Positions 1-64,000 of a stretch of 64,000 nucleotides of DNA are shown piece by piece. The DNA is from Mesaphorura yosii. Lineage: Eukaryota; Arthropoda; Collembola; Poduromorpha; Tullbergiidae. The stretch is from NCBI GenBank assembly GCA_009869945.1, contig WIXG01000097.1:164419-228418 (forward strand), in the 5' to 3' direction. Within the stretch, counting starts at the first letter, position 1. Each line of letters starts with the position of its first letter. Both the position numbers and the translations under genes were made by a program. The notes beneath the pieces were generated by a model. The model searched no databases. It was not told the DNA's origin and saw only the letters and a program-made list of their open reading frames with translations.

Positions 1-3000
1 AAGTGTGAGAGAGAAGCTCTAAAGTTACCATCAGGGCAAGCCACGATGCATGTAACTAGACGACTCACGAACGAAGGAAGAATGAGCCTGGGACAATGGA
101 CACATATAAAATTCAGGCAACAACCCTAAAATACTAAAATCCTCATAAAAAGCACGGGCAGGGTAGAATCGGATCTCATACAGAAATAACAGAGGAGAGA
201 GCGGCGCGGTGGTGCGGTGGAGGAAACGAAAGGAATCGGGAAAGGGAAGAAGAAATATAAGAAGCCAGGGCAAAGCCCCATAAGCCGAGACGCGTGAGGC
301 AGCCAGACCAAAGCCACTAGAACTAGAGCCCTACCGAGTCCAATGCCAAGCCAGTTTATAGTTTATGGTAAAAGCTGTAAAAAATGAGATAGACAAGACG
401 GGTATCATCCTTCTTGGAGCTGCAGTATCGAATTCTCCTCCATTGCAGCAACTGCACACTGCAGCAGCGCTCGGCTCTGATGCACGAGCAGCCAGAAGGA
501 ACGACATCGGGGATTCTTCAGTTGCATTATTGCACTTTTACAGCCCTTCCTCGCTCTATGCCTCACGCACTGTTTGATACTCCCGCTTCGGTTCGTGTTG
601 TTGTGCCTCCAGAAGTAAATTACTCGGAGCGCAAGAGTGCAACAGCTTGAGCCTGATGCCTGAGCCAAGTCTTGCGTCAGGCAGCTCGACTTTTAGCATG
701 GTTCGTGACTTGACACTTCGCTGCCAGCAATATCGCCTTCGCCCCGCAATGAAACCGGATAAAAAACTATAAAATCTTATTAAATGAGAACTTTTACTCG
801 AAACGAAAGTGCAATGGCAGGAGGGAAGAAGGAAGCTCGGCTGCAACTGCAACGTGTGCTTCTCCATGCGCAATGTGCAAGGCTGAATCAACCCCAAACC
901 CGGAATTCGTCATGATTTCTCAGACTCGGGAAAATCGCATCTTGCATCTCGTGCAGCTTTGTTCATGCAAAACGGCAGTTACAGTCTACAATGAACTTCT
1001 TCTTTCCCTTCTATGCCATAACTTTCAGCTTTTCCCTTTAAAATGCGTCTATATTCTGAATCTTCAACTGCACAGTACAACGAAGTGTATCTTGGATGAA
1101 AATCTAGACCAAATTACTAATAAAAATATCTGGCATTCTCTCCTTCGTCCGTCTTTTCTCATTTTAACCCTTTTACAATTTATTATTCTCAATTCTTTGC
1201 ACCACATCGGTCTGCATCTTTCCTCTCCCTCTTTAAATCCAGGAGCATCAGCACTCAGCAGCAGCGCTGAAGATCGTACAGGTCTCCTCGATTCGTGTTC
1301 CAAATCTATTATTACTATCTTCCATCGCGACACGATGGTCGCGACGAAGAACCCCAAAACCCTCATGCTCATGCAATGCACACAACAAAAAGAAGTTTTT
1401 GAGAAAAAAAAAGAAAGAAGAGAATCCGATCCGACCGTTTTCACATCTTTTCAAAGAGCAAACAGCCAGCCAGCCCAGCATCAATCTCATCATCCCCGAA
1501 CCTGAGCTCCTTCTTTTTCGGTGAACATCTTCAAATTTCTCATTTTCTCCTTCGAATCCGAAACTTTGCTGATGATTCTTTCCAGTTCCTGCCATGATCT
1601 AGCTTTCGGTAGAGGATATTTCCACTTTTTGCCTGGCTTATGGTTTTAATATTCCAGTTCCCGTATGCATGGACCTCTTTCATCGATCGCAGGCAAAAAA
1701 GTGAAAAAGAAGACTTCTTTTATGGGAGCAGGGTATGAAATGAAAAGAGGAACGTTTAAGAGAGTCGTGCAGTGAGAGCAGGGCGATGCAAGGTTCCCGT
1801 TTTTCTTTTTGATCAGTCCACAAAGAAGGTCGGTGCGAATGCACTACGGCTTTATATGGCACAAGAACACTGACTCACTTTACTTTTACGCGAGTGAATC
1901 TCTCGTATGTACGCGCACGCAAGTAAGAGCCATCATCAGTATTCGTAATACCTTCCACATGGAATTCTAAGGCAAGAACCATTAAGCGAGTGTGTATGCG
2001 CGAATACTGAATACGGGTACGGGAAATACGCGCATCTCGCGTACTTACGGACGCTCGTACTCCGTGAGTAAAAGTTTTGGTATGTGCAAGAGTGCAAGTT
2101 CCTCTTCGTAAAAGAGGAAGACCCATCTCGCCAGCAGAAGAAGTACGACCACGGCCACGGACTCGACCAAGACCAAGTCCGCCGCACCATTGCCATATCG
2201 TATTCCTGGGGTTTAACAATAAGCCAAGCAGCAGGAGAGGAAGGAAGCAGCATAAAGAAGTAGAAGTAGAAGTAGATGTAGAATAGCCTGCGTACGAAAC
2301 GAGGTGGAGAACAAGTACAATAGTCAGCCAGTGGTAGGAGTTCAGTTGTTCAGTACTACGCGCAGGCAGTGGTGGTGGTGGTAGACGAAGAAGAAGTTCG
2401 ATAAGTCCGTGAATAGATTATTATTTTTTTTAAATAGATTATTTAGTTTGTGTTGGTCTTCTTCTTGATATTCTCCTCATCACATCGCGGAACGTAGCGA
2501 CAGACTCTCCTCGCCTGCCTGCCCCGCTGGATGGATTCGAAATTGTCTTGGTTTTCGTGAAAGAAATCATTTCTCTGCACTTTTCGACTGCTATTCCCTG
2601 GATTCGTGGATTCATTATCAGCAAGAGAAAATTGGCAGTCAGTGTCACAGTGTGGTCAGGGTTGTGTTCACTACCATTGGCAATAATAAATTATGGAACA
2701 CAAGAATTCATATTCTTGACGAAGATCCGCAGAGAAAATCGAAATTGAAATGTGAAATTTCCAAATTCTGAAGAATAAGCAGATAATCAATGCATACGGG
2801 AGAAATATCAATATCACAGTGCAACGAGAAGGAATCGTGAATCGAAAGTGTATCATACGCTCACCCGCAAGACACAAGCACCGAACCACATCTCTTCCAA
2901 TAGTGCATACTGCGTTATTACACATACATAAATCAAAGGTAAACAAAGAAAAATATGTCACTCAATTAGAGACGTGTTGTTGTGTAATAGATGTAATTAA

Positions 3001-3534
3001 TATGCACAAAGAGCAGAGGGACGGCTGACGGGACGAGATAACGCAAAAGTTTTACATTTATCGGTTATCATCAAAGCTGATGTCTGATATGTGGCATTGA
3101 GCCTGACAAAAATAAATCCTGATAGTGGATATCGCCTTTTGCCTTCTACTTTGATTAAGTTCAAATGATTTGAATGATGTGCGAAGTTCAGCAAAGTTCC
3201 ACCTATTAAAAGTGGCAAATGGAAAATTCCTTAGTCATTAGTCGTCTTCGTGGTCCATGAAGACCGAAAAGTGAAAGCCTCATATTGGCCTGGCCTTCCT
3301 GGCTTAATTTTAATTCTTTCTGTTTGCGTGTTTCTAGTGCGTCATTGAACATCCTGGTTTCCAAATGCAAGATCGTCATTGAATACATCACGCGTTCAAG
3401 ATCCGCAAGCACAAGTTAACTAGTGTAGAATCAATTTATTTTTGCTGGAAACCTGTTCAAAATAAGGCTTCAAAATTGCAACCCAACGTAGACGTCACCA
3501 CCACAACATTTACTGGCAGCAGATATCAGCGGAT
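1..3534. other. Upstream non-coding region with short simple repeats
   Basis: I found no convincing coding exon here. Open frames on both strands are short, low in complexity and lack splice-supported partners. Visible structure is limited to short microsatellite tracts: an imperfect GTAGAA run near 2258-2285 and a GGT run near 2369-2382 followed by GAA repeats. The last part probably includes promoter and 5' untranslated sequence of the MATH-BTB gene whose first ATG is at 3535. No transcription start could be fixed. Confidence 0.5.
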
Positions 3535-6500
3535 ATGCATCATCCTGTGAGATCCAGGGGAAGTATTGCAGCTGATGGCCTGGGTGTCGCAGGCGCTGGT
3601 GGAAGCCTAAATGGCGGTGGTGGCCATTCTATACCAGTTGGTATTCCAAGTAGTCTTGTCAATCAAATACTCAATCATAATCATGACATGTTCCCGCAAA
3701 TACCAGCACCATCCAACCACAGTTTTCGTGGGAACAAACGTCTCCGGACAGGAGCTGCAGCTATGCAAATGCAGGCAGATGTAAGTACACTAATGCTTGA
3801 TTTATTCAACAATTCTAGGTTAAGTGAGAATAAGAAGTCATAAATTAAGAAGGAGTCGAAACAAATAACAGATAATTAACAGCAATAATTGTGGTCTGGC
3901 AGTAAAGACTTGGAAAGTGAAGCCATGTTATCCTCAGAATGAATTCAGCCTCCCTCTTCCCAGATCTTTGTACTCGTAGGAACCAGTTAGCCGTTTGAAC
4001 TTGTCTTCTATGGGTCTTGGATTCGCGTTGTCAGGAACCTTCTCCAAAATTGGAACCTTAAGAACTTGCCTTCCTTTCTCTTCATGTTCGTAGGCGAAAT
4101 GTACTTGTGAGTCACGCCTGAACTCAGCAGGGTCAGATCCACTCGCGATGAAGGCCTCGATTTTCGATGAGGAGTATTTTTGACCTGTGCTTCCACTAGT
4201 CTTGTATGACTCCGTACCATCCAAATGACGTCTTATACGCTGTCACTGAAATTAGCTGTCGACCCAACGTGGTTTGAGAATGAGCCAGATTCTTTGTAGG
4301 CGGCACAATGGGTCATATCGACGACACGATGAGCTGTACCACACGTGAACCGCTTGTCGACATTGATGTACCTATCACGGCCATAGTCAACAGTAGCAGA
4401 GGTAGTGACACAATGACGTAGCAGGCATTTTGTTTGCCGACACCAGAGTGTTCCTGGACCATAATGGCCGTACAGGGCGTTCTTATTAATCATTTCAATC
4501 ATATCTGTTAATAAATCAACAATGTTGGTGAATTGTTAGTCCATTTCACTAGGGAGTGTTTCAACAGTGTCATACCTTCAGGAAACCCGCTTCTCATACC
4601 AAGTGAAGGCTCGCCACCGGGTAGCTGTGCGTATGAAATTAAATCCTGAACAGTTTCTTGACATTAATCTATCTGGCCCCAACACCAAGAGTTTGTTTGA
4701 TGAAGAAATTTTTCAAATCCGTAGCCAAGATTCTACTTAACAATTTCATTTCTGAAGTACTCGCAGTGTTACGAATGCCTGGAATTGAGACGGTGAATTT
4801 CTGCTGATTACCTCGTATCCCATCCGTGAAAGATTGAAGGACTTTCACATCACTTGAATTGAATTCAAAGTTTGACATCTGTGGTGTGCTGAATGATTTA
4901 GGGCCGAATCTTTCCCACGTTGCGAAAATATTATCATCGCAAGTATTACAATACTGATTTGACTCCTGTATCAACTACTAGAATTCGACTTACGCTGATC
5001 AGGATTCTCGAAAATTGGGTCACCTGACTCTGGGTCTCACTGCCAAGCTCCAGCGATTCTCGGATCAGCGGATTGTTGTGTCCCAATTTGTGATATCTTC
5101 TGCTTCTTCACACTAGTAGTAATTGATTTTTCGAGTTTCCTCCTCTCTGGTGTTTTAACAAAAGTAACGCCCGCTGCACATCTTCGAAATGTGACGTAGA
5201 GGTAATGAATACACCGACCTCTTGCAGTTTGAGCTTCTTTCTTTGTTTCATCTTCGCCTTCGTGCCCTTCCATCTCGGCAATTTCGCTTCTTTGAATTAC
5301 TTCATCATCGTTGTCAAAAAAGGAGATGTTATCTAAAATGTTCTTGTTGGCTTCGTTCGCCATTATTTCAGCGTTTAAATCAAATGAGGCAGCAATCAGC
5401 ACAGAAAGGTTACTAAACTTAAACATTGACCGAAGAATTATTATTGAAACCAAAATTAAAGCAAAATTTACTGATACGGTTGGTTATTCTCGATGGTTTT
5501 TAAATGCTCGCCACCCATTCGTATTTTGAACAATATTATTACAAACAATAAATTTATTGCTTCACTACAGGAAGCTCTGCAAGCCTTAGCTGGACCTAGC
5601 CTTAGTATGGTAAATTCATCAGAGACATTCGCAATTTCAGAGGTAAGAACGCCCAGGACAGAATAAGAAAGAATCCATTGTTCAGATATGAATATTATGC
5701 TTCATTGAACGGGCGAAATCTTTGCAGGTGTCAATGACTCGGACAGTCTTTAACTGGAACATACAAAACTTCAGAGGTTCGTGTGAATTTTGTTTACTGA
5801 CTATTAAGACTAGGAATGAAACTGATGGATGGAAAATGTGATTTCAGATATATGCAACGCACAAACACCATTAGATATTAATGGCCAACCTATTTTTGGT
5901 AATGCCTTGTCCAACTATTAACTTCAGTTAAGTTGACCTGAAATGGGAAATTAATTACGAGTTTTTTTTTGTTTAGTTCCATTTCGTTCTTCATCGTTTA
6001 CGGCTGGGGCGGAAATCAATAAAAATAGTGAATGGTAAGAAAGTTGAATGGTCATTCCGAATGTCATGAATGCTCTGGAGTGACCGTCAGCGATATGAAC
6101 TTGCTGAACTTAACATTTCGCAGGTATGTTCGAGTGCAACCGACGTCCATTCCAAGTTATGGTAGTACAAATCCAATCCTAAGACAACCTTGTGTCCTGC
6201 TGGTACTATGCCTGGACAAGATACTAGGAAGAGAGAAAACGCCAATCAATGCACGGTATGAATTGTATTGAGAAGCAGATTGAACACGAATTTGTTCATA
6301 GGCTTACTGTGCGCAACATAACATAAGATGTAAACAACCTAAGACGCTCGCCTCTTATAGCGAAACTTGGCGTTTAATGTGCAATTCGAATCACACTTCG
6401 TTTGTGAAGGTTTTATTGTATTTCATTTGTCTTCCCGTTTGAATTGATATGACTCTTCATTCAAAGTGAAAGTAACAAAGTACTTCAGTATTACTAGTTT

Positions 6501-8013
6501 GATTTTCAATTTAATTGATTCATTTTTAAGTTTACATTTTCCTTTAAATATGAGTAATCGAAAGTTAGTGAAACCAGCGATTAGTGATGAGTCTGATTTT
6601 CTATCGCGTGCGATCCCGATTGTGTATGACCAAAAGTTGTTAATTTTAACTCTGTCTTCTCTTCTCTTGGACCGAATAAGTTCGGATGAACCTTCTTAAT
6701 CTTACCAATAGTTGTTCTTATCGTTGTTACATGCCTTAACTTAGTAAACGCTTCAGTAAGTAAACCTTCGGGTCTATATAAATACAGAGAAGATTAGCAT
6801 GGCCCCTGCGCAAGGATGACACACAATTCGTGAGGCGTTAAACGCTTCAATAAAAATTACATTATGCAACATTACATTACATTAATAATTAATAATAATA
6901 CATAATAAATAATTACATTAATTACAGATATGCAATTTATGCAGCTTCTCAGACTGGCAGTCCCATCGGGGTTACTGGCTGTAAGATTCTAAATGAATGC
7001 CTTGTTGAGCAAAGTGTATGACTGAAGTTTAACATCGTAACTAATTTCTGTACAGTTGTTGGAATGCAATCAAAAATATTTCATCCGCTGAATGGTGGTA
7101 CAAACTATGATCTGGATACAGTTAATGCACCATATATTTATATTGGGAATTTCGGTTCATCGACGACAACCTTATGTATTCAAGTCAAACTTGAAATTAT
7201 ATCTGATCCAATTCCAACGATGGAGCCCGTTGGGTCCGATCGTACTCTGACCGCTGAGACTGAACTGCTGAGCCAAATCTATGACTTGTGGTCGTCCAAA
7301 ACTGGAGCTGATATATTGATCCAGTGTGGTACGGAACTGTTCCAGGCTCACAAGACGATATTATCAGGTATTAAATACTAATTTATAGAAAATTAGAATG
7401 ATGGAGGAGGAAGTTGAATGAGGAATTAATTGTCATTGTTTTTCTAGCTCGAAGTCCAGTATTTGCCAGAATGCTTGAGCATGACATGGTTGAAAAGGAG
7501 ACGCAAAAAATTAAAATTGATGACATCGATCCAATAGTAATGGAGGAAACCCTCAAGTATTTATATTGTGGTGTACTCAACATCCCTTTCGATTACGACT
7601 TAATGGCTGGATTGCTGCATGCGGCCGACAAAGTATGGTTTAACAATATTTCTAAACTATTGTCAAATCGCTAACATTTTATGATGTCTTGTTTCACCAG
7701 TACGAGCTTGAGAAACTCAAGACTTTCTGCATGGAAGAGTTATTCAGGCACATTTCGCTAGAAAACGCTGGGCACTTGGCTGTACTGTCATATCTTCATA
7801 ATTGGGATCCAACGCTCAAAGATAAAATCAATCAGTATATTCAGAGGTACGTTACCTTCCTTCCTTTTCACTTCTAAAATTTTGAATTGTGGCTCCAATT
7901 CCCATGAAAATGTAATTCCAATGCTTTCCAGAAACTGTGTAACACTTTGGAAAAAGGCCAACTTCCGAAAACTTTTAGTGGAGCATCCGGCAGCTTTTGG
8001 TGATGACGACTGA
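3535..8013 (+). CDS. MATH-BTB (SPOP-like) putative Cul3 substrate adaptor
   Basis: Eleven exons join in phase to a 461-residue protein: 3535-3780, 5571-5642, 5728-5776, 5848-5898, 5977-6034, 6124-6255, 6928-6980, 7056-7367, 7448-7632, 7701-7846 and 7932-8013. The first 82 residues are Gly/Ser/His-rich and look disordered. Residues about 107-260 form a MATH domain (it opens with FNWNIQNF). Residues about 285-400 form a BTB/POZ domain with GADILIQCG, AHKTILSARSPVF and LKYLYCGVLN, followed by a short BACK-like tail ending GDDD. Proteins of this family bind substrates through MATH and cullin-3 through BTB. The N-terminal extension and first intron (1,790 bp, holding a minus-strand candidate gene) are longer than usual, so exon 1 could be an alternative start. 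The other joins are well supported. Confidence 0.85.
3934..5426 (-). CDS. Unrecognised multi-exon gene nested in MATH-BTB intron 1
   Basis: Read on the minus strand, consecutive stretches have protein-like composition and can be joined by introns of about 40-70 bp. One covers about 5100-5000 (contains GHNNPLIRES), one about 4942-4815 (YCNTCDDNIFATW), one about 4755-4690 (LLSRILATDLKNFF), one about 4620-4572 (LPGGEPSLGMRSGFPE), and one about 4503-4240 (YGHYGPGTLWCRQTKC plus further cysteines). A charged C-terminal piece ends at 3934. The best join, across 4571-4504, has a GTATGA donor, an AACAG acceptor and a conserved phase. The cysteines and a hydrophobic N-terminus near 5426 hint at secretion, but the link from that ATG to the second exon is unresolved. 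The last join, near 4237-4200, needs a very short intron or a frameshift. I do not recognise the family. A decaying gene is the alternative. Confidence 0.42.
6745..6853 (+). repeat. Near-identical 15-bp flanks around U6 copy (target-site duplication)
   Basis: The 15-mer taaacgcttcagtaa at 6745-6759 recurs as taaacgcttcaataa at 6839-6853, with one mismatch. The two copies exactly bracket the U6-like sequence. A duplication of this length around a small-RNA copy is what LINE-mediated retro-insertion leaves. Confidence 0.6.
6760..6838 (+). pseudogene. Retro-inserted, truncated U6 snRNA copy
   Basis: Positions 6783-6822 match the core of spliceosomal U6 RNA, including the ACAGAG box and AGATTAGCATGG, followed by CCCCTGCGCAAGGATGACAC. 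Up to about 6838 it continues with a slightly altered AATTCGTGAGGCGTT end. The 5' part is defective. Only a TTCGG loop remnant at about 6767-6771 precedes the core, and the usual spacer between the 5' stem-loop and ACAGAG is shortened by roughly 15 bases. No terminating T-run follows. It lies in the sense orientation within the 6256-6927 intron of the MATH-BTB gene. The deletion and the flanking repeat argue for a dead copy rather than a working U6 gene. Confidence 0.75.
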
Positions 8014-8035
8014 ATCACAATCGGCAAACTCGTAC

Positions 8036-8041
8036 AATAAA
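8036..8041 (+). terminator. AATAAA polyadenylation signal
   Basis: An AATAAA hexamer lies 23 bases after the MATH-BTB stop codon. This is very close, so transcripts using it would have a short 3' untranslated region. Confidence 0.45.
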
Positions 8042-9945
8042 AGTTCAGGACAGTTTCAGCCTCCGTATTAATAGGTAGAGTATGTAAGACTGTAGAAAGT
8101 CAAGTGCTGACTACTTCAGGAAATTCAGGATTAGGAGCCGTAACGCAAAACTGCCATGTAATTAACGTTATACAATTTAGAATTTATGGATAAGCTAGTT
8201 TACAGAGAGCAAAGCACTACTAAACACAAGCATTTAACGTAAATTTTGCTCCAGCGTTACGTACTGTAATGTCTAATTATTACTTCTGCAAGCTATGAAT
8301 CTTTCTTAAAACAACTTCGGATCACTCAAGCCTTGTACAATAATTTGATACAATGTTTCGAAACAATTCTGTAGATATTGTAGGGTATAAGAAATTACAG
8401 TGAAAAACCTTGTGATGTTTAATTTAGTTAATTTTAGTAGGAAAAACTGAACAGTATTTTCTCGATTTTGTTAAGCCTAGCTCGATTTTAGCTTAGTATT
8501 GTTTTTTAGTTTAAGTAAGATTGTTTAATTAGTAGTTTATCATAACTTATTCTCAGAAATGCGAAAAAGCTTGGGTGGTACATCGCGGCACGATAATGGC
8601 TTTACCTTCCATCAAAAATGGATACGCACAATACAATCGAATCGACACAATTCAAATTCGATCCTGTAGGCTCTGTGAGCTGCGTCATTTCGTCTCATAT
8701 CAGCAGCAGAAACAAACTATGCATTTACCTTTCGTTATTGTTGTGAATGATTTAATTCCAATGCCAAGTTTTCTAGCCTCCTTTCCTTACTTTCGAACCA
8801 AGTCTCACTTTCACCTTTACTTTAATTCCTTTAGAAGCCCAAAAACTTATTGTTTACGATGATTACGTATTCGCACTGCAGAATCGAATCGAAGAATGAA
8901 CATTGTCCATACATGAATTGTATTTTCTGTAACTGTGACTTACAGCTAAGCTAAGGATAAGAATGGGTAAATTGTGTACGACGATGGCATTTACAGTGAT
9001 GATTACGACAAATTCCAATCTTCAACAGCTCCTCTGTAATATGATTTCCAAAAATACCAAATTGAATCATAATGAACTAAAACTTTAATAAATTATAAGA
9101 GTTAGATTCTCATCGGGCCGTAATGCACTGATAAAACTTAATGTAATGGATTGATAGGCACAAGAAACTACTTTTGTACATGTCATAGGCATACTCCATG
9201 GTGGGCATCAGTAAATTTTATAACCGTATGTCGTAAGAGTTTTAAATATAGTTTTTGATATAAGCAATAAACTATTTTATGTTCCTACAATGTGTCGAGT
9301 AATCTATCAGAAAACTCATTCAACTTTCGTGGGAGCTTGGGACTGGTCTGGAGATCGAAATACTTGAACATGGTGCATTTGAGAGGCGAGGCTGACACCG
9401 GCATCGACAGAATTCTAACAGCAACATGAGACTTTATTTCAGCGATGACAGCATATACAGCATACGGTAAATACATGGTGAACTAAACTAAACAACCATC
9501 AATGGCTAAACTCTAGCTATAGCTATTCTAAGATTTTAAAGTCGATTTTACGACAATGCTGACGCATATAATCATTAATCACACTATCACCGCTTCCGCT
9601 TAACTAAGGACTAGATTTTCGTTCTGCATGCAAATGGTTAACAACGATTGAGTTGACAAGCTTGAAATGAAATGCAACAATGCAAGGGTATTAAATGCGA
9701 GGAAATAAAGATTCACATCAGAGTACGAAATACTCCAAGGAAGTCATTTCGTGTTACTCGGCAGAATTGGCATGGGATGGTACACATCGAGAGGTTCCAA
9801 CATTTCGAAGATAATTACAGTGCTTCCTTATATTCAAGCATGCTACTCCATTCCTATTTAGCGCCATGACTTGGTTATAGTTATAAGATTCCAAGTCATA
9901 GTCACGTTATTACATCATTGAAGTGTTAACGCTATTTTAGGCCTA
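8042..9945. other. Convergent intergenic region
   Basis: This AT-rich region separates the 3' ends of the plus-strand MATH-BTB gene and the minus-strand SUCLA2 gene. The longest frame (8575-8862, plus) has no recognisable domain and no splice context. The right end is probably SUCLA2 3' untranslated sequence. A minus-strand AATAAA (plus-strand tttatt) near 9431 is one possible cleavage signal. No RNA gene or repeat was recognised. Confidence 0.5.
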
Positions 9946-11829
9946 CTAGATGGGGATCTCAAAGTTGATGTCAACTTTCGCCGATCTTGCAAGCTTAACA
10001 ATGTTGGACAGTTTGACGGCTAGTCTGGCAGCTTCATCTAAATTGTCGCAAGGCAAAATCTTCATCCCCGAACTAGCAATTAATACTTTTGCATCATCAA
10101 CGTTAGTTCCCTGTAAACAGAACATGATCATTATGTAACACTTTCTTCATAAACAGTTTATGTGTGGATTATGGACTTACTTGAAGTCTGGCAATAATTG
10201 GTGTCTTGAGTTTAAGTTCTTGTGCCGCAGCAATGATACCTTCGGCAATCACATCACAACGCATGATTCCTCCAAAAATGTTGACCATGATTGCATGAAC
10301 CTACAGTCAGTTAGTGAGAACTTCACTGCTTAACAATGTTGCTTGATTTGGGATTTGTCCTATCGTCTCGTAAAGAATTTGCCGCCGGAAACTTACCTTG
10401 GGATCGGCTGTAATGATTTTGAATGCTTCTTTGACTTGCGATGCAGTTGCGCCACCACCCACATCCAAAAAATTGGCTGGGCTTCCACCGTGCAATTTGA
10501 CTAATGAAAAATGCCGAAATTGTACTGGAATCGACCAGATCTAGCTCATTACTATTACTGTCCGTCTAGGTTCACTTACTGATGTCCATTGTAGCCATTG
10601 CAAGTCCAGCTCCGTTTACCAAACAACCAATGTCGCCGTCCAGAGCGATATAATTTAAGTTGTGCTTTGCAGCTTCAACTTCTTTCTCATCTTCCTGAGT
10701 CCAGTCCCTCAGATCAAATATTTTCTTTTGTCGAAATTCAGCATTGTCATCAAATCGAAGCTTGGCGTCCAAGCACATAACTATGAAGTAGAAAATTAGT
10801 CATGGATGCTAAATAATAATACTCTACAAATTAATTGATAGAAGCCTTACATTCTCCATTGGAATCCTCTGCCAAGGGATTGATTTCAACCATCAGAGAA
10901 TCAGTTTTTTTGAACATTTCATAACACTTGAGGAACATCTCGGAAATTTCTTTACTACGATCTCCAAATCCAAGTTTTTGAGCTACAGATAAAGCCTTTT
11001 GTGGGGTGAGCCCCTCGACGATGTCGATTGGTTCTTTCAGGATGGCATCAGGATTTTCTGCAGCTACATCTTCAATATTTACACCACCTTGTGATGAAGC
11101 AATTATTACAGGACCCTAGGTACATACGTAAAAATTAATTTTATTAATTTACTATTACTTAACCTTAGTTGAGTTAACAATATGCGAGGGACATCGAACA
11201 TACCGCGAAAGCTCTTTCCATCATAATGCAAAAGTAGTACTCCTTTCTTGGATACTTTCTCTCAGTTATCATGACCGAATTGCAAATTCGACCTTTCTCT
11301 CCCGTCTGCTTGGTCACCAAAAAGTCTCCAATCATTTTTCCTGAAATTTCTCCGGCTTCCTTCGGGCTGGTAGAAAATGGAAGAAGTTCAATCGGAGCCG
11401 AGTGAATAGATAAAATTACCAGTTATTATTAGCCTTACGAAAAGACCAGTTTGACACCCCCTTTTAGACCACCTTTAAAACCACCCTTGCCTCTTCCACC
11501 GGTAAGAACTTGTGCCTTGATAACAAGATCCTTTGCTTTTAAGTCTTCAGCAATTTTGACCGCCTCGCCTGCACTTTTCGCAACTCCAAACTTTGGGACG
11601 GGAATTCCGTTTTCTGACAAAATTGTGTAGCTAACATATTCATGAACGTTAAGAAATCTTCGAGTTTCTTGCAGGAGGTTCTAATTACCCAATATAAAAT
11701 AATGGATTAATGAATCAGTACCAGCCATTAAGCATTAACCCTTAAGTAATGAATAGACCATTGAGTGTTTACCTGAGGTGTCAAAACTCTCGACACTCCT
11801 AGCGCAGATCTGGTCAAAATATTAGCCAT
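9946..11829 (-). CDS. SUCLA2: Succinyl-CoA ligase (ADP-forming) beta subunit, mitochondrial
   Basis: This is the ATP-specific beta subunit of the TCA-cycle enzyme in the mitochondrial matrix. It pairs with the alpha subunit to convert succinyl-CoA, ADP and phosphate to succinate, CoA and ATP. Exon 1 (11773-11829) encodes [19 protein letters not shown], a basic, acid-free presequence. Exon 2 (11439-11680) begins [18 protein letters not shown] and carries the ATP-grasp motif [14 protein letters not shown]. Later exons carry [47 protein letters not shown] and [14 protein letters not shown], then [49 protein letters not shown] and [11 protein letters not shown]. The protein ends INFEIPI at 9946. 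All exons on the minus strand join in phase and length is near the family norm. The QKKIFDLxDWTQED segment and overall match favour SUCLA2 over the GTP-specific paralogue. Confidence 0.95.
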
Positions 11830-12559
11830 TGTGCAAGCAATTTTGTGATCGACCGTCCCGAAGTGTTCTACTCGTCTCTGTGGCTAGTTGGCAGTTGAGG
11901 CTTTGACAAAATTACAATTTGGAGCTGTTCCCCATTTAAAATCAACCAAAGCGAAGTTAAATTCAGCTGTCGCGGTGAGGTTCCGGACTCAGCTGGGTCA
12001 TGACACGAATATAAAGCAGTGTGCACTCGTGATATTAGCATAAACAAACTCGTACTGAAAGTCCAATAACTTATCACTATCACTACTCACTTCCCAGCAG
12101 TTACTTTCACAAGTTCTGGGTGTTCGATAAGGGGAAGTGTGAAACTTAACTGTGCCAAGTGCTGAGGTGTTTGAAAACTTCCTCGCCAATGTGCAGACCC
12201 AGCTATATCTAAAGTTATGCAGTGAATGAATACGGGCTTGAGCTATTTCGCGAAAATAAGAATATCATCACATCACATCTCGCAACATCACACCATACCG
12301 AGCCACGACCACGATATCAAACGGGACATGCTACACCAGATTGCAATTTCTCATATAACTGATAACGTTTGTGAGCTTAACCGATCCAAGTCAAGGTTTA
12401 TCTTGAAAGATATATAACACGAGATTGTTTTAATCGCATTTCAATTTCTTATTTCATGTACTACTTAATTATGATTATGAATTATATTACATTATCATGT
12501 CACATCTCATTCGTATACCCGCCCCGATATTTGCATAACTCCGACTATGGTACGGGACC
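11830..12559. other. Intergenic: SUCLA2 promoter side and DNALI1 3' side
   Basis: Both flanking genes are on the minus strand, so this holds the SUCLA2 5' untranslated and promoter region and the 3' end of DNALI1. The short frames here have no recognisable domain. I saw no TATA box or RNA gene. Confidence 0.45.
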
Positions 12560-13960
12560 TTAAACAAATCTTCGGACTTGTGCGAGTGAAGGTCGTGCCG
12601 TCGCCGTCTGCAGGTAGCCAGGGGCGATAGTGCGCATGAGCTGAGTCTAAAGTGAAATGAAAGAATTTACCGTGAATTGAGGAGTGCTCTGATTCAAGGA
12701 GCCAAGATTGCGTTACTGCGTTGCGAATTACCTTCACTTGTTGATTAAGTCGCTTGAGAACTTCGATATCATTACTATGTTTCGACTCATCCGCTTCGTG
12801 TTTTTCTCGCGTTTGGCGCTCTAAATCCTCCCGTCTGGCCCGCAGGACTTCCTGCTCATGGATCAGGTCATCTCGTTCGCTCAAAACCTCATTGTACTGG
12901 ACAACCTCAGCTGCACGCTTGGCGTCCAGTTGCAGTCGGCATCTGGCAACGGGAGTTCATTTAGAGTACATACAAAAATACTGGTCGAGATTTAGGAATG
13001 AGACACATTGCAGTTGGACACACCTCATTGCAAACGCTGTTGCACTCGAGAAAATGTCACGGCAGGCTTCAATCGTATTGTCCAGTTCATCCCTTATGCG
13101 ACCCAGCAAGAGACCTGAAATGGCACCACAAACTGATGACTGGACTACTAAATGAATTGCTATTCTTGTAATGCCTCGTTCAGCACAGATTACTGTCATT
13201 TGCCGTATCAGTTCATCTGGAAGAAAGGAATTCTTCAATGGATGCAGCGTATAAAACACGGAAGTTGCATGAATCCTCGCTTTTCTTCGTGTCAACTTAC
13301 TGAAGCACTCGCGGTGCAATTCATGACGAATAGGACAGATTCCATACTCCAGCGCACAACGTTCCTTCATCCGGTTGTTTAGTTTGGTTTCCAAATTGGT
13401 TACATCGAGTTCGCTTGCTGGTGTGATCGCAGCCTGTTCCAAAACGGTCAGTTTTTAAACTGCCCTGCCTCAGCTGTATTACGTAGTATTTCTATTCATG
13501 AATTGCTACGTGGCACTTACAACTTGCTTCCAAGTTTTCTCATTTTCTTGCCAAATTATAGGCGGCAAAATTGTGTTTAGAATCTCCGGCAATGTTTGAT
13601 CCATCTCATCTGATTCGCCGAGTGGCTGACTCGTACACTCAACTAACCTACAAGGTGAAATTAATGTGGGCAGTTCTCCCTTGCTCGACAGTGACACTCC
13701 AATCCCGACGGACGGCTATTCATAAGAAAGAGCATTAATATCAGATTCAGATTCGCTTGTCACAAGCGCGCAACAGTAAAAGCAGAACTCACTCGATAAC
13801 ATTTTTTCTTCGCTCCAGCTCGTTTAGATTCGATAAAGGCGGCAACGGCGCCGTCGGCTTGATCGCTTACAACAGAAGGAATCTCATACTTCACAAACGA
13901 ATCTGGATTCTTGAGCTGGTTTCCAGTCGGTCGCGGGCTTGCATTCACTGCCTGGTGCAT
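12560..13960 (-). CDS. DNALI1: Axonemal dynein light intermediate chain (p28 family)
   Basis: This protein is a component of inner dynein arms in cilia and flagella. An in-frame TAG two codons upstream fixes the start at 13960. Exon 1 (13793-13960) includes SFVKYEIPSVV. Later exons contain LPEILNTILPPIIWQENEK, then KERCALEYGICPIRHELHR, ECFNELIRQMTVICAERG, LLLGRIRDELDNTIEA and SSATAFAMR. A long helical part follows (about ERDDLIHEQEVLRARREDLE to NDIEVLKRLNQQVK), then TQLMRTIAPGYLQ and a short tail ending RRFV. Order and length (about 270 residues) fit the family. Two introns, near 13210-13300 and 13094-13153, contain no in-frame stop, so an open frame runs through both. They are called introns because the family alignment skips them. 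Confidence 0.9.
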
Positions 13961-14281
13961 TGTCTATTTAATTTGGTCTACCTTTGCTTCACTCGGATGG
14001 ACAAAACGCCTTCATGTTCATTCTACGAGCAGAGCACTGGGGATGCAAATCCTTATCACCAGTCAACCAGCAGGGAAGGCAGCGAAGGTGCCTTTTCAAG
14101 ATGGTAGAAGCTGTCATTCTTCAAGCGTCATAAGAACAAGCCTCCTCACGGTAGGAGTAGACTAATTTAGCGAAGGTTCCCTATGCTTTATAATGATGAT
14201 TTTTTAATTTTGTCAGTTGTATGATTTGCAGGTATCAAGATTAGATATTACAGACAAAGTCTTAAATGTGACTGTAACACA

Positions 14282-14841
14282 ATGAACAAAGCATTCACTA
14301 AGGCGCATTGTCCAAATTTAGTCTCCACGTTGTTGGCGCTAGTTCTGCTAATTTCAGGTTCAGCGCGACCTGAAGTAGAGTTAATTTCATTGCTTGCAAA
14401 CTCCGGCTTCGACGGTCAACTGAATATTTCATTAGTCATCCCTCTCACTTGGGCTGAAAACGCCTGAACACAATGGACGTCGTGAGTTGAACACAACAGC
14501 CCCGGACGTGTCCATTGTATGGTGAATACTGCAACGTGGTTAAGGTCCAGATGAATGTGTGGAAGATTAAATTGGAAACGAAATGCCTATCTTACGGTTT
14601 AACAATTGAGAAAACCAGGTTTTTAGGTAAGGAGTTGTCCGTGTTTGTGGTAGGCGTTCCCAGTTACTGTCCGAGAACAAATTCAGAAGCACTGAAAATA
14701 TTAGCTTATGAACACAGTTCATAGTGTCTTGATCCGTTTATGGAAAACTGCACAAATCTTCTTTGGAACGATTGGAATGAGAATGAGGAAGGTAATTACG
14801 CTGGTGTTTATTTCGGTGGGTTCAATGAGGAAGCTCTATGA
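14282..14841 (+). CDS. Small predicted secreted protein, unknown
   Basis: The first exon from 14282 encodes a basic N-terminus and a hydrophobic stretch (VSTLLALVLLISG) typical of a signal peptide. A second coding block at about 14500-14649 contains TCPLYGEYCNVVKVQ and ends KELSVFV. It joins a last exon at 14725-14841 (starts CLDPFMENCTNLLWNDWN) through a 75-bp intron at 14650-14724 with GTAGGC donor and CATAG acceptor, phase 0. The first junction, roughly 14433-14499, has only a weak GTCATC donor and is unresolved. The mature part is short with paired cysteines and an acidic C-terminus. It is divergent from DNALI1, whose start is about 320 bp away. No family is recognised. Confidence 0.45.
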
Positions 14842-14972
14842 TCATCCAGCGGTTAACGGAAACGAGTTATTAATTGGACAAATTCACATACCGCGGCTGC
14901 GGGCGCATTTCGACTAGCATGTGTCGGGTTAGACACATGACTTCGAATTTACTCTTTCCCAAAAAGGAAGCG

Positions 14973-15546
14973 CTAAATAACAATCTCGTATAGAAACAAT
15001 GTAAATGTCAAAAAGTTTAACAGAGCATGCCACGTCACACTAGCTGAGCTTGAAATCTGTGGAAGATTCTGTGTATTTCCAAATTCTTCATCTGTTAACA
15101 CAACTTTTCCGTCATTAGCATTCGAATTTCTTGGCTGTCCTCCTTCGGCTCCGGCGTCTGTATTATCCCTGTTTCCGGCCCCGCCTATCCAGTCGAACTC
15201 CTGGATACAGTCATCATCCTCGTTGATATCGGAAATATATTCGCAACGTGAACTCTCTGCGTCGAAGACAACGCCTGGGGAGTTTCTGGGTAATGATGAA
15301 AGCTCCCTGCTGAAATATTCGGAAATTCCTGAAATTATTAGCCGATCATCTAATCTACCAAAGAGGGTTAACGTACGGTGGAATGTCCTCAAGTGAAGGA
15401 GCTTCGGATGAAGCATTTGTTTCTACACTGGTTTGTATTTCGCTAGCTGAAACAATATAGCAACATGAGACCAAGACCAAAATCGAGGTAATAACGATGA
15501 GATCGCGAGCGGGGCAGTTGTGATTGTTGTGCCGACTGAATCTCAT
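14973..15546 (-). CDS. Small predicted GPI-anchored or tail-anchored surface protein, unknown
   Basis: Two exons, 15377-15546 and 14973-15309, join in phase through a 67-bp GT-AG intron to give 168 residues. Residues about 15-34 (DLIVITSILVLVSCCYIVSA) look like a signal peptide. The middle is rich in Asn, Asp, Glu and Ser with two cysteines (SSRCEYI and DDDCIQEF). The C-terminus is a Ser-rich site followed by a hydrophobic tail (TWHALLNFLTFTLFLYEIVI) reaching the very end, the layout of a GPI-attachment signal. The next gene on the same strand has the same plan but little sequence similarity. Function is unknown. Confidence 0.6.
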
Positions 15547-15833
15547 TGTAAAAAAGCTGACCCAACCGTCCGGTTAAAAGTGAATCACGCACAACAGTCA
15601 GATGAAAACTCACGGTGTGCCCGATAGTCACAATCGGCATAACTCATATACATCAAGCCATAAACAAAATGGTTGCATCTCCTTGTTTATTAGATCAAAT
15701 TAAATCAATTAACACGAAACCAACGCTTGCGGTTATGGTGGACTGGAATATATGCTTGAAGCGAATGTCGTGTGCCAGTCGCCTTGTGTTTGTATTTACA
15801 ATGTTGTGATATTACGGGACACAATTTCGTTGC

Positions 15834-16292
15834 TTATTTTAACAATGTAATAATTGAGGCAAACACGAAATAAAAAAGAATTATTTGGACCGGGTTACTA
15901 TTTGAGCTTAAGGCCTCTCGACGGTCAATTGGAGTTTTCTCAGTCAGCTCAGAAGGTTCTTCTCCGCTCCTCGACCTGGGCGCTTTCGGCCTAAGTTCGC
16001 TTGTTGTTGGCCGTGAGTTAAAAATGACTCCCATAGAGTCCCGCGTTTCTGGCTCTGAAACTGGTTCGTTTCGCTTCTTGGGCACACTATTAAACAAAAG
16101 CGAGAATGGCGGAGCTGACAGCTTTGTGTGTATTCCTTACGTGAGAGTGAAGTTTAATAAAACAATATCACTTGAATCCATTGTAGTGTTGGAGCCGAGG
16201 TCTTCTGCTGTGCCCAGCAACAGAAGCGAAGACGTGAAGAATAGGCCTGTAAGAAAGATTCTGAACTCTATATGATTACGTTTGGAGTCCAT
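15834..16292 (-). CDS. Small predicted GPI-anchored or tail-anchored surface protein, unknown
   Basis: Exons 16141-16292 and 15834-16086 join in phase through a 54-bp intron (GTAAGG donor, AATAG acceptor), giving 134 residues. The N-terminus has a hydrophobic segment (IFLTGLFFTSSLLLLG) ending in a plausible signal-peptidase site before AEDLG. A polar, Pro/Ser/Arg/Glu-rich region follows (RPTTSELRPKAPRSRSGEE). The extreme C-terminus is hydrophobic (PVQIILFYFVFASIITLLK), again like a GPI signal. The start is the first ATG before the hydrophobic segment. It shares domain plan and strand with the gene at 14973-15546 and may be a diverged duplicate. No family is recognised. Confidence 0.6.
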
Positions 16293-16794
16293 TTTAAAAC
16301 AAGATTGAAGGTAAAGCTAATGAAGCTTGAACGTTTTCAGCAGGTCCAAACCACGTTTAACAGAGGATGCTTTCAAGTCTTCCAAAAATAAATTATAGAG
16401 CACGCCAGAGACGAGAGAATTTGCCGAATGCAAGTTGATTATTATAAATTGATGTGCGGTTAAATGCGCGGTGTCCTTAATTAAGATTAATTTATTTCTC
16501 TACATTTTGTAAAGCTATAATTTTAACACAATACCATTGGCGTCCCACGTCGTCGTCCTGGTTCTAACTGCATTTTGTACAGTTTTTATAGTTGTACTAG
16601 CCTAATCAGCCGGTCCACTAAGTGGCCGGACCGTACGGATTCTTTTCGCCTTCTTAAACTGTCAATTTCTCGCCTCCTTCTCAATGCCACCCAGTACTGG
16701 CCTTCTCCTGAATTCAATAATTAATTTTTCATGAAGTCGAGCGCTTTGTAACGACGGATTTTGAGCCCTATTTGAGCCCACTAAGTACAGAGGA
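16293..16794. other. Intergenic spacer
   Basis: This AT-rich stretch upstream of the 15834-16292 gene has no coding signal. The only structure seen is the hairpin at 16611-16633. Beyond it the base composition rises sharply into the GC-rich island. Confidence 0.4.
16611..16633. repeat. Imperfect hairpin before GC-rich island
   Basis: The sequence cggtccactaagtggccgga followed by ccg pairs CGGTCC and ACT with their complements around a one-base loop. One arm carries a four-base bulge. It lies about 170 bp before the GC-rich island and might be an element terminus, but no matching copy was seen on the other side. Confidence 0.35.
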
Positions 16795-17330
16795 ACCATA
16801 GTTCAAGGCCGTACAATGGAGCGGTATCCGAGGAGTAGAAATCCATGGGACCCCGGTAGGATTCCCACATCCCACTCCGTCATTCCTGCTCCAGCAACGG
16901 ACCACTAGCCCGTACCGTGCCCAATGCCCCACGTCGACACAAGACGGCCTGCGTACAGACGGAACCATCACCCCCAGGCCCCACTGAACCCACGCTCCAC
17001 ACCACACGGCAGGCACCAGCCTCCAGCTGCTGCGACGAGTAGGTTCCGCCTGGCGGCCCCTGCAGTCCAGCGCTAAGAAAAGGCCACCGACCACAGCTCG
17101 CCGGCTGTGCCTCAAGTTCCCGCACCGCCAACCGGCTACCTGTCCATATGCCGTGCCCGGTGTCCCAATTCGGTCCTCAGTTATCCGGACCAGGTTCTAG
17201 CGACCGACATGGTAGAAGCCGTTGCCCCCAGTCCCTAAAATGGCTCCACACCAAGCACGACACACACCGGCAGCTGACCACCGAAAAAGCGAGATCCCCG
17301 ACGCACACGTCTTCTCTATTCGACAACCAG
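16795..17330. other. GC-rich island, possible mobile-element remnant
   Basis: About 540 bp are strikingly rich in C and G with many CpG, CCCC and GGCC words, unlike the AT-rich sequence on both sides. Open frames exist on both strands (115 residues minus, 81 residues plus), but they are Arg/Pro/Gly/Trp-rich and resemble no protein I know, as expected of chance frames in GC-rich DNA. There is no splice context. A retrotransposon untranslated region, satellite fragment or recent foreign insertion would explain it. The stretch from 17331 to 17438 returns to local composition and is the 3' flank of the next gene. Confidence 0.45.
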
Positions 17331-17438
17331 AGCGAGAATATAGTTTTTATAGTTAGGAACATGAAGTTGACAATTGAACAATACGTGAAGTAAGTTGAAG
17401 TAACTACAAGTATTCATAGCTCAGCGTCTAGTGATGAT

Positions 17439-20400
17439 TCAGTTTTCCCCGAGAAATGGCAAGCTTCCTTTCCCGCTTGTGTCCTCACTGCCAACCCCAG
17501 ACTTGGAACCTTCTGGTGGTTTGTAATGCGGGTTCGGCTTTACCGTTCCAGTAAACTTGAGAGCAAACTTCAACTCGGAGACCATTTCCTCGTGTGCCGA
17601 TTTCTGCAATTAAAGTTAAAATTAGTATTTTTTATGCTAGTCGGCGTTTAATGAATAAATTACGTACATCCGTCATTCCTGCTGACTGTTGTTTCCAACC
17701 CCAAATGAACTCTCCAATATTGACGAGCATGGCAGCAAAACAACCTCCCACCAGAACAACGAATACACCACCTACGTTCGCCAATGCCAAAGCTTCCACA
17801 TTTCCACTCACTCCAGATCCCTTAAGCCAATGAAAAGAAAACTCATTAGTACCGAAGGATATGCGATTATTCCTGCCTTCCGCCTTAGCGTACCTCGCAA
17901 GCCGGCGGATTCACTTTTTCCTTCCACCACTTCCGTTTGAACTTTGTAAGTTCACCTAGAATTGAAAATGGGTTTCAAATATTAACAACTACGAATCAAA
18001 ATGACTTCTGCCAACCTCTTTCTTGCAACTGAAGTATTGCACCGTTGAAGTCTCCGAGATAACTTGAATTTTTAGGCAGCACAATCCCGTAGCCTTTGTT
18101 ATCCAGCAACCCGCCCAACTGCGCCAGGCCACACTCAATTTCTATGTTGTAGTCGATCAGCGTTGACTCCATGAAGAAAGCATACTTTCCCTTATCCCTC
18201 TTCACTCGATTAATACCGTCGATATTTTTCTCCATGTATGGCGGCGGTGACATTTTTTCCATCTTGAGATACGCGTCGTGAGCAATTGTCCCCGGCTGTC
18301 CATCTGAAAACATTTTTCTATTGAATCCATCTTGATCACAGCAAAGTTTTTTCGATTACTGTTGGAACCTTTGAAGAAATTTCGAGTGCTTCCTCGACTA
18401 ACACAACCATATTTCACTTTGTCTTGATTTACTAAATCTTTCAGATCTTTAATGCTGTCATCTTTGTCTTGAACAATGAGGAAAAGTGCCAAACCAGCAG
18501 TGTAAGAACTGACCATGATGAGGGTGAAGAACCACCAAATTGCACCTACAATTCTCGTTGAAGTGGCCCTAAAAATGTGAAAAATGAAATCAACTCGCAA
18601 GTATCTGTAAATCTGTCCACTACGAAGTAAGCATGACTTACTTTGGAGCAATATCAGACCCCTGAAAAGAGAATAGATAATGAGTCCAGATTACTTCATT
18701 GTTAAAGGCATCAATTAGGAAGGACTTTAACCAACCTGTTGCATGATTGATCCTACGGCAAACCAAATACTGTTTGACAGACTGAACTGATTGTGAAGCT
18801 TTGTTGGATTTTGAATGCAGGGCATTGGGCAGTCCCACTCCTGAAAGGATGAAGTGCGGATTTGAATATAAATTGGTGATTAAGCGCTGAACTCAATACA
18901 ATGTATTACCTTTGGCGAAACTCTGGCAATAATGAAGAGGGTTAACGAGACTCCGAAGAACGCTAAAAGCGTGAACATCCAAACCTCAATTGCAAAGGGG
19001 CTCATAAACGACAGCAGACCAGGTGGCTTGGCCATGGGCGTGACGTATAAAATTGATATGCCCTGATTATTGAAACAAATAATTGATACTTAATGATAAC
19101 AGGCCCGGGGGTTTAAGGCAGATACCACACACAAAATCTATTCTGATCAGATTTTTACCAAATTTTGGTGCGGCATAGTAAAATCCACATCTCTCTGGCG
19201 AATTTTATTAATTGCAAGGTCCCCAATTGCAATATCTGCTGTTTTCTCAACAATCTCTCTGATCATTCCATCCCACCTCTTCGTAGTTTCATTCCAACCT
19301 CCGTAGCTGGTGCCATCGTAGACTAGCTCGATCTCGTAGTCGAACTTGAGTAGCTCGGATAATCGGTGAATCAAGTCAATGTTGTATCCTTCGAAGCGGT
19401 CATTTCCCGACAAAGCGGATACGTTCTCCTTGAGCTTACAAAATGGCCAGCTGACAATTGTTACCACTCGAAATTTTCTCTGGGAAATCGGGAGAGTGTC
19501 TAAGTACTCCCGATCAGTGCTATTGTGAGTCTGCTGCGTCTCTGCAGCCGGCCCGTCCATGGCAAATTTCGTGACACTTGACCATGTCCCATACTTTTCA
19601 ATACCGTCTGCTTCGAGCCCAACCACATCCATCACAACATCAGTTCGAAATCCACTTTGCCCAAAACTGATCGGACCGGATAAGCCCTCAAATTGAGTCT
19701 AACAAAAGATGTTAGGAAAACGTTAAATTTAATTAACCATGCGCCCCGAAATGAAGTAGGAAGAGGAATTTTACCGTTTTCATGAAATTCATCAGCGTAC
19801 TTCCGTGACCAGATTTCCAATCGTTACCAGCACATTGCAAGGTTTGCGTATTGATTTTATCAGATTTTTCTAACTTTGGTAGAATATGCCCAAATAATTG
19901 CAGCGCGTCATAAACCAGCGCAATATTCAACTACAATAATAGAAAAACTGAACAGAAATTACAATGGAACTAATGAAAATGACGCTACGTGCTTTACCGG
20001 CATTGCTTTAGAACTTGAAATCAGACGTTGTACGGTTTGTTTAGTGAGATGAGCATCTCTCCACGAGACGCTACTTGAAAAACTTAATTGTGATTGTAGT
20101 ACTTCAGCTTCTTGTAGCTTATGATCTAAACCAGCCAATGAGTTAAATTCGGAAATAACACGGCGAACTTCCGGACGGTCAGGATTAACCAGACGATACG
20201 CATAGATTGGAACCTTGCCATATTTGTAATCATCCAAATTCATAGTATGAATGTCCTGCAGTCGGATGAAATGTTCATAAGGTTAAACCGCAACAAGACT
20301 AGATAAACATACGAGTTACCAGCGAGGTTAGGAAGTATTGATACTGTCGGTTCATCAAGCCAACTTGTTGTGCTTGTTTCAGTACAATTTCAGTTTTGTA

Positions 20401-21386
20401 AGTGTCACAGTCAATGATGATGTTCTTGTACTCCCCGAGATTCAGAATTTCCTCCAGTATGGGTCTGAGAAAAATCCATGCCATACTTCAACGGAACAGC
20501 GTGGAGCAGAGAAAGAAGGACTGGACCGAAATAACTGACCTGAAGTCATCCCCGATCAATCGGCGGATGATAACTTTCCTCGGTGGGGAAGTTGTCAGGG
20601 TCAGTAGACGTTCCATGCGATACAATCCATCATCGTAAAGTATGACATACTGCGTCCACTCCATTGCTTCCACTAAATCAGCTATAGCCTGCAGAATACA
20701 TATGAGAGGTCAAGCAAATGGTCCCGGTGAAAAGTTAACTGGCCGGCATGATTACCGCGCTGATTGTATCAGGATGCGGGTACAGGTTCACCATGCGTTG
20801 ACGTTTACAGATATGGAAGTCCCATTGCGTTTCAATGTGCAGCATGTCGAACGCGTCGCAAACTGACTGCACATGACATGACGTCTCCGCATTCTTCGGT
20901 CCGATCATAAATGCGACGCCTTCAGCGAGCATCTTACAAGCTTCGGATACAAATTATAATGTAAAACAAATGCGAGGACAATTTTTGCATTTGTGCACTA
21001 ACTTGTATCATTCGCAAAAAACGAGTTTCCTGGCAAAATCCTATCAATTCTTGAAGTGAGTGACGTGCCCAACGCAGCTGCCACATTTGAATTGACTCGT
21101 TCCACGGCATGCTTAAAAGCTACTTCTTCTAGCGGATCGCCTCCGTCATCAAACAGACCTCCTACATTTGCAGAATTGGGATCCCAAGAAGAGGCAATAA
21201 AAAGTACACGCGTTCGGATTGTTTCACAATTTCTAGCCAGAAGAATTTCTTACCGATTCTGATTTGATGCGGAAGTGATCCTCTGTTGTTATTCGATGGG
21301 AAGCCCCTTTGCCCATGAATTGGCACATATAAAAATACGACTAGTAAAAACACTGTCCTCCGGGCTGTCTGAACTAATTTCCCCAT
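17439..21386 (-). CDS. Kainate-type ionotropic glutamate receptor, copy A
   Basis: This is a ligand-gated cation channel subunit in a tandem pair. About 15 exons join on the minus strand. The start at 21386 follows a 5'-UTR splice acceptor and opens a signal peptide ([15 protein letters not shown]). The amino-terminal ligand-binding-like domain (about [19 protein letters not shown] to the exon near 19800) is followed by S1 with [12 protein letters not shown] and [15 protein letters not shown], keeping the ligand-binding Arg. M1 follows ([20 protein letters not shown]), then a pore loop with [11 protein letters not shown] (Gln at the Q/R site) and M3. S2 has [12 protein letters not shown] with the binding Glu, and M4 is [15 protein letters not shown]. 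The M3 gate reads [10 protein letters not shown] instead of the near-invariant SYTANLAAFL. P and T of the usual PLAIT motif in S1 are also changed. All exons seen are intact. Confidence 0.88.
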
Positions 21387-22120
21387 TTTACGAGCGTTAC
21401 ATCCTGTAGAAAACAACTTCAAAGTTCAAACTCAAGCTAAATTTTTACGACTTCCAGATTGGTTGGGTTTCCTGCTGTGGATAAATTGCAACTGCTGTGA
21501 GTGAACGGCACCGCTGAGCTTCGGAATCGGATAGCACAGGAAATATTATTTGGATTAACTCCAAAGATCTCATCTCAAATAATAATCCGCACAATATTTT
21601 TGTTTGCATCGTTATGTTATGCAATTATTTTCGTCTTCAATGTGGATTCCAAGAGTATATGGCAAACGGCACGTCCTCAGGCGCGTGCACACAATGCGGG
21701 CAGATATTTTTAGAATATTCTCATCTTTACATAATTTATGGATCGGGTGCGTACAACTGCGAGCTTCAAGCACAGGCAGTGGCATACTTGAACGACAGCA
21801 TGAGCGTAGATCTACAATTTTGGCAATCTTTTCCTGTGAGCGAGAGTGTTCATAAGAAAGTCAAGGGTTTATTCGTAGTTAAAGTTGATAGGCAGGAATC
21901 ATAAGTCACGCAACAGAGGCTGGAATAGGAAGAGGAATAGAATAGAAACTGGAAATCGCAAGAATATGGCCACACGCAAATGCCTTAAAACAAAAATTTT
22001 TAATATGTGGGGAAGATTCCAGTATTTCCACTTAATATGGACGATTTCTTGCTTCCGACTTGCTTTACGTTAGAACCAAAATCCATCGCGAATTTTAATT
22101 CCTCCAACATTAATTTTTTC
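21387..22120. other. Intergenic spacer between the two receptor genes
   Basis: This holds the copy A 5' untranslated exon or promoter and the copy B 3' flank. Plus-strand frames of 70-96 residues overlap here in three frames, have no domain and no splice partners, and look accidental. Confidence 0.45.
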
Positions 22121-25100
22121 TTAGACGCCTGTTAATTTTGGATGCATATGAATAGATTTGATCTTGTGATATAGCCTTTTTTGATAATTACTAACGTCGG
22201 GAAGATTCGGTTGCTTCTTCCAGCCCCAGAGGAATTCACTCGCTGTCATCAATACGCCGAGTATGCAGCCCGCAACAAGTACCACAAAGATGCCGCTTAG
22301 ATTGGCCAACTCCAATGCTTGGACACTGACGCCACTTAAGCCAGCTCCCTAAAAGTATAATTAGCAGTACACTTTTGTATTTTTCAGTTGTAAGAAGACC
22401 ATTACCTCACAAACTGGAGGATTCACTTTATCCTTCCACCATTTTCTCTTTAATTCAGTGAGTGTTCCCTGCTCTTGCAGGTGCAGGATTGCTCCATTAA
22501 AGTCGCCGAGATCTGTAGAATCTGGAAAAAGAAATCGGCAATCAAAATGTTAAAGGAAGAGATTCAATTGTAAAAGATTCAGGGCGCTTTACTTTTGGGC
22601 AGCACAATTCCGTATCCTTTATTGTCTAGCAAGCCTCCTAAAAGCCAAATTACACATGCTTAAACGGAACACGGAAAGAAAGTTTCCTTAAATGAATATA
22701 TACCTAATTGCGCTAACCCACACTCTTTCACCACATTATACTCAATCAAGGTGGACTCCATTATGAATGCATAATCTCCATGTCCTGACATTACTTTCTT
22801 GATGCCTTGAATGTTCTTCTCCATGAAAGGACTTGGCTTCATTTTCTCCATCTTCTCCATTGCCTGCTTGGGAATTGAGTTGTCAGGAGCTCCCTACAAA
22901 TACAAGAATTCTACATGAAAAAAATCGCCTGCCCAATCAGAGTGCACATGTATATGCGTGGGAATTGTCATACATTGAAGAACTGGTAAGTACTTCCGCC
23001 GCTAACGCAGCCGTACCGAACTTTGTCTTGGTTCACCAAGTCTTTCAGATCTTTGATGCTATCGTCCTTATCTTGAACAATCAGGAATAACGCGAGGCCA
23101 GCTGTGTATGAACTGACCATAATGAGAGTGAAGAACCACCACATGGCGGCAACAATTCTTGTCGACGTGGATTTCGGAGCCAAATCAGACCCCTAAAACA
23201 AATTCAAAACAATCCAGAAATTGTGCATATTACAATTCAGAAAGTACCTGTTGCATTATTGCACCGATTGTGAACCAGATGCTATTTGATAAACTGAACT
23301 GATTGTGGAGTTTCGTCGGGTTTTGTATGCAAGGCATCGGACAATCCCATTCCTTGATAAAGAGCCATGACAACTCATGATCTCTAATCTGTGTTAATAT
23401 TATACGCAGTCAGACTACCTTTGGTGACACTCTTGCCACCACGAACAAAGTGAGGGAAACGCCAAAAAACGCAACGACAGTGCAGATCCACACTTCCAAA
23501 GCGAACGGATTCATGAATGAAAGTAAGCCTGGAGGTTTCGCCATTGGAAGAACGTACAGAATAGATATGCCCTGATGAATTGTGATGTCAATTTATGACT
23601 GATACCAGAGACCAGAATCGAATCGCTCTCAGTCGAGTTCTTTACCAAATTCATGTGCGGCATTGTGAAATCGACAGCTTTTTGGCGAACTTCGCTGATT
23701 GCCAAATCACCAACTGCGATGTCGGCAGTCTAAGATTCAGATTATAAATTAATCCTCAGTCTAGTATAAACGAGTGACGAGTGATAGCATTCATAAGTCA
23801 GTGTTGATTAAGTTGGTTTCTTACTCCTTCGATAATCTCTTTGATCATGCCGTCCCATTCTTGCGTAGCTTCATTGAAGGCACCGTAACTTTTCTCGTCA
23901 TAAACCAATTTGAACTCATACTTGAATTTTAAGATCTCGGATACCTTCTGAATGAGATCAATGTTGTAGCCTTCGAATCTGTCGTTGCCGGTCAGAACCG
24001 ACGTATTCTGTTTCATCATGCAGAACGGCTCGTTCTGAAAAAAAATTGTACCCGTTAAGCATTGACGGAGTAAAACTCATTGGAATTTACGATGATGGTA
24101 ACGATTCGGAGATTTCTTTCAGTTAACGGAATAGGTCCAATTGGCGTTGTCTCCTCCTTTGAGTCGGGCGAAATTGGCTCCCAAGAAAATTTAGAACTCA
24201 AGGCACTTGACCACGTTCCGATCTTTGTCAAGCCCTTTTGATTAACAAGATTATATGAGAATGAGCATGAAATGAAGCATAAACGCAAACTAAAAATAAA
24301 ATGTGCACATTGGACTATAAAACCTACTTGTCTGTGAAGTTGCACAATGTCCAGAGAAATATCTCCACGAAAACCATTGTTGTCGAAGCTGATCGACCCG
24401 GTCAAACCCTCAAATCTTGTCTATTAAATAAAAGTGTGTAAATTGTACTCAACTATAGGCGCATTATTTAATTCTAAACTTACGGTTTTCATATAACTCA
24501 TAATGGTCGATGCATGTCCGGACTTCCATTCATTTGCAGAGCACGACAATGGCTGAATGTTTATCTTGTCCGATCGACTCAAATTTGGCAGAATGTGGCC
24601 GAACAATTGAACCGCGTCATACGTCAGTGCGATATGCAGCTGCGTTTATGGCATCAAAGAATTTCTGAGCTTGGGACAATTAATCCAAGGCAAGAAGAAA
24701 TTGTCTCGCTCACCGGAATTGACCTGGAGCTCGAAATTATGCGCTTCACTGCCTCTTTCGTCATATGAATGTTTCTCCATGATGGACTTTGACCGAGATT
24801 AAGTTGAGACTGAAGCAAAGAGTTCTCTGGCAACCTGTTTTTCAGATCAAGACCTGCCAGACTGTTAAATTCTTCGATGACGCGATGAACCTCAGGATGT
24901 TCAGGGTTAACCATGCGAAATGCGCGTATTGCGATTTTCCCATACATGTAATCACTCAAATCCATTGTATGAATGTCCTGCGAGGCACAGATTTACAAAT
25001 TATCAGGGATTATGTCACTTTTAGCCACAAATATTTGTGCAATCGGCAATTAGCAGGCGTCCTCCAAAACGCATGCACGACTTGTCCCACATTTTTCTTT

Positions 25101-26143
25101 CTTACTAATGACGTTAAGATGTATTTATAACGCCGATTCATCAGTCCGACTTGCTGTGCTTGTTTCATCACAATTTCTGTCTTGTACGCGTCACAGTCAA
25201 TTAAAATTGACGTGTACTCGTCATACTTCAATATTTCCTCAAGTAATGGCCTGCCAAACAATTCAAACGATCACGGTCAAGTTTAATACATCAAAAGAGT
25301 CATCGGCAATTTTGGCACCTGAAGTCATCTCCCGGTGGAAACCGGCGAATGATGACTTTCATTGGCGGTACCAGAGCCTTTAGTAGCATTTCCAGACGAA
25401 ACAGGCTGTCATCGTAAAGAATGACGAATTTCTCCCATTGCCAATACTTGATTAAATCAGTGATTGCCTAAACGATTACTCAGTAAGTAACTGAGGGGCA
25501 ATTTGGCACTAATAGCTTACCATTCCAATTACATCTGGATGAGGGTAGAGATTGACCATGTACTGGTTCTTGCAAATATGGAAATCCCAATGCGTCTGAA
25601 TGTGCAGCAATTCAAAGGCATCACAAATAGACTGAACGTGGCATGCCGTTTCTGCGTTTGGAGGGCCGATTATCATTGCGACACCCTCTTCGAGCATTCG
25701 GCACACTAAAAAATGCAAGGTAAAAATCCATCAACCATCTAAGAAGCCAATTGTCAATGCGTGCAGTTGGACAACCAAAATTACTTGTGTCATTTGCAAA
25801 GTATGAATTTCCAGGAAGAATCCTGTCTAACTTCGCACTGAAGAATGTGTGCAATGCTGCGCCGGCTTTCTCATTGACGCGTTGCACTGCGTGCTTGAAG
25901 GCAACTTCTTCCAGTGGGTCACCACCATCATTAAATAGCCCACCTGAACAGATAACAGCATATTCGATGTTTCACTTTTCTCCTGCACGTACAAGAAAAT
26001 GTATTTTGCGTACCAATTCGTATGTGATCAGGTAAAGCAGGCTTGTACTGTCGTCCTTCGTCATGGACACAAAGTACAGCAGACAGAATGGACAAGAAAA
26101 TAGCACTGCTGAAAATTTGTCTCACTTTCACTGCTGACTTCAT
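22121..26143 (-). CDS. Kainate-type ionotropic glutamate receptor, copy B
   Basis: This tandem paralogue of the copy ending at 17439 has the same order and near-identical exon layout. The chosen start at 26143 ([18 protein letters not shown]) gives a signal peptide aligned with copy A; an earlier in-frame ATG at 26216 is possible. The amino-terminal domain starts [20 protein letters not shown]1 has [16 protein letters not shown] and [15 protein letters not shown] with the binding Arg. The pore loop is IMQQGSDLAPK and the gate is again [11 protein letters not shown]2 has [12 protein letters not shown] with the binding Glu, and M4 is [15 protein letters not shown]. The tail ends HMHPKLTGV. Differences from copy A include extra introns around 22640-22710 and 23740-23820. 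No stop or frameshift was seen. The pair likely co-assembles, which is inference. Confidence 0.87.
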
Positions 26144-28660
26144 AACTTGCAGAGTTCGCAATTTCACATTTGAAGGATTACTGGCAAATGAGAGCGATTG
26201 TTGCATCACTGCACAAAGTGTAGCAAGAAAATGAGTCACGCAAATGTCCGATCGCGCCGGATTCTCAGTCTGCAAATCTTCTTCAGGTTTTCACCATCTC
26301 GTTCCATATAAAAAGCTATAAAACTCTCTAGTTAGACGTTTCCAATTTTTATGTAGCGTATCGCCGTCTCAGCGTAAGTGCGGTGTGGTGTGAGGAAAGA
26401 GTTTACATTTCAGAGGATGATAATCAAATCTCACCAAAAAATCAGCAACTTGGTACGTTTTCCTCTCCGCACTTCTTGGATGGATGCATCGGTCTTCTGT
26501 CTTTGCTATCCCTCACATCAGACCCGATCTCGACATAAACACAATAGCAATGGATTGACAAAAGTTGCGGAACGGAAATTTGAAGCGATGCCAAGCTCAA
26601 TTTGCCCTTTTTTCATGAATGTTTTCGTGAAACAAAAAGAATTAAAAGCAACGAGAGGCGAAGTGTTCTAATTTATACAGCAGGCAGGCGTGAAGGCATG
26701 ATTACGGTGCGGGACTAATTTTAGAATAACTTTTAGATACATTCGATTAAACACGGCATTTTGGGTTCGGCAGAGATGAATTGGCTACTTCGTGTTTTTA
26801 CATTGTGGCTGTAGACGCTAATTAAGAATTCAATTCAATTTATATTTCAAGTTTTCACTTCATGTTCACGTCATGTTTGGTTGGAAGCGGGCAATTTAAT
26901 CGCGCTTCTCTGCTCGCTAAGCATGCCCAGAAATGTTACCCTAACTTTAATCCATACATTTGATTCCGTAGTTCGTTGCATTCGTCTTAAGTCAAATGAT
27001 GTCAGATGCCTGACACCTTAAAAATACCTTGGCCATGACGGAATCGCTTTGCGTGCCTTCTAATCGTAGTGGTTCGCTGTGTAAACATTTACTTAATGAA
27101 TGCATGGAATTCCAAGATGTAAATTGTGCAGTATGACCGAATCAGCAATCTTGTACTTTGTTGTAGCTGCTGTGTAGGTTACAAGCATGTGGGCTGATGA
27201 ATTGATACTTTGCATGCACGTAAACTCGACTCATCTCACATGTGCGTCGTGTTCTTGTACTTAATCGTCGTGGAGTGTGAAGTGATGTCAGCAAATTGAT
27301 GTAAATTGTTATTGGCCATTTGTAGCGACGCGGTTTAAATGCTCTGCTGACTGCTGATGTTAATTTTACTTGTACTTTCAATACAACGCCAGTATCATCA
27401 GATATAATGACACCCTGTTGTTGCTGCCTACCAGTACACCATATGGCTTATCGCGTTAGATCATCGCATTCCTTCAGCATGCGAATCATGAACGCAATCG
27501 TCATATCTCATATTCCCTTGATAAACAGTCTTTGCGTCCATGAACGATTGAATAAAATTTGTACAGGCAGAATTGATAAAGATGAAGTTTGCTTAATTCA
27601 TTGCCATACTTTTAGACTTTTAAGCATTTAAACTTGAGACAAAATTCCTCATTCTCACATCATTCAATCTCGCTCTTGAATTCATGGCTCGTGTCTTGTA
27701 GTTGCCGTTGTGTGGTTGAGTGTGAATCAATTAGCATAATCAAAGTCTTTTTCTTCAATTTGATTGTAACCTGAACAATCATGTCGTAAAGGTAAATTTT
27801 AATCTCAACGTGAGAGCGCGAGCGTGAGAGTTGTAGTCATAATTTTTACTGCCGCGCTACCATGAATTTGAAGCTTATGAAGCTGCTGCTGCTGTTGTTG
27901 TTTGAATGCCAAGAGAATGAGTATGAATCTGGGATTGTGGCAAAGTGATGAGCAGACAGCAGATTGATGAGAAACATTGAGAATACAATACAAATATACA
28001 CACAGCAAGTACATGCGAAAAAAGTGAGTTTTGAAAAAATGGCCAGGCCAAGTGAAGGACAAGGTGTGATCATTGCTTATGCTTATGTATGAGGAATGCT
28101 GACGCTGACGGTGACGAGACGGTGAGATTGTAATGTTAATAATAGTACAACAACAATAATAAAATCTGCGAACATGTCTTGATTCTTGATCTCGACATGA
28201 CCAGGGACTGCCAAGACTTGTACGTACTTGTGGTAGTATTTTATTCATTCAGCTGGAAATACTTCTCTGGCTCACTGGCCTGCCTGCCATGGCCCGCATC
28301 GTTAGCCTTTGTGTACACTTTTTTATGACAACAGGCTAAAAAGTTAAATTACTTCTTGAGTACACGACATTCCTTTAGTTTATTATATTGATTTGGTTAA
28401 TTCTGCGTGGCCCTTCTTGCTCGTAGTCACAATTTACAATTTACAAGAATAGCACTTACGTAATTCAACAAGGCGACAATTCTTCCGCTTGCGCTGCCTA
28501 CATTTGTACGCTGGGAGTCCAGCATGTGGGACCAACTTGCAAAGTCGTGCCTGTGTGTGTTTTCAGTGCTTGTTCGATTCCAAGTTATTTAATGAAAATT
28601 CTGTTTGAAGCAGGATTTTCAGTCATTTGTGCCATATTCTAAATTTATTCGCTGGTTAAA
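26144..28660. other. Intergenic region, divergent promoters
   Basis: The region lies between the 5' ends of receptor copy B (minus) and the scramblase-like gene (plus), so it should hold both promoters. Frames up to 147 residues on the minus strand (27805-28248) are Ser/His/Gln-rich with a glutamine run that comes from a CTG/TTG microsatellite near 27880-27902; I regard them as accidental. No RNA gene was recognised. Confidence 0.45.
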
Positions 28661-29800
28661 ATGAAAAGTAAAGACAAAAAGTCTGGAAATGAAGTTCCTC
28701 TTGAGGAGCCTTCCGCCATCATTGAAATGGACGTGGTCGAGTTCAGGAGATCGCCCTCGCCCTACCTCGGCCCTGACCAGACCGATTCAATGGGAACCAA
28801 CGATTCAGTGCCCGGGTCCGGCACCTCAGATCCAAATAATCCAAACCATTTAGAAATACAACGCATGGAATTCGCACGCAATTCACCCGTCAGACTCACA
28901 AAAATTTACCTCGACGAAGTCCAAGACTCTGCAGATTTAGACGAACTCTTTTCGCATCATGAATTCTTCGTCACTCCCAAATCGAAAGGAGGAGCTGGAA
29001 GTGGGTTGATTAAAATCGCGAATCGGGACGGGAATCACATTTTCTCATGTAGCATCAGGCACATGAGGAACATGTTGGGTTGTGCGAAGAGGCAAGACCC
29101 CAAGCCTGGAAAGGAGGGCCCTGGAGCGGTTCAGCAGCGTCGCACGAAAAAGAAATGTGACCATTCATATCGCATTCTGGACACGCAAGGAATGGAGCTT
29201 GTGACAGGCAAGTTGACAGGGCGGGTGATGGAGGTCAGGACCGCCTTGAAGAATTCGCTCGGGGTTGCAAAAAGGAACGTATGGAGCAACAAGTTCACAG
29301 TCCAGCCCGCCATAGGTCAGTCGTGGGTTTGCCGACCGTCGTCAGGCGGCTGCTGCGGCCTATGTTCATGTGGGGTCAAATCTTTCCAAATTGTGAGTAA
29401 TGAGGATGGACGGGAAATTGGAGTAATGCGACGAGATCCAAACACGAACAAGTTCGTCGTTACATTGGCTCGAGACATGACAGTCGCGAACAAAGGAATC
29501 TTGCTCTTGACTGGGCTGATGATTGTGAGTCTTAAATTTATTCGACGCCCGTGGTTCTCGTATTAATGTATATCTCTGTTTGCGATTCCATAGTATGACC
29601 AGTATTTCAGCGAGACTTCGTGCTGCTGCAAGGGAGTTTACAACGCCAAATGCTGTTGCTGCACAATTTTCACGATTATAATCGCCATTTTACTGATTCT
29701 ACTCATCGTATTCCTTGTGTTGTACTTTGCATCCGAAAGCGACGTTGGAGGAAGCACGAAGAGTTCCACTGACAGCATGACCGTGAAAAATCAGCAGTAG
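28661..29800 (+). CDS. Phospholipid scramblase-like membrane protein, divergent
   Basis: Two exons, 28661-29524 and 29594-29800, join in phase 0 (GTGAGT donor, CATAG acceptor) to give 356 residues. The first 85 residues are charged and Pro/Ser-rich. Residues about 90-290 match the scramblase, tubby-like beta-barrel plan: LDELFSHHEFFVTPKSK, the helix-breaking RILDTQGMELVTGKLTG, WSNKFTVQ, GQSWVCRPSSGGCCGLCSCG, and FQIVSNEDGREIGVMRRD with FVVTLARDM. A Cys cluster (CCCKGVYNAKCCCC) and one long hydrophobic helix (IFTIIIAILLILLIVFLVLY) follow, with a short Ser/Thr tail ending VKNQQ. Scramblases move phospholipids between bilayer leaflets when calcium rises. I cannot see a clear calcium-binding loop, so activity is uncertain. 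Similarity is at the level of pattern, not close identity. Confidence 0.62.
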
Positions 29801-32085
29801 TCGCAACATTTCTAGTACCACGCTTTAGACATTAGTCATGCACCAGCCATGCCTGTTTAGGATTTAGTTACCAACTTGTGACAAAAACTGGAGATTGACG
29901 CTTTAGACTTTTCAGAAATTAACGGTCGAAACCTTGTGAGCCAAATCAAAGCGAACGATTCAATTGAGAAATCAAACCTTCAAACGCAATGCGCAATTTA
30001 TGAGCTTTGTTGTACTATATAAATGGATATGCATACTCCAAAATATTGTAGATGAAATTAAGTTAATGGAAGTCACGTTTAATTTAATAAGTTCTAATTG
30101 ACTAAACAATGTCAGTTCAAGTATTAGATCGCGTCCGTAAACGTAAGCCGTGTCGAACTTACTTATTAGAGAATGAGCCCATTGCTTATCAAGTTGTAAT
30201 TAGTAGAATTATTGTAAATGCCAGATTTTTATGTGCAATAATATTCTTTGGTTCTTAATTTTTCAATTGAATGCATAACTATTCTCATGTAAGATCAAAG
30301 TGTACTGATTTTAGAATCCATGATCATTTGCTTCCTATTTCGTATCGCAGTTCAATTCCATCACAAAAACCATTTTTGCTTCTGCAACTCAAAATCATGC
30401 TCGAAGTTGCGTATTACTTCGGTCACAATTAAAGCTAAAGTTTCAAAATCCTGTTTCATGCATACAGTAAAATTGCCCACTCTGCGAAATCGGCTTTAAA
30501 AGAATATAAAAGCCATGGTGTGCAAATAGTAATACAGAACGCATAAAAGGAAGGAAGAAGAATCTTGAACTCGTTGCGCATCTGCGAGTAGAGTTTTAAA
30601 CGAATGCAAAGTGAACGGAGACGAACGCGAGATGAGCGAGGCTGAAGAACCGATTCTTTGTGTATATTTTTATATCTTTTCGCAGATGTGAATGTACATA
30701 CTCGGCTCAGTATATCCTTAACTCTTTTGACCTTGTACGAAGTGAATTATTACTTTTAGATATTCATAATAGAATTATTCGCTACACGTACGGACGCATA
30801 AGTTTGCTTGCAAAGGCTCATGAATTCCAACGATGCTATAATACATAAGCAGAAGTACACTTTTAAACCATCTGCACGGTTCGAATTTGTATTGCCGTTT
30901 ACATTGTTTATTGTCGCCTCCTGCAAAGACCCAAGTCAGCGAGACGTCGAATCATACATCTTAACCGTATTCAAAATTCATTTGGCTTAATTTAGCCGAT
31001 GCAATGCCGCATAATAAAGCGAGGAAGCTAATTCTGCTCATAATCTCGCATGTGAATTTGGGTCATCTTAGAGAAGTGCAAATTTTTTGCTAAAAGCTTC
31101 ATTCCTGGGCCGGTTGCATATTCGTTCGATCGTGAGATTCTCCCAACTGGCAACTCGTTGTCTTAAGCCCTAGAGCTTGAGGAAGAGTCAGATGCCAAAT
31201 GCCAGACCAGAAGAGTAAGAAATCTCGATTCCCAAGTTTTAGTAGTTATTGGCTTTTTACAAAGTAAAGAGTAAGTTCAGCATCCGTTCGTGCCTTCGCC
31301 AAACTCCGTCGATTCAGGTCATTAGCAGTTTACAGTCGTAAATGTAAGTATTTTCAATTTACTGAGGTATCTTTTATTGTTTAGTAGTAATCTTGTTGAC
31401 TTGCAAGCACCATTCTGAATCTGCGGCATTGACAAAATCGTCCACACAATGACCGCTTCTTTATGAAAGTATTGCAGCGGTTTTGTTGTTTTGTCGACTT
31501 TAGAAATCTCTGCCTTAATACTTTTAATGTTTAATACTGAACTTTGTGAGTCATGCAAGTCACAAGGCTTCGGATTGATTACTGAGAGCTAAGCATAATC
31601 CGCATCATTTAACAAAGACGGAAACAACGAGCAAGTGTATAAAGTTCCTAAGAAGTGAGTCACAACAGATGAATAATGAGTTCAGCAGATGAGCGAGCCG
31701 AGTTGCTACACGCTGCTGTTAAAGCTACTGTTACTGTCGTTCAACTAAATATCCCTTATCGAAGTTGAAGTATGAAATGATGACGAATTAGAAAGTTAAT
31801 GACGTGAGTCTTTCTTGCACTGCACTTGAGTCATTAACATCTCACAGCTTGCTGAACAATTCATCCCATGAGCTCGTTGTAACTAGAGTGCGTCGTGCGT
31901 CATTGATCGCTGTTGAACCTTTCGCCGGCGAAAACAATGACGTACTACGCACGGCTTGATGAGATTTCTTTTTATGGTAGGCATTTGACATAAAACAGTC
32001 TGTTTCAAGAATTGATTGAGAGCAGTTTCATTTCCTGACCACTGAAATTTTGCACCTGTTTTCCAAAATCCCAACCACATTCAAA
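29801..32085. other. Intergenic region
   Basis: It begins with the scramblase-like 3' untranslated region and ends in the 5' flank of the first LITAF gene. A TATA-like tataaaag near 30506 and a tataaag near 31638 are present, but I could not tie either to a start site. Frames are short and featureless. No RNA gene or repeat was recognised. Confidence 0.4.
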
Positions 32086-32674
32086 ATGGAGAAGAATCCA
32101 GCCGATTTCAATAACCCAAGCCAGCCACAGCCACCGCCTTATTACCCGTCGTTGCCAAATCAAGATCCGAGCTACGTCAACCCGGTGACAATGCCAACAG
32201 CTGCACGTAAGACCGCAACCTGTCAATCTCTTTGTTTGTCTCGAACTCCACATAATTTTGACTCGATTTCACATAGAGCCCGTGGTGACGATAATTCAGT
32301 CGTCAAATGTTGGAAGCGAGTCAGCCCGTATGACATGCCCACACTGTGGAGCTCAAATCAGCACACGCGTCAAGTACGTACCTGGAACTATGGCACACAT
32401 TTCTGCCTTTATACTCTGTTTGCTTGGGTAAGCTTTCTGAACCAAACGCACGCGCTTAAACCTCATGTACTTAATTAATTCATTTCGTTTTAAAGGTGCT
32501 GGCTTTGCTGTTGCATACCTTACTGCACGGATTCATGCGCGTAAGTCTGAGACCTGGACACTTCTTGAATTCAATCCAGGAAAGAATGAATTGTTTATTG
32601 GTTTGGTTCGTTTCAGGGATGCTGACCACGAATGTCCGAATTGCAACAAATTCATTGGACATTACAGACGTTGA
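32086..32674 (+). CDS. LITAF-domain protein 1 (SIMPLE-like, endosomal zinc protein)
   Basis: Four exons (32086-32206, 32277-32427, 32496-32540, 32617-32674) join in phase to 124 residues. The N-terminus is Pro/Tyr-rich (PQPPPYYPSLP), matching PPxY-type WW-binding motifs of the family. The LITAF domain has the first zinc half-site MTCPHCGAQISTRV, then a hydrophobic membrane-inserting segment (HISAFILCLLGCWLCCCIPYC). The second zinc half-site is DHECPNC, with the C-terminal FIGHYRR. Family members sit on the cytosolic face of late endosomes and lysosomes. The exon plan is the same as in the copy starting at 33850, so the genes arose by local duplication. Confidence 0.92.
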
Positions 32675-33849
32675 TGACTTGTGACGACTCGAAACGTGAC
32701 GTCCGACATAATTCCGCTATCTGCTTGCAAGTTGTAACAAGTTTACAGACAAAGGAGATTAGATTAGAATCTCTAATTTATTCAATGAATCAATTGTGTC
32801 GACGTACCAGTTAAATTATTTAATTACTATAACTTGCAGCAAGTTTATGTGCCTTATCTGCTGTTGTTAAATTGTCACTCATTTCATGTTAGATTAAGTG
32901 CGCAACGTACACTGTAAATAGCATTGCTGTCTGGAGTTCCTACTGCAAAACACGAATTAAATAACAAACATTTAAAATGTATATGAATTATGTTCTCTAT
33001 CTGTACACACAACCTTTATTTTCCATACTCTAACTTCTTTTGTCACTGTTATAGTACATTTGCAACTACGAATGCGAGTTGAGGTCGGTTCAAATGACAA
33101 ATATTTGCACAACGGGCGAAGCTCTCTTTCAGCTCGAAGTCATCTTGAGCCAAGCTAGTCAAGCATGATTCACGAGCAGAGCATTAATGATTCATGATAG
33201 AAAGCTTTGTCGGTCGACGCAAAACGCGAGCACGATGTGCATTTTAGGCCGAGCCGGAGCGAGCTACAAATGGAAATGGATTCAGTCATTTCAATTGTGT
33301 CATTTGTACCAATGGTACACGGCACGCCATGTTAATTCCACGGGCGGACCGGAGCAAAGCACAGAGGTAAACGTATGATAAAGGGTTAACGCGTGAGCTG
33401 ATGCATGCCTAATGCGAAAGTATAAACAGGTATAAAGTACAAATCGTGTGCTAGTCATGGTCGATGGTTAACGTTCCATGTGTCTGGTCTCTGTTGTAAT
33501 GTCAAGAATGTTTCGTGCTTCCATTTAATAGTGTGACAGAGGCAAGGAAGGAATTGAGTACCAGAGCCCGTGAGCCTAATAACATTACACGTATAATTTT
33601 TTCTTCTCTTGTGGATTAGTAAGCGTCAAACGTCCTTGTAAATTCTTTGTGGAGAAGAGGATCTGCACTTGATGAAACTTCGCAACAGCGACTGGACTAC
33701 TTTCATACTTTCAAGCATCTGAGCATCAGCGTTGTTACCTCAGTTGGAGTTGGACCTTCAGATGGACTAAACCGTTCCTCTGTCCATTAGTGAGATTCAA
33801 TTGTGAAATTGTTTACTAGCACCGCAGTTTGACAAGTGAAGCTAACAAG
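32675..33849. other. Intergenic spacer between LITAF genes 1 and 2
   Basis: AT-rich DNA with LITAF 1 3' untranslated sequence at its left. Two TATA-like motifs (tataaac near 33421 and tataaag near 33432) lie about 420 bp before the second ATG. No coding signal is seen. Confidence 0.4.
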
Positions 33850-34429
33850 ATGGAGAAAGATCCAAGCAAGAACGCGGACTCTCAGCCGCCTGCGTACTAT
33901 CCACCGTTGCCACCATCCGATCCGAGCTACCCTAATCCACCACCGCAACAACGTAAGCATCTACAGCAATTGGCTGAATTAACTAACAGGTCTGTCAATT
34001 TTACTGACTTCCTTTCTGTGTTTTATTCTTCCGAAAGCGCAAGTTGTCCAGGTCATTCAAATGCAAAACTTGAGTTCCGAATCAACTCGCATGACATGCC
34101 CGCATTGTGGTGCTCAGATTAGCACACGTGTCAAGTACTCGAGTGGCACTATGACTCACATCGCTGCGTTGCTTTTGTGCCTTTTCGGGTTAGTGGAAAT
34201 CACACCATTTAAATGTATTAGGATCGATCGTTCTTGACAGGCATTTTCTTGAAACATAGATGCTGGCCATGCGTGTGCGTTCCGTACTGTGTCGATGGAT
34301 GCATGTAAGTCTTTAAACTCTTTATCGGTCGATTTCAAACTATTTTACCAGTACTTCGTCATTTTTTGCAGGGACGCTGATCACGAGTGTCCGAATTGTG
34401 ACAAGTACATCGGCCATTACAAACGCTAG
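33850..34429 (+). CDS. LITAF-domain protein 2 (SIMPLE-like)
   Basis: Four exons (33850-33952, 34038-34188, 34260-34304, 34372-34429) give 118 residues with the same phases as LITAF gene 1. The N-terminus contains PPAYYPPLPPSDPSYPNP. The first zinc half-site is MTCPHCGAQISTRVKY, the membrane segment HIAALLLCLFGCWPCVCVPYC, and the second half-site DHECPNCDKYIGHYKR. All four zinc-binding cysteines are present, as is the conserved His of the second half-site. It is the closest relative of gene 1 in the window. Confidence 0.92.
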
Positions 34430-35878
34430 TAGCAGCTGCTTGGAATGTGGATTGTGTACATTTGAAGCTTGAAACGAGGGCACTTCAGATCCAAACAGCC
34501 CACAGCCCTAATTGCATGTGCCACGAACTTCAGACTTATTGCAGTTTCCGAATTGTCACCATTTCATTCTATATTTCCATTTTACTTTCCAGTGCCTCCT
34601 GCGTAAGTTGTTTGCTTTCAATAAACAGTGAGCTCCTTGTTACATTTCGCATTTCGCCTTGTCCTTTTCCATTCGTGTATTTGCATTCTCAGTCGCTGAA
34701 TTTTCACCATATATACTAAATTTGTACTCACAAACAAATAGTCCAACAATTGGTATCTGTCATCAGTCATCGTCATTCTGCTCGTACATTCCACCGTTGT
34801 ACTCTAATCCATATCTCGAATGCAACGTACACTGAAGACACGAAATCACATTTCATTTGTGTTTGCACGCGATCCAGCAATAGCATAATTATTTCTCTTT
34901 CCATGTCCAAGTTCATTATCGCTGCTGGCCAGAAAGGTATGCTTTCGTTCTTCGTTTCTAAGCAGGATCAGTCAGGCTTTTAACTAAATTAAATGGAATA
35001 GATCATGAAATGGTAGGAGAGTGGATTTATCGTATTATTTAGCTGAATTGGTTGCATTTAGCTTGAATTGAATTTGGCATAATTCTCTACTCCACAAGAG
35101 TTAGTCAGACATCACATCAGCGAGCCGTAATTTAAAACCTGCCTTGTAACACAGCACAGGACGTCCCATCTCATGAACTGCAGAAAATGTGTGCTATGCC
35201 ACACCATAAAAACTGGGTGGATTCCTAGAAAATTGCAAAAGCACTAAACGACGAGTTCTTGTGCAATATTACACTTTTTTGCCTTTGCATCCTATACCCG
35301 TATGCCATATCCAAACCATCCCTCGTCCACACTCCACAGTTTTGTTTGGCCTTGAAAACAAGCAAATATAGCATCCACTTCACCGTCCACGGTCCACGTA
35401 ATGAATGCATAACTGAGAGTGTATAAGACTGACACTGGTATGGGTCTCTCATCGAGTGCAAAAAATTTGCCTACAAATTAAAAAGGCTCTCCTCCAACAA
35501 ACATAAACGCATCTGGGATAATATTTCTGCTTTTCTATATTCAAGACCCAAGTCTCATGTCAGCTGACAGTACTTGCATGCACCACACGCTGACTTTGAC
35601 TCTGTCTCCAGAAACCATATTGCATAACCTGAATGAAAGCAATCCCTATTCTCTTGCTTCTTCGTTTGTTCCATCTTTGTATGGTTATTAAAGTCACAGC
35701 CAAGGAGAACAACTATTTGAGGACGGGGGTTACTGGACAGATTGTTGTGCTAATAAAATACACCATGAAAAGACAGCATAGAGATTTCATGTTGAACAAC
35801 GCGTACTTCGATTTTATTAAATCTATCACAAAGCGCAGGTCAAAAATATGCACGGAAATCAGGTACGAGCGAATCAAA
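34430..35878. other. Convergent intergenic region
   Basis: It contains the 3' ends of LITAF gene 2 (plus) and of the four-helix gene (minus). Frames of up to 90 residues are hydrophobic, Ser-rich and unsupported. Nothing else was recognised. Confidence 0.4.
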
Positions 35879-36618
35879 TTAGAAGATAGTGCAAGGACGC
35901 AGGTTATGATTTTGGATTGGCCCATTTCCAATTCTCGCATCATGCATGATGTACGGTCCAGAACCATGTCCCGTAGCGCCTACATGCAACTGAATAACTC
36001 TCCTTAGCCACAAAACTGATCCGACGCAGAATATGTCAAGGAAGCAGGTGAGGATGGAAAAGATCTTGGCCAGGGTGACTTCCAATGCACCAGAATAATT
36101 CAATAACGCCAGAAGGCAGATTCCGGCCAAATTAATTATGATCATGGCCCAAATCCAGTGAAGAAGCCGTCTACTGTTTCTTGAAAAGTAGTCCTTAATA
36201 AGTCAAAACAGAAGTTGGGTCGTAGCCAATAATCATTTGTACAGACGGCATCTCATTGGACTAAACTCACCTTTGGAACAGCTCTCCATAGTAAAACCGA
36301 TAGTGCGAGTTTGAACATTAGAAAAGTGTAGTAAATAAGCAGTGAAATTATGAGAAAACCATTTGTACTGTCTGCTGTTGTGATGAAACTTCTGCTCCAA
36401 TGACGGGAATTTAGTTCAATTGTCCATTCAGGAACAACTCCGGTCACGACGACGTGTACTCGAAGGAAGATGAGACAAAAGAGAAAAGCAGATGAGATCA
36501 CCTGAAAAAGTACGAAGCAATTAATGAATAAGTAAGTAATGATCAATTGGAAGTTTAGACTTACTCCTTCAACGACAGCCAAATATTTCACAGTTTGTTT
36601 CGGTTCAATCACAAACAT
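35879..36618 (-). CDS. Four-helix integral membrane protein, unknown
   Basis: Three exons (36565-36618, 36271-36501, 35879-36193) join in phase 0 to 199 residues. Four hydrophobic segments are visible: VISSAFLFCLIFLRV, GFLIISLLIYYTFLMFKLAL, AMIIINLAGICLLALLNYSG and a last one ending LDIFCVGSVLWL. The extramembrane loops are short. The first loop contains VPEWTIELNSRH, and the C-terminal 40 residues are polar and His/Gly/Asn-rich. The layout resembles small four-pass proteins such as MARVEL-type or insect DUF4728-like proteins, but I cannot name the family. It is transcribed against its LITAF neighbours. The longest plus-strand frame here is its antisense shadow. Confidence 0.72.
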
Positions 36619-38380
36619 TCTGAACAATTAAATCATGAAGCAGATATCTTTCGCAATTTCAATCCGCGAGATTTGGAACTCTAAATGAAAGCGTTTGACT
36701 GGCTGCACACCAAAAACTAAACTAATTTGATGTAGACAAAACTCCAACCCGCACACATGCAATGCGAGTAGAATCGTACATATTTTACGCAGTTTGTTTT
36801 GAATTTTAGATTTTGTTTCTGGAAACTTTCTTTACCACGTGCACATGAAACTGTAGGCCGCAAACGCAAGCTGCTCCGAAGTAAACAACCGGAGAGAAGT
36901 GCCGAACCCGAATAGAAAGGTTACTGATTTCCCATTTCGGTTCTACTTTCGTCTTGCAGTCGTGCCCTGTCAACCAACCGTCAACTTAATGCAAAACGTA
37001 GATGACTCATCACGAGCTGGACCTGCAGTAGCAATTTACGCTTGGAAACGGCACCAGTTGTGTCACGCATAATAGCGTATGACCTGGGTGAAGCTATTTG
37101 TGGGCGGAATGGGAACCCAATACCGGATGAGAATTATAAAATGTTCGACAAGACATGTTGATCGGTTTGTAGAGTCTTGTATACTCCTCATCCTTCAGCC
37201 GAATGCTATCGGTCATTTATTATGGGAGGCATTCGGACAAGAATTGAATGCACGTCATGACCTTCAAATTTCAATAGCATGCACTCTTTAACTACGCAGG
37301 CCAAGTTATACGATTATGCCTGCTTTGCATTCACGATTCTCGGAATTAAAACTCTGCATCTCCGACGTTCAGTGTTCGTTTCGTTTATTATTGGCTAAAG
37401 ACCATGCAGATTCCACAGTACCACACGTAATTTAGTTGCATTGCGAGTGAAGTCAGTTAAGCTAGAGTCTCTTGTGTCGTCTTTGCGTCATCAAATTCAT
37501 ACCCAGAGGACCCAGAGCCAAGCAAAGACAGAAACTCTGCAAATACAAAGACTTGTACTCGAGGAAAGGTCTTGCGGCGACTCGAATTTAAATCTACAAG
37601 ACAAGAAAAGCGAGTTCTCATAGAAAGTCGTATTGTTCAGTGGGTGAGAGAGTTTGAGGGTGCGTGGCCTTATTTTCATCTCATTGAATCAACTTTTAAC
37701 AATTTTAGTGCGTTTGATGTTTTATAAATCACACGGCCTAAGCCTGTGGTGACGACAGACATCTTGGAAAATCCAACATTGGGGTTAATTTACGGCTTTT
37801 TCGGTTAGCAACCAAGTTCTTTCGACTTCGGATTTTAGCAAAGAGGTAAGTTTTCATGCTTGCTGCCTGTAGTGTCTTCAAATCATAGCTGTTTGACTGG
37901 GACTTGCGGCCATTAAATTATGCATCAGTAGTAGATAGGAATCAATAATCGCATTTGTATCGGTAGTTCGTGGTGGCTATTGCTGTTGCCGAGTTCAATA
38001 ATATAACCTCTTTGACCGAAAAGACCTGAATGGGATATTTCGCTTAAATAATTCGTGTGTTTGTCACTTTATCGTCAGTCTTTCTCGTTATGTACACACT
38101 TGTATAGGTAGTCGGTACCTGCATGGAAGCGTAGGCTCTTGCCCTATCATTGCATGTTACATTTCATCATTGATTGGGGATCGCAATTGTGCCGTAGCCA
38201 AAGTCCGATCCCGGTATTCACACCGCCAAATATCCCGATAAAAGTATAAGGATATTTAATCAAAACAGAAAACACTACTATGCGTTTTAAATTCTAGGAT
38301 TTGAAAATTTTAGTTTTGAGAGTTAAAGTTGGCCACATTTCTTACTCTAATCAGTTTATCATGTGTTGTCTTTAGTCGTG
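36619..38380. other. Intergenic region, divergent promoters
   Basis: It separates the 5' ends of the four-helix gene (minus) and LITAF gene 3 (plus), so it should hold both promoters. Short frames such as 37441-37623 are Gln/Ser-rich with no splice support. No RNA gene was recognised. Confidence 0.4.
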
Positions 38381-39124
38381 ATGGAGAAGACAGGATATCC
38401 GGACCATCCAACGGAACCACCACCGTCCTATTATCCCCAACAGTCAATGGCTTCTCCACAGCCAGGATTTATTCAACAAGGCCAGCAGCCAATGCCCGGT
38501 TACGCACCAACCGCACCAACAGGTACGAGCCGGAAGGGTATAATTAAGACGTGTTGCTTTAGAATGTACTTGAACCTTTGGACACTATTAATGCAATTAT
38601 GCGATGAATTTTGCAGTGATCACCGTTGTGCAGGCACCCAATCTTAGTTCAGAATCCACTCGTATGATATGCCCATTCTGTCAAGCTGATATTAGCACCA
38701 AGGTCACCTATCAGACTAGTTGCATGACACATGTCGCGGCTGCGATTCTCTGCTTGTTTGGGTAAGAACTTAAAAACTTCCGTCAGAATTTATCAGTACT
38801 TCGCAACTCGGTTCTGTAACCTTCATGATTTTCTTTTCTAATCACAGGCTTTGGTGCTGTGCTTGCATCCCGTATTGCACAGACTCTTGCATGTGAGTTT
38901 TCAAAAATCGTAACCTGATTTTAATATAAGCTTCACCAGTTCTAATTGCCTTAATAATTTTCTTGTGCAGGGATGCCGAACACGAGTGCCCGAACTGCCA
39001 CAAGTTCTTGGGTATGACAGAAAGACGTTCCAATGATTTTTTAGTTTATGTTTCTAATAAAAATATTAATTCTAAAAGTAAATTCCAATTCGTGTTTTGA
39101 TTCACAGGCCAATACCGCCGCTGA
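38381..39124 (+). CDS. LITAF-domain protein 3 (SIMPLE-like)
   Basis: Five exons (38381-38522, 38617-38761, 38848-38892, 38971-39011, 39108-39124) give 129 residues. It has one more intron than copies 1 and 2, inserted after the second zinc half-site (HECPNCHKFLG|QYRR). The N-terminus is longer and Pro/Gln-rich (PPPSYYPQQSM). The domain contains MICPFCQADISTKVTY, the membrane segment HVAAAILCLFGLWCCACIPYC, and DAEHECPNC. All zinc ligands are present. An aataaa near 39706, about 580 bp after the stop, is a candidate polyadenylation signal. Confidence 0.92.
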
Positions 39125-39839
39125 TTACTGATCCGACCATCTGTTTAATATTGGATCCTGCCTGGATTTTTCATCCCAGTACTTTTAATATTGATTGGGT
39201 TATCTGTTTCTCATTCGCACCACTTATTTGTAGTTCCATTTCAGTTTTTTAGTCGTTGGTTCCTGGTACAAGTTTCCGCTTTAACGGTTTATGTTATGGA
39301 GCTACTTTTACTTTTTATTATTAACTACATCCAGTTTCTACATTGCATTACTCTAACGTGAAAATGTTTTTGAAATATTGTGGTTCTTGTAAAATTGAGC
39401 GAGAGATTCGGTAACTTCATGAAATTGCAACTTCCAAAACAACTAATGTGTAGTAGGGGTGAGATTGTATGAAATTCGGCTATTTATCTCACAGTTCTTC
39501 CTGCCTTGTGATCAGTGATCCAACGATCAACGTCCATTGAAATTAATGGTCTTTTCTTTGCCACGATAGAAATTATGAGCCAGTTAAGTCTTACGTCTGA
39601 GATACGCTGATGCCTTGCTCTTTGCCCGGTGGTAATAGCTAATGAACAGTTAATTTCATAGTAAGGTTACAAAGTCTCTTCCTGTGTTAAGCGTTGTCCA
39701 TTATGCAAATAAATTACATATGTTTGGGTTATTGGAAATACATTGATTTATTGACTAATGTATGTTGAATTTGGAGTGCACAATTTTCATAATTTTGAGC
39801 GTGTAAGTCACGAAATGCAATGAAAATCCGGACGATTCG
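39125..39839. other. Convergent intergenic region
   Basis: It holds the 3' untranslated sequence of LITAF gene 3 (plus) and of the coiled-coil gene (minus). Nothing else is recognised. Confidence 0.4.
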
Positions 39840-42226
39840 TTAACGCGGGTGAGTCTGATTACGAATCTGACAAATTTCTTGCTGTAGGCAATTGTTCAAG
39901 CCGAGCAATTCCGCATTGTCTAGCATGGTATGCTCCAGTTCCGCCATGGTCGGCTGAAGTAGCTCATTGCCAGCTCTCAGTTTTCGGATTTGGTCCGTAA
40001 GCTGAGTAATCTCTTGCTGAAGTGTCTTGTTGCGTTCTACGACTTGACAATTTGTAGCCTGTTCGCGTTCTAGAAATTCTGTTTGTTGAGACAGTTGCAA
40101 CTTCTGGCTTGTGAGCAGACTGATCTCTTGTCTCAGTGCTTCATTCTCAGCCTGAAGCGCTGACCCTTGTCCTTTGCTTCCATTTGCAGCCATGTCTACC
40201 AGATTTGAATTCAACTGCTCGTTTTCTGCACCAAGTTGACAGAGTTGTGTACCGAGTCGCTCAACTTCTTGTTCAAGAAGCATGCTCTCTTTCAAGCGAC
40301 GACCTGCTTCGCATTTCGTACGCTCCAACTCCAGAGCGAAATATTCCATGCGTTGATTTTGGGTCTTCATCTGCGCCCGCAGCTGAGCGAGTTCTTGTTC
40401 CAGTGTCCTATTAAGTTCTTGCAACAGAAGATTCTCATTCGTCTTAGGGTTGGAGGGCTGCGTCTGTGCCTCAAGCCTCGTTGCTCTCAAAGACCCGGTT
40501 GCTTCGCTCTCGAGTTCCATGTAAGCTCCATGTAACTGGGTGTAGTCGGTGTTAATTCCGTCCAACTCTTCCATCAGCTGCTGTACGCGCTTCGTTTCTC
40601 CTGCCAATAAGCACTGAAGTTCCTTTGTATGGTGAGCTAGCATGGCGTTCTGACACTTGAGCAACTGGATTTGACAACTACATGGATCACTGGACTCTGG
40701 AGGCAGCGGTGGTTGCGGCTGCGAAGCGGATGAACTTTGTGGTGGTACTGATTTGGGTTCACTTTCGCGCCTGTTGTCATTTAATTGCTCCCGAGTGTCC
40801 TCTGGTCCACGTTGTTGAGGTGCCGATTTGGATTCACTTTCCCTCTTGCTGTTGTCGCTTAATTGCTCGGAAGTGTCGTCTGGTCCTCGTATATCACTTG
40901 CTTGCAGGGCATCTCCTAAATCTTCTAATGCTTGCTCACCTTTTATGCGACCTTCGCGAAGAGCTTCTTCGGGTATTAGCGACTTCTTTTTATGCTGTTC
41001 TAGCAAGCGATCTTTCTCTTCTTGTGCCTGTAAATTGTGCTTGCCCTGATCGTCTTTTGCCTGCTCATATAATTTTTGAGGCTCGGCGTGGGAAATTTCT
41101 TCACGTTTTAAAGAAGGCTTCTTTTTATGTTGTTCAAACAAACGATCTTTCTCATCCTGCAAATCTTTGTGCTTGCCCTGCAAGTCCATCAAGTGCTCGT
41201 TTAATTTGCGAAGCTCAGCAGCATGCGCGTCTGCCACGGCTGCGTGGTCTTTATCACCGTGAAGTTGTTTCTATAAACATGCATCCGGGCGATCAGTATC
41301 AATACAAGGCATATTTTGGCGATGAAACCACCACAATTTTCGATTTTTGTGACGCCCTACCAGCGTATTTAACAGTTTGTTTCTCTCGTCCGGAGTCAGC
41401 TCTTCGACTAGATTAGTGATGGACAGCTTTGGTGTCTGAACCTCTTTTATTCCTCTCGAAGCTCGTTTCAGCGAAGCGGGCGCATGGGCTTCAATCGTTT
41501 TCTCCTTGTAGTATTGCTCAGAGATTGCTTTTGCAGGCATCTTCCCGTGTTCAGCATTCTCTTGCTGTTCTTTGAGTCGTAAAACCGGAACCGGGATTTC
41601 GGTCTCCTTATACGGGAGCAGCTGAGTCGGTCGGCTGACTGGCTGACTGGCTGGCTGAAATTCGTGCAAGTAAAATTAAAACTTACCAACTGCGACTGTT
41701 TGCAAGCAATTGTCACCTCCAATTCTGTCTCATTGCTACCGGATCCGAGAAGCATCTGCTCCAAATAATGCTGCCTCCGCTCGTCCTTGTTGAAACCCCA
41801 TGCTCGCAAATCGTTCACTGAATCCACCCCGTGTAGTGTGTTGCTGGATATTTTACGATGGAGATTCTTCTTTGCCTTGATTGGCTGATATGCCAGATGC
41901 CGAAATTCCTTGTTGGGGTCAAACGGTCCCTCATGTGTGCGTTTGTGCTGAGTTCTGACTGACTTCGCACTCGGAGGAACCGTACATCGCTTAGGCTTTC
42001 CGGCATTGCTTCCGCAGCTGCGTGACTTGCCCTCTGCGTTAAGCACAATCGGCTTCCGATCCCGTTCGAGTTTGAGAACGTCGCAACCCTTGTCAAAGTT
42101 GTCCAGAAATTTGGTGGTGGTCGGGACCGACCGCGATTGTGCTCGGCGGCAGGACTCCCAGCATTCATCTTGAGAGTTATCCATTGTAACTTTGTAGCGC
42201 TGAATCTCAGGTTGTGGAGAGGTCAT
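39840..42226 (-). CDS. Coiled-coil protein, unknown, possibly centrosomal or ciliary
   Basis: Three exons (41687-42226, 41361-41621, 39840-41270) join in phase to 743 residues. The first 180 residues are basic with FDPNKEFRHLAYQPIKAKK and VNDLRAWGFNKDERRQHYLE. The middle is charged and repetitive, with two imperfect copies of EKDRLxEQHKKK and of a block ending ESxPKSxPxQ. The C-terminal 280 residues form long heptad-rich coiled coil (for example LLLQELNRTLEQELAQLRAQ). The 41622-41686 intron could use alternative acceptors giving only 32 or 41 bp; the 65-bp version is preferred. No catalytic motif is seen. Composition and the nearby dynein gene suggest a centrosome or cilium role, which is speculation. 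Confidence 0.72.
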
Positions 42227-42988
42227 TGCGAATAATTTAGAGCTAACTTAGAACCGAGTGGCAAGGGACAGTGACCCCTTTTGAGTCATAAAAGAATTTC
42301 GTGCGCCAGCAGCAGTTTTTAGATTTTTCCGAGTTTACTTCAACTTGAAACCCAACCTCGCGATTCGAAATAGTAAGGGACTTTCATGGCAACTCAAGAC
42401 GCCTGCAGGCTCGCAAGTCCCCTTTTTCCGTCGTCGGCACGGTGAGGTATCAAAATATTGAGATCCTTGCCTCATCATTAAGCAGTACCGTTTACCTTCC
42501 ACTCTTAAATACACTTCATTCATTTACGTTCATTGTACGTTCATTTTTATCTTCTTCATACGCCCAGCCAAATGCTGAGTATTCGTGAATACACAATGCT
42601 TACACGTTCTTCTGACGGTCCATCAGAAGTTGACGTGGTTGATTAGGACAGTGAAGCAAGTGAATCAATCGAAACAACGACTTGTAATAGAAACGACACA
42701 GCCAACCCGTTCGATAAACATGTAAAAGTCTAGTTTAAGTTAAACAAAATAAGTCAACATGATGGATTGCGAAGCACGTATTTGTGTAACCAATGGAAGT
42801 GAGCCTGGCGTTTCGGGTTTGCTTCAGTCCTTTAATTGTGAGCATGCTTAGGTTTAATATTTAACTCTACTTTTCATTAAGGCATTAATTTAACGGTTCT
42901 GTGTTTGAAGTTGCGGTTTTATTTAAGCAGAATTTAGTCAGTTTGGAATATTAGTAAAGCTGTTAAACCTAGAATTTGAAGAGTCCTC
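42227..42988. other. Intergenic spacer
   Basis: It separates two minus-strand genes and contains the promoter side of the coiled-coil gene. No coding signal is seen. Confidence 0.4.
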
Positions 42989-44633
42989 TTACACGAACAG
43001 GGCGCCTTTCTGATAGGAAGTAAGCATCAGTTGAAGTTGTTGTAGTCTGGAGGAGTCTGCCTTCACTGCCTTCCTTAATTCTTCCAATTTTGCACAAAAA
43101 TTATTTCCATTTTCACGAAGCTCCAAGAGGCCAGTTTGTAAGTCGAAACGCAGGTGCGAAGAAAGCACAGCTTGGATTTGAGGATATTTCAAAAATATGC
43201 TTCCAACTTCCTGTAGAATGTCGACAAGATGAACAAGTTCTTGAGCTTCGTGATGCTCGGACTTGAGCGTGAATTGCGAATCGTTGGCATGCAGCGTGTA
43301 AAATGCTCTTTCTATTTCCCGGAGTTTTTGTGTTGCACCATGAACCTTGCCCTCCAACGTTTTCGCGCGACTTTTCAGAATCAACAGAAGCTCTCGCGTT
43401 TCAGATTGACTCTCAGGGAAAGAAGACAGTTCTTCGCGAGGAGGAAATGAAAACGAAGAGGATATCACCACATCACGTCCGCCTTCGAACTCAACTTCGC
43501 TGTCAGAATTGTCCTTTTTGGTTGAGCCTTCCACTTCGCATACATCGCTGGCGGATAAATCAGGCCTCCATTCTGCGTTTGCTTCTGATACAATTCGGTC
43601 GATCAATGCTTCTCGGTTCAGTTCGGCAACAACCTCTTTCGCTTCTCCATTTCCGGCTTCAGTCTGAAAGAGATTTGTTTGAATCACCGCCATTTGTCTG
43701 CTTGCGCTCGGAAACGCGGCATCGACATTTACTTGTTCAGATACATATTCAGATGACGTGTGACTGGCTGACAAAGTGGGAATATCATTTTCTAGAGAAT
43801 TTTGTGATTCAGTTAATACAGAAGCACTGCTCGGAGTCTGGATCCAATAATCGCAGGTACGAGAACCATCAGTGTCGTTCTTTGTTCGGGAAGAAGCTGC
43901 CATTGTCTTTTTCGTTTTTGCCCCACAAAGAACGAGATTCCGCAATGACTTTCGCAGGGTTTTCAACATTGTAGATCGTCCAGCAGGGAACTTGTGACTG
44001 AATGACGCATCACTTCCACCTTAATATGGGGAAAAATAGCATGATTAACCGGATTGGTCATTTATGCATAATATGGATTGGATGGGCGATTTTACCGATT
44101 CGGGTCACGCTTGACTCCTCCAGTTTTGATTCACTTTGATACATTCGACTGTCAACTACTGGTTTGAGGGCTAGCATTGTGTTATGAGATGAAGCAGACT
44201 GTCTGTCCAGTTTTCTAACCAACTTCATTATCTTAGTATTGACCGCGATTAATAAACGGACAGCAAAATCGTATTGGCATTGAGTCCAGTAGGAAATTTT
44301 GTCTTTCTCTAGCAGAATATTCAAAATCAGCTTGATTTTTTTAAGAACAGCGGTGAATGATAATGCATCTGAATCATGAGTTCTTGGCATGATAGAGCAA
44401 TCGTGGGCATGGGTCCATTCCTCCGCCAAAATCGCTACCTGCTTGTGGCCAATGAGAAAAAGCTGATTCAAATCTTGAGCTGCATGAAGTTTCTTAATAG
44501 CGACGGTTTCCAGGATGTGCTTTACAAAATGGTCTTCGTGTGGAATGGAGTCTGTGTAGTCTGATTCGCTGTCACTACAATCATCCAGAGAAGCATTGAC
44601 CGGTAAGGCCGTAAAATACCTTTGTTTCTTCAT
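42989..44633 (-). CDS. Unrecognised 522-residue protein
   Basis: Two exons (44096-44633 and 42989-44019) join through a 76-bp intron with GTAAAA donor and TTAAG acceptor, phase 1. The start is the first ATG (KKQRYFTALP follows), about 20 bp after an in-frame region lacking another Met. The N-terminal half is mostly helical (FTAVLKKIKLILNILLEK, FAVRLLIAVNTKIMKLVRKL). The centre is Ser/Glu-rich and probably disordered, with an acidic patch near DNSDSEVEFEGG. The last 120 residues are helical with leucine heptads ending RLQQLQLMLTSYQKG. No signal peptide, transmembrane helix or known domain is visible. The plus-strand 223-residue frame in this interval is its shadow. Confidence 0.65.
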
Positions 44634-45035
44634 AACAAGAAGGTATGTATACACTATTATTTCATTTCTACAAATCGGATGCGCCGTGACTTCTTCTGAA
44701 GTCCAGCAGATTCAATTTCAACCTCCATTGACATTTCCAACCCTCTCTTGGCGTACCTTCGTTAGAGCACTTAGCAGGGTTATACGGCCCAACAATTACC
44801 AATCGTTTCTGTGGCCACCAGCCCACGGCCCTCATTTTACTGGCGTTCCAGTCGTCAAAATTGTGAAGCCGTAGCTAATTTTTTGTGTCCGCTCAAATTG
44901 ATTGTGTTTCGTCAGGTAAGTTTCTGACCACCGCAAAGTTTATTCTTGCACTGACCATCATTTTTTACCCAGGACAAAATTATCATAGCCGCTGCTCCAT
45001 TACCAACAAGTGTCTACGTCATGGCTCCTGCATAG
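44634..45035. other. Spacer containing unresolved 5' end of LITAF gene 4
   Basis: A donor-like GTAAGT at 44916 follows a possible exon ending GTGTTTCGTCAG, but no ATG in the right frame was found upstream. This stretch probably also carries the promoter of the minus-strand gene ending at 42989. Nothing else was recognised. Confidence 0.35.
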
Positions 45036-45568
45036 CCGTCTGCTCCTCCTGTACATACTGCGCCGCCTTCACCTGCCCCGAGCCAGGCATCTACTATAGT
45101 TGTGGTGCATGAGGGCGGTGGTGTGTTCCCACGCCCGTACTGTGGGATGGACATCATCACAAATACTCACCCGCAGTCTGGACTTTTGACTTGGATCCTA
45201 TGTGTCATGTAGGCTAATGAACTCATTTTTAAACATAACTATAACGAGCTTGTTTTATTTTCAACCTATTTTTGAACTTTTTCAGTGATCTGAACTTGTA
45301 AGCACGAGAGGAAAATCATTTCAGTTTAGTATATGTAAATCTTCCCAGGCTCCCAGTTTTATTCAAAGTTATCTTTCATTTCAGTTGTGCCTGTTGCATG
45401 TGTGATTCGTCACAAGACATAATTCACTCTTGTCCAGTCTGTGACTCACTCATCGTTATGTTAATGATCCCATCTCATGACTTATTCAAGGTCTTTAAGA
45501 AAAACATGAGAGCAAGCGAAATAATCAACCCAAGCAACGAGCAAGTAGCGAAAGAATTTGCGAAATGA
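45036..45568 (+). CDS. LITAF-domain protein 4, divergent, 5' end not found
   Basis: Three coding exons are supported: 45036-45208, a 12-base microexon 45286-45297, and 45385-45568. They run in one frame from a Pro/Ala-rich stretch (PSAPPVHTAPPSPAPSQAST) and TIVVVHEGGG to GLLTWILCVIDLNFCACCMC, then DIIHSCPVCDS and a basic 35-residue tail ending KEFAK. The order (Pro-rich leader, beta strand, membrane segment, HxCPxC) is that of LITAF genes 1-3. The first zinc half-site is degenerate: PYCGMD replaces CPxC, losing one cysteine. The C-terminal extension is unlike the other copies. With the missing first exon, a pseudogene is possible, but the downstream frame is clean. An aataaa lies near 45625. 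Confidence 0.58.
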
Positions 45569-46102
45569 TCGGGCTGCCAAATTATGTACGTGATTCTACC
45601 CTTCCAAAATTAATGTTCAAAATGTAATAAATGCTGATGAATGATGAGCAATACTTTGTCTTTCAATTTAACTTCCGTTTCGTGTTTCGGAAAAAGAGTA
45701 TTGTGGCCAAGAACATACCGGCGAGAATTAAAGGCCCAATCCGACTCTTTGTTCCATCTTCATTGATGCTCGCTGAGACTGATGATACGTAAAAGGTTCA
45801 ACATGTGGTGAGAATGGTTTCAATTATGAAAACGTAAATAAAAGACATCTGCTGTCCGAGGTTGGTTGTGCAATTCTGCCCTATCAGTTTAACTTTAGCT
45901 TGTAATGACGGACGAGCGTGTATTGAAGCATAGATTAAATTCTTTCTTGATGACGGCAGTTGAACTTCATCTTCTCGAAGTCAATTATTAGTTCAAAAGG
46001 GCCTCAAGATTCGTGAAGATTGTAAATTGATAATGCTGACAAGATAAACAACTCTCCCGCAGCGAGCTTAATTTGGCTGGAATTCTAGGAGAGTCCGTAG
46101 TA
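45569..46102. other. Intergenic spacer before AREL1
   Basis: It holds the LITAF gene 4 3' flank and the AREL1 promoter side. No coding or RNA signal is recognised. Confidence 0.4.
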
Positions 46103-49010
46103 ATGCTGACTATTAGGCTATTATTAATAATTATAGGTGAGTATTAATCGAAGACAGGTGGAAATTGGAAATAAGGCAGATCAGTGAATACATTGCTAAT
46201 TGTTTCAACATTTGATTAGGCCTGTGCGTAGTTTTGCTTATCAAGAACAACAAAACAAATGTTCTTAACATCATTCGAACGACCTTTAAACAATTATTTG
46301 CACCACCACCGAGATGGCACATAAATAAGAAGGAACTACGGGACAAACGGTTCCTTGTTGGCGAAACTGTTAAATTCGTCATCAAAGTAAGCTGAATTCT
46401 GTGATTTGAACTTTGACGGACCTTTACATGGACGACCTGCCTTTGTATGTATTGCAGTATGTCGGCGAGGGGTCCTTCAATGAAGATCTGGCATTTCTTC
46501 GTCTACAAATTCAACAGAACTCTCAACCAATTGTTCATCTGAAGGAAGTAGTAGAAGACGAGAAATCAGTTAGAGTTAAATTCTCAGTGCAGAAAGCCAT
46601 TTTAGTCAGCATCGAATTATTCGACCGAAATCAAATTATCGCTCAGTCGAGCCCGATCCACGTGTCATTTCTTCCCGGTCCACCTCAACCAGACAAGACT
46701 ATTTGTGTTAAACCGAGTCCGATCATACAGTGTACAACATTTATGGATAAGTCCGTACACATTCAGCCTAGGGATAGGTTTGAAAATAATTGTTTAATCT
46801 GCGACGTGAATTTAAGCAAGTTCCAATTCCAAGCAATGATAGCTGACCACAGCTTGAGACAAGATGCAATCTGTGATAGTTCATTCGTATTTGCCTCCAA
46901 CTATTCCAGTGAAATCCTTCTCAAAATACAGTTTCATTATCCTGGTATATTTATTGGATCAGTTTCATTCGACGGACAAGTCATCGGTGGATATGGGGTT
47001 TTTAATATTGTATCTTTAACAAATGCAGAAGAAACTAGTTTGCAGTACATTCTTGCCAATTCTCCGAGCTGGAAGTACCATGAAGGACGACTCCGCGCTC
47101 TTGATAATAAGATTGATTCACGAAATAAGAAGATCTACATTTACGTTTCACAAAAACAGATCTCTGTCCAAGAGTACATCCTGAAATTCATTCCGATAAA
47201 AATTGCAACTTTTCGCGTCTCGCCCATGACAAAGGTAACCAGAATCTGATTGTTATCTCACGCGACGTTTTTTTGAGAATTCAAACTCATGATATTTTTC
47301 TTTCTAAACAGATGGAACTCCTATTTGCCGACAATGACCAAAATAATTACACATTTAGTATTCATGATTGTATTCAACCAAAAGTCACAATAGAAATGGA
47401 TCAAACTTCAACGAGACTGGTCTATGCAATGTTTACGCATTTCCTGCAGCAGCGCCATGGTGGTTCAGAGTCGTTCGCCGATAAGCAGAGATATTTCTAC
47501 AATGAACTGGCCGACGTACGGAATAAAGGAGGAACTCTGCGAATCTCATTTGTAACTCTTAAAATCACCCGTCAAGATATTGTCAACTCGGTTAGGCACA
47601 ATTTTGTTTGTCCCATTTGCCGTTGATTGCTCACGCTAATTGTTGGGCTTTGTATTTCTAGACTTTGCAGAGTACTTACTACTACAACGCTAAAGACTGG
47701 TGCAAGAATTTCAAAATTGAATTTGACCAGGAAGAAGGTAATTAAATCAATCGCTAGGCTAGAGTGAGAGTATTGCATAATGCTGCCAGTGGTTGAGTGT
47801 GAGTGACTGACTCTATTTATACACGAACAGGGCTCGATGGCGGAGGGCTGAGAAGAGAATGGCTGAATTTGATCTGTGCAAAATTATTTGAAAATAACGA
47901 AACCGGGATGTTTTGTTCATTTGGGACTTCAAGACTGGTCCATCCGAACGTGTCCAGAGACAGTGCCTGGACAAAAAGACACTACGAGCTAGCGGGAAAG
48001 ATTGTTGGCAAATGTTTATTTGAGTCAGCCATGGGTAATGGCTACAAGACAATGGTAAATGGAAGATTTTCACGCTCATTTCTTGCGCAGGTGCTTGGTC
48101 TACGACCTAATTACAAGGTAAACACCCAAAAACCATTATCAAAGTCAGGCAGCTTGGCAGATAACAATACGCTTTTCTTATGTCAGCACTTTGAACAAGA
48201 TGACCCGGAATTGTATCTGGGCAAGGTTAAATACGTGCTGGAAAACGATGTGGATAAGCTAGAGCTGACATATTCTGAGGAGGAATACACGGGCCAAGTG
48301 GTGAAGGTAGTCACTGATGAGGTTCAGTGATAAATAGGCAAGGAAATGCGAGATTTTTTTTTTCGCAGGTTGTTGATTTAATACCGAATGGATCTAACAA
48401 GACTGTGACGAATGAAAATAAGGAAGAATATTTGAACGCCTTAGCAAATTACAGACTTGGCACTAAGGTCAAAAAGGAAATTGAATCATTTTGCAAAGGA
48501 CTTCACTACATTGTACCGGATGAGCTCCTTTCACAATTCGATGAAAATGAAATCGAGGTTCGTTACATTGCGCACATATCAGAGAAGGTGTGGGCTTCGT
48601 TGTGACTAATCTTTTTAATTTCCTTTCCATTACAGTTGCTCATGTGCGGAAAGAGCGAATTCAGTGTGAATGACTTGAGGAAGAATTTTTCGGCTAGCTT
48701 TACATTGGGGTTTGACACTGACTACAAGCGGGTGGTGGAATGGTTTTTCATGAGCGTGGAAAACATGACTGAGGATGAGAAGGCCAAACTCTTGCAATTC
48801 ATCACAGGAAGCTCACTTCTGCCACACGGTGGTTTCGCAAATCTTAGTCCACGATTGAGAATCATTCTTGGTGCCGAATATGGAAAGTTGCCTACCGCCC
48901 AAACTTGTGCAAACCAAATCTGCCTTTCCGATCACAACTCGTTTGAAGAATTTGAAAAGTGCTTATTGCTTGCGGTGAATGAAGGAAACCAGGGCTTCGG
49001 TTTTAAATAG
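46103..49010 (+). CDS. AREL1: Apoptosis-resistant HECT-type E3 ubiquitin ligase
   Basis: Nine exons join in phase to 767 residues (46103-46136, 46220-46386, 46458-47234, 47312-47590, 47662-47737, 47831-48117, 48187-48306, 48369-48557, 48636-49010). The short first exon supplies an N-terminal hydrophobic helix (LTIRLLLIIIGLCVVLL), matching the membrane helix at the start of vertebrate AREL1. A filamin-like region follows, then KIYIYVSQKQISVQEYIL, and the HECT domain from about GLDGGGLRREWLNLIC to the C-terminus. The catalytic Cys is in LPTAQTCANQICLS. The domain also has DDPELYLGKVKYVL and LLQFITGSSLLPHGGF and ends GNQGFGFK. The mammalian enzyme ubiquitinates IAP antagonists. The start is the first ATG whose exon splices in phase into the conserved helix. 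An aataaa near 49066 is the likely polyadenylation signal. Confidence 0.92.
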
Positions 49011-49195
49011 CTCAACTTCACAGATTGTTCCTAAAATTCCATTTAAAGAAGTAATTAAATACGTCAATAAACATACCACTAAATATGACCCAAGTGATTG
49101 ACCATTGTATGGATGCTATTGCTTTTATTTTCGATGGGTTAGAGTTAACAACTATCACGATGTAACTATTCAAACTCGATAGTTGACTGGGTCCT

Positions 49196-49739
49196 CTAAG
49201 GTTCCAAAATGCGCCCACTCAATGGACGGTACGGCCTGTCAACTGGATAATGCACAACTTCGCGTGATGGAATTGGTTCGTACTCCAAATTGACTTCAGG
49301 CGCGCTCGCTGGTGGAATGCTCACGTCAGCCTCTGCGTCAACGGATTGTTGTGGTCGCTTCAGTAGAATGTTCACATTTGTGCCCGCGCCTGCCGTACTC
49401 TTGAATGCGGCTTTGATGACTTCCTCGAGACGGTAGTTTGGCACAACAACGTTCAGCTGCTGCGCTTGTCCAGTTCCCTTCAACCACAGAATATCTTCAC
49501 GTTGGATAACGCATGGATTGGTTGGAATGCAATTGAAGGAATAAACTCCTGGAGCCGTTTCCGTTCGCTGGCATTTCACTCTGGTATCGCAGTTGCTCGA
49601 GCTTGTGAATGATTTGAGCTGCGGTCTTGCTATCACTGACGAGATAGCCAAATACACACCAATTATCTATAGACAAAAAGAGAGACTTTAGATGGTTTTC
49701 CTTCAACCAGATTGTTAGTCTTACCAGAATGCTCTTCAT
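49196..49739 (-). CDS. Unrecognised secreted protein family, copy 1
   Basis: A 15-base exon (49725-49739, MKSIL) joins a second exon ending at 49196, giving about 161 residues. The signal peptide (IGVYLAISSVIARPQ) spans the intron. The mature protein has four cysteines (CDTRVKC, FNCIPTNPC), then IQREDILWLKG, QQLNVVVPNYRLEEVIKAAF, NVNILLKRPQQSVDAEADV, a Pro/Glu stretch, and the end YRPLSGRILEP. These blocks are nearly invariant in the two copies ending at 51322 and 54530. This copy differs most: a Ser-rich start (SFTSSSNC) and an STAGAG linker. I know no family with this pattern. It might be a cuticular, haemolymph or egg-coat protein, which is a guess. It converges on AREL1, 185 bp away. Confidence 0.78.
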
Positions 49740-51321
49740 TTTGAAAACTTATTTAACTTATTCGGAATGTCTGTATCCACAATGTTCAAGAACTAAAGCT
49801 CTAGCCAAGAATGAATTTTAACTTACGGAAGGGCGAGAGTTTTTATACAAAAACCCAAAAGAAGAATAAAAGATTATGCTAAATAAAGTAACAGGTCAAG
49901 TCTTACATGCAATCATAGCATCTTCTTTTATTTCTTTTCGGCAATTGCAATTATTGTACAGATTTTCTTGAAAAGTAAAAGAATATGTCCTTAAGAGATT
50001 AGGCATCTCGTTAACGTTGAATCACAAGCTAATGGCTTTAATTTTAGAATAGTTGTCAAATACGTACTTGGCCTTTCACCTCTAGCCCATAAAATCAACT
50101 TTTATTCCCCATTCTTGTACTTTGTAGCTTATGGGTCATGTCATGCGTCCATGCTTTTGACATAATGACGCAAATTTATGTGAGAGTGTTGATCTAGTTG
50201 GCATTGGATAAGACACGCATTACTGCTTGTCACAATTGCAATTCACGAATGCATTTCTGGTACAATTGTGACGCATCGTGTTCCATTTGATTCTATTTCC
50301 AGGCCATTTTTCGCATTTCAGCGATTTTCCGATTCTTTTATGTAACTCGCCTTAGCCGCCCACGTGCCCACCCACTTTAAAGAGAAATCACCCAATGCGC
50401 ACCCTTTTAAGCTGATTATCGTTCTCATTATTCATATTTAACAAAATCAGCAGCGCAGAAGCAAAGAATTAAAGAATAAAGTTGTCACCTTAATTCTGTC
50501 CTCAAATACGAAAGATATTAGGGTCATGATAACGCCAAGTAAGAAAAGTACGATAACGATGACACTTCGTTGAAGTCATATAGCTCACCAGAAGGTAAAC
50601 TCAAGTTGCATCACTTGAATCACTTGCCAATTACGTAATCTAATACGAAAAGTCTGAATTCATTCTCCAACAAGCCAATTGATTTCAGATTTCTGCAGAA
50701 TTGGCTGTTAAAGTAAACGAACCGGTCATCAGCTTGCCATGCTGGTCTCAATCAGATTCAGACATTTTGACTGCATTCTTAATTTCCGTGAATATAACGG
50801 GCAAATCAACGCTCAACAATCCGTCATCTCAAAGTGAGGAGCGTACACGCACACGCTTGAAAACTTGCCCTGCATCCACTGCATTTTCGCATTTCTTGTT
50901 TAATTGAGAGTAGCATAACAGCGCATTCGTCTAAGATGCGCAAAAGCCTACTGTCTGCTACGTTTTGTTAATGACGACCGGTCGAATATTGCAGCTTGAC
51001 AACTTTCAACCTAAACCACCTCAAATCGAATGCAACAATCTAAATGCTTTTACTTTCGTGAAGGTAACGTCAAGGTCACTCGGTCGAAGGCAAATCGAAG
51101 AGACAGCATACGAAACCGGGCATGAAGCAGTACAAAATTATGACTGAAGATTTATTTTATAATTTTTACGGAAATGTCTCGATTTTTTACAAAAATACAA
51201 AATTCAGATGAGTGTAGAGCAGAAAATTATGAATAAAGTGGATCTTGGTCGGGAGGAGAACATGGATAACATTAGCAATATCGGATCAAATAATTGGCCG
51301 AAGAGGAAAATAAAAGGGTGC
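49740..51321. other. Intergenic spacer between family copies 1 and 2
   Basis: It holds the copy 1 promoter and, at its right end, the copy 2 3' flank (minus-strand AATAAA, plus-strand tttatt, near 51151). Plus-strand frames here are unsupported. No degenerate extra copy of the family was found. Confidence 0.45.
49841..49848 (-). promoter_or_regulatory. TATA box of secreted-family copy 1
   Basis: Read on the minus strand this is GTATAAAA, about 105 bp before the ATG at 49739. The other two copies have the same element at nearly the same distance, which supports it as a core promoter. Confidence 0.6.
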
Positions 51322-52006
51322 TTATGGTTCCAAGATTGGACCGCTGAGAGGGCGGTATTGCCTGTCAACTGGGTAATGGACGGTCTCGCGTTGAGGAACT
51401 GGCTCGTACTCCAAGTTGACTTCTGGGGCGGCTGCTGGTGGAATATTAACATCAGCTTCGGCATCGACGGATTGTTCTGGTCTCTTGAGCAGAATGTTGA
51501 CGTTGGTGGCACCACCTGGGGTGCTCTTGAAAGCAGCCTTAATGACTTCCTCGAGACGGTAGTTGGGAACGACAACGTTCAGTTGTTGAGACTCGGTTGT
51601 TCCCTTCAACCACAGGATGTCTTCACGTTGGATGAGGCATGGGTTCCTGGTGTCGCAAGTGAAGGCGTAGACTCCGGGGCTGGTCTCAGAACGCTGGCAC
51701 GTCACTCTCAGGTCGCAGGCACCACCGCTGCTGCTGCTGCTGCTTCCATACTGGGGTCTAGCCAGGGCGACTGAGACAGTCATCAAAAATACCTAAAATG
51801 AAAAGAGAAGTGTTTGAAAAGGACAGCGCACCAAAGAATGAAGGGACGCGCTATGATATGTATCCACAGTTCAGTCTTTCTCCAGCTGTTCGTTGTGAAG
51901 ATCCAAATGTAATGTTTCAGGTTGCAAAAAGATTTCTATTTTCCACTAGGCCTTTCAGAGGTTATGTGTCACTAAATTAAGGCTAACTCACCAAAATAGA
52001 CTTCAT
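51322..52006 (-). CDS. Unrecognised secreted protein family, copy 2
   Basis: Exon 1 (51992-52006, MKSIL) and a second exon ending at 51322 are separated by about 200 bp and join in phase 0, giving about 161 residues. The signal peptide is completed by VFLMTVSVALARPQ. A Ser-rich spacer (YGSSSSSSGGAC) precedes CDLRVTCQRSETSPGVYAFT, then CDTRNPCLIQREDILWLKG, QQLNVVVPNYRLEEVIKAAF and NVNILLKRPEQSVDAEADVN. The end is RQYRPLSGPILEP. The four cysteines and the C-terminal block align with the copies ending at 49196 and 54530 without gaps. Long plus-strand frames (for example 51208-51774) are antisense shadows. Confidence 0.8.
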
Positions 52007-52108
52007 TTTGAAAAAGATGCTGCAGAGTTCCACACGAATGACAGAAGCACAAAATGTCTTGAATTTACTCAAGATGAGGAATGGACAGATCGTTGGAAAC
52101 GTGTGCCC

Positions 52109-52117
52109 CTTATAAAG
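52109..52117 (-). promoter_or_regulatory. TATA box of secreted-family copy 2
   Basis: On the minus strand this reads CTTTATAAG, about 105 bp before the ATG at 52006, matching position and form in the other copies. Confidence 0.6.
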
Positions 52118-53389
52118 CCTTTGCGTCATGAAAAACACACGACGCTTCGCTTCATGGAATTAAGCACATGCAGTGCGGGCTGTCTTCCACAGCATCGTAT
52201 CTCATTAATCATCATCACCATCAGTTTGTTCATCTCCAAATATTTAAAATGCAAATTGGGTACATGGCACCGTAATAAAGTGTGTGACTCCTTCAGAACA
52301 TGTGTAATTTTGGGTAAAAATACCAACAATGATACCCAACACCATGCGCAAGTATAAATAGTAGTCATTTGGAGGTGTACAACAATGTGAATTAAAATTA
52401 AGAAAAATCATTAATTTTATAAATACTTGTTAGCTTTCGGCGTATCACAATGCAACCACAGTCAGTGGTTGCAGTTATGAAGATGAGCTTCTTCGTAATA
52501 AGAGTTGAAAGCTGTCCTTAGCCTTTTTTCTTGTATTCGCGTAAATACGAAACACTTTCACGACCACGAACATGGAAATGGTACGACTCTACTCGGCAAT
52601 GCAAACTACGATGTGATGTGAAATGTAAATTAGTTTGATAATCACCTTGATTCGATCTTCACTTAAGATTGGAATCGTATCTTTTATGATTGTAGTATGC
52701 TTCTTGTTTCATGTGTCACTCACGACACAGGTTTGGGTTATTTTTCGCCTCTCGTAGTGGATGACCCTTAACGCTCCTTCATTCTCGAAAGCTCATTGAC
52801 GCGCTCACTGACGTTGCTCGCGTTTGCTTTGTTCTTCTTGGAATTAATTATAAGTTCGGTCAAGGGCAAAATGGCTCTTTGTGCTCCTCTGTGCGGCCCC
52901 AACACTGTGCTACCTGATTCAGGAACTTGTCAGAAATATTGACGAAATATTCAATTTTATGACATGTTGATTGCTATATCTTTCTCGACTGAAATTAGTC
53001 ACCGTGTATTCGCAGACTAATTGGTGGCTAAGTTTCGTCTGAAAGTTAACCTTTGCCCAGGCTACTGAAATGTAGCATGCCGGAATCTTGTTTGCCTTCC
53101 AGCTCCCACCTGTATATTTGGAATTGCCCTACGAAATTGAAGTTTAACTAATTGTAGGAAATGCATGAAGGACGCTGTCTAGGTACAAATTTAACTAAAT
53201 ATCATGGGTTTCTAGACTGTTCGGCGCGTGATGTGGAAACGTACAGACAAAACTGAATGAGGCCACAGATCTCTAGTGAATTTCAGCTGAAAGCGCCGAG
53301 AATGGCATTCTTTAGATTGTGTAATTGGTGGACGCGTCAGGTAGGGCGAAAGTGATTGAATTTAGGAGTTTTCATCTCAGAAAGGTGAC

Positions 53390-53626
53390 ATGATGGTAAA
53401 GACTCGAGGGATTGACGATTTCACGATTACTAGATTAACTGCTTCACAGGCTTCACTGGTTGAGACCACAAGTCATTTTCTCTGCAAAATCTCTGCGAAC
53501 GTTACAAAGCGAATCATCAAAAAAAATCAGCCAATCACAAGCTCTCAGGATGAGTTTTCGAAATACGCAAGAGTTGGTGATAAAATCAAACTAACATTGA
53601 ACGAGCTTGCCCTTACAAATTCGTGA
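53390..53626 (+). pseudogene. Possible GET1/WRB-like fragment
   Basis: A 78-residue plus-strand frame contains QDEFSKYARVGDKIKLTLNE, which resembles the coiled-coil motif of GET1/WRB tail-anchored-protein receptors (DEFARYARLERKINK in human). The upstream and downstream membrane helices of that family are absent and the next exon is not obvious. Either a small degraded copy lies here or the similarity is accidental. Confidence 0.25.
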
Positions 53627-54529
53627 GTTCTGAATATCAATTAATTTGCACGTTTATGCGCTTTGTTTTGAATTACGCATAAACTCTGTCATCATGACCC
53701 TGTTCGATGACTAATGACATTTTCAAGTACAGTGGACGGTGGAAGAGTTTTCGCAAAAGGGGTGTTTTCTTGAGTTATTGCTCCTTCTCAAAATCGCAAA
53801 ATCGTGATGCTAATTTCTCGCAATCGTTTACCATCTGGTTTAACTTCAAGCATGTATTACGCAATCTTCGGCGGCAAGTCGCATTCGCATTACGCATTCT
53901 TAATAGTCTCGTGCAACTCCTATTGTTGACTGAATCTGTTTGCATTGTCTTTTTTGTGTAGACTACATTGCACTCTGCTGCAATTTGCAATTCTAAAGCA
54001 ATAAAGTGAATTGGTCACTTCCTGCCTGCGTTATAGTCAAACCAGCTTCCCATGATAACGGGAAGAATTACCAGACATCAAATGCTTGGGTTTTATCCGT
54101 TGTTATATCGTAATTTCTCGACGTGAACGCCAACCGAAAAGATTCTACACGGAAGAAGAAACTTCACAAGTTACAACGGAGATACAATGTTCCAAAGAGA
54201 ATTCCGTTTTGTATAACTACGCAATCAACTACGAAACTGAAGCCTCTTTGCAATGTTCTGTGCAATGGAGAGCCCAGTTTAAATCGAGAATTTTCGTGGA
54301 AAGATAAACCCAAACCAAACTTGGTCGTAAAACAATAAAAACGTACGTGTTTTTGGCGATTTATTTAAAATACAGGTTGCGCACAAAACTGTCCTTAAAA
54401 TCACATAAAACTAGGTCTAGACATGAATGACTAACAGACTTATAAGCGATTGTTAACATAAAAGGTATAATTTACTGTTTTGTCTTTGGATACTGCAAGA
54501 AGGAAAAGATTAACAGAATTAGTGTACAT

Positions 54530-55154
54530 TTAAGGTTCCAGGATGCGTCCACTGAGTGGTCTGTAGGGCCTGTCCACTGGGTAGTGAATGGTCTCACGTG
54601 GTGGAGTTGGTTCGTACTCCAAGTTGACTTCTGGAGCAGCTGCTGGCGGAATGTTGACATCAGCTTCGGCATCGACGGTCTGTTGTGGTCTCTTGAGCAG
54701 AATGTTAACGTTGGTGGCACCACCTGGCGTGCTCTTGAAGGCGGCCTTGATGACCTCTTCGAGGCGGTAGTTGGGAACGACAACGTTCAACTGCTGTGCT
54801 TCAGTTGATCCCTTCAGCCAGAGAACATCCTCACGCTGAATGACACATGGGTTGGAAGTGTCACATGTGAAGTCGAAGACTCCTGGAGCCGACTCACGGC
54901 GCTGGCACTTGACAGTAAGGGCACAGTCACGCCCGACTCCAGTGGAAGCGATTTGCTGCTGCTGCTCGTAGGGGTTGGAAGGAGTTGGGTATGAGTATTG
55001 CGGTGCTGCGACGGCGGCAGCCACGGTCATCAAAACTACCTGTGCGCAAACAAATGTCAATGTGTTAATTACAACGTGAACAAGTTCCGAGTTTATCCTA
55101 ACTTGACAATACGAGCGTGCTGCAACAAAGATGACTTACCAAAACGGTCTTCAT
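54530..55154 (-). CDS. Unrecognised secreted protein family, copy 3
   Basis: Exon 1 (55140-55154, MKTVL) joins exon 2 at about 55038 in phase 0, giving about 174 residues. The signal peptide ends near VVLMTVAAAVAAPQ. The spacer before the cysteine core is longer than in the other copies and Gln/Tyr/Pro-rich (YSYPTPSNPYEQQQQ). The core is CALTVKCQRRESAPGVFDFT, then CDTSNPCVIQREDVLWLKG, QQLNVVVPNYRLEEVIKAAF and NVNILLKRPQQTVDAEADVN. The end is RPYRPLSGRILEP. It is closest to the copy ending at 51322 in the core. All three genes share strand, intron position, four cysteines and promoter layout, so they form a tandem array. Function is unknown. Confidence 0.8.
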
Positions 55155-58100
55155 ATTGCAATCCTTTGTTCGTGTTATGTAATCGGCACAGTGGCACGTT
55201 GATTGTTGAGATGAACGATGTATTGTTGTGAATGGTTCACGAATTACGGAAGGAGGCAGCTTTATAAAGCTCTCCACGCTCTGTGCATTCTCGTAGCATT
55301 GGAGGAGACAGAAGTAAGGCACGCCGCTGTGAAGTCAGTAAAGTGGACATCTCGTTTAACTAATTATTACCCTAATCTTACCACTGGTAAGTGTATGCTA
55401 ATCTGTAACTGGCTGCTCGGTGCTCAGTCAGTAGCTTCTGCGCCAATTGTATTCCTTCTCATGATCTCATGTATTGAGAGCACAAGGAAAACAAAGATCT
55501 CCTGGCGGCTACGACTGACTGACGTGTGTGTACTTTGGACGAATTGGCATGCGTACACGTTCGTGCATGTGCCTCATTGTTGAATCAGATTGTTGATAGT
55601 GCAAGTTGTACAGCACAGCACTCAATCATAATTTGGGATACTTGCATAAATTACCATGCTGCTTTACCCTCCAAAGCCAACAGCCAATATTCGTCTTGAA
55701 AATTCGCAATTCGCACATACCCTTTTCATTCACCTTAACCTTTTTACCAAACTGGAAACCCAAATGTCCCATCCCGTCCCGTCATCGCAGTCGTAGTCGA
55801 AGTACAACAATCACTGCAATTACTAATCCATATCCATATCGCTCGCCACTCATTACGAGCCAGTGCATCAATGAAAGTGAATTGTACGTAATTATTATGC
55901 ATCGACAGTTAATGTTATGTATCTGTATCATCAGCAGTGCGCAAGAAAACTACACGTCAACGTCCTACAAGACAAGACAAGTCACAAGAGATTAGGCGTA
56001 TAATTATTTTCTCACTCGCCTTCACTGCACTGCACAGAATGATGAAACAAAGAGATCGACCCTAAACCATAAAGCCTCAAGGTTACCGCTGATGGCTGAT
56101 TATCCCATCACGATTATAACAGCGCACTGAGAAGCGTCTTCGTCTTGGTTGGAAACAAAAGTCTCAAGTCTGTGTTTTGGCTGAATTTTTTACAGTTTTG
56201 AGCTAGATTTGTCATGCATGGCTCTCGAATGAACGTTCACGAACGGTTTTACTATGTGAATGACATAATAATAACAAAGATGTGAAGGTAAACAGATTAA
56301 ATGAGGTGTGGTGAGGTTTAGCGTTCTGTGTTGGCGTACGGTCACAGGAATTACGAAACAATTCGTGAAATGACGCGCGCTGGATGCGGTAATGCGAATT
56401 ACACAGACGCGGCGCGGCTTTCAATGACATTGAAGATCCATCCTCATCGCAGCCGCAACGTAGTGGTTTGACATTCGGCATAATTACTACCTTTATCCCA
56501 AGAAATTGTGGCTACATGCCTGTAATTTTGACAGCAATAATCAGCAACCTTAAAATACGCTCTTTGCAAGCTAATCTCATCTCAACTCATCAATTCGTCC
56601 AATTTAAAAGGTCACTGTCTAATTTATTTTGGCTTTTACACTTCGAGCATGCCTTTTTGTTATCTTAATTACTTTTATAAGATAATACATCACATAAGAC
56701 AGAATTTACAAAATGACAGCGGAGAACAGCGCGTAGCCCCATTAAGACATGGAAAGTGGACAACAAATCAACGCTGACGCTGGCCGATAAGAAAATAGGT
56801 TGGCGATGGTGGCATGAGGCAAGACATTTAGACTGGATGTATGTAAAATGAGATTAAATGGAGTTGATGCCAGTAATTATTAAGTGAACATGCCGCCGAA
56901 CAAGAATTACATCGCATTCAGCAATTTGCAATCAGATTTTTTGCTCCGGCGTGGCGTGAAGATGCTCCCATTTAATGAAGTAAATAAATACACCCAAACC
57001 ATTAAGCTTCACGCGACCAGCGAACCAAGTCGCGTCGCAAAAAATTGTGCCCAAACTGCATTTTCTTGGTAATTTGCATGATTGCGTAACTCAACGCGAT
57101 TAATAATCGTGCCTTCTTCGTATTGTTTTTGGGACAGCGGCAGCACTGCCACTCATGAAAGACGAAATGACGAGACGGTCAATACAAGCAGACGCAAAAG
57201 GATGTAAATGCAGGACAACCCAAAAATTCGTTTTTATCAACAAAAATGAATTTTTGCTTCTGGCTAGGACGCTTGGGTCGTTATTTTGAGTCAACAGTCA
57301 CGTAATTAGTATTCTACTATCTGCTTTAAAGGGGAAATGAAATACTTATTAACGTAAACAGTAGTCACCTAATTACTCAGAACCTCAGCCGTACCGAGGA
57401 GTTGAATGGGAACGACCGGACGAAAGCGAAATTTATTAGTAAGACGCACGACGACGACGAGTCGCTTCACTGTGCGAGGAAATGTAGGACAAGAGCAACT
57501 TGTACAAGATTATGTTGTACCGTCTCATTCATTTCTCGCGAATGGCGAATCCACCAATGTCTGCTCGAAGTTACAGCATCGTAAATGTTTCATAGCTGTT
57601 GTGAGCAGAATCATGAGGAAAATGGGAAGAGGCTTAGAAATTGGCGAACTGTGAAAAAGTCGAACAAACAACACAAGACGAAAACATGGGACAAGGTGCA
57701 CAAAATTGGATATGAGCGGTGAGCTCAGCGGAATGAAATTCGAATGGTAGAAGGTGTGATTCAGCTTTGACTCATCGCATATTACTAATATTGCAAGCAC
57801 CGATTCTGTACGCTCAAACGCATTTTAGCGTACACGCGATTTGTACGATTATATCCCCGATCGAAATCCATGTGAATCTGTGTAATAAACAAGTTGCGCT
57901 TAAATTACGATGCTCAAAACGTAAAACTGGCGCTCACGTTGGGTCATTTTTCGAACCATGCTTGATGAGAATTTTAAGGCCCTACATATTCAAACCTCAC
58001 AAACCAAGAGTTCGATAACGAACCATTTCGGTGAAGAAATCGCCCATCGAGCACTTGATCACTTTAAATTGCAATATTAATCACTCAATTGCTGACTTTT

Positions 58101-58818
58101 GTAATCCAACAATAATTTACAGGTATGAGAATGTGGAGAATTTGAAAGGCAAGAGTACAATTGTGCTCGCGTGTGGGCACGTAGGCGCAGGCGTGCACGA
58201 ATTTAGAATGGTCGTTGGTCATCAAACAACTTAGGTGTTTAAATTGTAATCCAATACGTAAAAGGTTGCAAAATTGTACCCCAATTAAATAAATAGCTTT
58301 TTTGGTGTCAAAAGCAGTTCACATTGTTTTGTATTTTGCATGTTGCACACTCCATACGGCCAAGCGACTGAGTGACAGATTAATTAATTGGCCCTTTCGC
58401 GCGAGGGTGTACATACTGACAAACTTGTTTGGCTTGTGGCACTTTAATCCCAAAATGTCCATAAATTAGAACAGCAAACTAGACATGAGTCATTTATTGG
58501 TAAGCTTGTTCCAGAAGAACTCATAAAAAAGACAACTTTGTGAATTTGCGAACGCAGAAAGCTACAAATGGAAATGCAGCGAACGAAGAATGTTGTCTTT
58601 GTTTTGCCCATGAACGAAACATTTATAAACTAGACTACGACTAATATGCAACGTCCATCGCGTCTCAACCGCAGGACACCTGGCAATTACCTGAGATTAA
58701 TGACCATGATTAAAATATACAGGTTTGGATAAGTTCCAGAAGTCATAAATGCAATTGAGAGAACTGACCTGAGCCATATTACTGATTAGTCCGTCTAACT
58801 CCACAGAGAGTTTCTACA
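55155..58818. other. Intergenic region
   Basis: Divergent promoters of family copy 3 and the metalloprotease flank it. It is AT-rich with many short chance frames. A TATA-like tataaac near 58624 lies about 195 bp before the protease ATG. No RNA gene, repeat or hidden coding exon was recognised. Confidence 0.4.
55260..55269 (-). promoter_or_regulatory. TATA box of secreted-family copy 3
   Basis: On the minus strand this reads GCTTTATAAA, about 110 bp before the ATG at 55154, in line with the other two copies. Confidence 0.6.
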
Positions 58819-61668
58819 ATGCTCAAGTACATCATTTTACTTGCTGCCCTTCACGGGTGCCTGGAATCAGTCGATTGCCAGCAAAAGAGTCCTATCCACG
58901 TTAGGGTGACATCGCATCTTCAGCCGAGGACAAGAACAAAGAGGGCAGATACTCCTCATTACAGCGTCCAGCTCATAACCACGGACAATAAACTCGTATC
59001 AGACCTTTCTCTAGTTCCAATACGTAAGTCATCGTAGTATGCGGGTTTACGGCCTAAATGCAGGCTGTTCATACTGTATTGACTTAAATTCAAAGGAACG
59101 TCGGTTTTCTCGTCGAACTTCAAGCTCAGCGTTGGAAAAGCTGACTCCAATGGAAATTTAATCCTCGAAGAGGTGCATCTCCCAAATGCCGACTTCGATC
59201 CAGAGGAAGGAATTTACGTCGATGAGGAGAAAGAGGCTGTTTTGAAGCTGTCGAAGTCAACTCTTGAACTTGTAAGCTACCGCAAGACGCCGAGTACACT
59301 ACGAATTTACCTGCAACTTCATCTTGGGTTTGTAAGTATTAATTTTGATGCTTAGAACGGCGTTCTTCAAGGAAAGTCTCTTACGTTTGAGAATGGCCAA
59401 CATTTTCTGATCGAGCACATGAACAATTCGGATGTTCCCCACAATGATGGTATTTTGCCTAAAATTATTAGTTCAATTCGACACGATGACGATTGAGTAC
59501 AGTTACGTTGATTCATAGTTGCATCTGTTCACCAGCCCCTTATCAAAAGTCATGCTTTGAAAAAGAGAGCAATCTCTCATCCACGGCAATATCAGCCTGA
59601 GCTGAGCATTGTTGTGGACGCCAGCAATTATAATGACTTGCATCAGGACCCAGTGAACATCCTGAACTACTTCGCCGTTCTGATGCACGCTGTGAACACT
59701 CGGTACGCAACCATTCGTGACTTCAAAGTCAACTTCACAATTGCCGGTATCACAGCCCTGAAGTCGCCAGAAGATCAGCCATTCATTACTGAATGCTATC
59801 AGCGATCCGTGGGAGGCGGTTGTGATGTCACTGGTGTTTTGATGGACCTTTTCTCTCGCTGGGCTTTTAAGAACCGTGACGTGCTGCCAACAAGTGACAT
59901 GACGGCGCTTGTCCACAATGTCACTCCAGGAGCAAATGGCGCAAATGGAGCCGGATGGATTGCGAGCGTTTGCAAGAAGAATGTTGCGAATGTGACGGAC
60001 CAGAGCACAAGTGTGGTTGCTGATCGTGGAGGGTCATTTGCTGGTGTACATACAATGACTCATGAACTAGCACACAAGTGAGATCCATTCCTCAGGAAAA
60101 GGGTCGAGTCTTATGCCAGTTTCCAGCTCATTGTCCTAAAATTTTCAGTCTTGGAGCACCGCATGACGGAGAAATGGTGGAAGGCCAGGATGCACGATCC
60201 TGCCAGTACTCTGACGGATACATAATGAGCTATGCAAAGTATGGCTGGCCAAATAAGTTCCGATTTTCACCCTGCAGCATAGCATTAATGAAATCCTACC
60301 TCGCGTAAGTGCAACGAAAATCCAGACTAAAATGTACTTAAGATTATATGGCATTTCTACGATAGGGCAAACGGGTCATGCTTGACCATAACGAACAATC
60401 CCGATGACCATCCTCCAGCGAGCACTCAAGGTGGCGAATTTGTGTCGATGAATACGCAATGCCAGACGCAATTCAAGTACAACAAAAATGTTTTCGCGTA
60501 CACTTACGGTCGAGATTACGACGAGCAATGTAGAAAATTGGTTTGTGTAATTCAAGCGCTGTACTATCCCGGAGATCAGCAAGTGGTTTCTGACGGCTAC
60601 TATCCAGCAGAGTTGAGCAGCTGCGGTGTCAACGGAGTGAGTCGACATACGCGCTAAATACTGAGTCAGTTAATGTTGCCAGTTTCTCAAGGATTGCATT
60701 TGTTCCACCTACAGGTATGTCAGGATGGAGTCTGCGTCAGCCGACCGAGTAAGTTTTCAGATACGTTCTTTACGAAAAACAAAAATAATATTGCTAAATC
60801 CTAATGAAGGTCTCAGCTCTCAATGCAGAGCTTCGTTGGAAAATGACAAGGCATCGGTCGACACATCCCTGCTACCTGACGCGCTCTGTCAAAATTTGGG
60901 ATGCACGTATTCCAATACGAGAGGAATCGCACAGACCAGACTTCTGGGTCGGGCTCCATTGGAATTTTCATCATGTGGAGTGAATGGGGTGAGAGGAACT
61001 TTGGAGTAGAAGTAAAAATATCTTAATTCGGGGTTTAATTACAGCGCTGCATTAACGGTACGTGCCGACAACCTCCTCCTGCACCAGGTAAGGCCTCAGA
61101 AGCGACACGTGCAATGAAATTTAAAACTCACTACACGTGGATGCATGGTGCAATAATAATTGCATTAATTTCGTAGATATGACTCGCCAATGCCAGGTTC
61201 TACTGAACAACTCAAATGCAATGGTAAAACCGACAGACAGTTACGGTATCGTGACAACGGATGTCCAGTGCAGTTATCTCACATGCTTTGTTCCTCCAAC
61301 ACCTTATCAATCTCCACTGCCACCGCTGGATTTCTCTCCTTGTGGGGAGGCTGGGGTACCGTTAGTCTTGTACAGTCTTTACTAATTAACTAACAAAGCG
61401 AAGCTTTGTGCAGTCTTTACTGTCCTTGCTGTTAGCATTACCCTTTTCGGAAGCGTTGACATGTGACAATAATTCCTATTTTCTCTCGCAGAACTTCTGC
61501 TTCCGAGGAACCTGTAACACGCCTTCCGCACATTCGGATCTGGAGACTAGAAGAACAACCATTGGTTCCGGTGTAGGAATTTTTCAACGTGGCTTTAGAA
61601 AGTTCAAGGGCCTTTTTGGCACACTCTCTCTTGGAATTAAAGGTCTTTTCCGTGGTCGAGCCGATTAA
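58819..61668 (+). CDS. Secreted reprolysin-type (ADAMTS-like, M12B) metalloprotease
   Basis: About ten exons give roughly 640 residues. The signal peptide (YIILLAALHGCLES) is followed by a pro-region with TKRA, a possible furin site, and later LKKRAISHPRQYQPELS before the catalytic domain, which starts near LSIVVDASNYND. The zinc site THELAHNLGAPHD spans an intron after about 60077 and keeps the three His, the Glu and the Asp of reprolysins. The Met-turn is YIMSYAKYGW. Three Cys-rich repeats follow, each ending in CGxxGxC-type spacing (SSCGVNGVCQDGVC, SSCGVNGRCINGTC, SPCGEAGNFCFRGTC). The C-terminus is a basic amphipathic tail (GIFQRGFRKFKGLFG, LGIKGLFRGRAD). There is no thrombospondin repeat. 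Tick and other arthropod secreted M12B proteases have this plan. The 59271-59354 intron has an in-frame alternative. Confidence 0.85.
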
Positions 61669-63881
61669 ATGATCAAATGAGAGCATGTAATAAGAGTTGT
61701 GCCAGAAAATTGAAAACGATCAAAAATACACGTCAAAACACTTACCTTTTCCTCTTTCCTGTCGTGATAGAATTCAAAACAGGAACTCGTGCAACCTGTG
61801 ACAATATTTCATTCATTGATACAACGTATGTCATTCCACGCTAAATGTTTTGAAGTTGCAATATGTGATTCCGCGATAATTGTAACAAATTACTTTATCC
61901 ATTTGACTCTTTGACCTGTTCATTTGTTTTGTCGTTAATAGAGGATGTTTGTATGAAGGCTTTTTTGCAAAAGTAACCATAATCATGTAAACATAACCAG
62001 TCATTAACATCTTGAAACCAAATTTTACTGGTGAACTCCGAAAAGTTGCACTCATTCAATTCAATTGGTAACAATTGACTTGTAGTTCTGCATTGTTGTC
62101 GTACATTCTAATTCATTGAAGTGTATCTAAAGCGATTCCTATTGAGCAACCAATTAAAATTTATGAACTGATGATGTTGGCACCACTCGTAAAAACTGGC
62201 CAAGTAAGTTGGTTGTCGACTTGCCAAATAAAGAAAGCGAGATTTTGTCATCATTGCCAATAATCCCTTTTAAATTCACATTCACACTTTACCTGTGCAA
62301 CGTACCAACACAAAAGCATCAGTCAACCGCCCTGCCCACATTCTCTGTTGAGTGACTGTCGTTCCTATTATTCTAGTGCAGTGAAGCAGGTAAAGACTAA
62401 AGCGAAATTAATAACATTTCTTGCATATTGCATTGCATTGTTTCATGTGGAAGTAAACTTCATCCAAATTTCATCTCAGGCTCTTGAAAGCAAAAGTGAT
62501 ATTAACAGTAATTATAATTAGTTTAGGATTCCTGTTTCATGCGCACAGTTATTAAAGTTATTACTGACCCACATGAAAATGTTGCACCTTTTTATTACGT
62601 TTTGGGTTCATAAGTCAAGTACTCATTTTGGAATTGCATTCGTAGTTTCAATTTTCATGCATTGCTTATTTTGGCCCGGGTCCGCAATCATACGTGAAAT
62701 TAACTAATGATTGTAAAACCCAATTTCAATTAAAATTCAAATGAGGCCTAATTTCATAACTTTCGTCAAGGATCAAGAGGTGAAGCGAAGAAATTAAAAT
62801 TTTAGTGCCCTCAAAATAGAATTTAGTTTAATGTTTATCCTTGTGTTTTATAAACGAAGGACGAACTGGGAATGACTGCGATGACTCTAGGGAAAGTAGG
62901 TAGTTTTAAATTTTGAAACGCGTCCTTATTCTCCTTATGAGGGTGTGATATTACCCAGGATTTGAGATGAGATTCAGCAATGAACTGTTGAGTAATTGCT
63001 AAAATCTGTGCTGGTACTTTCGAAGGTGAGATTGAGATTGGTCCCACTCTAAGTTAAACATTGCTCTTCACCGGAAATTATGACATTAACAATTTATTAC
63101 GGTAAAAGGGAACATAAAAGACACGACAAGATCCGAGATAAGAAGTAATCCTGTTCAAGGAAATATTCAAGAAATAATAATTGATACGATTAAAGGAAGA
63201 CACGAACACGACTTCTCACTAAAAGCTCACTTCCTATTGTATGACTCTAATTAAAAGCATGCATTGCATATTGCACACATTGTCAGTCCACAATTGAGAG
63301 TAGAGAGTCTGCATTGCATTCGAACCTGAAATATTACATGACAATTTCTTGATTCGTTCGTTAACTCTACTCTGTCAACAAATGCTGCAAGCTGTACTGT
63401 ACAACGACTGTAATAAAAAGGAATTCTGCGTTTGCACAAAATGCACCAATAAATAGAACATTTTACGATATTTGCAGATTTAATTAAATAAATTACACGT
63501 TTGGTTATATGAAATGTCTGACGATTTGTGGAAGAGGACGGGAAGATGACTGGTTTGGTTAGTTTCTGAACGCTGCTGCTGCTTTACGTGATTATAGGTT
63601 TACGATGTTTGGAATGGGATACGTGTTTTTGATTACATACATGCATTCATTTCTGCAAGCAGTTTAAACAACACTCTCCTCAGTAAGAAAATATCCAGAA
63701 TGCCATAGCTAGAATTTAAGTCTTGAATGTTTTTCAAAAATGGACGAGATTGCCACCAGCTTTGTTCAAAGTTATGGAATTTATGTGATATCAGTGAGGC
63801 AAGGCAGGTATTTTACGAGTCTAACTGGAGTATCAATTTTAACAGATTATAACAGTACTGTTAGGTTCGAAATTAATCAAA
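61669..63881. other. Intergenic region
   Basis: AT-rich DNA downstream of the protease gene. Short frames only, none with a domain or splice support. No RNA gene recognised. Confidence 0.4.
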
Positions 63882-63937
63882 CTAGCAAAGCTAGGGCGGG
63901 CTAAAGCCCGCCAGGTTTGATCTCGGGCAGGGGCCCG
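63882..63937. repeat. Three consecutive perfect hairpins
   Basis: Three perfect inverted repeats lie almost end to end: CTAGC-AAA-GCTAG at 63882-63894, GGCGGGCT-AA-AGCCCGCC at 63895-63912, and CGGGC-AGGG-GCCCG at 63924-63937. They are GC-rich in an AT-rich setting. This looks like the end structure of a mobile element or a structured RNA, but the sequence after them is cut off by the window end and no matching partner was seen. Confidence 0.5.
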
Positions 63938-64000
63938 CGTTGACAATCGAAGCCTGATTGAAATTGGAATGGGACTCTGAAGTGATGGGCTATATGAGAT

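Follow-up and report, generated by a model that had tools for sequence, protein, structure and literature searches.

Genes A, B and C lie in tandem on the minus strand of the window, the whole 64,000-nucleotide stretch of Mesaphorura yosii DNA analysed here, and we favour, with moderate confidence, the reading that they are members of an uncatalogued arthropod family of structural cuticular proteins. Judged by sequence comparison, the label "uncatalogued" holds for this family in the libraries tested. Gene A occupies positions 49196-49739, gene B 51322-52006 and gene C 54530-55154, and the predicted proteins are 161, 161 and 174 aa long, respectively. The exon models were read from sequence alone and are therefore predictions. 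In each gene a 15-nt coding exon 1 (49725-49739, 51992-52006 and 55140-55154 in A, B and C) encodes MKSIL, MKSIL or MKTVL and is separated by a phase-0 GT-AG intron, 58, 199 or 100 nt long, from a single long exon 2 that includes the stop codon (49196-49666, 51322-51792 and 54530-55039). The core, counted from the first cysteine, spans 49199-49591 in gene A, 51325-51717 in gene B and 54533-54925 in gene C, and a query made from the gene C core matched those of A and B with E values of 1.2e-69 and 1.5e-73. The signal peptides and five-codon first exons of the preliminary description are present in all three genes, the former judged by hydrophobicity and hence better called signal-peptide-like starts; from this hydrophobic start the family proteins would be secreted.

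The TATA boxes, which had been placed about 105 bp upstream, are likewise present in all three genes; they begin 108 bp upstream of the start codon in A and B and 112 bp upstream of it in C. They read TATAAA at 49842-49847 in gene A, with an initiator-like TCATT 33 bp on, TATAAG at 52109-52114 in gene B and TATAAA at 55261-55266 in gene C, all on the minus strand. On the same strand, a polyadenylation signal AATAAA lies within 170 bp past each stop codon (49124-49129, 51151-51156 and 54360-54365). The window also holds five candidate sites for beta-FTZ-F1, a factor of the ecdysone cascade, two of them within the cluster, at 51070 between A and B and at 54742 inside the gene C coding exon.

From the first cysteine to the C-terminus, 99 of 131 residues are identical across the three proteins, comprising 17 of the first 31 and 82 of the last 100. 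Conservation does not set in at a sharp boundary between leader and core, as had been proposed, but rises as a gradient, with 10, 14, 17, 17, 16 and 15 identical residues in successive 20-residue bins and 10 in the final 11. Within the core, dN is 0.094-0.130 across the gene pairs and dS is 1.03 for B-C, 2.16 for A-B and 2.53 for A-C. Since dN is about 0.1 against a dS of 1.0-2.5, the sequence comparison indicates that the duplicates are old and that the protein core is held by purifying selection. DNA repeats of at least 25 nt common to the three copies lie only within the coding core and around the start codon. Recent gene conversion was considered as an explanation for the frozen core and is unlikely for the pairs with gene A, because their core dS (2.16 and 2.53) is near saturation. 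Some conversion between B and C is conceivable given their lower dS, which drops to 0.71 in codons 34-90.

The family extends well beyond the three genes of the preliminary description. The gene C core query identified at least 14 loci in four groups in the window's own 93-Mb genome at an E value of 0.001 or better, the locus counts being lower bounds. All 14 loci were recovered by a group IV query and also by a group II query, which in addition picked up another piece of the decayed copy L011; a group III query found 11 of them and one weak, stray match (E 0.42). Group I consists of A, B, C, L004 and L005, group II of L006, L007 and L011, group III of L008-L010 and group IV of L012-L014. In the tree the forks of groups III and IV were strongly supported and that of group II moderately; group I was unresolved, and a long branch joined group III to it. 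A stop codon and a frame break disrupt L011, and the frame of L013 is shifted by an 11-base deletion as compared with L014, which suggests birth and death of family copies. Because the members outside the trio are 30-64% identical to gene C, the earlier wording of a nearly invariant C-terminal 100 residues applies within the trio and not beyond it.

The cysteines were likewise characterised from the trio, in which C-x5-C is followed by C-x3-N-P-C. This four-cysteine arrangement is present in A, B and C, but it does not mark the family, since only five of the 12 aligned members have four cysteines. These five are group I, and the first cysteine of L004 is displaced. Six other aligned members have the inner pair only (in L012 its first cysteine is one column off), and L014, truncated by the contig end, shows one cysteine. 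The two cysteines of the inner pair are 12-13 residues apart. Because only group I has four cysteines and six members have the inner pair alone, the alignment suggests that the inner pair is probably ancestral within this set, with the outer pair peculiar to the window's group.

The preliminary description knew no family that fits, and the library searches bear this out. None of the 12 members matched Pfam at E 10, a search in which the HMMER filters had already dropped most matches above 0.1 and which revealed no known chitin-binding domain. NCBIfam yielded nothing credible, only two chance-level matches to one member each (E 0.04 and 0.05). A phmmer search of PDB sequences with gene C gave no match, and the sole match of the family profile there was 4hhu (OR280) at E 0.87. 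A small set of patterns found no relative in viral contigs, phages or bacterial and archaeal genomes, which is what one would expect of a gene from an animal. Searches with peptide motifs and of the accessible portion of the literature on cuticular and crustacean families named no matching family.

Three known groups resemble the family in one feature or another. The C-x5-C spacing of the window's group prompted a comparison with CPCFC proteins (PF17223), which are defined by a repeated 16-residue motif with C-x5-C, whereas seven of the 12 aligned family members lack such spacing. CPCFC membership was ruled out, as none of the 12 members had a Pfam match; the genome holds eight PF17223 matches (the best on contig C142), none of them on family loci. 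The crustacean larval factor (Clf)/FCP3 domain, for which a role in the larval cuticle has been proposed, also belongs to small secreted proteins with paired cysteines, but it is set apart by description, having ten conserved cysteines according to the accessible text of PMC6391395 against two or four in the family. CPR proteins (PF00379) share with the family a TATA box, a short signal-peptide first exon, tandem arrays and a conserved domain with variable flanks, but they differ in the R&R consensus, which is absent from the family. A profile comparison between the family and CPR (23 of 30 fetched CPR loci, seven left out) reached an hhalign score of 13.5 with p 0.13. With no Pfam match and no profile similarity, CPR membership was ruled out.

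It is the anatomy of the genes that places the trio in a known class, the cuticular protein genes. In all 11 members whose 5' end can be read (the 14 loci without L011, L013 and L014), the modelled first exon has 4-8 codons, the intron after it is in phase 0 and a hydrophobic stretch comes next, although L010 also allows a contiguous start beside its split-exon model. A TATA box lies within 250 bp upstream in ten of these 11, at 70-177 bp, while random 120-bp stretches drawn from the window contain one in 6% of cases; canonical initiators are present in four of the 11. In the accessible text of PMC2259329, 86% of the intron-bearing Anopheles CPR genes carry an intron within the signal-peptide region, with first exons of 3-36 nt, and 82% of the CPR genes have TATAAA. 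Anopheles CPR genes also occur in tandem, and their constrained domain lies between low-complexity flanks that vary. The M. yosii genome itself contains 62 CPR matches and four Tweedle matches. COX1 had no match in this assembly and globins had two, and it is the cuticle families that mark the genome as arthropod. A split exon was modelled in two of the four Tweedle genes (L015 and L017) and in six of 30 CPR loci, where the first exon has 2-3 codons, against none of eight trypsin genes. The other CPR loci comprise three with a contiguous start and 21 for which no model was obtained; in 16 of these 21 at most 30 open codons precede the domain, which places the start in another exon. In two of the six CPR models the predicted mature chain starts like those of the family (DARPQSQR in L045 and ARPRPQ in L064). 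The combination of a TATA box and a short exon that splits the signal peptide is thus found in the family, and it is suggestive of cuticular proteins, not exclusive to them.

The same secretory anatomy would be expected equally in a structural family deposited at another site, namely the eggshell (chorion or cyst) or the peritrophic matrix. Silkmoth chorion genes, too, are tandem copies in which a TATA box precedes a short exon for the signal peptide. Our literature search on chorion gene anatomy found nothing pertinent, and no finding here puts the proteins in the cuticle itself. The CPR-like starts of the mature chains and the possible kinship with Tweedle described below argue against this explanation, which we regard as unlikely.

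The preliminary description had proposed an extracellular structural or binding module with a conserved partner. The first part fits the data and can be narrowed to a cuticular protein. The inference of a conserved partner, drawn from the contrast between core and leader, is weak, since CPR proteins, too, typically combine a constrained domain with low-complexity flanks that are diverse. A reading near to that original view is that the genes encode a secreted soluble factor, such as an immune effector, protease inhibitor or ligand carrier, whose disulfide-stabilised core binds one conserved target and whose leader is a disposable propeptide. A small, secreted-looking, cysteine-paired domain under strong constraint would suit such a factor, but no family of this kind was matched in Pfam or PDB sequences, the translated leaders of A, B and C contain no dibasic cleavage pair, and the constraint spans the whole domain including its tail, unlike that of a variable recognition loop. 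We therefore consider a soluble factor quite improbable.

The family may be distantly related to Tweedle. Profile comparison by hhalign gave a weak match between all 12 members and Tweedle (score 23.9, p 0.0029) and another for groups I, II and IV (score 27.2, p 0.00078). The observed score was reached by none of 200 shuffles of trimmed profiles, none of 150 column shuffles and none of 146 unrelated open frames; with HMMER, the similarity between the core and Tweedle was not significant. The alignment runs in one register and pairs the second half of the core with Tweedle blocks 3 and 4, which are given in the accessible text of PMC12426002 as T-x2-Y-V-L-x-K and K-P-E-V-x-F-x2-Y. The family counterparts, TNVNILLK and APEVNLEY, follow in the same order, and the segments TNVNILLKRP and PEVNLEYE resemble the two blocks in rough spacing as well. 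On these sequence similarities, blocks 3 and 4 and the second half of the core may be distantly related.

Could the genes then belong to Tweedle (DUF243) as a diverged subfamily? The single-register similarity over blocks 3-4 would agree with this, as would the first-exon anatomy common to two of the four Tweedle genes of this genome; low-complexity flanks are another feature that the family shares with Tweedle. However, the PF03103 profile had no match at E 10 among the 12 members, while finding four other loci in the genome. The proline-rich blocks 1-2 of Tweedle (K-x2-5-Y-x3-4-P) and their spacers were not seen by eye on our alignment of the family, which has a distinct N-terminal half of its own, and the four Tweedle domain rows are without cysteine, whereas the family has one or two pairs. 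Outright membership in Tweedle is accordingly very unlikely. We put forward, more tentatively than the cuticular assignment itself and as somewhat unlikely, that this is a new cuticular family with distant homology to Tweedle and that it retained blocks 3-4 while a disulfide-locked hairpin took the place of the proline-rich N-terminal blocks.

The domain of about 130 residues and the constraint on it can be read directly from the sequences; its cuticular location, its contact with chitin and the fold of its core are what we infer. As structural proteins of the cuticle, the family members would be secreted by epidermal cells at moulting. The common cysteine pair would lock a hairpin (VKC-x12-TC) through a putative disulfide, and VLWLKG, QLNVVVPNY, NVNILLKRP and PEVNLEYE would form the strands of a small, mostly beta domain. 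This domain would contact chitin or another matrix protein, and packing or cross-linking may be tuned by the N-terminal linker, which is short and variable, and by the Tyr/Pro-rich tail (HYPVDRPYRPLSG).

Cuticular proteins are among the larger arthropod gene classes; in Anopheles, the accessible text of PMC2259329 counts 156 CPR genes, more than 1% of the predicted genes. Families that lack a profile escape annotation, and as long as Pfam lacks a family of 14 loci, the inventory of cuticle components for this lineage would be incomplete. Should no more than the ordinary reading be true, the family would be a modest addition to that inventory. If the Tweedle homology is also true, Tweedle would be one branch of a wider and older superfamily, and the link would bear on the origin of Tweedle, which the accessible text of the review PMC12426002 dates to about 300 million years ago.

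The plus strand carries exons of a HECT ubiquitin ligase at 47803-49007 and an exon of a reprolysin-like M12B metalloprotease at 59512-60078. The ligase exons and gene A, a minus-strand member of the three-gene cluster, are arranged tail-to-tail, with about 190 bp separating the exon end from the stop codon of gene A. Elsewhere in the window, an exon of an axonemal dynein light chain (PF10211) was found on the minus strand at 12960-13454 and a U6 spliceosomal RNA gene (65.7 bits) on the plus strand at 6762-6849. An ionotropic glutamate receptor ligand-binding domain is encoded on the minus strand at 19150-19698, a match to PF10613 that comes from a test of this frame; a similar minus-strand frame at 24058-24420 suggests a second copy at 24 kb.

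Across the whole M. yosii genome at an E-value of 1e-5, trypsin gave at least 169 matches, which are match segments rather than genes and come from 150 scored candidates out of 394, versus 62 matches for the cuticular family CPR and 2 for globin. One Tweedle domain (L018, contig C645, 25256-25540) sits within an open frame of 1149 aa, big by Tweedle standards, in which Thr/Pro-rich stretches are numerous.

In the probable cuticular family of genes A-C, the group II copy L011 (contig C56, 242283-242694) is decayed, carrying one stop and one frame break. Two near-identical copies, L013 and L014, open contigs C158 and C221, respectively, and the frame of L013 is shifted by an 11-base deletion. 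The two, lying at a break in the assembly, could be allelic or the products of a recent duplication.
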